Shown: positions 1-36,211 of the stretch, one piece after another
Numbering within the stretch: the first letter of the stretch is position 1
Layout of the letters: every line of letters begins with the position of its first letter
NCBI GenBank assembly: GCA_016930835.1
Contig: JAFGGA010000078.1
Coordinates: forward strand, 1-36,211
Length of the DNA stretch: 36,211 nt
Origin: Deltaproteobacteria bacterium
GTDB lineage: Bacteria > Desulfobacterota > DSM-4660 > Desulfatiglandales > HGW-15
Reading direction: 5' to 3'
Notes under the pieces: generated by a model
What the model was told of the DNA's origin: nothing
The model's database searches: none
The model's input: only the letters and a program-made list of their open reading frames with translations
Position numbers and translations under genes: made by a program

Positions 1-1
1 G

Positions 2-634
2 AATATCGGCGGCGCCCGGAAGGGTGTCGAGGATATGGGCGTGCTGGGGAATCCCATGAAATATTCCATGGTCATGGCCGAAAATGAGGAAGACAGCCCC
101 TGGGAGCCCCTGCATGTGGAATACGGTTTTGAGAGATCCGACAGTACCTTGACCGTATTTTTCCCCAACAGCTACTCCCAATTCTGGCACTACAGCTCAG
201 ATGATAAAGGCATTCTGCGAACCATCACCAGCAACGCCCAGCCCGGAAGGGGAGGACTCTGCTGCCTGATGATAACACCCGAGCACGCCAGGACCCTTGC
301 CGAGAACAACTGGACAAAGCAGGAGATAAGGGAACACATTGCGGAATACGCGCGTGTACCGGCCTATCTTCATCAGGACTTCTGGGGCTCGTTTTTCCCC
401 GTAAAAAAGCGGCCCCCGGTCAACCGGGAAGATCCAATGGGGATCTTTAAGGCCCACCTGATCAGGATTGTTGTCATGGGTGGACATGGCGCCTTCATAG
501 GCATGGCGGTGGGAGGCGGATCAAACCTATCCAAAAAGGTGGATTTTGTCACTAAAAAGGTTGATCTGCCTAAAAACTGGGACAGGCTTGTGGCTAAATA
601 TAAAAGCCTGGTTCCTGTCTATGTTAGGGGGTAG
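2..634 (+). CDS. UGSC-type protein, C-terminal domain (5' end outside window)
   Basis: The reading frame is open from the first bases of the window, so the gene begins upstream and only about 210 C-terminal residues are visible. They align with the C-terminal domain of the two UGSC-family proteins downstream. The shared features are an N-I-G-G-A-R stretch, then G-N-P-M-K-Y...A-E-N-E-E-D-S-P-W, corresponding to G-Y-P-M-S-W...A-E-D-E-E in the gene at 2583, then a GF turn, and a final V-D-L-P-K-N-W-D-R-L motif matching LPANWDEL. It is therefore a third paralog, or a stand-alone version of that domain. Whether it carries its own selenocysteine cannot be seen. The rhodanese gene follows after 52 nt on the same strand. 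The function of the domain is not known to me. Confidence 0.8.
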   Translation, partial: NIGGARKGVEDMGVLGNPMKYSMVMAENEEDSPWEPLHVEYGFERSDSTLTVFFPNSYSQFWHYSSDDKGILRTITSNAQPGRGGLCCLMITPEHARTLAENNWTKQEIREHIAEYARVPAYLHQDFWGSFFPVKKRPPVNREDPMGIFKAHLIRIVVMGGHGAFIGMAVGGGSNLSKKVDFVTKKVDLPKNWDRLVAKYKSLVPVYVRG

Positions 635-686
635 ATTACGTCAGATTTGATTCTTCATTAACCAGATTATGTAAAGGGAGAATAAA

Positions 687-1112
687 ATGGAAATTTTCAG
701 AAAAACTACTGTTATTCATTTATTAATATGTATTCAGGTTTTTGGACTGGCTTCTCATTCTTTTAGTGCGGATGTTCAACTTCCCCGTATCACGATAGAA
801 GGATTAAAAAACCTGATGGATAACGGGGCTGATATTGTGATTATAGATACCCAGCCCAAAAAATTGTATGAAATGGGCGGGCATATCAAAGGCGCTGTTT
901 CTCTTCCCTGGGCAAAGGAAATAGATTACGCCGATGTTCGAAAATTGCCTTCGGACAAACCACTCATCCTATACTGCGATTGCGGTCCAGGAGAAGAAGC
1001 CAGCAACAATGTCGGTAACCAGCTGATGGAATTGGGGTTTAAGAATGTCAAAATTTTGGCTGATCCATCCATCAGGGGATGGAAAGAAAAAGGTTATCCC
1101 ATAGAAAAGTAA
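687..1112 (+). CDS. Exported single-domain rhodanese-like protein
   Basis: A 141-residue protein with an N-terminal signal peptide (hydrophobic residues about 10-25, cleavage near SFSA-D) and one rhodanese domain from about residue 33. The substrate loop follows the strand L-I-L-Y-C and reads C-D-C-G-P-G-E-E-A-S, so a catalytic-type Cys is present. The loop is of the two-cysteine kind rather than classical CRxGxR. Single-domain rhodaneses carry sulfane sulfur as a persulfide; an exported one would act in the periplasm. The start is fixed by a GGGAG ribosome site 6 nt upstream. The cytochrome gene follows after 6 nt, so the two are probably co-transcribed. The sulfur donor and acceptor are unknown. 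Confidence 0.85.
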   Translation: MEIFRKTTVIHLLICIQVFGLASHSFSADVQLPRITIEGLKNLMDNGADIVIIDTQPKKLYEMGGHIKGAVSLPWAKEIDYADVRKLPSDKPLILYCDCGPGEEASNNVGNQLMELGFKNVKILADPSIRGWKEKGYPIEK

Positions 1113-1118
1113 GTTGTC

Positions 1119-1619
1119 ATGCAAAAGCGAAAGAACTATATGAGGCCGGTCATGCAATCCGGAAAGGCTGTTAAGTTATGTATTCTCTTATGGTTCCTTT
1201 TCTGGATTCCATACCTTTCAGGTAAAGATTCACTCGCTGAAATCTACGGTTGTTTTGGAGGTTGGAAAGCCTGTGCTGAATGCCATGATACGGAAACCAA
1301 AGGATGGCAAAAGACGAGACATGCCGTTGCGTTTGAAAGCCTTAAGAAATCAGGGCAACAGGATCTGCCTGATTGTATTCAGTGTCATGTTGTCGGGTAT
1401 GATAAATATGGCGGGTTTCTGGATCATGAATTGACCCCCGAACTTGCAGGTGTTCAATGCGAGAACTGCCATGGCCCCGATAAGGAACACATTCAGAACC
1501 CTGACGATGGTAAGATAATAGCCGTTCCTGAAATGGAACTATGCCGTAAATGTCATACTGCCATTCAGGATCCAGGATTTGACTATGCGGAAAAGGTAAA
1601 ATTTTCACATGGAGATTAA
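1119..1619 (+). CDS. Small tetrahaem cytochrome c (cytochrome c-554 type)
   Basis: A 166-residue protein with a basic N-terminus, one hydrophobic export segment (about residues 18-34) and four CxxCH haem c sites: CAECH (52-56), CIQCH (86-90), CENCH (114-118) and CRKCH (142-146). Additional His residues can serve as distal ligands. The segment ELAGVQCENCHGP is typical of the cytochrome c-554/multihaem family of anaerobic electron carriers. It is probably periplasmic and shuttles electrons between a quinol-linked donor and neighbouring redox proteins. It lies 6 nt after the rhodanese gene and 32 nt before the DUF1573 selenoprotein gene, which suggests it supplies or removes electrons for them. 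The start codon is uncertain: the ribosome site is weak and a second ATG lies at 1140. Confidence 0.88.
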   Translation: MQKRKNYMRPVMQSGKAVKLCILLWFLFWIPYLSGKDSLAEIYGCFGGWKACAECHDTETKGWQKTRHAVAFESLKKSGQQDLPDCIQCHVVGYDKYGGFLDHELTPELAGVQCENCHGPDKEHIQNPDDGKIIAVPEMELCRKCHTAIQDPGFDYAEKVKFSHGD

Positions 1620-1651
1620 CCATTTCGATATATATTGAAAGAGAAAAATTG

Positions 1652-2413
1652 ATGTATGGAAAGCGCAAAATAAAAAGAGCATATAAAAACCTGATCAAAA
1701 TTGGTTTATTTTTTATCCTCCTGTTAAATGGTCATATCATCGCGGCGGGTGCTGGCGCGAAGATCGAGGTTGATAAATCCATTTTTGATTTCAATGAAAT
1801 AGATGAAGGTCCCCCGGCTGTTGCCTACGCACATCTGAAGAATACCGGCGATTTCGATGTAACAATCGAAGAGGTAATCTCAACATGAGCTTGTACCCAT
1901 CCGGTGCTTGGAAAGCGCTTATTGAAATCCGAAGAAGAAACAATATTAAAAATTATTTATCAAACATTGAACAGACCGGGACCATTTGAAAAAAGGGTTT
2001 TCCTGTTCACCAACATTCCCGATCAAAAGGAGATTACCATTACGATTAAAGGGATGGTCAGAGAGGCGCCTGTACCGAAGATAAGGGTTGAGCCGCGGAA
2101 GTTAAGACTGGGCTTAATAAATACAAATTCGGTCAGTAACCTGAGCTGTCGAATCACGAATGAAGGGCGAGAACCCCTAACGATAACTAAGATTCATATG
2201 ATCGAAGGAGATACGGTATATTTTGATGGAAAAAAACAAGGCAACCTTGTAATCAAGCCAAAGGAATCCACTAGCATAAAAATTGATTTTACTCCCATGA
2301 CGGAAGGGCCTTTTACACGAGTAATCTTTTTTGAAACCAATGCTAAGAATGCACGGAACGGACGTTACGCAATCATGGTCATTGGTGAAGCATTGAAGGA
2401 AGGATCTTGGTAG
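1652..2413 (+). CDS. DUF1573-domain selenoprotein with Sec-Ala-Cys motif (UGA at 1886-1888)
   Basis: A 253-residue exported protein if the in-frame TGA at 1886-1888 is read as selenocysteine (residue 79); otherwise two abutting ORFs in the same frame. Residues about 13-32 form a signal peptide. The following part matches DUF1573: an NTG...V-T-I strand, the motif position, then G-P-F-E-K-R-V-F-L-F-T-N and I-T-I-K-G. DUF1573 proteins normally carry Cys-Gly-Cys-Thr here; this one reads Sec-Ala-Cys-Thr, so the UGA falls exactly on the conserved first cysteine. A second beta-sandwich repeat occupies about residues 120-253. A hairpin at 1903-1919 sits where a bacterial SECIS would. The ATG at 1652 was chosen over the TTG at 1649. 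Decay by a point mutation is possible but unlikely, since the frame stays open and conserved and two other recoded UGAs lie nearby. Confidence 0.8.
1903..1919 (+). promoter_or_regulatory. Candidate bacterial SECIS hairpin in the DUF1573 gene
   Basis: A 7-bp stem (G-U, G-C, U-G, G-C, C-G, U-A, U-A) encloses GGA, or UGGAA if the closing U-A pair is open. The loop starts 21 nt after the UGA at 1886-1888 and carries G in its first two bases, as bacterial SelB-binding hairpins usually do. The stem is weaker than in the two UGSC genes and an alternative fold (1889-1916) exists, so this is the least certain of the three. Confidence 0.55.
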
Positions 2414-2437
2414 AACAAGTGATATGCATTAGAAAGG

Positions 2438-2447
2438 AAGGAGGTGA
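2438..2447 (+). promoter_or_regulatory. Full-length Shine-Dalgarno sequence without a following gene
   Basis: AAGGAGGTGA is complementary over 10 nt to the usual 16S 3' end. The only start codon behind it opens ATG-ATG-TAA at 2461, a two-codon frame, and no longer ORF uses the site. It lies 24 nt after the DUF1573 stop and 135 nt before the UGSC gene. It may be a relic of a lost small gene or a ribosome-loading leader. Confidence 0.4.
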
Positions 2448-2582
2448 ATTAGAAAAGTAAATGATGTAAAAGTGTCAAGTGCTATTTGGAGTAAAGTTTC
2501 GAGCAGCGTTGGAAACGAAAATAATTTATTGTAATTTTTTTGGAAGGTTTTGAAAACAAATAAAATAAGGAGTGTGAGAATA

Positions 2583-4469
2583 ATGAAAAGAAAAAACACT
2601 TTTATGGTTGGATGCCTGATATTTCTATTCTTACTATCTTCCATTTCCTTGGTGGCTTCACCTCAAAAAGAAGTTTCCTTGGAGGTGGTGAAACCCTATG
2701 GTCAGTCAACTGTTCCGATGATAAAAATAGCCTCTCGCCTGGATACCCTGGAGGGCAAGAAGATTGCTGTTGTAGGCAACAGCTTTATGGCCGATGTAAC
2801 ACATCCCGAAATCAAAAACCTGATCCTTAAGAACTACCCCACGGCAACAGTATATTTGCAGCAAGAGGTGGGCTCCGCTGAGCATTATCCGGCGCCCGGC
2901 ACTACAAATGAGAGAGTAAAGGCATTTCAGAAGAAGCTCAAGGATTTGAAGGTGGATGCCGTAATAAGTGGGAATGGCGGCTGAGGTGTATGCACTCCTG
3001 GAGAGACGGGATCTCTCATAGCCGCTGAGTACATTGGCATTCCTGCCGTTACGGTTGCAGGACCGGGTTTTATTGAAACAGTTTATTCTACGGGCATAAA
3101 TAACGGTATTCCTGCGCCGCGAGCCGCCGAGTATCCCGGTGCTTTTGCGTCCCACACAAAAGATGAGTTGATCATGAATACGGGAAAGGTGGTTTGGCCC
3201 CAGATCGTCGAGGCATTGACGAAACCGATAACAAAAGAAGAAATCGCCGAAAAAACAGGAAAATACAGAGAGGCGCCTCAGGATCCAAGAGAGATTGTAT
3301 TCACCGGCACGATGGATGAAGTGAATCAATATTTTTCAAAGAAGCACTGGAGTGACGGGCTGCCCATCGTTCCGCCGACCATAGAAAAGGTTAACGAATT
3401 TCTCAAATATACAGACCACCCCTGGGATGAGACCATAGCCGTGCTCCAGGCCGCATATCGCGACACGAAGGTTTGGCATATCGCGGTCAATGGGGTGATG
3501 GCCGGATGCCCGCCGGAGTACATGCCGCTACTGATAGCATACATAGAAGCCATACCCGACAAAAAGGTCAGGATGAATTATGACAGTACCCATGGGTGGA
3601 TTCCCTATGCTTGGATAAACGGGCCTGTCGCAAGGCAATTGGGCATCGACTGCGGGCAGGGGATGATTACCGAGCCGCAAAACATGGTTCTTGGCCGATT
3701 TCTTAGCCTGGCGGTACAGAATCTTTCCGGCTATTATATAAAAGAAAACAGGATGGGAACCTTTGGTTACCCCATGTCCTGGGCGTTTGCGGAGGATGAA
3801 GAGGCGTGCCGCAAGATCGGCTGGGATCCCTACCATGTACAAAAGGGTTTTGATCTGAATCAGAGCACTTTGACCGCGAGCACCAGCCTTGTATATGGCA
3901 ACAATCTTATCCCCGCCACCGACGATCCTCAGAAGATTATGGAACTTATAGCCTGGGATTTTGTCGAGAAACAGAAGTTTGCCGTCGGTAGTTGCTTTCC
4001 AAGGTTTAATCAGAACTTTAGAACTCTTATGGTTACTGAGTATATAGCTCGTGATCTTGCCTGGAAATATAAAACAAAGGAAGCCTTGGAAACGGATTTA
4101 ATGGCGACCGCAAGGAGAACCGTGCATGAGCGCGCCTTTGCCAGTTACTACGCGCATCCCGGTAGCCGGCCGCCTTATCCATTTCCACAGCACGTACAAA
4201 GGACCATAAAAGATACGCTTGAGCAGGCAGAGAAGACGAAACTACCACCCTGGTACCCGGATGATTTTCCAAGTGAAGTATGGACCGTCCCGGTTATTTG
4301 GCACAAAGGCGACACGGCGATCGTGGTCACCGGGGACCGGTCTAGGAATAAATCGCTGACCTTAAACGGCGCCGGTCACGCCACCGTAGAGATAAAGCTG
4401 CCGGCAAACTGGGATGAACTCATGGAGAAAGCAGGATATCGCCCGCTGAAGGAGTTTTTCCTTAAATAG
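2583..4469 (+). CDS. UGSC-family selenoprotein 1 (UGA at 2982-2984 = Sec134)
   Basis: Read through the in-frame TGA, this is one 628-residue exported protein. Residues 1-27 form a signal peptide. Residues about 45-225 are the UGSC (seleno)protein domain: L-D-T-L-E-G-K-K-I-A-V-V-G-N, then D-A-V-I-S-G-N-G-G-Sec-G-V-C-T, then G-I-P-A-V-T-V. The redox motif is Sec-Gly-Val-Cys. Residues about 237-628 are a second conserved domain: W-S-D-G-L-P-I-V-P-P-T, V-N-G-V-M-A-G-C, I-N-G-P-V-A-R-Q-L-G-I and a terminal LPANWDEL. The substrate is unknown; UGSC proteins are presumed thiol-based redox enzymes. The start at 2583 is chosen because AGGAG lies 10 nt upstream. Normal homologous sequence on both sides of the UGA argues against a pseudogene. 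Confidence 0.9.
2977..3025 (+). promoter_or_regulatory. Candidate SECIS of UGSC selenoprotein 1
   Basis: Immediately after the UGA (2982-2984), GAGAGA (3001-3006) pairs perfectly with TCTCTC (3012-3017) around the loop CGGGA, which starts 22 nt after the codon. An outer stem, GCGGCT (2977-2982) with AGCCGC (3020-3025), closes the structure and includes the U of the UGA. Position and a G-bearing apical loop fit bacterial SelB-binding elements. Confidence 0.75.
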
Positions 4470-4785
4470 CAGTGGCTCACGGCGTAGATGGCTTCAAGCT
4501 GTCGCTCCTATTTTTGATTCTATTATCTACGCCGGTCAATGATCTGATGGCGGAGTTCGGGTATACTTCGCTTCAGAGTTTTTCAGGTAAAAAGAAGAGA
4601 AGTTTTTGACCGCGGAGCATATGGTCAAAGGATTTTCAGGAAACAAGTAGCGGGGCCCGGTAGACTATCAGGTCCCGCTCAATTCAATAAGCAGACCGAC
4701 CGTGTGGCAACCACCGAGTTCCAAGGCTGAACTCCCGGGATAGCTTATATAATATGACGCGTAAGGAAATGATGAGAAAAGGACG
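4470..4785. other. Intergenic region with three inverted repeats
   Basis: No gene is visible between the two UGSC genes. Three inverted repeats are present. CGGCGTAGAT (4480-4489) pairs with its complement at 4525-4534 and could act as a terminator. GCGGGGCC (4650-4657) pairs with 4671-4678. GAGTTC (4716-4721) pairs with 4729-4734 shortly before the next gene. The first about 30 nt resemble the sequence after the stop of the second UGSC gene, so the duplicated unit includes 3' flank. I do not recognise a known riboswitch class. Confidence 0.45.
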
Positions 4786-6706
4786 ATGATTATGATGGAT
4801 ATGTTCCAACAATTGTTAAATATGTCTGATGGAACAGCTATTTGCATGGTCGCCTGTTTTGTCGTGGTGATTTTATTTGCTTTCTGCAGCCCGCCTGATA
4901 CGGCGACATCGAAGCCTCCTGCCGAGCCCGCTTACAGGGTTGTGAGCCCCATCGGGGAGAGCATTGTCGAGATGACGACCATGGCTCCCAGGCTGGATAC
5001 GCTCGCCGGCAAAACAGTCTGCATGGTGTGGAACAACGCGTTCAAGGCTGATGTGACCCTCCCCGCCATCGGGGAGGCACTGAAAAACCAATACCCAAGC
5101 CTCAAGATTGTTCCGTATACCGATATGCCTGATGCCTTTCTGCCCGAGCATCACGGAGCTCCCGGAAAAGAATCTGAGGTCCTGCAAGCGGTTTTCAAGG
5201 AAAAGGGATGCAATGCAGTAATAAGCGGGAATGGTGGTTGAGGCATCTGCACACCGCGTGCGGGTCACGCGGTAGTAGTGGCTGAGCAATCCGGCATTCC
5301 CGGCGCAGTGGTGACCAATCCCGGTTTCAATGAACAGGCGCGCAATTCGGCCAAGGACCATGGCATACCATCCCTCCAGGTCGCCCTGTATCCGGACCCA
5401 TTTGACCTCGAAACGGATGCTCAACTGCAGGAAAAGTCCGCTAAGATCGTTGTTCCTCAGATCATCGACGCACTGACCAAACCAATACCCGCAACGAAAG
5501 ATACCGCTGAGAAAAGGGACGGTAGGGAGATCATGTTCACCGGCACCGTTGATCAGGTCAATCGATACTTCACCGTTAGGGCGTGGAGCGACGGGATGTC
5601 CGTAACCCCGCCGACAACGGAGAAGGTCGAGGCGTTTCTGAAATATACTGATTATCCGCCCGATCAGGAGATAGCGGTGCTTCCGGTCGCGAATCTGAAG
5701 GCTACACTATGGAACATTGCCGTCAATGGCGTGATGGCCGGTTGCCGTTCCGAGCACATGCCTATACTGATTTCGGCGGTTCAGGCCATCGCCGATCCTG
5801 CTTTCAGTTACCGGAACAGCGGTGGCAGCACACATTCTTTCATGAACTTCTTCTGGGTCAATGGGCCGATCGCGAGACAGCTCGGCATCGACCACGGACA
5901 GGGGCTCATTGCGAATCCGGTCAACAGTGTCATCGGCCGGGCCATGAGCCTTATCGGGAGAAACATCGCAGGCCTCAGGATCAAGGAAACCCAGATGGGC
6001 AGTTTCGGGAAGCAACTATCGTGGGTCCTAGCGGAAGATGAAGAGGCGATGATCAAGCTGGGATGGGAACCATACCATATGGATAAAGGGTTTGCAAAGA
6101 ACGCGAACGCCCTGTCCGCGGGGTACAGCACCTTATGGGGCCGCAATCTCATATCCCCTCGACGTCCGATCCGAAGATCCTCATGCAGATCATGGCCTAC
6201 GGGATCGCCACCACGGAAGCCTTTGCCAGCGGGTTCACGGGTCAGAGTCGTCGATACATGCTTGTGGGGCCCGCTGTAGCCAAAATTCTCGCTGATGGGG
6301 GCTATACAAAAAAGAGCCTTAAGAAAGACCTCATTGCAAATGCGCGAAAAATCACCCATGAGGCGGTTTTCTCAAAGGTATATGGCTCGTTTGGCGAGGT
6401 ATACGATTCCTTCGAAGTCGAGCTTGAAAAAGCCCTGAGCAATAAGGATACAGAGAAGGGGAGGCTGCCGCCTCTTGGTACCCCAGATTCCCTGGTTGGG
6501 AAGAGATCGAAACGACGCTGGCCTTAAATGCGGTTGAATTCATCATATGCGGAGACCCGGCAAGAAACAAGGTGCAGACACTGTCGGGCGGCCGCGGCTT
6601 CGCTATCAAGGAAATAGAGCTGCCCGCAAATTGGGATGACCTCATGGAGAAAGCAGGATATCGTCCGTTGCAGAAGTTTTTTTTAAGTAGCGGTGGGTCA
6701 CGTTGA
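4786..6706 (+). pseudogene. UGSC-family selenoprotein 2 (UGA at 5239-5241), frameshifted paralog
   Basis: A tandem paralog of the gene at 2583 with the same order: a hydrophobic N-terminal export segment, the UGSC domain with N-G-G-Sec-G-I-C-T (UGA 5239-5241, Sec152), then the C-terminal domain with W-S-D-G-M-S-V-T-P-P-T and V-N-G-V-M-A-G-C. The frame breaks near 6154 (after N-L-I) and again near 6474 (after L-P-P), each equivalent to a 1-nt deletion. A third likely 1-nt loss lies in the T8 run at 6677-6684, because the paralog ends Phe-Phe-Leu-Lys-stop and AAGTAG is out of frame here. The third frame runs to TGA at 6704-6706. Everything else is well conserved, so this is either a recent pseudogene or the result of sequencing errors at homopolymers. 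Before the frameshifts the gene looks fully functional, SECIS included. Confidence 0.85.
5253..5273 (+). promoter_or_regulatory. Candidate SECIS of UGSC selenoprotein 2
   Basis: A perfect 8-bp stem, ACCGCGTG (5253-5260) with CACGCGGT (5266-5273), encloses CGGGT. The loop begins 19 nt after the UGA. The loop core CGGG is the same as in paralog 1 while the stem bases differ completely yet still pair. That compensatory pattern supports a selected RNA element. Confidence 0.8.
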
Positions 6707-6884
6707 TAGATGATTCGAGATTTACAGAACCAAGAGAAAAAGTAATGAGTCAAAGGCATTAGGTTATACTGGCTCCATCGCTCATACCCTTTTGTTAACT
6801 ACGGTGTCGAGAGCATCCGTTCACATCGAGGTTCCGCGCATCACTATTCATGAGTTCGTTTTAGAAGATTAATGCTCTGGTTTT

Positions 6885-7256
6885 CGTCTGAGATATGATT
6901 TCACCAGATGTTTCCCGGAAAAATGACCCAGGGTTATCCATTCGAGAAGGATGAGGCCACCGCCGAAGAGCTTTTTCGCGATGGCCTTTTCACACACTCC
7001 ATCCCTTTTCTCGAAGGGCCAATACCTGCCCTCCCATGCCTTCCAAATAGATGATCTTGTCTTGCATGTCTACTTTGGGTTTTTCGGGGATGCGGGGCAC
7101 TGGCTGGAAAAAGGTTATTGAAAGGTAGTGTGACGATTTTTTTAGTGAAGCAATAATCTGCCAGATTTCATAATCTTCACACAATGGCCAGTCCTTTTAT
7201 TTAACATACGGATCCCCCGCCGGGCGCTGCCAGCCGACACATCTGATCACATCCAA
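6885..7256 (-). pseudogene. Degraded copy of the MBL-fold hydrolase gene at 12366
   Basis: The minus strand encodes scattered pieces of the C-terminal half of the intact metallo-hydrolase at 12366-13178: D-Y-E-I-W-Q-I-I-A-S-L-K-K, then D-M-Q-D-K-I-I-Y-L-E, then a shifted frame giving E-W-I-T-L-G-H-F-S. The N-terminal half with the metal-binding HxHxDH motif is absent, and the frame is broken at about 6990 and near 7190. It is a partial duplicate that has decayed. It lies just beyond the frameshifted UGSC gene and may mark one edge of a past rearrangement. Confidence 0.75.
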
Positions 7257-7342
7257 TGCTATCGGTTTCGGTGCCGGTATCGAAGCTTCGGGGAATTTGG
7301 AATAACGGCGTTTATCATTTTAACACCGCGATAATCCATTTG

Positions 7343-7732
7343 CTACTTCAGCAGTTCCAGGTAAGGCACCCCCTTTTTTAAACGCACCACACCGGTGACC
7401 GTAATCATTTCTCCGGATGGTTTGGCTGGATTCAAACCTGCCGGAACAGGTCCGTTTACATAAAGACATCCTGACGGACCGACAATCATCCAGTCACTTC
7501 GCGACACTGGCGGCCCCCCTTGGCAAGGTCCTTTCCAGCCCTGAAATTTACCTGCTATGGTAAGGATCTCTGATTCATAACGAGTCGGTTCCTCCAGGAT
7601 CTGTGATAGGACCTCCGATGGTTCCGAAGACAAAAGTGCTTTTTTTGTAACGTTGGGGCCAGAACAGGCACCTATGTCTGTATACATTATTCCCGATATC
7701 AGAAACCAAAATGCGATGTGTCGCCAAGTCAT
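7343..7732 (-). CDS. Small exported protein, possibly OB-fold
   Basis: A 129-residue protein with a signal peptide (residues 1-23; a cysteine at 23 followed by S-G-P could be a lipid attachment site). The mature part is rich in short beta strands: I-L-T-I-A-G-K-F-Q-G-W, D-W-M-I-V-G-P-S-G-C-L-Y-V, then M-I-T-V-T-G-V-V and a final P-Y-L-E-L-L-K. This resembles small periplasmic OB-fold proteins, but I cannot name a family. A GAGGAG site precedes the ATG. The start overlaps the stop of the clostripain-like gene by 4 nt (ATGA), so the two are translationally coupled and probably act together. Confidence 0.7.
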   Translation of the reverse strand: MTWRHIAFWFLISGIMYTDIGACSGPNVTKKALLSSEPSEVLSQILEEPTRYESEILTIAGKFQGWKGPCQGGPPVSRSDWMIVGPSGCLYVNGPVPAGLNPAKPSGEMITVTGVVRLKKGVPYLELLK

Positions 7733-9549
7733 TGTTTCAACTCCTCGTTTATTTTAAGGGCTCGCTTTTTATGTTTCAGATGAATTGTCACCTCTCGTCG
7801 ATCGGCATTGATCACCACCGTACCGTCTTCAGATATTGCCCGGGTCAAGGCTCCGGTGTACCAGTAATTGGAGTAGGCGTTCAATCCATTCAGGGGATAA
7901 GGAATCGTGTCGCCAGGGTACGGGTCACTCAGGTCCAGCCAGACTGTACCTAGCTCCTGCCAATCGTTTGCTGTATTTGGATCGTAATACCAGAAACTCA
8001 CGTTGGCCCCGTTTGAAGTCAATCCATCGCTGTAGTATTCAATGAAGATATCGTAATCACCGGGTTGGACATAATCATTGGCAACATAATACTCTACAGA
8101 TTCGCCTGTGTCGTATGAATCACCGGAAAAGTAGCCGTTGGGAGTGGTCTGTCCCATCCATGGGGCATAGATCTCATCAGGCTCCCAGACATACAGATCA
8201 ACATCGGCGTCCGTATCCCAGGCAACCCAAAAGGCAAACCCGCCCTCGTGTAGCTCCTCCTCTGAACCACCCACGATGGTTTCAACAGCTTGCGCCCATA
8301 CGGTCGCTCTGGTCTGATTGCAGGCCAACTTGTTGTAACTCTCAAGTTCATCATATAGTGTATCAGACGACACCTGTCCTTTTGATGGAACAAAAATCGC
8401 CAGGCCATGGGAGTCCTCCACCGCATCGCCGATGTAGCGATTGCTGATCACCATACTGGCCACGGCAGTGTTCGCTGCCAGGGCGGCGGTATGGATGTCG
8501 CCATTGGGCAGGTTGGTGGCCAGGCGGGAGGTGAAGTCATACAAATCCAGATTGGACGGGTACTCATAGTGCTGGGTGTTGGTTTGAGCATTTGTGATAA
8601 CCGCCGAGTTGGCGTTATAGCCGTCAACAATGGCGGCCGCCAAATTCAGCATGGCGGTATGCAGGTTTGAGACCTTTGACATGTCAACCGCTGACTTGGT
8701 CACCTTTTCTTCACGGGTTTCCGGGTCATTGTAATAATCATAATATCTTTCTACGATCGTATCTGCCAGCTCTTGGCCGGTCATGGCGGGGCTGTCCTTG
8801 AGGTCGGACAGAATGGTATCATAGGGATCGCCGTTGCCGGGTTCCACCTCTTCTGAAAAGACCATGTAGTCAGCTAATCCCATGAACTCATAGGCCACTT
8901 CGTACATGGCCATCAGGCAGGCGTCGAAATTTATCAAATCAAGGTGAACGCCGGCATCATGGACGGCCTGGGCCAAATCCGGCAGACTCATGAAGGTATC
9001 GCTGGTGGAATCTTGGACCGCCCCCCTGAGGAGAGCGGATTTCTTCCATCCTGCCCCGTGATCCCAGATCACCAGCGCATAGTGCTTGGCCGGATAGGTG
9101 TCTGTTGCCCATATGATAAAATCCGTCAGCGTGGTTGGATCGCCCATGTCAACATTGCCGATGCTTTGTCCCGCACCCAGATCCACATTATTGGTGTTGT
9201 TGTCGTTCTCGACAAGGAATCGTAGGGTTTGGTCGTTATAGGGTAATCCGAGGTTCCCGAAATCCGTGTAATTCGTGCTGAACTCCGCTTGCAGAACGAT
9301 TTTGACATTATTATTGGATCCGGCTGTTTCCATTTCATTGAGATCGATAAGACCCGATGTGGACAGGTTGTTATCCGCACCCATATAGACCATATAGGTC
9401 CAATCAGCGTCACCCCCATCATTGCTATTCGAACTACCGCCGCTGTTGTTGCCCCCGCCACAGCCGACGGTCAGGATTAGGCAAAAAATGACCGCCGTTA
9501 GACTGTAGCACCATCCCCTCATCCTTGTTTTGTCATATTGGATTTTCAT
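7729..9549 (-). CDS. Clostripain-related (peptidase C11) lipoprotein
   Basis: A 606-residue protein with a lipoprotein signal peptide (L-T-V-G-C, lipid Cys30) followed by a Gly/Ser/Asn-rich tether. Residues about 48-400 form the peptidase C11 domain. The catalytic pair is visible: His164 in I-W-D-H-G-A-G-W and Cys211 in N-F-D-A-C-L-M-A. From about residue 425, W-D-T-D-A-D-V-D-L-Y-V-W-E-P looks like a DUF2135/YfaP-type beta domain. C11 enzymes cut after basic residues. This one is expected at the outer membrane or cell surface; its target is unknown. The start is supported by GGAGGGG 3 nt upstream. The upstream region is one copy of a direct repeat shared with the PPC lipoprotein gene. Confidence 0.88.
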   Translation of the reverse strand: MKIQYDKTRMRGWCYSLTAVIFCLILTVGCGGGNNSGGSSNSNDGGDADWTYMVYMGADNNLSTSGLIDLNEMETAGSNNNVKIVLQAEFSTNYTDFGNLGLPYNDQTLRFLVENDNNTNNVDLGAGQSIGNVDMGDPTTLTDFIIWATDTYPAKHYALVIWDHGAGWKKSALLRGAVQDSTSDTFMSLPDLAQAVHDAGVHLDLINFDACLMAMYEVAYEFMGLADYMVFSEEVEPGNGDPYDTILSDLKDSPAMTGQELADTIVERYYDYYNDPETREEKVTKSAVDMSKVSNLHTAMLNLAAAIVDGYNANSAVITNAQTNTQHYEYPSNLDLYDFTSRLATNLPNGDIHTAALAANTAVASMVISNRYIGDAVEDSHGLAIFVPSKGQVSSDTLYDELESYNKLACNQTRATVWAQAVETIVGGSEEELHEGGFAFWVAWDTDADVDLYVWEPDEIYAPWMGQTTPNGYFSGDSYDTGESVEYYVANDYVQPGDYDIFIEYYSDGLTSNGANVSFWYYDPNTANDWQELGTVWLDLSDPYPGDTIPYPLNGLNAYSNYWYTGALTRAISEDGTVVINADRREVTIHLKHKKRALKINEELKQ

Positions 9550-9654
9550 CTACCCCTCCTAATCTTTGATCCCGGACGTGAATGCCCTCTACAGGCCCAA
9601 AAACCAAAATCAAGCTGTCCCTTTTCCAAACCATTCTTTGTTTGATTTGATTCT

Positions 9655-9922
9655 CCTAAAAATCCACTTTTTCACAGTGGGAGTATAGGAAGATAAACCT
9701 CGTGTGTCAAGGGACGTGTGGGCGCATGATACTGTGCAAAGAAACGAACTGAAGAATCGAAGGGATCTCAGGGGAAAAAGACCCGCTTCAAAAAATGGTA
9801 TGGGATATTCATTTTGATAAAAGGGAAAAATTCAGGCAAATTTGGCTAGACTTCTCCCTTTTAAGAAACACAGATAAACGAATCATTTTTTTGATTCTTA
9901 CTCTTTTACCATCGTTATATGT
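9655..9922. repeat. Direct repeat, copy 1 (uninterrupted)
   Basis: About 265 bp strongly similar to 11858-12260, including AGGAAGATAAACCTCGTGTG, CTCAGGGGAAAAAGACCCGC and AAAAGGGAAAAATTCAG. It fills most of the gap between the two lipoprotein genes, and both copies lie upstream of a minus-strand lipoprotein gene. No ORF in it is convincing. It may hold a duplicated promoter region or be a trace of tandem duplication. Confidence 0.85.
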
Positions 9923-10006
9923 TCTCAGAGTAAGAGATTATACCGCTGAAAGTGCCTTCTGTAGAATTTTCGTTGTGGTGATTAAGCACCCCGATACCCG
10001 GCCGAT

Positions 10007-11626
10007 CTATTCAACAGTCAGATAATATAGAGCCCCCCATGAATTAGCCAGGTCCAGCCCTATTTTATAAGTTCCAGCAGCAAGTTCCATCGAGATCTCC
10101 TCAGGTATTCCGGGGCCATTGCTGCTGGATGCGATGAGTATTGAACCGGTTTGGTCGAATAGGTACAAGTCCATATCGGAATCATAATCTTCGGACTTGC
10201 ATTCGAAATCCAGATATATGGTCACATTCCTCGTATCGTCGAGGGTGAAGGAATACCAATCTTCCAGGGTCCTCTCACTCTCCCAATCATTTATCTCCAA
10301 GGTATAGGAAGTGGAGCCGTCGGGAGTGTCCCAAGCATCCACTGCAATGAAATAGCTGCCTGCCGCGAGTGAGTTGATATAAATCCCCTCCTCAAAGGAT
10401 GATTCGTTCGGATTGTCCTTCACACTGTAATGAGACGGGGTATCAGATGATTCGGAAAACAGATATAGGTCCAGATCGGGAGGGTTGGTGCTGTCGCTGA
10501 AGGACAGTTCAATGTGCATATAACCCGATTTATTCAAAGTAAAACTGTACCAGTCCTCTGCATTGATGGTATTCCATTGATTAACATTCCAGAATTGGAA
10601 TGATGAGGATGAATCTCCATCGTCCACTGAACCGTTTAAAAATGCGGGGACGTTCAATGCTTGAGGCGCGGATCGGGAGTCATTGGGCTCTTCCTCTTGA
10701 GGTTCTTCTAAATATATGGACGTCGAATCATCATCATATACCACTTCTCCGCGGATTTCCAGGGAAAAGCCTATCGCCTGAGCTGTGTCCGGGGAGTCAT
10801 TGGGCTCTGTTTCGAAATCATAATCCACCGTATCACCGCGAAGTGAGGATTTCAGCAACCCAACATTCTCGGCTGTACTACTGCTCCAGGGGTATTGGCC
10901 GGTCATGTCGCTGATAGCCGAGTAGCTATAGTATCCAAGGGGGCCGATGCCTTCTCTGTAATATTCCCGTTCCTCTACGGTTTCGTTGTAATCCCCCCCG
11001 CAGATTGTGCCGATTCCGGGGAAATACTGGCATTGGTCCTGGTCAAAGGATTGCTGGATTACGATTGCAGGACCGCTGATGTAATCATTATCGATCGTTC
11101 CGTTGCTCCCGACATATAGGGTGTTAGAGGAAAAAGTGGTGAAAAAGCCGCTCCCGGGCCATATTCCTGTTTGGGCATCGAAGAGGGTGACCAGCATCAC
11201 ACCGTCTTCCGAGCCAAGGATTTGATCCTGGGAAATGGCCAGATATTTCCAGCGAGGCTTATAATCATCACCGCTGCCTGTCGCGATCAACTCGAAGGCT
11301 GCAACTCCATTGATCTCTTTTTGTTCACCCAAGGTCAAACGGAATGCCCCGGAACGCTCACTATGAGATCCCCCGGAAAAGGAATCCCAAAAATTCTTTT
11401 CATAATCCCAGCCATATTCCCAGAAATCACCTTTCTGTAAGGCTAAATCGAATCCGGGAAATGTCGTCGTGGTGGAGGTATCATCAGACGAGGGATTTTG
11501 ATCCTCGCCATCTTCTGTTACTAGGCCATCTCCACTGTCGCTTCCACCCCCTCCACAATTGCAAAAGACCAGTAAAAAGCCGAGCAAAAAAAGCAAAATG
11601 AATATGTAATGGAATTTTTTCATCAT
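10007..11626 (-). CDS. Secreted lipoprotein with two PPC-type domains
   Basis: A 539-residue protein. The start is the Met-Met-Lys-Lys at 11626 because GGAGG sits 5 nt before it; an in-frame TTG 12 nt earlier lies on the ribosome site itself. A hydrophobic N-terminus ends in F-C-N-C-G-G-G-G, a probable lipid attachment site. Residues about 45-265 are a region of unknown fold, F-W-E-Y-G-W onward. Two pre-peptidase C-terminal (PPC) beta-sandwiches follow, each with D-W-Y-S-F-T-L and D-L-D-L-Y-L-F or D-M-D-L-Y-L-F signatures, at about 310-440 and 450-539. PPC domains usually accompany secreted enzymes and bind surfaces or calcium. No peptidase motif is visible here. Flanking direct repeats suggest the gene arrived or duplicated as a unit. 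Confidence 0.8.
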   Translation of the reverse strand: MMKKFHYIFILLFLLGFLLVFCNCGGGGSDSGDGLVTEDGEDQNPSSDDTSTTTTFPGFDLALQKGDFWEYGWDYEKNFWDSFSGGSHSERSGAFRLTLGEQKEINGVAAFELIATGSGDDYKPRWKYLAISQDQILGSEDGVMLVTLFDAQTGIWPGSGFFTTFSSNTLYVGSNGTIDNDYISGPAIVIQQSFDQDQCQYFPGIGTICGGDYNETVEEREYYREGIGPLGYYSYSAISDMTGQYPWSSSTAENVGLLKSSLRGDTVDYDFETEPNDSPDTAQAIGFSLEIRGEVVYDDDSTSIYLEEPQEEEPNDSRSAPQALNVPAFLNGSVDDGDSSSSFQFWNVNQWNTINAEDWYSFTLNKSGYMHIELSFSDSTNPPDLDLYLFSESSDTPSHYSVKDNPNESSFEEGIYINSLAAGSYFIAVDAWDTPDGSTSYTLEINDWESERTLEDWYSFTLDDTRNVTIYLDFECKSEDYDSDMDLYLFDQTGSILIASSSNGPGIPEEISMELAAGTYKIGLDLANSWGALYYLTVE

Positions 11627-11857
11627 AACAACCTCCAATAAATTTTCATGTTTAAAGCTGACGGTTACTTGTATAAAAAGCGTAGTTTCAGCCGCAGAGA
11701 GAATGTGTATGCGGGGATCTGAATGAAATTTTATTTGACCTTTAGGAAGAAATGATAGGATTTACTAGTTACGCAGAATGATACATAGTTCATCTATCGT
11801 GTTATGTCAAGATCAAAAATATATGATATGGAAAAGCCTTCCTTGTGATATTTGTTT

Positions 11858-12260
11858 GCTAAAAACCCACTTTTTCATAGTGGTAATGTTAGGAAGATAA
11901 ACCTCGTGTGTCAAGGGAACCGTGGCGCATGGTAATGTATGAAGAAGCGAACTGAAGAATCTATAGGGATCTCAGGGGAAAAAGACCCGCTTCAAGAAAT
12001 GATATGGATATTCATTTTGATAAAAGGGAAAAATTCAGACAAATTTGGCTAGACTTCTCCGATAAAGAAACGCAGATAGACGAATCATTTTTGATGGTCT
12101 CGTAAAAAGTCGAAAAACACTTATTTTTGTCATTCCGGTGAAGACCGGAATCCAGTCTTCTCAAATAGTTACAGGGACTCTGGACCCCGGCTTTCGCCGG
12201 GGTGACGACTTTTTACGAGATTGTCATTTTTTGATTCCTACTTTTTTGCCATCATTATGT
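11858..12260. repeat. Direct repeat, copy 2 (interrupted by a MITE)
   Basis: The second copy of the repeat at 9655-9922. It is collinear to about 12094, then interrupted by the element at 12095-12223, then resumes (TTTTTTGATTC) to about 12260. The copies are 2.2 kb apart in the same orientation and flank the PPC lipoprotein gene, so homologous recombination between them could delete it. Confidence 0.85.
12095..12223. mobile_element. MITE-like element with 15-bp perfect terminal inverted repeats
   Basis: TCTCGTAAAAAGTCG (12098-12112) is perfectly complementary to 12206-12220, and the match extends imperfectly to 12095 and 12223. Internal palindromes include CCGGT...ACCGG and CCCCGGC...GCCGGGG. 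The element is flanked by TCATTTTTGA (12085-12094) and TCATTTTTTGA (12224-12234), a likely target duplication. The unoccupied paralogous site at about 9880-9900 has one copy of that sequence. It is about 129 bp with no coding capacity and would need a transposase in trans. Confidence 0.85.
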
Positions 12261-12365
12261 ATCTAACGTTCAATGTTTGAAGTTTAAGGTTTATGGCTGA
12301 TGAAATAATAGGCCTTTTTCTTTGCGCCATGCGTGTTTCGTCGGGGGTCGAAAATCTCAAGTCCA

Positions 12366-13178
12366 TTAAAGCCGCAGGTATGATCTTACCAAATGCCGCC
12401 GGGAAAAATGACCGAGGGTGATCCATTCTATCGGCATGGGGGCGCCGAATAGTTTCTTTGCGATGTCCTTTTCTTTCCAGCCTTTCTGGTGAAGCACCAA
12501 GGCCTGTTCACCCATGCTTTCCAAATAGATGATCTTGTCTTGCATGTCTTCTTTGGGTTTATCGGGTATGCGGGCACTGGCCGGAAAGAGGCTATTGAAA
12601 GGTAGTGTGACGATTTTTTTTAGTGAAGCGATAATCTGCCAGATTTCATAATCTTTTCGTAATGCCCGATCCTTGCCACCGACATACAGATCCCCCGTAA
12701 AAAGCCAGCCTTGGGATGATTCATAAAGACAGATGTGATCAGGGCTGTGACCAGGCGTGTAAATGGCTTGGAACCGATAGTGCGCTGTTCTAATGACATC
12801 ACCGTCTTGTATGGGTTTCGTTTGTGACGCGTCCGGCCATCCCCACATGATTTTCCTGTAGGGCTGTAATGGTTGGGTATTTCGTGGATCGGCCAGAATG
12901 GGAATGGCCAACGGGTGTGTTCGTATCTCCAACCCATGAATATTTTTTTGCAACAAATGGTTTGCCCCGACATGATCCTCGTGGCTGTGGGTATTGACAA
13001 TACAGGAAAGAGGTTTGCCATTGAGTGCATTGACAAATTCATGGGCCGTGTGGGCGCATCCCGAATCGATCAAGAGTCCATCGACATAATAGGCTGCCGT
13101 CCAATATCGGCCGCGTCCGGCAACGGTTCGGGCCAGATCGAATCGGGTGACGGGGTTGTAGTGTGTGATTTTCAGCAT
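12366..13178 (-). CDS. MBL-fold metallo-hydrolase
   Basis: A 270-residue cytoplasmic protein of the metallo-beta-lactamase superfamily. The metal-binding motif H-S-H-E-D-H is at residues 64-69 and is preceded by a strand ending L-I-D-S-G. A second His is in T-P-G-H-S-P-D-H-I, a metal-ligand Asp in F-T-G-D-L-Y-V-G, and a final His in T-L-G-H-F-S near the C-terminus. This is the glyoxalase-II-like subgroup that hydrolyses thioesters or related bonds, but the substrate cannot be assigned. A degraded partial copy lies at 6885-7256. The neighbouring direct repeats and MITE suggest duplication in this region. Confidence 0.88.
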   Translation of the reverse strand: MLKITHYNPVTRFDLARTVAGRGRYWTAAYYVDGLLIDSGCAHTAHEFVNALNGKPLSCIVNTHSHEDHVGANHLLQKNIHGLEIRTHPLAIPILADPRNTQPLQPYRKIMWGWPDASQTKPIQDGDVIRTAHYRFQAIYTPGHSPDHICLYESSQGWLFTGDLYVGGKDRALRKDYEIWQIIASLKKIVTLPFNSLFPASARIPDKPKEDMQDKIIYLESMGEQALVLHQKGWKEKDIAKKLFGAPMPIEWITLGHFSRRHLVRSYLRL

Positions 13179-13307
13179 AAAGTTTCACCACTGAAACACG
13201 AGAAGCATGGAATTTCATATTATTTCTTGTGGGACTATGCGTTGTCAAGCTCTTCGGATATCTTCTTTTCCACATCCATCTCAGTATCAGGGACACTTGT
13301 TGCCCAG

Positions 13308-13475
13308 AAGATCCATCCTTATACTGAATTGGTACGGTATATTCACTTAAATCCATTAAGGACAAAGGTGGGTGAAAACTATTCAAGCCCGGGTAGAGAT
13401 AAATATTACGGACATGGCGTGATTCTCTGGAACAAAAGAAATGATTGGCAGCGGAATATCCTAAGGGGAACTTGA
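13308..13475 (+). pseudogene. Remnant of a REP-associated (Y1/IS200-like) transposase
   Basis: About 50 residues with E-L-V-R-Y-I-H-L-N-P-L-R-T-K-V, the characteristic motif of REP-associated tyrosine transposases, followed by unrelated C-terminal sequence. The N-terminal catalytic HUH part is missing and no start with a ribosome site is visible. It is a dead fragment, but it shows that this transposase class has been in the genome; such enzymes can mobilise small palindromic elements. Confidence 0.6.
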
Positions 13476-13498
13476 TGAGGCAATAAGGCCGCTTGAAA

Positions 13499-14062
13499 CT
13501 AACCGATCAAAGCGGACTCAATATGACGATTACTGATGCAGATGAATTTGAAGGGCAAGGTAATGGACTTCTTAAACCATTTCCCTTCTCTTTTTGAAAT
13601 TTCAATCATACTCACATTGGTCAGGGGAAGGAATCGATCGTTGGATTTTTTTTTAAAGAGACCATAAAAATCACCGGATATATCATAGAAAGAGTTGCCA
13701 ACCAAGACGCTTATGATATTGACCCTTTGGAGCTTCTCTTGGCTGATCTGCATCATGGTGGAGGCCCGTTTTTTCTCTTTTTCATCACTGATACTCTGAA
13801 GATCATCATAAAAATAAAATATTTCATCAAGACGGATTTGAATCTTATCATATTTTCTGAAAACAGATGCTTCATCAAACATCAATTTGGCATCATACAT
13901 CAGGACGGCGTTATCGAAACATTTCTCATTCGGGTTTTTCCAATAGATATTGGCGCTATTAAACAGATCCGTTGTCCTGAGTGTCGGGTTTGGGATATCC
14001 ACCATACCGGAATATTTTTTACCCAGGGATGTAATAATGGCCACTTGTCGTTGTTCGATCAT
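13499..14062 (-). CDS. Conserved hypothetical protein (possible DUF6812-like)
   Basis: A 187-residue soluble protein without signal peptide or membrane segment. It seems to contain two similar beta-rich halves: V-A-I-I-T-S-L-G-K-K-Y-S-G-M-V-D-I-P with a later I-Q-I-R-L-D-E-I, and V-N-I-I-S-V-L-V-G-N-S-F-Y-D-I-S-G with L-P-L-T-N-V-S-M-I-E-I. This recalls small two-repeat proteins such as DUF6812, but I hold that only tentatively. CGGAG precedes the ATG. It is the last gene of the minus-strand series and follows an MFS gene by 65 nt. No function can be stated. Confidence 0.65.
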   Translation of the reverse strand: MIEQRQVAIITSLGKKYSGMVDIPNPTLRTTDLFNSANIYWKNPNEKCFDNAVLMYDAKLMFDEASVFRKYDKIQIRLDEIFYFYDDLQSISDEKEKKRASTMMQISQEKLQRVNIISVLVGNSFYDISGDFYGLFKKKSNDRFLPLTNVSMIEISKREGKWFKKSITLPFKFICISNRHIESALIG

Positions 14063-14127
14063 ATTCGATTCTCCGTTAAATGAATGCTCTTATTGTACAA
14101 GTTATTAGGCGGCCAATCAAGCACATT

Positions 14128-15321
14128 CTAGGCCTCTTCCTTGACATCAATAAATGATATCAAAGCCAGGCCCGATAAAGAAGCCCACAGGACGAATGGC
14201 AGCCCAAGATGAATATGGGCTAGGCTGTTGCCTAGAGGCGGGAAAAGAGCGTATCCGAGCATTAAAAGGATATTGGTCAGCCCCGTGGCCGTCCCAGCAT
14301 AAGTAAGACCGATACCTTTGGTTTCAACCACCAAGGCCCGAAGGAGGGCCATTAATCCGCCCCTGGCCAAACCATGGCAGATAATGACAAGCCATAGGGC
14401 CAGGCCGTTAAAAAGAGGGACAAGACCCAGGGTCACGCATGATAAGGTCAAAGAGGGAACGAGGATTTTTTTTCGTGAACCCAATCGATCCGACAAAAGG
14501 GCCATGGGGATACTGGCCAGTGTGATAAGGCCTAGAAATAGCGTCAGGGCACCGTCCGCCTGAATAGGGGGCCATCCCAGTTCCCTCAGATATACGGGTA
14601 GATACCCGATAAAGCCCCCATAGGCCCCCATATGACCGAATAGGATAAATCCCAGCAACCAAATTTGCCTAATCTTGACGACTCGTAAAAACGCATCCTT
14701 GAATGGGACGGTCTTTACGGTTCGATCCGCACCCGACGACGTTGAATCTTGGATAAACAGGTACCACATGACACCGACGATGATGGGGAGCGCACCGTAT
14801 AAAAACAGGACATTCCGCCATCCACCCAGGACCGGGGACAGGAAGGTAGCGCTCATGGAGGCCGAGATCATGGCCCCAATGGTTATTCCCATGATCGATA
14901 TGCTGTTGGCCAGACCCAGGCTCCGTTTATCAAAATATATCGCAATGACCTTCGGTATTAGGGTTGTGGTCATGGGCGCAAACAGGCCGAAAAGAAACAT
15001 GGCCAAAGACATGGTCAAGAAACCCGTGGATAATCCCCGCGCGGCGCCGAAAAAGCCAATGGATAGGCAAACCAGAGTAAGAACACGCCGAACCGAATAT
15101 CGATCGATCAGTAGACCGGTGGGTAAGGCCACAAGGGCACCCGCAAAGGAATCCATACCCCATATGGTACCGATCTGAAATATACTGAAGCCCAGTTCAT
15201 CCAATATTTCTTTAAAAAGGACGGGTATACAGGGCCTGCCTATGCCGATGGTAAAAAAATAAGTGGCCGTTCCCAAGGCCAGAATAAACCATTTATAATG
15301 GGTATGATCGGTTTTGATCAT
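14128..15321 (-). CDS. MFS transporter
   Basis: A 397-residue protein with about 12 membrane segments and the MFS loop 2-3 signature G-L-L-I-D-R-Y-S-V-R-R-V-L; a related L-L-S-D-R-L-G-S-R-K-K is present in the second half. It resembles the nitrate/cyanate or organic-anion MFS groups, but the substrate cannot be read from sequence. GGGGA precedes the ATG. It lies 100 nt downstream of the flavodoxin gene. It is one of three MFS genes around the B12 mutase set, and they share little sequence. Confidence 0.88.
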   Translation of the reverse strand: MIKTDHTHYKWFILALGTATYFFTIGIGRPCIPVLFKEILDELGFSIFQIGTIWGMDSFAGALVALPTGLLIDRYSVRRVLTLVCLSIGFFGAARGLSTGFLTMSLAMFLFGLFAPMTTTLIPKVIAIYFDKRSLGLANSISIMGITIGAMISASMSATFLSPVLGGWRNVLFLYGALPIIVGVMWYLFIQDSTSSGADRTVKTVPFKDAFLRVVKIRQIWLLGFILFGHMGAYGGFIGYLPVYLRELGWPPIQADGALTLFLGLITLASIPMALLSDRLGSRKKILVPSLTLSCVTLGLVPLFNGLALWLVIICHGLARGGLMALLRALVVETKGIGLTYAGTATGLTNILLMLGYALFPPLGNSLAHIHLGLPFVLWASLSGLALISFIDVKEEA

Positions 15322-15342
15322 GAGATGTCCCCGAATTATCCA

Positions 15343-15420
15343 AGCTGTCAGCGATCAGCAGTCGGCATTCATCCTGCTTTTTAATGCATTTGCGAAATGC
15401 TGAAAGCCTAAAGCTGATTA
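15343..15420. repeat. Degenerate CAGCGATCAGC-type repeat
   Basis: AGCTGTCAGCGATCAGCAGT and a later inverted GCTGAAAGCCTAAAGCTGAT form a loose palindrome. Similar short runs occur at 17707, 18087, 23324, 23693 and 34460, all in gene gaps. Confidence 0.6.
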
Positions 15421-15421
15421 T

Positions 15422-15871
15422 TCATCTGACTTTTTCAGCCAGCGTTTTACCTAGGTTTCGACATGCGTGGAGGATTTCCTCAGTGGTTGGACGGAAGCTG
15501 TCAACGGTTTCTCCTACCAATTCAAAATAACGCCTGGCAAAGGTTTCAAATGGTTCTCGGCCGCGTCCGCCTTTCCCGTGTGTGAAGAAGAGAGCTGCGG
15601 GTTTGCCTTTCACCTGCTCACCGGCCCGGTCCCAGAGCCAGATATCATCAAAAAAGGTCTTGATGGTACCAGCCACGTAAGAATAATAATCGGGAGTACC
15701 GATAGCCACCCCATCGGCATCCATAAATTCCTGGAACGTGATGCGGTGCTCATTGGTGTTGAACATCTCGATTTGTGCCCCACCATCCTTAGCCCCTTCC
15801 ATAAAGGCTTCCGCGAGAATCTTGGTATCTCCATACTGCTGACTGTGATAAACGATCAATATTTTTCCCAT
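15422..15871 (-). CDS. Flavodoxin / WrbA-like FMN-binding protein
   Basis: A 149-residue single-domain protein of the flavodoxin fold. The N-terminal I-L-I-V-Y-H-S-Q-Q-Y-G-D-T-K is the FMN phosphate-binding loop, and G-T-P-D-Y-Y-S-Y-V-A-G-T-I-K-T-F-F-D matches the second loop of the NAD(P)H:quinone oxidoreductase/flavodoxin family. It is probably a cytoplasmic one- or two-electron carrier, partner unknown. AAAGGAG gives a clear start. It sits between two MFS transporter genes. Confidence 0.85.
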   Translation of the reverse strand: MGKILIVYHSQQYGDTKILAEAFMEGAKDGGAQIEMFNTNEHRITFQEFMDADGVAIGTPDYYSYVAGTIKTFFDDIWLWDRAGEQVKGKPAALFFTHGKGGRGREPFETFARRYFELVGETVDSFRPTTEEILHACRNLGKTLAEKVR

Positions 15872-16190
15872 ATGTGTCTCCTTTTGATTTTTGATAGCAT
15901 AAACGATGCATCACCTCAAACCAACCAGAGGTGGTGTAAACAATATCTGCAGTCTGTACGAAGCGATACTGGATGCTAGATGCTGGATAAAGCAAAAGAA
16001 GCGGCTTGTTATCCAGTATCCAGAAAGGCCGCCGGGCGTAAAAAGCCCCGGATTGAACGAAAATGGAATTTTTTTCCGGGTAGTATCATCCAAGGATCCA
16101 GAAACCAGTAACAAGCATCTGTCCAGTATTCACGATTGACTCGAATATAAAAACCCATTTCAAAGTAAAGATTTTGGTCCACGAAGACGT
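15872..16190. other. Intergenic region with ATCCAG repeats and hairpin
   Basis: No gene is visible. CTGGATAA (15983-15990) is complementary to TTATCCAG (16009-16016), within a run of ATCCAG/CTGGAT words (GATACTGGATGCTAGATGC and TTATCCAGTATCCAG). Further copies occur near 16094 and 16122. It is a repetitive palindromic spacer of the same general kind as the other gaps. Confidence 0.5.
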
Positions 16191-17642
16191 CTAGTTCGTT
16201 TCCGACTTCTTCCATGTGTAAATACAAAACAGCATAACCAAAACACCCAGAAAAATGGAAACAATCATCACATCATGAAATGCCGGTGGTATGGCCGCCC
16301 GTTCAGCTTCAATGTGTGTGAGGTCCTTGAAAAGGAGCTCTTGTTTATAAGCATCCCATCTCGCTGCATATAATGTTCCGGTTAAGGCCATACCCACTGA
16401 GGTGCCTACCTGACGTAATGTCGCTATCAATGCCGATGCCGTACCTAATCGATTCTTGGGAACATTGCCCATCATGATGCTGTTGTTGGGGGGGCCGAAT
16501 ATACCTATCGCTATTCCTTCAAAGGCCAAGATCAGGATGATCGTTATATGAGATGTATTGAGATTAAACAAAAGAAACAACGCAAAGGTGATAGTCAGCA
16601 TAATGGCTCCGAGCGTGGTCAGATGAGCGGGCCCAATACGGTCTGAGAGCCTTCCGCTGATGGGACCTGATATCATGGAAAATACGGCTGGAACAGCCAT
16701 TATGAGCCCTACATGGGAAGGATGCATCCTGATCCCTTGAATCAGATAAAACGGCAAAATAAGAAAAAAGGGGGGTTGGGCTACAAAATATAAAAAGAGA
16801 CTCCATGACGCCCCTGAAAACACGGAATTTTTAAAAAGCTTAAGGTCAACGATGGGATCTTTCGCTCGATTTTCCACAAAAATGAAGATAATCAAAAAAA
16901 TGATACTCAGGCCGATTAAGGCCACGACCACGGGAGAGGCAAGTCCGAATTGATTGACCCTGCTGAGGCCGAACACAAAACAAAATACCATCATCGAGGA
17001 AATGAAGGAGCCCCGCAAATCAAGACGGATCTGCCCTGTAACCCTTATTTGGTCTTTGAGAAGGGTGATGGCCATTATGAAAATCATGAGACCGATGGGA
17101 ATCCTCATAAAAAAAATGGATTGCCAATTCATCCATCCCAGTAAGGCACCACCCAGCACAGGGCCGATGATGAACCCTAGAGAGACAAAGATGCTCGCCA
17201 ATCCTAATCCCTTTCCCCTTTCATTGGCTGGAAAGGCCTCCACTACGATAGCGGTGCCGGCAGACAGAGTCATGGCCGCCCCGATGGCTTGGATGATACG
17301 GAAAAAGATTAGTTGCCCAATGGTCCCAGCCAGAGAACAGGTTGCCAATCCCACACAAAAAATGAAAGAGCCACAGGCGTACATCTTTTTTCGACCGATG
17401 AGATCACCTATTTTACCAAGTACCATCAAGGAACTCGTACTCATGAGGATATAGGCCAATGTGGTCCACATGACCGTGGGTAATGTGGTATGGAAGGTTT
17501 TTGTGAGTGAAGGAAACGCGATATTGATAATGCTGAAATCCATGGTGGCCATGAGCGAACCCATGGCTACCGTGATCAGGACCTTCCATTTATAGGTGCC
17601 GTCGTCATCGGCTGATTCAATTTGAGGAGATTGGTTGTTCAT
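16191..17642 (-). CDS. MFS drug/multi-substrate transporter, DHA2 (EmrB-like) family
   Basis: A protein of about 483 residues with 14 predicted membrane segments, the hallmark of DHA2. The N-terminal part has M-D-F-S-I-I-N-I-A-F-P-S-L, the EmrB motif, and the loop signature G-K-I-G-D-L-I-G-R-K-K-M. It probably exports organic anions or drugs by proton antiport; the substrate is unknown. The start is uncertain: ATG at 17642 lacks a clear ribosome site, and a TTG at 17669 gives nine more residues. It is separated from the mutase genes by two adjoining MITE-like elements, so it may have its own promoter. Confidence 0.87.
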   Translation of the reverse strand: MNNQSPQIESADDDGTYKWKVLITVAMGSLMATMDFSIINIAFPSLTKTFHTTLPTVMWTTLAYILMSTSSLMVLGKIGDLIGRKKMYACGSFIFCVGLATCSLAGTIGQLIFFRIIQAIGAAMTLSAGTAIVVEAFPANERGKGLGLASIFVSLGFIIGPVLGGALLGWMNWQSIFFMRIPIGLMIFIMAITLLKDQIRVTGQIRLDLRGSFISSMMVFCFVFGLSRVNQFGLASPVVVALIGLSIIFLIIFIFVENRAKDPIVDLKLFKNSVFSGASWSLFLYFVAQPPFFLILPFYLIQGIRMHPSHVGLIMAVPAVFSMISGPISGRLSDRIGPAHLTTLGAIMLTITFALFLLFNLNTSHITIILILAFEGIAIGIFGPPNNSIMMGNVPKNRLGTASALIATLRQVGTSVGMALTGTLYAARWDAYKQELLFKDLTHIEAERAAIPPAFHDVMIVSIFLGVLVMLFCIYTWKKSETN

Positions 17643-17706
17643 ATGTGGATTTGGGGTTAGGAGGTTCAACCTTTACCGTTCATGATTCAATGTTTATGGT
17701 TTTAAA

Positions 17707-17737
17707 CAGGAGCAATCAGCAATCAGCAGACAGCTTT
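17707..17737. repeat. CAATCAGCAATCAGC-type repeat
   Basis: A short tandem run of AATCAGC words followed by GACAGC, directly before the MITE-like element at 17740. It belongs to the same dispersed family as 15343-15420. Confidence 0.5.
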
Positions 17738-17739
17738 TA

Positions 17740-17872
17740 TTAACGGTCTCAAAATAGCATTCACGGGTCGTCATGCTAAAAAGCCACTGGATTCCGGCCT
17801 TCGCCTGTCTGCGTGCGGGCACGCACAGGCAGGCCGGAAAGGCAGGGGTGTGGATAATGATGAGACAGTTAA
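17740..17872. mobile_element. MITE-like element family A, copy 1
   Basis: About 133 bp. The ends TTAACGGTCTCA and TGAGACAGTTAA are inverted repeats (11 of 12 pairs). A long internal hairpin is centred on CTGCGTGCGGGCACGCACAG. A second copy, highly similar throughout, is at 24934-25066. The terminal GGTCTC resembles the end of the element at 12095, so all three may share a mobilising enzyme. Confidence 0.8.
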
Positions 17873-18054
17873 TACCTGAATCTTGCACTAATCATCTACT
17901 GTGGCTTGAAGCGCCTTGACGATAAAGCTTGTTTCGTGATTTCGATCCTCACCATATAGGTAATATGCCTGCGGGTCAAAATCACTCCAACTTCGCTTTA
18001 TAATCAGGCTTTCAGCGCCTCGCTACGATTATTGGTGCAAGATTCAGGTAATAA
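17869..18054. mobile_element. Long-hairpin MITE-like element abutting family A
   Basis: CCTGAATCTTGCACTAAT (17875-17892) matches the complement of 18031-18048 at 17 of 18 positions, and the similarity extends outward through TTAATACC and GGTAATAA. Interior parts (GATAAAGC with GCTTTATAATC; GTGATTT with AAATCAC) also pair, so the whole 186 bp can fold into one imperfect hairpin. It shares its left edge with the preceding element. Confidence 0.75.
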
Positions 18055-18086
18055 ATTTAAGTGTATTGGTTTAAGCGGTCGATAAT

Positions 18087-18120
18087 GGCTGAACGCTGAA
18101 CGTTGAAAGCTGAATGCCGC
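18087..18120. repeat. GCTGAACGCTGAACG-type repeat
   Basis: A run of GCTGAA words (GGCTGAACGCTGAACGTTG...) directly after the end of the mutase epsilon gene. It is a member of the dispersed GCTGA family. Confidence 0.5.
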
Positions 18121-18122
18121 TT

Positions 18123-19565
18123 TTACACCAATACGCCTCTGCTTATGGCCAATAGATCATTGACCACTGTTTCATAGTCCATTTTTTTACCTAGATCTTT
18201 TTCCCTCTCCGTTATTTTTTCTTTGTGAAAGGCCAGTATCTCTTTGGTGAAAGGTAGATTGCCGTGGTTCAGGTATCGAACCGCGCCATGCTTGTCCTTA
18301 ATACCCATGACATGACAGGGCACCAATGGGCTTGTCGCGAAGGGATGGTCCAGAATCCCTGATTGAATAGCCTGGATTAAACCCACAGCGACATCGCCGT
18401 CACCCAATTCAATGACCCGGTCCAAAATCATCCGCGTCTCCATCTCGGACATTTGGGATTCGATCTCGAGGTTTTTCGGATCGACCTGAATGGCTTGACC
18501 TTTAAAAAAATCAACGATTACCTTGGCCGAGCGAAATGTGATGGCGATATCTTCCTTGGTCGGTATGGTCATGGCCTCGGATACGGTACGAATATCGTTT
18601 ATCTGAGCACCGCATAGTTTGGCAACAATGGAGTTAAAAGCGATGGCGGCAAAGGCCGAACCCAGTTCCACAGGATACCCCACCAGTGATAGGCCGGTTG
18701 TAAGAATGGTGACAACATCCTTGTGGCCGAATCGGTCAAGATACTCCCGTGAGAGTTTCTGTAGGGTACGCGCGCTTCCAACATCTTGGGCCAGATTGCC
18801 TTGCGCCGTGAAATGCAACATAACATGCTTGACACCTTGCTCGGCCATCATCAGCATTTGTGTCAACAAGGCGGTCATGACCAAACTGGACGGAATTCCT
18901 CCGCCGTACATGCCCTGGCAGGCCGGGGTAATGGGAACCCCGTGTTCTTCATAATAGCCGATTAGCCGATGAACATATTGGTGATTTCTAAGAACCGTTT
19001 CGGGCGGCAACTTGCTGTTCATGTTCCAAAAATTGTATAACCCGTCACCTGAACAGCCCGTATGGCCCCCGGCCAAGCTGATTTCATCAATTAACCGCGG
19101 ATCAGCTGCCCCGTATCGTGTCCCTACTGGTAGGTCCACGGACTCAATAATCTTGCGGATTCCATTTACCCCATGATGCACCACTGGTAAACCGTTTAGG
19201 CGAGATTGACCGGTCTCCATGCTTTCCCGCAGTCCTTTTTCCACCACGTCATATTTATGGACACGCGTAAAGCTATCCACCGAAGTCGCCAGCAATTCAG
19301 CCTGTCCCTCATCCTGGACATATCGAAGCAGTTCGATTTGTTGTTCCAGCGTGGTCTTACCCATGCCAGTGATGGCAAAGGTCTCAGACCGATTTCTGGG
19401 ATCAAGCATCTTTTTTGCCCATACCTTATGGGGGGGCAGATTTTTATGGAACGTAATGGCTTCGTCCAGGTCTACTTCTTTGCCGGTGGGCCATTCGGAA
19501 AGAACCTGTTCGCGCTCCTGAAAAAACACATCTTCCTCTATTTTTTTATTTCGAATATCAATCAT
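18123..19565 (-). CDS. Glutamate mutase epsilon-like subunit, paralog 1 (altered active site)
   Basis: A 480-residue TIM-barrel protein clearly homologous along its length to the epsilon (catalytic) subunit of B12-dependent glutamate (methylaspartate) mutase: W-P-T-G-K-E-V-D-L near the start, I-E-L-L-R-Y-V-Q-D-E-G, L-A-G-G-H-T, A-E-Q-G-V-K-H-V, and R-Y-L-N-H-G-N-L-P-F-T-K-E-I near the end. By my recollection of the clostridial enzyme, Arg100 and Arg149 are kept (R101, R150). Arg66 is Gly67, Glu171 (amino-group ligand) is Ser172, Tyr177 is Asn178 and Tyr181 is Met182. The fold and B12 chemistry are probably retained but the substrate is probably not glutamate. It lies 176 nt after the sigma subunit gene; AAGGAAAT precedes the ATG. 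Confidence 0.85.
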   Translation of the reverse strand: MIDIRNKKIEEDVFFQEREQVLSEWPTGKEVDLDEAITFHKNLPPHKVWAKKMLDPRNRSETFAITGMGKTTLEQQIELLRYVQDEGQAELLATSVDSFTRVHKYDVVEKGLRESMETGQSRLNGLPVVHHGVNGIRKIIESVDLPVGTRYGAADPRLIDEISLAGGHTGCSGDGLYNFWNMNSKLPPETVLRNHQYVHRLIGYYEEHGVPITPACQGMYGGGIPSSLVMTALLTQMLMMAEQGVKHVMLHFTAQGNLAQDVGSARTLQKLSREYLDRFGHKDVVTILTTGLSLVGYPVELGSAFAAIAFNSIVAKLCGAQINDIRTVSEAMTIPTKEDIAITFRSAKVIVDFFKGQAIQVDPKNLEIESQMSEMETRMILDRVIELGDGDVAVGLIQAIQSGILDHPFATSPLVPCHVMGIKDKHGAVRYLNHGNLPFTKEILAFHKEKITEREKDLGKKMDYETVVNDLLAISRGVLV

Positions 19566-19741
19566 ATTATTTCCTTTCCCTGAATTTAGCTTTTCGACAT
19601 TTCCCGGCGATAAAGACGAATCGAGGTATCTTTATATAGAAAACCAGGCCGGGAGCCTTTGCTACCCGAGGCAATCTTGGAATGCATAAAAATAAGGATG
19701 CCATGAATCGATGGGCATGGTTTCAATGCAAAAATGTTCAA

Positions 19742-20173
19742 TTACTTTTTTGATGCTAAATCCGCTTCCAAATCCTTTATGATTTGGGGAGGCAATACGC
19801 CAGGGGGATATACGCGGTTGAAGCCCATATCCATGAAGGTCTTTTCCACATCCTCCCATGCGGTTTTTCCGATCATCAATTGGCCTCCCAGATACAGGCG
19901 GATATCGTTTAAGCCCGCCTCAATGCATTTCTCCCGAAGCCCGGGGGCCAGGATCTGGGCGTGCCCGCTTAGGGAAGAAACCAGAATCGCATCGGCATTG
20001 GTCTCGGTTGCGGCATCGATAAATTCTTCCTGTGATACCTGTACGCCGAGTGCAACGACTTTAAAGCCTGCCTCACGCAGGGCGTGCTCTAAAATCCGAA
20101 TGCCAACCACATGCACATCATCGCCGATAACGCCTGTCACCATTGTGCCTTTTGTTTCATTTTCATCTGTCAT
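19742..20173 (-). CDS. B12-binding sigma subunit of a glutamate mutase-type enzyme
   Basis: A 143-residue Rossmann-like cobalamin-binding protein. The base-off/His-on motif D-x-H-x-x-G is present as D19-V-H21-V-V-G24, followed by L-G-V-Q-V-S-Q-E-E-F, S-S-L-S-G-H and Y-L-G-G-Q-L, all typical of GlmS/MutS. It carries adenosylcobalamin into the active site of an epsilon subunit. It lies between two epsilon-like genes, so one B12 carrier may serve both, or the three may form a heteromeric enzyme. GGAGG lies 8 nt before the ATG. No reactivating-factor gene (GlmL) is present in the window. Confidence 0.9.
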   Translation of the reverse strand: MTDENETKGTMVTGVIGDDVHVVGIRILEHALREAGFKVVALGVQVSQEEFIDAATETNADAILVSSLSGHAQILAPGLREKCIEAGLNDIRLYLGGQLMIGKTAWEDVEKTFMDMGFNRVYPPGVLPPQIIKDLEADLASKK

Positions 20174-20362
20174 GAAATATTCCTCCGAGTGAAAAATGGG
20201 TTAAATAATTTGTTCATCATTAAGGATCATCTTCTCATAAATCACCCTTCCCCGCGCGGGGGGAGTTAGGGGCAGGGGATTTGGGGTATTTCAGGATGGA
20301 CACTGCTGAATGGAAGATGATTTAAAACATGTCAAATAATGATCTCCACAAAACCGACTTCA

Positions 20363-21808
20363 CTATTTCGCCACCAAGTCCCCTTGGCTGATGGAAAAAA
20401 GATCCTGCACCACGGATCCATAATCCACCGGCCGGCCCTGCGCTTTTTCCCTCTGGGCTATCTTTTCCTGGTTGTATGAAATGATCTCATTCGTAAATGG
20501 AAGGTTTCCATGCTTTAGATAACGCACCGCGCCCTCATGGTCCCTTACGGCCATCACACGTCCGGCCACGTATTTGGTGGTGGCAAACGGGTTATCCAGG
20601 ACACCTGCCTCCACGGCCCGGACCATGCCCACAGCCGCATCCCCGTTTCCCATTTCCAGTGCCCGGTCCACAATGGCCCGGGTCTCCGCTTCCAACATCT
20701 TTATCTCCAGGTCCAATGTGCCAGGGTTGAGCTTCAGGTTTTGATCCTTTAATAATTGTATCACTTTTTTACCTGCCCGGATACTGGCCGCATTGCTCTC
20801 CTTGGTGGGGATGGTGATGGCCTCCTCGATGGTCTTGACGGTGGCTATTTGAGATTTGGATAACACACCCACCACCACACCCAGGCAGAGCACGGAAAAG
20901 GCCTCTGCCGGATCAGCGGGGAATTGTCCACTCCAGGGACCGGCATTGCCGGTTACGAATACGTCAGTATAACCCATGCGGTTCAGATATTCCTCCCCAA
21001 GTCTGGTGAGCACGATGTTGGCGGCCACATCCTGGATCATGTGACCCTGAAGTTGAACACTGAGGGTGATGTTTTTGGTTCCTTGCTCAGCCGCGATCAG
21101 GGCATCCAATATGGCCCCTGCGAATATCACGCTGAAAGGACACAATATGGTGAAACCACCTGCGATAGCGCTCACGATGGGCACTCCGGCCTCTTCATAG
21201 AGCCCAATGAGCCGGAACATATATTGATGATTTCGGATGGAAGTTTCAACGGGCAAATCCCTGCTATAGTGCCAAAACGACATCATGGGCGAACTGGATG
21301 TGCATGTATGTCCTCCGGCCAGGCCGATCTCAAGGATAAATCGCCAATCCGGCGCATTACCCCTTATGCTCACAGGTAAATCCAGGGCATTTATCAATTT
21401 TCGAACGGCGGCCACGCCGTGATTAACCATCGGAAATCCATTAAGATGCCATTTGCCGGTCTTCAATCCTGCCTGAAGCTCCCGCTCCGCGGCCTCAAAT
21501 CGTGAGGTTCGAGTGAAGCTATCGACCATGGACCCCAGGAGGTCGGTCCCCCCTTCATCCTGTAAATATTTTAGATACTGGATGTGTTCATCCAAGGCAG
21601 GCACACCTGAGTCGGTCCGTATTAAGATGGCTCCGGTCTCCTTTGCCCAAGACAATTTTTTGGCAAAATTCTTCTGTGGAGGCATGCTTTTATGAAATGC
21701 AAAGGCATCTTCCAGATCGACATCCTTTCCGGTAGTCCACTGTGCAAGTACCTCTTTTCGTTCCCGTTGAAATTCATCATCACTGAGCTTCTTATTTTGG
21801 ATATTCAT
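20363..21808 (-). CDS. Glutamate mutase epsilon-like subunit, paralog 2 (altered active site)
   Basis: A 481-residue homolog of the protein at 18123 and of glutamate mutase epsilon. The start at 21808 is preferred over 21814 because AGGGG then lies 6 nt upstream, and with it the residue numbers equal those of the clostridial enzyme as I recall it. Arg100, Arg149 and Tyr181 are kept, while Arg66 is Asp, Glu171 is Ser and Tyr177 is Ser. Conserved regions include L-D-E-H-I-Q-Y-L-K-Y-L-Q-D-E-G, A-E-Q-G-T-K-N-I-T and R-Y-L-K-H-G-N-L-P-F-T-N-E-I. It begins at the stop of the MFS gene and precedes the sigma gene, so the transporter probably belongs to the same pathway. Either epsilon-like protein could be catalytic; together they look like a diverged pair. 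Confidence 0.87.
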   Translation of the reverse strand: MNIQNKKLSDDEFQRERKEVLAQWTTGKDVDLEDAFAFHKSMPPQKNFAKKLSWAKETGAILIRTDSGVPALDEHIQYLKYLQDEGGTDLLGSMVDSFTRTSRFEAAERELQAGLKTGKWHLNGFPMVNHGVAAVRKLINALDLPVSIRGNAPDWRFILEIGLAGGHTCTSSSPMMSFWHYSRDLPVETSIRNHQYMFRLIGLYEEAGVPIVSAIAGGFTILCPFSVIFAGAILDALIAAEQGTKNITLSVQLQGHMIQDVAANIVLTRLGEEYLNRMGYTDVFVTGNAGPWSGQFPADPAEAFSVLCLGVVVGVLSKSQIATVKTIEEAITIPTKESNAASIRAGKKVIQLLKDQNLKLNPGTLDLEIKMLEAETRAIVDRALEMGNGDAAVGMVRAVEAGVLDNPFATTKYVAGRVMAVRDHEGAVRYLKHGNLPFTNEIISYNQEKIAQREKAQGRPVDYGSVVQDLFSISQGDLVAK

Positions 21809-21810
21809 AA

Positions 21811-22977
21811 TCATCCCCTGGTTTGTATATCTTGATATCGCATTGAGTAGATTTTAATCATGATAAATCCCACAAAAAACCCTACCCCCGCTGTGGCAAA
21901 GATCGCCGGGAATCCCAATGCCTTGCCTATTTGTCCCAAGATAATGGAACCTGCAAAGCTGCCCAGGTCTAGTGCGCCTGTAATGGTGGCCATGATCCTT
22001 GCGCGTAGGTTGGTTGGTTCATTCCGGACGGCCATGGTATTCAAGGAGGGGTAAAGCATCCCCTGTGAGGAACCGGATATTAAGCCGGCCACCAGAAGAT
22101 ACACCATGCTGTTCATAAATAAAAGGAAAATCAGTCCGAATCCGCCTACAATCAATGCATAGGGGGCCACGCGGTCTTCTCCCACCCTGTCTATGAATTT
22201 TCCGCCCACAAGGCGCAAGGCCGTTGCCGACGCGGAGTATGCGATAAAATAGGTGGAGACCAATGCAATCCCGCGACTCTGGGCAAAAAGCGAGATAAAC
22301 CCGCTGGTACTGGCAAGGCCCATGCCCAGAATGAACATCAGGACCGTGACCGTAAAGATTTTTGGTCGTTTTAACAGTGCCATGTACGATCCCGCCCCGG
22401 AACCTCTGCCCACCACATGGGATTCGGGTAAAAATAACAGTAAAAAGGCGCCGATGGCGGGAAGACCCGCTGCCGCCAAAAAGTAGGCCGAAAATCCCCA
22501 CTGATCGATGAAAAATTCGGCCATCACCGGTCCCACCGCAAAGCCTATGAGAGAGAAGGCTCCGAATATGCCGACGCCTTCATTCATGCGTTTCCCGGGA
22601 ATAATATCCATTACATAGGTAAATCCGGCTGTAAATGTGAATCCGCCGCTGATACCATGGATCATGCGGATCAAGAGAAGGGGCCAAAAAAAATCCCTCA
22701 GGGCTCCGGTAAAACCTATGCAAGACAGGGTTGTCCCGATCATGGTCAAATTGGCAAGGAAGTAGGACCGCTTCCGACCCAGACGGTCGATGATTTCGGA
22801 TATCAGGGGCCGGGAGAGCACCGATGCCAAAAAAGAAGCGCTCATAATATAGCCGATATCGACCGTTGTACCGCCCCGATCCGCAATAAATAAAGGGAAA
22901 AGGAAGAAAGCGCCGGCATTACAGGCGGTTAAAAAGCCGGCCAGGGATATGGTAAAGAATTGAGGGGTATAGAGCAT
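21811..22977 (-). CDS. MFS transporter linked to the B12 mutase genes
   Basis: A 388-residue protein with about 12 membrane segments and the MFS motif E-I-I-D-R-L-G-R-K-R-S between segments 2 and 3; a related G-K-F-I-D-R-V-G-E-D-R occurs in the second half. Its stop codon overlaps or abuts the start of the second mutase epsilon-like gene, so the two are translationally coupled. That makes it the best candidate for import of the mutase substrate or export of its product. The ribosome site (GGA) is weak. The substrate cannot be inferred from the sequence. Confidence 0.88.
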   Translation of the reverse strand: MLYTPQFFTISLAGFLTACNAGAFFLFPLFIADRGGTTVDIGYIMSASFLASVLSRPLISEIIDRLGRKRSYFLANLTMIGTTLSCIGFTGALRDFFWPLLLIRMIHGISGGFTFTAGFTYVMDIIPGKRMNEGVGIFGAFSLIGFAVGPVMAEFFIDQWGFSAYFLAAAGLPAIGAFLLLFLPESHVVGRGSGAGSYMALLKRPKIFTVTVLMFILGMGLASTSGFISLFAQSRGIALVSTYFIAYSASATALRLVGGKFIDRVGEDRVAPYALIVGGFGLIFLLFMNSMVYLLVAGLISGSSQGMLYPSLNTMAVRNEPTNLRARIMATITGALDLGSFAGSIILGQIGKALGFPAIFATAGVGFFVGFIMIKIYSMRYQDIQTRG

Positions 22978-23323
22978 ATCATTCCGTTATTCATGGGACC
23001 ACACTCTGATGACAATACATTGTTCATGATTGAGTTCAGGTCTTTTCAAGAAAAAGCGCAAGGCGCATGGCGCAGGGCACAAGTTTAAAAAGATATTTTA
23101 TAAGTTCCCATCCGAACGCGCCTTGGTGGTCATAGGAAGGATGGAAATCCGAAAATAACAAGTGATGGATGAATGTGAATACGAGTCGAAACGAGTTGGT
23201 TGAAATATGTCAATATTTATTCAGACCAATGTCGCGTGTGTCTGGAGGATCAGCATGAGCTATTATTTTGAATAAAGGAATATATGGAAAATTGGTGGGT
23301 GGTGTCAAGTGTTGATACTTAAA

Positions 23324-23363
23324 ACCAGCAACCAGCGATCAGCGATCAGGAGTCAGCCAATGC
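23324..23363. repeat. CAGCGATCAGCGATCAGG-type repeat
   Basis: CCAGCAACCAGCGATCAGCG and the adjoining bases are tandem CAGCGAT words in the gap upstream of the MFS gene. Same family as 15343. Confidence 0.6.
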
Positions 23364-23692
23364 TTTTTAAAATCAGCGGTGGGCTATCAGCCGCAATACT
23401 CTCCTCCCCCGATGGGAGAAGCAAGGGGAGGGTGAAAATGCTGCTGGATATCCTGGTTTTAAAAAAATAGGATGTAGGTTTATTGACAAAATGGGTTTTT
23501 TTAATGTAAATTTTGAATACTTTTTAGAGTTAAAAGATATGTTTAACAAAAGTAAAGGACCAATAATGCCGATCCTAAAAAGAATTATTTCCGAAAAGAC
23601 TATTATGGTGGGCTGCCAAAGGATGAGGCAAAGAAGCGATCTGAGATAATAGAATGACTCCATCCAAAATTTCACATTTCTGGATAGAGTTT

Positions 23693-23773
23693 TCAGCGGC
23701 CAGCAATCAGTTTTGAGTCAATGACATATTTCTAAAGACTTAAGCTGACAGCTGATCGTTGATGGCTGATAGC
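23693..23773. repeat. Inverted pair of CAGC/GCTG repeats
   Basis: CAGCGGCCAGCAATCAG on the left and CTGACAGCTGATCGTTGATG on the right form a loose palindrome of about 80 bp in the gap before the DUF3795 gene. Confidence 0.6.
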
Positions 23774-23865
23774 ACGGGTCAAAAGCAGTCATTTTTAAGT
23801 GAGCGTAACAAACACCCAAATGATTGACCAGTGAGGCATAGATTTAGAAAACGAAAGGAGAATCG

Positions 23866-24282
23866 ATGGACTACCTTCAAATGACCGCCCCTTGTGGATT
23901 GGATTGTTTTAATTGTCGGGTCTATTTGGCAAAGGATAATGAGGAATTAAGGGCCGGTATGGCCAAATATTTCAACATCCCCATCGAACAGGCTTTTTGT
24001 GATGGATGTCGCAGTGAAAACGGCACTATCGGGTGTCTCGGCATGACCGAGCCGTGTAATGTCTATAAATGTGTTACAAAAAAGAAGCTCCGATTTTGTT
24101 TTGAATGCTCCGAGTTCCCATGTGACCATCTTCATCCCTATGCTGATCTCGCGTCACAAAGGCCCCATAATACCAAGGTCTTTAACTTGTGCCTTATTAA
24201 AAAAATGGACCTGGAGTCATGGGCCGAGAGCAAGGCGAAGAAGGTTAGTGATACTTATTTTAAAGGGACGTTTAAGTTGTAA
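23866..24282 (+). CDS. DUF3795 cysteine-rich protein
   Basis: A 138-residue protein with twelve or more cysteines in the DUF3795 arrangement: A-P-C-G-L-D-C-F-N-C near the start, F-C-D-G-C-R, I-G-C-L-G, C-N-V-Y-K-C and F-C-F-E-C-S-E-F-P-C. Such proteins are common in anaerobes and probably bind zinc or an iron-sulfur cluster; no activity is established. No signal peptide. AAAGGAG before the ATG gives a clear start. The lipocalin gene follows after 59 nt on the same strand. Confidence 0.87.
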   Translation: MDYLQMTAPCGLDCFNCRVYLAKDNEELRAGMAKYFNIPIEQAFCDGCRSENGTIGCLGMTEPCNVYKCVTKKKLRFCFECSEFPCDHLHPYADLASQRPHNTKVFNLCLIKKMDLESWAESKAKKVSDTYFKGTFKL

Positions 24283-24341
24283 AAATATGATCCATGCAAA
24301 AAGGCGGATCATTGTTTCAATCCGGCGGGAGCCTTAAAACA

Positions 24342-24863
24342 ATGAATAGAAATTTGAGGAAAATAATACTCCTCGTTCTTATTGGTCTGGGTGGTTGCCT
24401 GGGTGTACCTGAGGGCGTGCTGCCTATAGATGGATTTGAAATCAACAGGTACCTGGGGACCTGGTATGAGATCGCGAGATTGGATCATCCATTTGAGAGG
24501 GGCCTTGAAAAGGTGTCGGCGAATTATAGCCTGATGGACAATGGTGGCATTAAGGTTGTTAACAGGGGATATGACCCAAAAAAAGGGAAATGGAACGAGG
24601 CCGTGGGAAAGGCGTATTTTGTGGATGAACCCGATGTGGGAAAATTAAAGGTTTCGTTCTTCGGTCCCTTTTATGGAAGCTACAACATCATCGAGCTGGA
24701 CAAAAAAGACTATCAATACGCACTCGTCTGCGGTCCTGATAGATCCTATCTTTGGATACTGGCGCGAGATGTTAATATTGCGGATGAAATCATCCAGAGA
24801 TTAGCGACCAAGGCCAATTCGTTGGGATTTGATACGGATCAACTGATATTTGTGGAACATTAA
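24342..24863 (+). CDS. blc: Outer-membrane lipocalin (Blc family)
   Basis: A protein of about 173 residues with a lipoprotein signal peptide ending in L-I-G-L-G-G-C and the lipocalin first motif Y-L-G-T-W-Y-E-I-A-R, followed by F-E-R-G-L, N-R-G-Y-D and, near the end, the third motif Y-L-W-I-L-A-R. Bacterial lipocalins of this type bind fatty acids or lysophospholipids at the inner face of the outer membrane. The ATG at 24342 is chosen because GGGAG lies upstream and it places the signal peptide at the N-terminus; a longer frame from 24294 adds 16 unlikely residues. Confidence 0.9.
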   Translation: MNRNLRKIILLVLIGLGGCLGVPEGVLPIDGFEINRYLGTWYEIARLDHPFERGLEKVSANYSLMDNGGIKVVNRGYDPKKGKWNEAVGKAYFVDEPDVGKLKVSFFGPFYGSYNIIELDKKDYQYALVCGPDRSYLWILARDVNIADEIIQRLATKANSLGFDTDQLIFVEH

Positions 24864-24933
24864 TCGAGACAATTTATGGTGTTCTACGTGAGGAATAAAT
24901 ATGATACCAGTCTCGTCCCCAACGGCCAAATTA

Positions 24934-25066
24934 TTAACGGTCTCAAAATAGTATTAACGGTTCGTCATGCTGAAAAGCCACTGGATTCCGGCCTTCGCCT
25001 GTCTGCGTGCGGTCACGCACAGGCAGGCCGGAATGACGGAGGTGTGGACAATGATGAGACGTCTAA
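24934..25066. mobile_element. MITE-like element family A, copy 2
   Basis: Nearly identical to the element at 17740-17872, including GGTCTCAAAATAG at the left end, the central hairpin around CTGCGTGCGGTCACGCACAG, and ATGATGAGAC at the right. The terminal repeats are less perfect here. It lies in the gap after the lipocalin gene. Confidence 0.8.
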
Positions 25067-25118
25067 TAAATGAATCCATCGATCAACATGGCCCTGAACA
25101 TTGATTATTCATATCATT

Positions 25119-25256
25119 TTAGATTTTTGAAAAACTTGGCGCGTACCTATGGATTCCGCGATCAAGTCGCGGAATGACTAGCCAAGTTTTTGGTTACGCG
25201 ACTGCAAATGTTCACCTCTGGTTTTTGCATTCGGTCATTCCGCGATCGAGTCGGGG
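25119..25256. repeat. Inverted-repeat element family B, copy 1
   Basis: AAAAACTTGGC (25130-25140) pairs with GCCAAGTTTTT (25181-25191) around a hairpin ATTCCGCGA/TCGCGGAAT. The following 60 bp also match the copy at 36092-36211, including GGTTTTTGC and GGTCATTCC. Non-coding. Confidence 0.75.
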
Positions 25257-25381
25257 AACTCAATCCTTTGGATTTAGAAAAACCAAAATTGTTAAGATTA
25301 TTATTCGGATACGCAGCATAACGACAGGTCAGCTTTTTGTTAAATGGTTTGAATTTCATAAAAAAATAAAGGAGATGAAGT

Positions 25382-25498
25382 ATGGCTAATTTTTTGTTTG
25401 TGTTAAGCCAGGATGACAATGAGAAGGCGACTAGGTGTTTTCAATTCGCCAAAAAGGTTACCGGGGTTTGCTGGCGTTTAAGAAAGATCGATGGATAG
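25382..25498 (+). pseudogene. Truncated DsrE-family gene (38 codons)
   Basis: A short frame with a strong ribosome site (AAGGAGATGAAGT before ATG). Its first 24 residues, M-A-N-F-L-F-V-L-S-Q-D-D-N-E-K-A-T-R-C-F-Q-F-A-K, match the start of DsrE-type sulfur-transfer proteins, which are usually about 115-120 residues. After that the sequence becomes unrelated and stops at TAG, overlapping the next gene start by 8 nt. It is either a 3'-deleted DsrE gene or a leader whose translation now feeds the downstream gene. The missing part includes any catalytic cysteine. Confidence 0.6.
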
Positions 25499-26471
25499 AG
25501 CCCGGGGTGTTGGCAAACCATTCTATCCGTCGCGATTACAAGACGATATAAAGTCTATCAAAAAGGTGTTTAGACATCATCTCAAAATTATTTTTTTCTT
25601 GTTATCCTTTTGGATTTGTGATCCTGCATTATTGTCGTATGCAAAGGACTCCTTTATGAATCCATCTCAGGTCCAATGGTCCGGGCTATATTATCAGACC
25701 CATGTGCTGTTTTTCCCTGCTAAGGTCAATATCCATTTGAGTCAGATCCATTTGTCTGCTTCCCAAGAAGCTATGCTCATACCCAAGCAAGGCCAAGGAG
25801 TGATGGCTCGGACGGATCCATCTTTTCGAATCGATATTTATTCCAAGATCGTGAGTCGGAGTTCCTTGATCAAGCTCTGGTTTGATCCGGATGGCATGTC
25901 CTTTCAACGTACCCAAATTGAGACTGGTGGTAAAAAGAGGATAAAAACCTACCGCATCCTGACTAATGGTTTCTACTCGCGTGAGATCAAGCCCGATAAA
26001 GATGAAGGGGATCTACCGCCAGATAAATGGTCTCTGGTAAATGATGGTTTTAAAATTTTTACCGAGATGCCTCCCCATGGGACCGTGATCTCCGAACCTT
26101 CTGCCCTTTTTTACCTGGTTTCCGCATCAGCGTTAAATATGCCGGGTGATGAAAGGATCGAATATATATTCACGAAGCATGGCATTTATCAGGTTAGACT
26201 CCATGCCGCTGAGTATGATACGATTAAAATGGAATATGAGATCAGTGAAGGTGGGATTGTAAAAACAAGCGCCGGAAAACACGAAACCCTTAGTATCCGG
26301 ATGAGCGCCGTACCTCTAGATCCTTTGGAGAAAAATGAGTTTGAGTTATTGGGATTAAAGAAAGATATCCATCTTTACATGGACCCGAGAACAAGGGTGT
26401 TGCTCCAGATCAGTGGTAGGTCGGATATTGTCGGGCGTATGGATATTAAACTGAAAAAGGTGATATTTTAA
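25491..26471 (+). CDS. Exported DUF3108-like protein
   Basis: A 326-residue protein with a hydrophobic export segment at about residues 32-50. The mature part has the character of DUF3108: repeated beta strands, W-F-D-P-D-G-M-S-F, then S-A-L-F-Y-L-V-S-A, and near the end D-P-R-T-R-V-L-L-Q-I-S-G with V-G-R-M-D-I-K-L. DUF3108 proteins are periplasmic or outer-membrane beta proteins of unknown role. The 30-residue stretch before the export segment is unusually long and begins inside the DsrE remnant, so the natural start may have been lost or changed by that deletion. Confidence 0.65.
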   Translation: MDRARGVGKPFYPSRLQDDIKSIKKVFRHHLKIIFFLLSFWICDPALLSYAKDSFMNPSQVQWSGLYYQTHVLFFPAKVNIHLSQIHLSASQEAMLIPKQGQGVMARTDPSFRIDIYSKIVSRSSLIKLWFDPDGMSFQRTQIETGGKKRIKTYRILTNGFYSREIKPDKDEGDLPPDKWSLVNDGFKIFTEMPPHGTVISEPSALFYLVSASALNMPGDERIEYIFTKHGIYQVRLHAAEYDTIKMEYEISEGGIVKTSAGKHETLSIRMSAVPLDPLEKNEFELLGLKKDIHLYMDPRTRVLLQISGRSDIVGRMDIKLKKVIF

Positions 26472-26539
26472 CGGAAAGAATTTCCCCTCCATGGGATGGA
26501 GAAATCGATCAAGGATTCGAGGGTGTTGTTTTAAGGAAA

Positions 26540-27709
26540 ATGATGGAACAAATCTTTTTAAAAAAAGGGAAGGAAAGACCTATTTTACAACGGCATCCTT
26601 GGGTATTTTCGGGCGCCATAGGGCAAAAGAGGGATATTGTGGACGGGCAGATCGTTGCCGTATGCGATGCCAATGGCAGCCATTTAGGATATGGATATTA
26701 TAACAGCCGCTCACAAATCGCGGTTCGCATGCTCTCTTTCGGGACTGAAAAGGTGGATAAGGATTTTTTGGCAAATCGTATCCGAATGGCTTATGAAAAG
26801 AGAAGATCGAATCCGTGTTTAAAAAATACGAATGCCTTCAGAATAATCTTTTCCGAGGGCGATTTTCTGCCGGGATTGATTGTCGATGAGTATAACAGCC
26901 ACCTGGTCATTCAAATACTAACCCTTGGCATGGAGATGCTTCGGAATACGCTTTTGGAATTATTATTAGATATTTTGGCTCCTGTGAGTATTTACGACCG
27001 AAGTGATCACCCGGCCCGGATTATTGAGGGGCTTACTCCACGGGCAGGTCAGATATGGGGCCTAACGCCGGATGAGGTCATTATCCATGAAAATGGAATG
27101 GTTTTCGGTGTGGATATTCAAACAGGCCAAAAAACCGGCTTTTTTTTAGACCAAAGAGATAACCGCGGAGTGATCAGGGAGATCTCACGAGATAAGCATG
27201 TACTGGATCTCTTTTGTTATTCAGGCGGGTTTAGTGTGGCGGCCTGTTTGGGGGGCGCAAAAGAGGTGGTATCCGTGGATTCGTCGGAAAAGGCCTTAAG
27301 CAGCGTGGAGAGAAATATCGCCCTCAATCAAATCCAGCATTCTCCTATATTCATACGCGGTGATGTATTCAAGTACCTCAGGCGGGAATCCATTCCCAGT
27401 GATTTGATTATTATTGATCCTCCAAGTTTCACGAAGAATAGAGGGGCCGTCAAGGATGCCTGCCGAGGATATAAAGATTTGAACCTGCAGGTCTTTCAGA
27501 AATGCCATAAAGGCTCGATTGTGGTGTCATGTTCGTGTTCCCGCTTTATCGATATGGATCTTTTCCAAAAAGTGGTCTTTTCCGCAGCCGCGGACTCAGG
27601 AAGAAACGTCTCTTTTTTCAAAAAATCCCATCAGCCGCCGGATCATCCGGTTAATATATTCCATCCCGAATCGGAGTATTTGAAATCCCTTCTTCTTCAT
27701 GTCGAGTAG
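26540..27709 (+). CDS. rlmI: Class I SAM-dependent rRNA methyltransferase, RlmI-like
   Basis: A 389-residue protein with an N-terminal PUA domain (residues 1-70, R-H-P-W-V-F-S-G-A-I) and a Rossmann methyltransferase domain: V-L-D-L-F-C-Y-S-G-G-F at 221-231 binds S-adenosylmethionine, and I-I-D-P-P-S-F is the catalytic region. Q-T-G-Q-K-T-G-F-F-L-D-Q-R-D-N-R at 194-209 is characteristic of the RlmI/RlmK group, which makes 5-methylcytosine in 23S rRNA. Length is normal. A second ATG directly follows the first and may be the true start, given AAGGA 5 nt before it. Confidence 0.88.
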   Translation: MMEQIFLKKGKERPILQRHPWVFSGAIGQKRDIVDGQIVAVCDANGSHLGYGYYNSRSQIAVRMLSFGTEKVDKDFLANRIRMAYEKRRSNPCLKNTNAFRIIFSEGDFLPGLIVDEYNSHLVIQILTLGMEMLRNTLLELLLDILAPVSIYDRSDHPARIIEGLTPRAGQIWGLTPDEVIIHENGMVFGVDIQTGQKTGFFLDQRDNRGVIREISRDKHVLDLFCYSGGFSVAACLGGAKEVVSVDSSEKALSSVERNIALNQIQHSPIFIRGDVFKYLRRESIPSDLIIIDPPSFTKNRGAVKDACRGYKDLNLQVFQKCHKGSIVVSCSCSRFIDMDLFQKVVFSAAADSGRNVSFFKKSHQPPDHPVNIFHPESEYLKSLLLHVE

Positions 27710-27998
27710 TAATCGGATTGAGCTCAGGGGAGCTTTATTAACAATTGACCCAAGCAGGACCCTGTGGCATATTGATAATATGCTGCATGGGCATCTCTAC
27801 ATTGAGTGATGAATATCCGGGGCTTCATGTTCAAATCAACAGTATCCTCGATCAGGATTCCAGGGTTCGAGTGAAATGCTGAAAACTACAAGAATGAAAT
27901 GTTCGATAAAAGCCTCGTTTGATATTAGGGGTCATTGGCTGAAGAATCGAGCATTGTGATCCGGCTAAGAGGTTTCAAATAAAAAGTGAGGTTTTTTT

Positions 27999-29363
27999 GT
28001 GGAGACCATACTGATTGTTGATGATGAAAAAAATTACAGGGTCGTTTTAGAAGCACTTCTCGGTTCGGAGGGCTACGAAACCATTACGGCCGAAAATGCC
28101 GACGAAGCCCTTCGTCAAGTGAGGAAGGCTGATTTGGATCTGGTGATTACGGATATGAAGATGGGCGGCATGAGCGGAATGCAGCTCCTTGAGGAATCCA
28201 AGAAAATTAAGCCGGACCTTCCCGTTATTATGATGACGGCATATGGCACCATTGAGATGGCTGTTGAGGCCATGAAAAAGCATGCCTATGATTACATCAC
28301 CAAGCCTTTTAAAAATGAAGAGCTTAAACTGACCATTAAAAAGGCATTGGAAAATTATCGGTTGGTCAAAGAAAATCGACTCCTGAGCGAGGCCCTTACA
28401 GATCGTTATCGATACGGTAATATAATCGGTAAGAGCAAGTCCATGCAGAAGATATATGATATGATCAATAAAGTCGCTCAATCGAAGGCGTCCGTAATGA
28501 TCACGGGAGCATCGGGCACCGGTAAGGAACTTATTGCCAAAGCAATTCATTATAACAGCACCAGAAAGGACCGCCCCTTCATTTCCATTAATTGTGGCGC
28601 CTTAACCGAGACTTTGCTTGAGAGTGAGATGTTCGGACATGAAAGAGGGGCCTTTACAGGGGCCGTGGCCATGAGAAAGGGACGATTTGAGTTGGCTGAC
28701 GGGGGCACCCTTTTCCTTGATGAAGTCAGTGAGATGTCGCCCCCACTCCAGGTGAAGCTTCTTCGCGTGCTCCAGGAGATGGAATTTGAGAGGGTAGGCG
28801 GCACCAGAAGTATTCGAGTGGACGTGAGGATCTTATCCGCGTCCAATAAAGATATGAAAGAGGAAGTGGAGAAGGGGTTGTTTCGGGATGATCTTTTTTT
28901 TCGCCTTAATGTCATCCATATTGAGGTACCGCCCTTAAAACAACGAAGTGAAGACATTCACCTACTGGTGAATCACTTTATTGAAAAATACAAGAGGGAA
29001 AAGAACAGAAAGGATATGACATTGAGCCCCGAAGCATGGAAGGTTATCTATAACTATCATTGGCCCGGCAATATCAGGGAGTTGGAAAATATTATTGAAC
29101 GGGCCGTGGTTTTAAATTCGAGCGGCATAATAGGCATTGAGGATCTGCCGGAAGATATCCTTGGCAGAAAAGAAGACCTGGATGTGGACCGTTTTGTCCC
29201 TTTAAATGCCCCGTTACAGGCAACCCTTGAGCAGATCGAAGAAAAAATGATCCGTAGGGCCCTGGCAAAATGCGGCAATGTCCAATCCCACGCCGCGCAG
29301 ATGATCGGTATCACACGTAGTCTTTTCCAGCACAAGATGAAGAAGTACAACATCGTCATATAG
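27999..29363 (+). CDS. Sigma-54-dependent response regulator, NtrC family
   Basis: A 454-residue protein with three domains. The receiver domain (1-115) has D8-D9, the phosphorylated D52 in V-I-T-D-M-K, and K102. The AAA+ domain (140-380) has Walker A G-A-S-G-T-G-K-E (170-177), the sigma-54 contact loop G-A-F-T-G-A (217-222) and Walker B G-T-L-F-L-D-E. The C-terminal Fis-type helix-turn-helix contains S-H-A-A-Q-M-I-G-I-T-R. It activates sigma-54 promoters after phosphorylation. No sensor kinase lies beside it, so its signal and targets are unknown. The start is GTG, with GTGAGG upstream. Confidence 0.93.
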   Translation: METILIVDDEKNYRVVLEALLGSEGYETITAENADEALRQVRKADLDLVITDMKMGGMSGMQLLEESKKIKPDLPVIMMTAYGTIEMAVEAMKKHAYDYITKPFKNEELKLTIKKALENYRLVKENRLLSEALTDRYRYGNIIGKSKSMQKIYDMINKVAQSKASVMITGASGTGKELIAKAIHYNSTRKDRPFISINCGALTETLLESEMFGHERGAFTGAVAMRKGRFELADGGTLFLDEVSEMSPPLQVKLLRVLQEMEFERVGGTRSIRVDVRILSASNKDMKEEVEKGLFRDDLFFRLNVIHIEVPPLKQRSEDIHLLVNHFIEKYKREKNRKDMTLSPEAWKVIYNYHWPGNIRELENIIERAVVLNSSGIIGIEDLPEDILGRKEDLDVDRFVPLNAPLQATLEQIEEKMIRRALAKCGNVQSHAAQMIGITRSLFQHKMKKYNIVI

Positions 29364-29441
29364 CTGTTTAAAAGGTTAAACCGAAAATTGTTAAGGAATT
29401 TAGATGGGATAGCCGAAAATGAACTTGCGGGCCCATACCTT

Positions 29442-29464
29442 AAGTACAATATTTTGTACTTTTT
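29442..29464 (+). terminator. Terminator-like hairpin after the NtrC-type gene
   Basis: AAGTACAA pairs perfectly with TTGTACTT around TATT and is followed by a T-rich run. It lies 78 nt after the regulator stop. The stem is AT-rich, so the stronger site may be the hairpin at 29625. Confidence 0.5.
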
Positions 29465-29624
29465 CTTTGAAAATAAAAACAGTATGGAAATGATGAGTTT
29501 GAATATTATCTCGTGAAAACAGACAGTTAGGATTGATCTGAGATGAATGTTTTCTGTTGGCAAGGTAATTGCAGAATATCAAGACAACCAAGACAACCAC
29601 TTTGAAAGAAAACTCTTTCCTCCT

Positions 29625-29659
29625 AAAAAACCAACCTGACTCCCCCGGGTTGGTTTTTT
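29625..29659. terminator. Bidirectional terminator between convergent genes
   Basis: A perfect 12-bp stem, AAAAAACCAACC with GGTTGGTTTTTT, around an 11-nt loop. Runs of A on one side and T on the other provide U-tracts in both directions. It lies between the NtrC-type gene (+) and era (-). Confidence 0.85.
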
Positions 29660-29660
29660 A

Positions 29661-30572
29661 TTAGTACCCCAACCTCCTCAAAGCCTTTGTGTCTTTACCC
29701 CAATTTTTTTCCACCTTAACGGTTAGATCCAGAAATATATGTACTCCAAAGATCTTTTCCAGCTCCAGTCGAGCAGCCCGCCCAATGGCCCTGATCATCT
29801 TTCCCCCATGACCGATCACAATGGCCTTTTGGGAATCCGATTCCACAAAGATCCGGGCGGATACGGATAAAAGGATTTTATTGGGATTTTCCGTTAACCG
29901 GTCAACGACCACTGCCGAAGAGTAAGGTATTTCTTTTTTTGTGTGGATATAGATCTTCTCCCGGATGATCTCTGCTATCAGAAATGGGTCCGATTGATCG
30001 GTTTTCATATCTTCCGGGAAAAAGGCCGGACCGGGTGAAAGCCGTTTTTTCAATTCTCTGATGATCTGAGCCGTCCCATCTCCGTTTAATGCGGAAATAG
30101 GGATGATGTTCTCAAAGAGGCCCTGTTTTTGGTAAAAATCGATAATGGGTAAGAGTTCCATTTTTCGGCCTTTATCGATCTTGTTGATCATGAGCAAGCG
30201 GGGTTTATGGATGTCTTTAAGGTGTTTTAGGATCAATTGGATTTCTGGAGTATCATATCGGGACATCTCAATAACCACCATCACGATATCAACCTCAAAG
30301 AATGCCTCCTTGGCCGATGCCACCATGCTTTTATGTAATAATGTCTGGGTATGGTGGATTCCCGGGGTATCGATAAAGACCATCTGGAAATCCTTCGCAT
30401 GATAGATTCCCATGATTCGATTCCTTGTGGTCTGGGGTTTGGGGGAGACAATAGCGACCTTGGTTCCCAAAAGCCTGTTTAAGAGGGTTGATTTTCCCGC
30501 ATTGGGAGGTCCCACAATGGCTATGAAGCCGGATAAAAATGGAGAGTGTGCGTGTCGTATGGCATCCGTCAT
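29661..30572 (-). CDS. era: GTPase Era
   Basis: A 303-residue GTPase of normal Era length. It has Walker A G-P-P-N-A-G-K-S (21-28), the switch region P-Q-T-T-R-N-R, D-T-P-G for G3, and N-K-I-D for G4. The C-terminal KH domain includes I-V-I-G-H-G-G-K-M-I-R-A-I-G. Era binds the 3' end of 16S rRNA and helps assemble the 30S subunit. Its ATG overlaps the stop of the radical-SAM gene by 4 nt, so translation is coupled. The order rnc, radical SAM, era runs in one direction. Confidence 0.95.
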   Translation of the reverse strand: MTDAIRHAHSPFLSGFIAIVGPPNAGKSTLLNRLLGTKVAIVSPKPQTTRNRIMGIYHAKDFQMVFIDTPGIHHTQTLLHKSMVASAKEAFFEVDIVMVVIEMSRYDTPEIQLILKHLKDIHKPRLLMINKIDKGRKMELLPIIDFYQKQGLFENIIPISALNGDGTAQIIRELKKRLSPGPAFFPEDMKTDQSDPFLIAEIIREKIYIHTKKEIPYSSAVVVDRLTENPNKILLSVSARIFVESDSQKAIVIGHGGKMIRAIGRAARLELEKIFGVHIFLDLTVKVEKNWGKDTKALRRLGY

Positions 30573-31621
30573 GTCTTGAGCCTATCGATCGCCAATCGCC
30601 CGGAAGGTATGGAATCATCCGGTTTGACATAAACCACTTTAGCGCCTGTTTTGCGCTCGATCAAATCCAGGCCTTGATTCTTATAACCCCTGATGAGCGG
30701 GATCTCCCTGTTCGGGGATCGAATGCCGAAACGTTGGGTCTCTTTAAACCGAGGTAGATATGAACCGATGCGATTCTGATGGATACCGGAACGAACCAGA
30801 AAGCCAAAGGCCTCATGCCACGGACCTGCCACGATCTCACCTTTTTGCGTTAGAGAGGGTGATGCCATCAGTCCCATACGGATGACAGGGATATCCCGAT
30901 CCTCTAATCGGCGACAACTATCCATGCAGACGGAAACAGCCTCTCCAAGGGATAAGGGTTTGTATTTGCCGGAATGATAAAGCTTTTCCAATTCAGTCCC
31001 TTTGATCACGATGGTCGGGTATAATCGAATCATATGGGGCTTGATGTCGATTACTTTTTGAATACCCGCCATAAACCGTTCCTTTGAATCCCCAGGAAGA
31101 CCCGGCATCAGTTGAATGCCCAACCGAAAACCGTATTTTTTGACAAGTCGGATGGATTCCATTACATCTTCAACGGTGTAGCCGCGTTCGGATAATCTCA
31201 ATACATCGCGATCAAGAGACTGGACCCCCAGTTCAATGGTTGAAACACCAAGGTCTTTTATCAACTCAAGGCCCTTCTGATGAATGGCATCCGGCCGGGT
31301 GGATATACGAATGCTTTGAAAATGCCCTTGTTTCAGGTATGGCTCCACCGCTTCAAGCAATTCAATCATTTTGAAGGCAGGCAAACGCGTAAATGTTCCC
31401 CCATAAAAGGCAACTTCCCTGGGCGAATTATTCGATCGGGGTGGTGAGAATGTTTTTGATGCAAGGGCACTATCAAGGATTTGTCTGACATGGGCACCCC
31501 CGATCACCGAGTTTGTTTGGGTGGTTATGGTCTCTTGGTTGCAAAAGATACATCGGTTCGGACATCCCAGGTTAGGGATGAATATGGGGACGATTAATGA
31601 TTTGTTTGCCCGGATAGACAA
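30569..31621 (-). CDS. Radical SAM protein, Elp3-like
   Basis: A 350-residue protein with C20-x-x-x-C24-x-x-C27 (C-P-N-R-C-I-F-C), which holds the 4Fe-4S cluster, followed by A-F-Y-G-G-T-F and I-E-L-G-V-Q-S-L-D. This is the radical SAM arrangement of the Elp3/coproporphyrinogen-oxidase-like group. The substrate is unknown, probably a nucleic acid or tRNA given its position between rnc and era. The start is TTG at 31621 with GGGAGG 7 nt upstream, lying 28 nt inside the end of rnc. Confidence 0.9.
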   Translation of the reverse strand: MSIRANKSLIVPIFIPNLGCPNRCIFCNQETITTQTNSVIGGAHVRQILDSALASKTFSPPRSNNSPREVAFYGGTFTRLPAFKMIELLEAVEPYLKQGHFQSIRISTRPDAIHQKGLELIKDLGVSTIELGVQSLDRDVLRLSERGYTVEDVMESIRLVKKYGFRLGIQLMPGLPGDSKERFMAGIQKVIDIKPHMIRLYPTIVIKGTELEKLYHSGKYKPLSLGEAVSVCMDSCRRLEDRDIPVIRMGLMASPSLTQKGEIVAGPWHEAFGFLVRSGIHQNRIGSYLPRFKETQRFGIRSPNREIPLIRGYKNQGLDLIERKTGAKVVYVKPDDSIPSGRLAIDRLKT

Positions 31622-32334
31622 TGAAATGCCTCCCTTGCCGCGTGTTGCTCAGCCTCTTTTTTGCTTTTACCGATTCCTTCGGCTATGATCGTACCATTAA
31701 TCCTGATGACCACCTTGAAGGTCCTATTATGGGCAGGTCCACTTTCGTGGATATGCCTGTATTCAGGTCTTGTTTTATAGAAATCTTGGGTGAATTCCTG
31801 AAGCAGGCTTTTATAGTCATCATTGATATTCCCTGAGTCGATTTGTTCGATGAGGGGGAAGAAAAGGTGTTGGATGACTTGCTTGGTCCTCTCAAAACCA
31901 GCATCCAGGTATATGGCCCCCAGCATGGCCTCCACGGTGTTGGCAAGGATGGAGGGTTTTTTTCTCCCGTTCGTGGATTCCTCACCTTTGCCCAATAATA
32001 TATAGTTTCCGAGGTTTAGTTCATCAGCGATTTGAACCAGTCCCTTTTCATTGACCACCGCGGCGCGAAATTTGGAAAGATCCCCCTCCTTGGCATTTTT
32101 AAAATGATCCATCAGGATATGGCTCACGGCCAGGTCCAAGACGGCATCGCCTAAAAATTCCAATCGTTCATTGTCTTTCAATCCAGGGACCCCCAGTTCG
32201 TTGACAAAGGATGAATGCCGGAATGCTTCTTCCAAAAGTTGTATCCGGTTAAAAGAATAATCAAGTCTTTCAAACAGTATATCCAAATTATTGATTATCG
32301 ACTTTTGCTCTTGTTCCATGGTCACGATGTGCAT
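31594..32334 (-). CDS. rnc: Ribonuclease III
   Basis: A 246-residue enzyme with the RNase III signature N-E-R-L-E-F-L-G-D-A-V-L-D at 55-67, a second acidic motif near residue 130 (E-A-M-L-G-A-I-Y-L-D-A-G), and a C-terminal double-stranded-RNA-binding domain ending in K-K-E-A-E-Q-H-A-A-R-E-A. It cleaves structured RNA, including the 30S rRNA precursor. The ATG at 32334 lacks a clear ribosome site; a second Met five residues on (32319) is possible. Confidence 0.93.
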   Translation of the reverse strand: MHIVTMEQEQKSIINNLDILFERLDYSFNRIQLLEEAFRHSSFVNELGVPGLKDNERLEFLGDAVLDLAVSHILMDHFKNAKEGDLSKFRAAVVNEKGLVQIADELNLGNYILLGKGEESTNGRKKPSILANTVEAMLGAIYLDAGFERTKQVIQHLFFPLIEQIDSGNINDDYKSLLQEFTQDFYKTRPEYRHIHESGPAHNRTFKVVIRINGTIIAEGIGKSKKEAEQHAAREAFHCLSGQTNH

Positions 32335-32431
32335 TCCATAAACTTTAGGCCTTTTTAGCCTGATTATGGCAGAAAAGTCCAGCTTATTTGCATGGCCAAA
32401 AGATTTTGATTTTAATATCCAAATATGATAG

Positions 32432-32761
<330 letters not shown>

Positions 32762-32811
32762 ACCGGATATGACGATTATGTAACGATTGAAGAGAAAAGG
32801 GTCGCCTGATT

Positions 32812-33996
32812 GTGGGAAAGAAAAATAAGTCAAAAAAAAATAAGCATGGATTATCTTCCTTTATCTCAACCGAAGAACAAACCCGCCTGGAATCACTCCT
32901 TAAAGATCATAAAAAGATTAATCTGGAAAACCCTCGAGAGCAAATCAAAGGCCCCGAGTTTGCGTTGGCATTTTTAGAAAGACTCCCTATTGACGATCCC
33001 GGTATGGTCTCGGTGATCTCATCCATACGGGAGCACTTTAACGAAAAAGAAGTACAAAAAGCCGTTAAAAAAATGATTTTCAGGTTAAAACAAAGAGGTA
33101 TTTCCATCCCGGACCCAGAAGATGAAACCCCTCCTGTTATGATCAGGAGATCGGCTGAAAGCCCGGAACCAAAGGCTTATCTAGGTGTTTTTGACGGGGC
33201 CGGTAATCGAGGGATACTGATCCATATCCCCCAGATCCCGAAGGATGTGATTATGGGCATCGGGGTCATAAGCAGCGAGCAAGGCATAGATCAATTTATC
33301 TATGTGCGATACAGCAAGAAACAGGCAAAAGCGGTCCAAGAAATCTTTAACAAGCAGTGCGGCACGGTCATTGAGACAACGGTGCAACATGCCGTGTCGA
33401 TCTTGGAGAAGTCGTATCTGAAAACCCAACGTAACGAGGCCACTGAGACATACCTTCAGTTCAGACCGTGGGTATTGGAACATGGCCCGATGCTTGACCA
33501 TCCCATCATTCACGAGTTTATCCCACCTGAAAGCCTATCAAAGGAGGTGTTAACGGAGTCCATGATTGATAAGCTCCTTGATCATGAGTTCATGCAGTCA
33601 TGGTTAGAAGAACCGGAAAAAATAGTGCCCATTTTGGAGGAGATCTCCAGTGTGAATGAGAGCCTTATCCTCGTTAATGGGATACAAAAAAACGAGCGGA
33701 TACGAGAAATCAAAGAAAAAGCCGTTGAAACCCTCTATCCCGAAACCCGTCGATCGGTCATGAAAGAAAACCTCGAAGAGATGGCCTATTTATTTTACAA
33801 ACTGGGTCAGGAGGAATTTGCAAGATGGTCCGTTTTAGCGGCATCTTCGATGGTCAAGTGTTCATCATTGATGGTTAATCTTTTCCTAATGGCCTTAGTG
33901 GATCGTAGTGTTGAGTATTACACAATGCAGATGGATGCGCTTACAGAATCCGAGAAAGCAGGACATGATGATTCATCCGGTTTGATCCTGCCTTAA
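32812..33996 (+). CDS. Conserved hypothetical protein, 394 residues
   Basis: A soluble protein without signal peptide or membrane segment. Residues 1-12 are very basic (G-K-K-N-K-S-K-K-N-K-H). The next part is helical, and the segment from about 115 to 175, A-Y-L-G-V-F-D-G-A-G-N-R-G-I-L-I-H-I-P, is a possible beta region, followed by a helical C-terminal half with G-Q-E-E-F-A-R. I do not recognise a family. It starts with GTG after AAGGG, and yjbQ follows 37 nt later. Confidence 0.7.
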   Translation: MGKKNKSKKNKHGLSSFISTEEQTRLESLLKDHKKINLENPREQIKGPEFALAFLERLPIDDPGMVSVISSIREHFNEKEVQKAVKKMIFRLKQRGISIPDPEDETPPVMIRRSAESPEPKAYLGVFDGAGNRGILIHIPQIPKDVIMGIGVISSEQGIDQFIYVRYSKKQAKAVQEIFNKQCGTVIETTVQHAVSILEKSYLKTQRNEATETYLQFRPWVLEHGPMLDHPIIHEFIPPESLSKEVLTESMIDKLLDHEFMQSWLEEPEKIVPILEEISSVNESLILVNGIQKNERIREIKEKAVETLYPETRRSVMKENLEEMAYLFYKLGQEEFARWSVLAASSMVKCSSLMVNLFLMALVDRSVEYYTMQMDALTESEKAGHDDSSGLILP

Positions 33997-34033
33997 GGGT
34001 TTGAATAAAATGAGTTAAAATAAGGAGGATGCC

Positions 34034-34423
34034 ATGCCTAGATCATTTCACGTAAAAACAAGTGCCAGAACTGATATGGTTGATATCACGGCCCAGATTC
34101 AAGCCGCTATCTCCGAGTCCGGCAAATCGGATGGAGTGTGTACGGTCTTTATCCCCCATACTACCGCGGGGATCGTGATTAATGAGGGTGCGGATCCGGA
34201 TGTTTGTAATGATATCTTGGCAAAACTAAACGAGATGGTTCCACCTGACGCGGGTTATCAGCATACCGAAGGCAATGCCGACAGCCACATTAAGACGGCC
34301 CTGGTGGGGACAACCGCTTCCTTGATTGTTGAAAACGGTCGGCTTGTGCTGGGGACATGGCAGAAGATATTTTTTTGTGAATTTGATGGTCCCCGATCTC
34401 GCCAGGTTTATATTAAGATTTAA
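34034..34423 (+). CDS. yjbQ: YjbQ family protein (UPF0047, secondary thiamine-phosphate synthase)
   Basis: A 129-residue protein with the full UPF0047 pattern: F-I-P-H-T-T-A-G-I-V-I-N-E, D-P-D-V, then G-N-A-D-S-H-I-K and a C-terminal F-C-E-F-D-G-P-R-S-R. The family has weak thiamine-phosphate synthase activity and an uncertain main role. GGAGG precedes the ATG. Its length is typical. Confidence 0.92.
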   Translation: MPRSFHVKTSARTDMVDITAQIQAAISESGKSDGVCTVFIPHTTAGIVINEGADPDVCNDILAKLNEMVPPDAGYQHTEGNADSHIKTALVGTTASLIVENGRLVLGTWQKIFFCEFDGPRSRQVYIKI

Positions 34424-34459
34424 CGGACGCGAATGCGAAGAGATTTGCCTTTGCATCCA

Positions 34460-34546
34460 AGCTGCCAGTCATCAGCGATCAGCATTCAGCCAAAACCACT
34501 GAAAGCATCAATGGATGCTGCGATCAGCCAGTCGGATGGCTGAACG
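34460..34546. repeat. CAGCGATCAGC-type repeat pair
   Basis: GCTGCCAGTCATCAGCGATC on the left and GCTGCGATCAGCCAGTCGGA on the right bracket about 40 bp, including a TTCAGCC/GGCTGAA pair. Same dispersed family as 15343. Confidence 0.55.
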
Positions 34547-34610
34547 GTCCATCCATGAATATTTGAAACGACAGTGATTAAAATCATCCGATTCATAAGG
34601 GAGGTGAAAT

Positions 34611-34946
34611 ATGGGTATAAATAGCAAAGCAGCTGCTTTTATGATGGCAAATATCCTTATGATATTTTCATTCGCAGGAGTCCAGGCCCAACCGCTTGGC
34701 ATACCCTCGCAGCAACTCAAACAAGATACCGCTAAAGTCCTCTGTTCAGAAACAGGTCGATATGTATTCGGGCAGATATCCGATTCCAGTACGGATCAAT
34801 TCATGCTCGATACCCTAACGGGTCGCCTGTGGCGTATGACCAAGAGCGGAGAGGTTGGTTTGTATCTCATTAAGGTCCCCTATCGTCACGAAAATGGGAG
34901 CTATGGACCATTGCCGGAAGAAGTGCTCCCACCCAGGCAAAAATAA
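34611..34946 (+). CDS. Small exported protein
   Basis: A 111-residue protein with a signal peptide (hydrophobic residues 8-24, cleavage near V-Q-A-Q). The mature part contains V-L-C-S-E-T-G-R-Y-V-F-G-Q-I-S-D-S, then Q-F-M-L-D-T-L-T-G-R-L-W-R-M, a beta-strand pattern of small periplasmic proteins that display a residue string with a single Cys. Family unknown. GGAGG precedes the ATG. The HgdB-like gene follows after 7 nt. Confidence 0.7.
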   Translation: MGINSKAAAFMMANILMIFSFAGVQAQPLGIPSQQLKQDTAKVLCSETGRYVFGQISDSSTDQFMLDTLTGRLWRMTKSGEVGLYLIKVPYRHENGSYGPLPEEVLPPRQK

Positions 34947-34953
34947 TTCAAAT

Positions 34954-36081
34954 ATGGAAACCAGACTTAGACAATTGATTGAGGCCAATAAAGAGAATAA
35001 TCGGGAAAAGTGGGCCTTGGAATGGAAAAAAGCAGGCAAGAAGGTGATCGGTTTTATGTCCTCTTATGTACCGGAGGAGGTTATATGGGCCGCCGGTATG
35101 CTGCCTTGGCGAATCACCGGAACATGGCAATCCGGTCATATTCCTCATGCCCGAGCATACCGTACCGATAGCAGTTGCGCTTACTGCAATCATGTAATGG
35201 AATCGGTTCTTTCGGGTGAACTGTCCTTTCTTGACGGGATCGTTACCACGGACACGGACCAGGATCTATTGCGGACCATCGAAGTTCTGGAGTATCTTCA
35301 AAAAGCGCCTTTTTTCCATTGCCTGCATATTCCCTTTTTCGAGTCCGAGCGGACCCTCCATTTTTTATCCGATGAAATAAGACGAATGATGGCTGGCCTG
35401 GAGTCCATCAGTGGCGAGAAGATCCAGGATGAATCTCTATGGGACGCCATTCATTCCTTTAACCGAATGCGTCATCTTCTTACCGATCTATATGGATTGA
35501 GGAAAAGGGATAACCCTCCGCTGTCAGGCGCCGAGGCCCTTGGGATCACCACCGCCGCCGGAATAATGCCGAAAGATGTTTTTAATGATGAGCTAGAAGC
35601 ACTGCTCCCTTATTTAGAGGAGCGTAAAGCCGATCTTCGCTCCATTCATCCCAGGATTCTGATTGCAAGTGAAAAACTGGATCACCCGGGATACTTGGAG
35701 ATTGTTGAAGAAAGTTGTCTTGTGGTGATGGATGATATGGATACGGGGAGTCGCTATTTTGATCGGAATGTTGATACTGGTTTGAAGGACCCTGCATATG
35801 CCCTTGCAAAGAGAAATCTGGGTCGCCATGGATCCCCTCGTATGGCGGATTGGGATATCCAATTTGATCAGGTTATGAAGTGGATCAAGGAATACCGGGT
35901 CAATGGAGTGATCTCTCTGCCTTTATCATGGTGTTATCCCCAGATCATGCATTTGCCCTTTTTTTCACGTCGGCTAAAAGAGGCGGGCATTCCCCATATA
36001 TCCGTCAACCGTGAATATCAATTGGCGAACGAAGGGCAATTAAGAACTCGAATCGGTGCCTTTATCGAAATGCTCGGATAG
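34954..36081 (+). CDS. 2-Hydroxyacyl-CoA dehydratase subunit-like (HgdB/FldB family)
   Basis: A 375-residue protein of the 2-hydroxyacyl-CoA dehydratase D-component family. It has S-S-Y-V-P-E-E-V-I-W-A-A-G-M-L-P, then Cys75 and Cys78 in S-S-C-A-Y-C, which can ligate a 4Fe-4S cluster, and a third Cys in L-S-W-C-Y-P. Family members act with an activator ATPase or in benzoyl-CoA-reductase-like complexes. No activator or partner subunit is adjacent in the window. A longer frame begins at 34855 inside the preceding gene; the ATG at 34954 is used because it starts the family homology. Confidence 0.88.
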   Translation: METRLRQLIEANKENNREKWALEWKKAGKKVIGFMSSYVPEEVIWAAGMLPWRITGTWQSGHIPHARAYRTDSSCAYCNHVMESVLSGELSFLDGIVTTDTDQDLLRTIEVLEYLQKAPFFHCLHIPFFESERTLHFLSDEIRRMMAGLESISGEKIQDESLWDAIHSFNRMRHLLTDLYGLRKRDNPPLSGAEALGITTAAGIMPKDVFNDELEALLPYLEERKADLRSIHPRILIASEKLDHPGYLEIVEESCLVVMDDMDTGSRYFDRNVDTGLKDPAYALAKRNLGRHGSPRMADWDIQFDQVMKWIKEYRVNGVISLPLSWCYPQIMHLPFFSRRLKEAGIPHISVNREYQLANEGQLRTRIGAFIEMLG

Positions 36082-36091
36082 AAGTAGCATA

Positions 36092-36211
36092 TTAGATTTT
36101 TGAAAAACTTACGCGAACCTATGGATTCCGCGATCAAGTCGCGGAATGACAAACCTAGTTTTTGGTTATGCGACTGTAAATGATCATCCCTGGTTTTTGC
36201 ACGGTCATTCC
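36092..36211. repeat. Inverted-repeat element family B, copy 2 (runs off window)
   Basis: TTAGATTTTTGAAAAACTTA, then CTATGGATTCCGCGATCAAG and TTTTTGGTTA match the element at 25119-25256. It is truncated by the end of the window. It lies 10 nt after the dehydratase stop. Confidence 0.75.

Follow-up and report, generated by a model that had tools for sequence, protein, structure and literature searches.

A DUF1573 protein with a probable selenocysteine, encoded beside a tetrahaem cytochrome c554-like protein

Proteins containing the DUF1573 domain are widespread. Selenocysteine-containing members, among them CAB1076174.1, have already been reported: selenoprotein lists of 2022 and 2026 include DUF1573 (PF07610), with the motif UGC, and the list entries credit these selenoproteins to the work of Zhang & Gladyshev 2007 on the Olavius symbiont (PMC9312934, PMC13188914). 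Likewise, NCBIfam NF041425, termed the 'OS_HP2 family (seleno)protein', is a model for the DUF1573 domain. Hence the suggestion made in the initial annotation of the locus described here, namely that a DUF1573 selenoprotein might be undescribed, does not stand. What looks new is a cytochrome-linked branch bearing the motif U-A-C-T, from which the Olavius-symbiont protein would be set apart by UGC, the motif that later lists give, and which was absent from the open-licence literature searched.

The window analyzed here (that is, the whole stretch of DNA under study) consists of 36,211 nucleotides from a genome assembly of a Deltaproteobacteria bacterium (GCA_016930835.1). The gene of interest has the following features:

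1652-2413, forward strand: DUF1573 gene, almost certainly encoding a selenoprotein (ATG at 1652, stop codon at 2411-2413; 253 residues with Sec79)
1886-1888, forward strand: in-frame UGA, read as Sec79, the first position of U-A-C-T
1903-1919, forward strand: SECIS-like hairpin (7-bp stem G-GUGCUU / AAGCGC-U; apical loop GGA at 1910-1912)

The sole internal stop within the frame 1652-2413 is the TGA at 1886-1888, which corresponds to residue 79 within the motif S-T-U-A-C-T and which occupies the position of the first Cys of the DUF1573 C-x-C-T motif. The Pfam DUF1573 model (PF07610) spans residues 38-136, and thus extends across the UGA (E = 9e-26; 90.2 bits versus a gathering cut-off of 26.1). 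Coding constraint persists past the UGA: over 160 codons the window gene and its C132 paralog share 56% amino-acid identity and differ at 49, 40 and 105 first, second and third codon positions, respectively. The encoded protein has an N-terminal signal or anchor helix (at about residues 5-33) and two Ig/PapD-like domains.

The same codon recurs in related genes. The source genome (4.70 Mb, 95.5% complete) encodes two further DUF1573 paralogs, which are 33-49% identical to the window protein, and all three genes contain a single TGA at this codon. Orthologs from three other genomes (G062, G336 and G482) also have TGA at the Sec79 codon, and an ortholog from a fourth (G454), likewise adjoining a cytochrome gene, has Cys in this column. 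Within a phylum sample of 395 genomes, 165 carry DUF1573; among the 150 best DUF1573 matches listed, exactly one stop, TGA every time, occurs in 62 and none in 88 (counts made by hand from the listed rows). Of the further DUF1573 loci that were read, 57 have a TGA, and in all 57 it falls at the first Cys of C-x-C. The source genome moreover encodes a tRNA-Sec (selC) with a TCA anticodon, SelA (616 bits), SelB (404 bits) and SelD (374 bits), the gene for the last of which itself holds one in-frame TGA (G000:C103:21087-22016, locus L142).

Several claims of the initial annotation are thereby upheld. The UGA does coincide with the leading Cys of C-x-C-T, as both the read-through of the open reading frame and the alignment of homologs indicate, and DUF1573 sequence does continue beyond it, as the Pfam match indicates. 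The homolog comparison that it had called for found UGA or Cys in this column and no other residue, and all four of selA, selB, selC and selD, which it had proposed looking for, are present; together these strongly support its proposal of a selenocysteine in place of the conserved Cys. That the UGA at 1886-1888 encodes Sec in this protein is considered nearly certain.

Two observations concern the wider family: roughly 40% of the listed DUF1573 matches from the phylum contain a UGA (loci L074-L129), far more than the one-protein entry in the published lists suggests, and in the tree the Sec-containing proteins are intermingled with the Cys-containing ones.

The hairpin that had been noted about 15 nt downstream of the UGA is also present, its six-pair core starting 15 nt after the UGA; a stem-loop just after the UGA with a G in its apical loop is the arrangement by which bacterial selenoprotein genes are recognized. 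Among the six Sec genes of the subfamily to which the window gene belongs, the same seven columns pair in the same register, the apical loop GGN being located 22-24 nt past the UGA; pairing holds in 92.9% of the cells in the hairpin columns, and both sides have changed in three pairs. For these six genes the covariation score was matched by 1 of 500 shuffles, and slid registers fared much worse. This covariation is supporting rather than conclusive evidence for a SECIS element, because the sample is small, its six rows are related and a protein motif (LGKR) overlaps the stem. The G454 Cys ortholog has lost the hairpin: three of the six core pairs are left and the first G of the loop has become A. 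When the minimum free energy of the stretch after the UGA is compared with that of synonymous shuffles, the mean z is -1.29 for Sec genes (n = 64) versus -0.35 for Cys genes (n = 29; p = 6e-5, the rows not being independent), which marks the Sec stretches as the more stable relative to their recodings. Weighing against it, the window hairpin is only weakly better than its own synonymous shuffles (z = -0.7), single-sequence folds give z near 0, and a cruder hairpin count did not tell the two kinds of gene, Sec and Cys, apart (p = 0.17). No Rfam match was found within the window.

On a tree built from 93 domains, proteins with U-A-C-T or C-A-C-T group as a single clade with a long branch (support 100/98). 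The motif is U-A-C-T in all six Sec members of this subfamily and C-A-C-T in its Cys member; the latter sits within the Sec clade, so that Sec/Cys exchange has occurred inside the subfamily. Against NF041425 the window protein scores 48.8 bits and the subfamily as a whole 46-70 bits, below the curated cut-off of 100; among the nine ordinary UGC members sampled, scores are 104-141 bits for eight and 94.8 for the other, and locus L020 scores 89.8. The subfamily is rare, occurring in the source genome and in two others of the 395-genome sample; its members in G454 and G482 came from targeted searches.

The genes surrounding the DUF1573 gene within the window are the following:

2-634, forward strand: C-terminal part of a further UGSC-like long protein, truncated where the contig ends (with matches to the long UGSC proteins of loci L130, L132 and L144)
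687-1112, forward strand: rhodanese-domain protein (LYCDC, Cys form; near NF041203 rhodanese_LYCAU; signal-like N-terminus)
1119-1619, forward strand: tetrahaem cytochrome c554-like protein (four CXXCH; signal-like N-terminus)
2583-4469, forward strand: UGSC-family selenoprotein, long form (UGA at 2982-2984, motif U-G-V-C; signal-like N-terminus)
4786-6527, forward strand: another UGSC-family selenoprotein (in-frame UGA at 5239-5241, with the motif U-G-I-C; reading frame disrupted near 6153)

A gene for a cytochrome c554-like protein lies directly upstream in all seven subfamily genes (three in the source genome and four elsewhere), and in the C132 paralog (locus L002) the cytochrome and the DUF1573-U protein are encoded within one open frame, with a Ser/Pro-rich linker between them. 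In four of the seven loci a rhodanese gene precedes the cytochrome gene and UGSC selenoprotein genes flank the group. At 56 loci with ordinary UGC members, neither the cytochrome (0/56) nor a UGSC protein (0/56) was found, and one locus had a distant rhodanese match; the neighbors seen there (S41 peptidase, polysaccharide deacetylase, HAD and Rex proteins) show no link to the window cluster. The Sec branch, in which every member is accompanied by this one tetrahaem cytochrome and one member is fused to it, provides DUF1573 with a specific candidate partner, and this pairing would tie the C-x-C motif to periplasmic electron transfer.

Other features of the window may be recorded here. The UGAs at 2982-2984 and 5239-5241 are each followed by a clear hairpin, neither of which is stabler than shuffles. 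The second UGSC gene is frame-shifted, through either decay or an assembly error, since beyond about 6153, and once more at 6539-6685, its coding sequence passes into other frames (window 6135-6690). Two matches to the methylaspartate mutase E chain occur within 18123-21814, and between them lies a 143-residue open reading frame that, by eye, looks like a cobalamin-binding subunit. The open reading frame at 12873-13475 reads, near its end, HPYTELVRYIHLNPLRTKVGE and resembles a transposase remnant.

An AlphaFold model of the DUF1573 protein (mean pLDDT 86.5) shows a pair of Ig/PapD-like domains and puts Sec79-Ala80-Cys81 in a loop (pLDDT about 93) joining strands 70-77 and 82-85. In the model of the C132 fusion the cytochrome is predicted at a pLDDT of about 30-50, and there is no confident placement of the cytochrome and DUF1573 parts relative to each other. 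Fold searches returned Ig/PapD-like domains (HYDIN, VesB, CEP192, pilus chaperones and 2qsv from Porphyromonas) and gave no function for the protein.

These observations suggest the following mechanism. SelB, directed by the hairpin 15 nt past the UGA, would insert Sec at residue 79, and the product, presumably exported, would fold as two Ig/PapD-like domains. Sec79 and Cys81 (the latter proposed as partner from its conservation) would constitute a redox pair cycling between a selenol/thiol state and an oxidized state, probably a selenenylsulfide, and would exchange electrons with the haems of the tetrahaem cytochrome c554-like protein encoded upstream. Because the rhodanese, cytochrome, DUF1573 and UGSC proteins all start with signal-like hydrophobic stretches, the pathway is probably periplasmic; the rhodanese and the UGSC selenoproteins would be used in the same pathway, whose substrate is probably a sulfur or selenium species. 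A redox role for the DUF1573 protein, such as the initial annotation had envisaged, is plausible and is favored by the cytochrome linkage, and that the Sec79/Cys81 pair works with the cytochrome seems somewhat better than an even bet. The explanation as a whole (that is, an exported Sec-containing protein whose Sec/Cys redox pair trades electrons with the cytochrome) is assigned a probability of roughly 0.68.

Alternatively, the C-x-C motif might serve as a metal site or a haem-linked one rather than as a redox pair. In one form of this idea, Sec-Ala-Cys would be a metal or chalcogen ligand on a PapD-like scaffold, making the protein a carrier of copper, mercury or sulfane sulfur in which selenium serves binding rather than redox chemistry. 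CxC-type motifs do bind soft metals, and the neighboring rhodanese suggests sulfane-sulfur chemistry; nevertheless, both the linkage and the fusion to a cytochrome point to electron transfer, and the cluster showed neither a metal transporter nor a metal regulator, so that this function is regarded as unlikely. A second possibility is that the DUF1573-U protein helps cytochrome or haem maturation by reducing or presenting the cysteines through which the neighboring cytochrome binds haem. The thiol proteins that take part in cytochrome c maturation act in this way, periplasmic chaperones commonly have PapD-like folds, and the strict pairing with one cytochrome (7/7), together with the direct fusion, would fit; a general factor, however, would not keep to one cytochrome type, and beside the DUF1573 gene in the window no cytochrome-maturation gene was recognized, which makes such a role very improbable. 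Finally, a chance stop in a decayed gene or a sequencing error, either of which might be suggested by a single sequence whose frame is open but for one stop, can be rejected as having a negligible probability, given that the stop is never TAA or TAG, that the same codon is affected in three paralogs and in many genera, that coding is conserved downstream of it and that the Sec machinery is complete.

There is a practical side as well: in genome annotation, genes of this kind are usually cut short where the UGA falls, and the presumed catalytic motif can thereby drop out of databases.

Components of the cluster can be compared with known families. The window cytochrome matches NF041198, the model for the UshA-like PCGU (seleno)protein, over its last ~115 positions; the UshA-like domain of that model is not matched within the window, DUF1573 being the partner there instead, and the cytochrome module is thus found next to more than one selenoprotein-type domain. 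The UGSC neighbors are Pfam members of their family (PF24696) with an in-frame UGA, fall below the cut-off of NF041046, have U-G-V-C and U-G-I-C where the family has U-G-S-C, and are proteins separate from DUF1573. The rhodanese scores 60.8 bits against rhodanese_LYCAU (NF041203), below the cut-off of 115, and its LYCDC motif has what we take, from the name of that family, to be Cys at the Sec position. By analogy with SoxYZ, which carries sulfur in thiosulfate oxidation, the Ig-fold DUF1573 protein might be a Sec-based carrier that, together with the rhodanese, the tetrahaem cytochrome and the UGSC selenoproteins, makes up a single periplasmic pathway that oxidizes or reduces a sulfur or selenium compound, an extension that is quite doubtful. 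The closest known counterparts are the DUF1573 selenoproteins of NF041425 and of the Olavius symbiont, which are like the window gene in their domain, in having Sec at the first position of C-x-C and in their downstream hairpin. They differ from it in that NF041425 members have the motif U-G-C, whereas the window subfamily has U-A-C-T and forms a separate clade, and in that the UGC members neighbor peptidase S41, polysaccharide deacetylase and other genes, whereas the window subfamily keeps company with cytochrome, rhodanese and UGSC genes.
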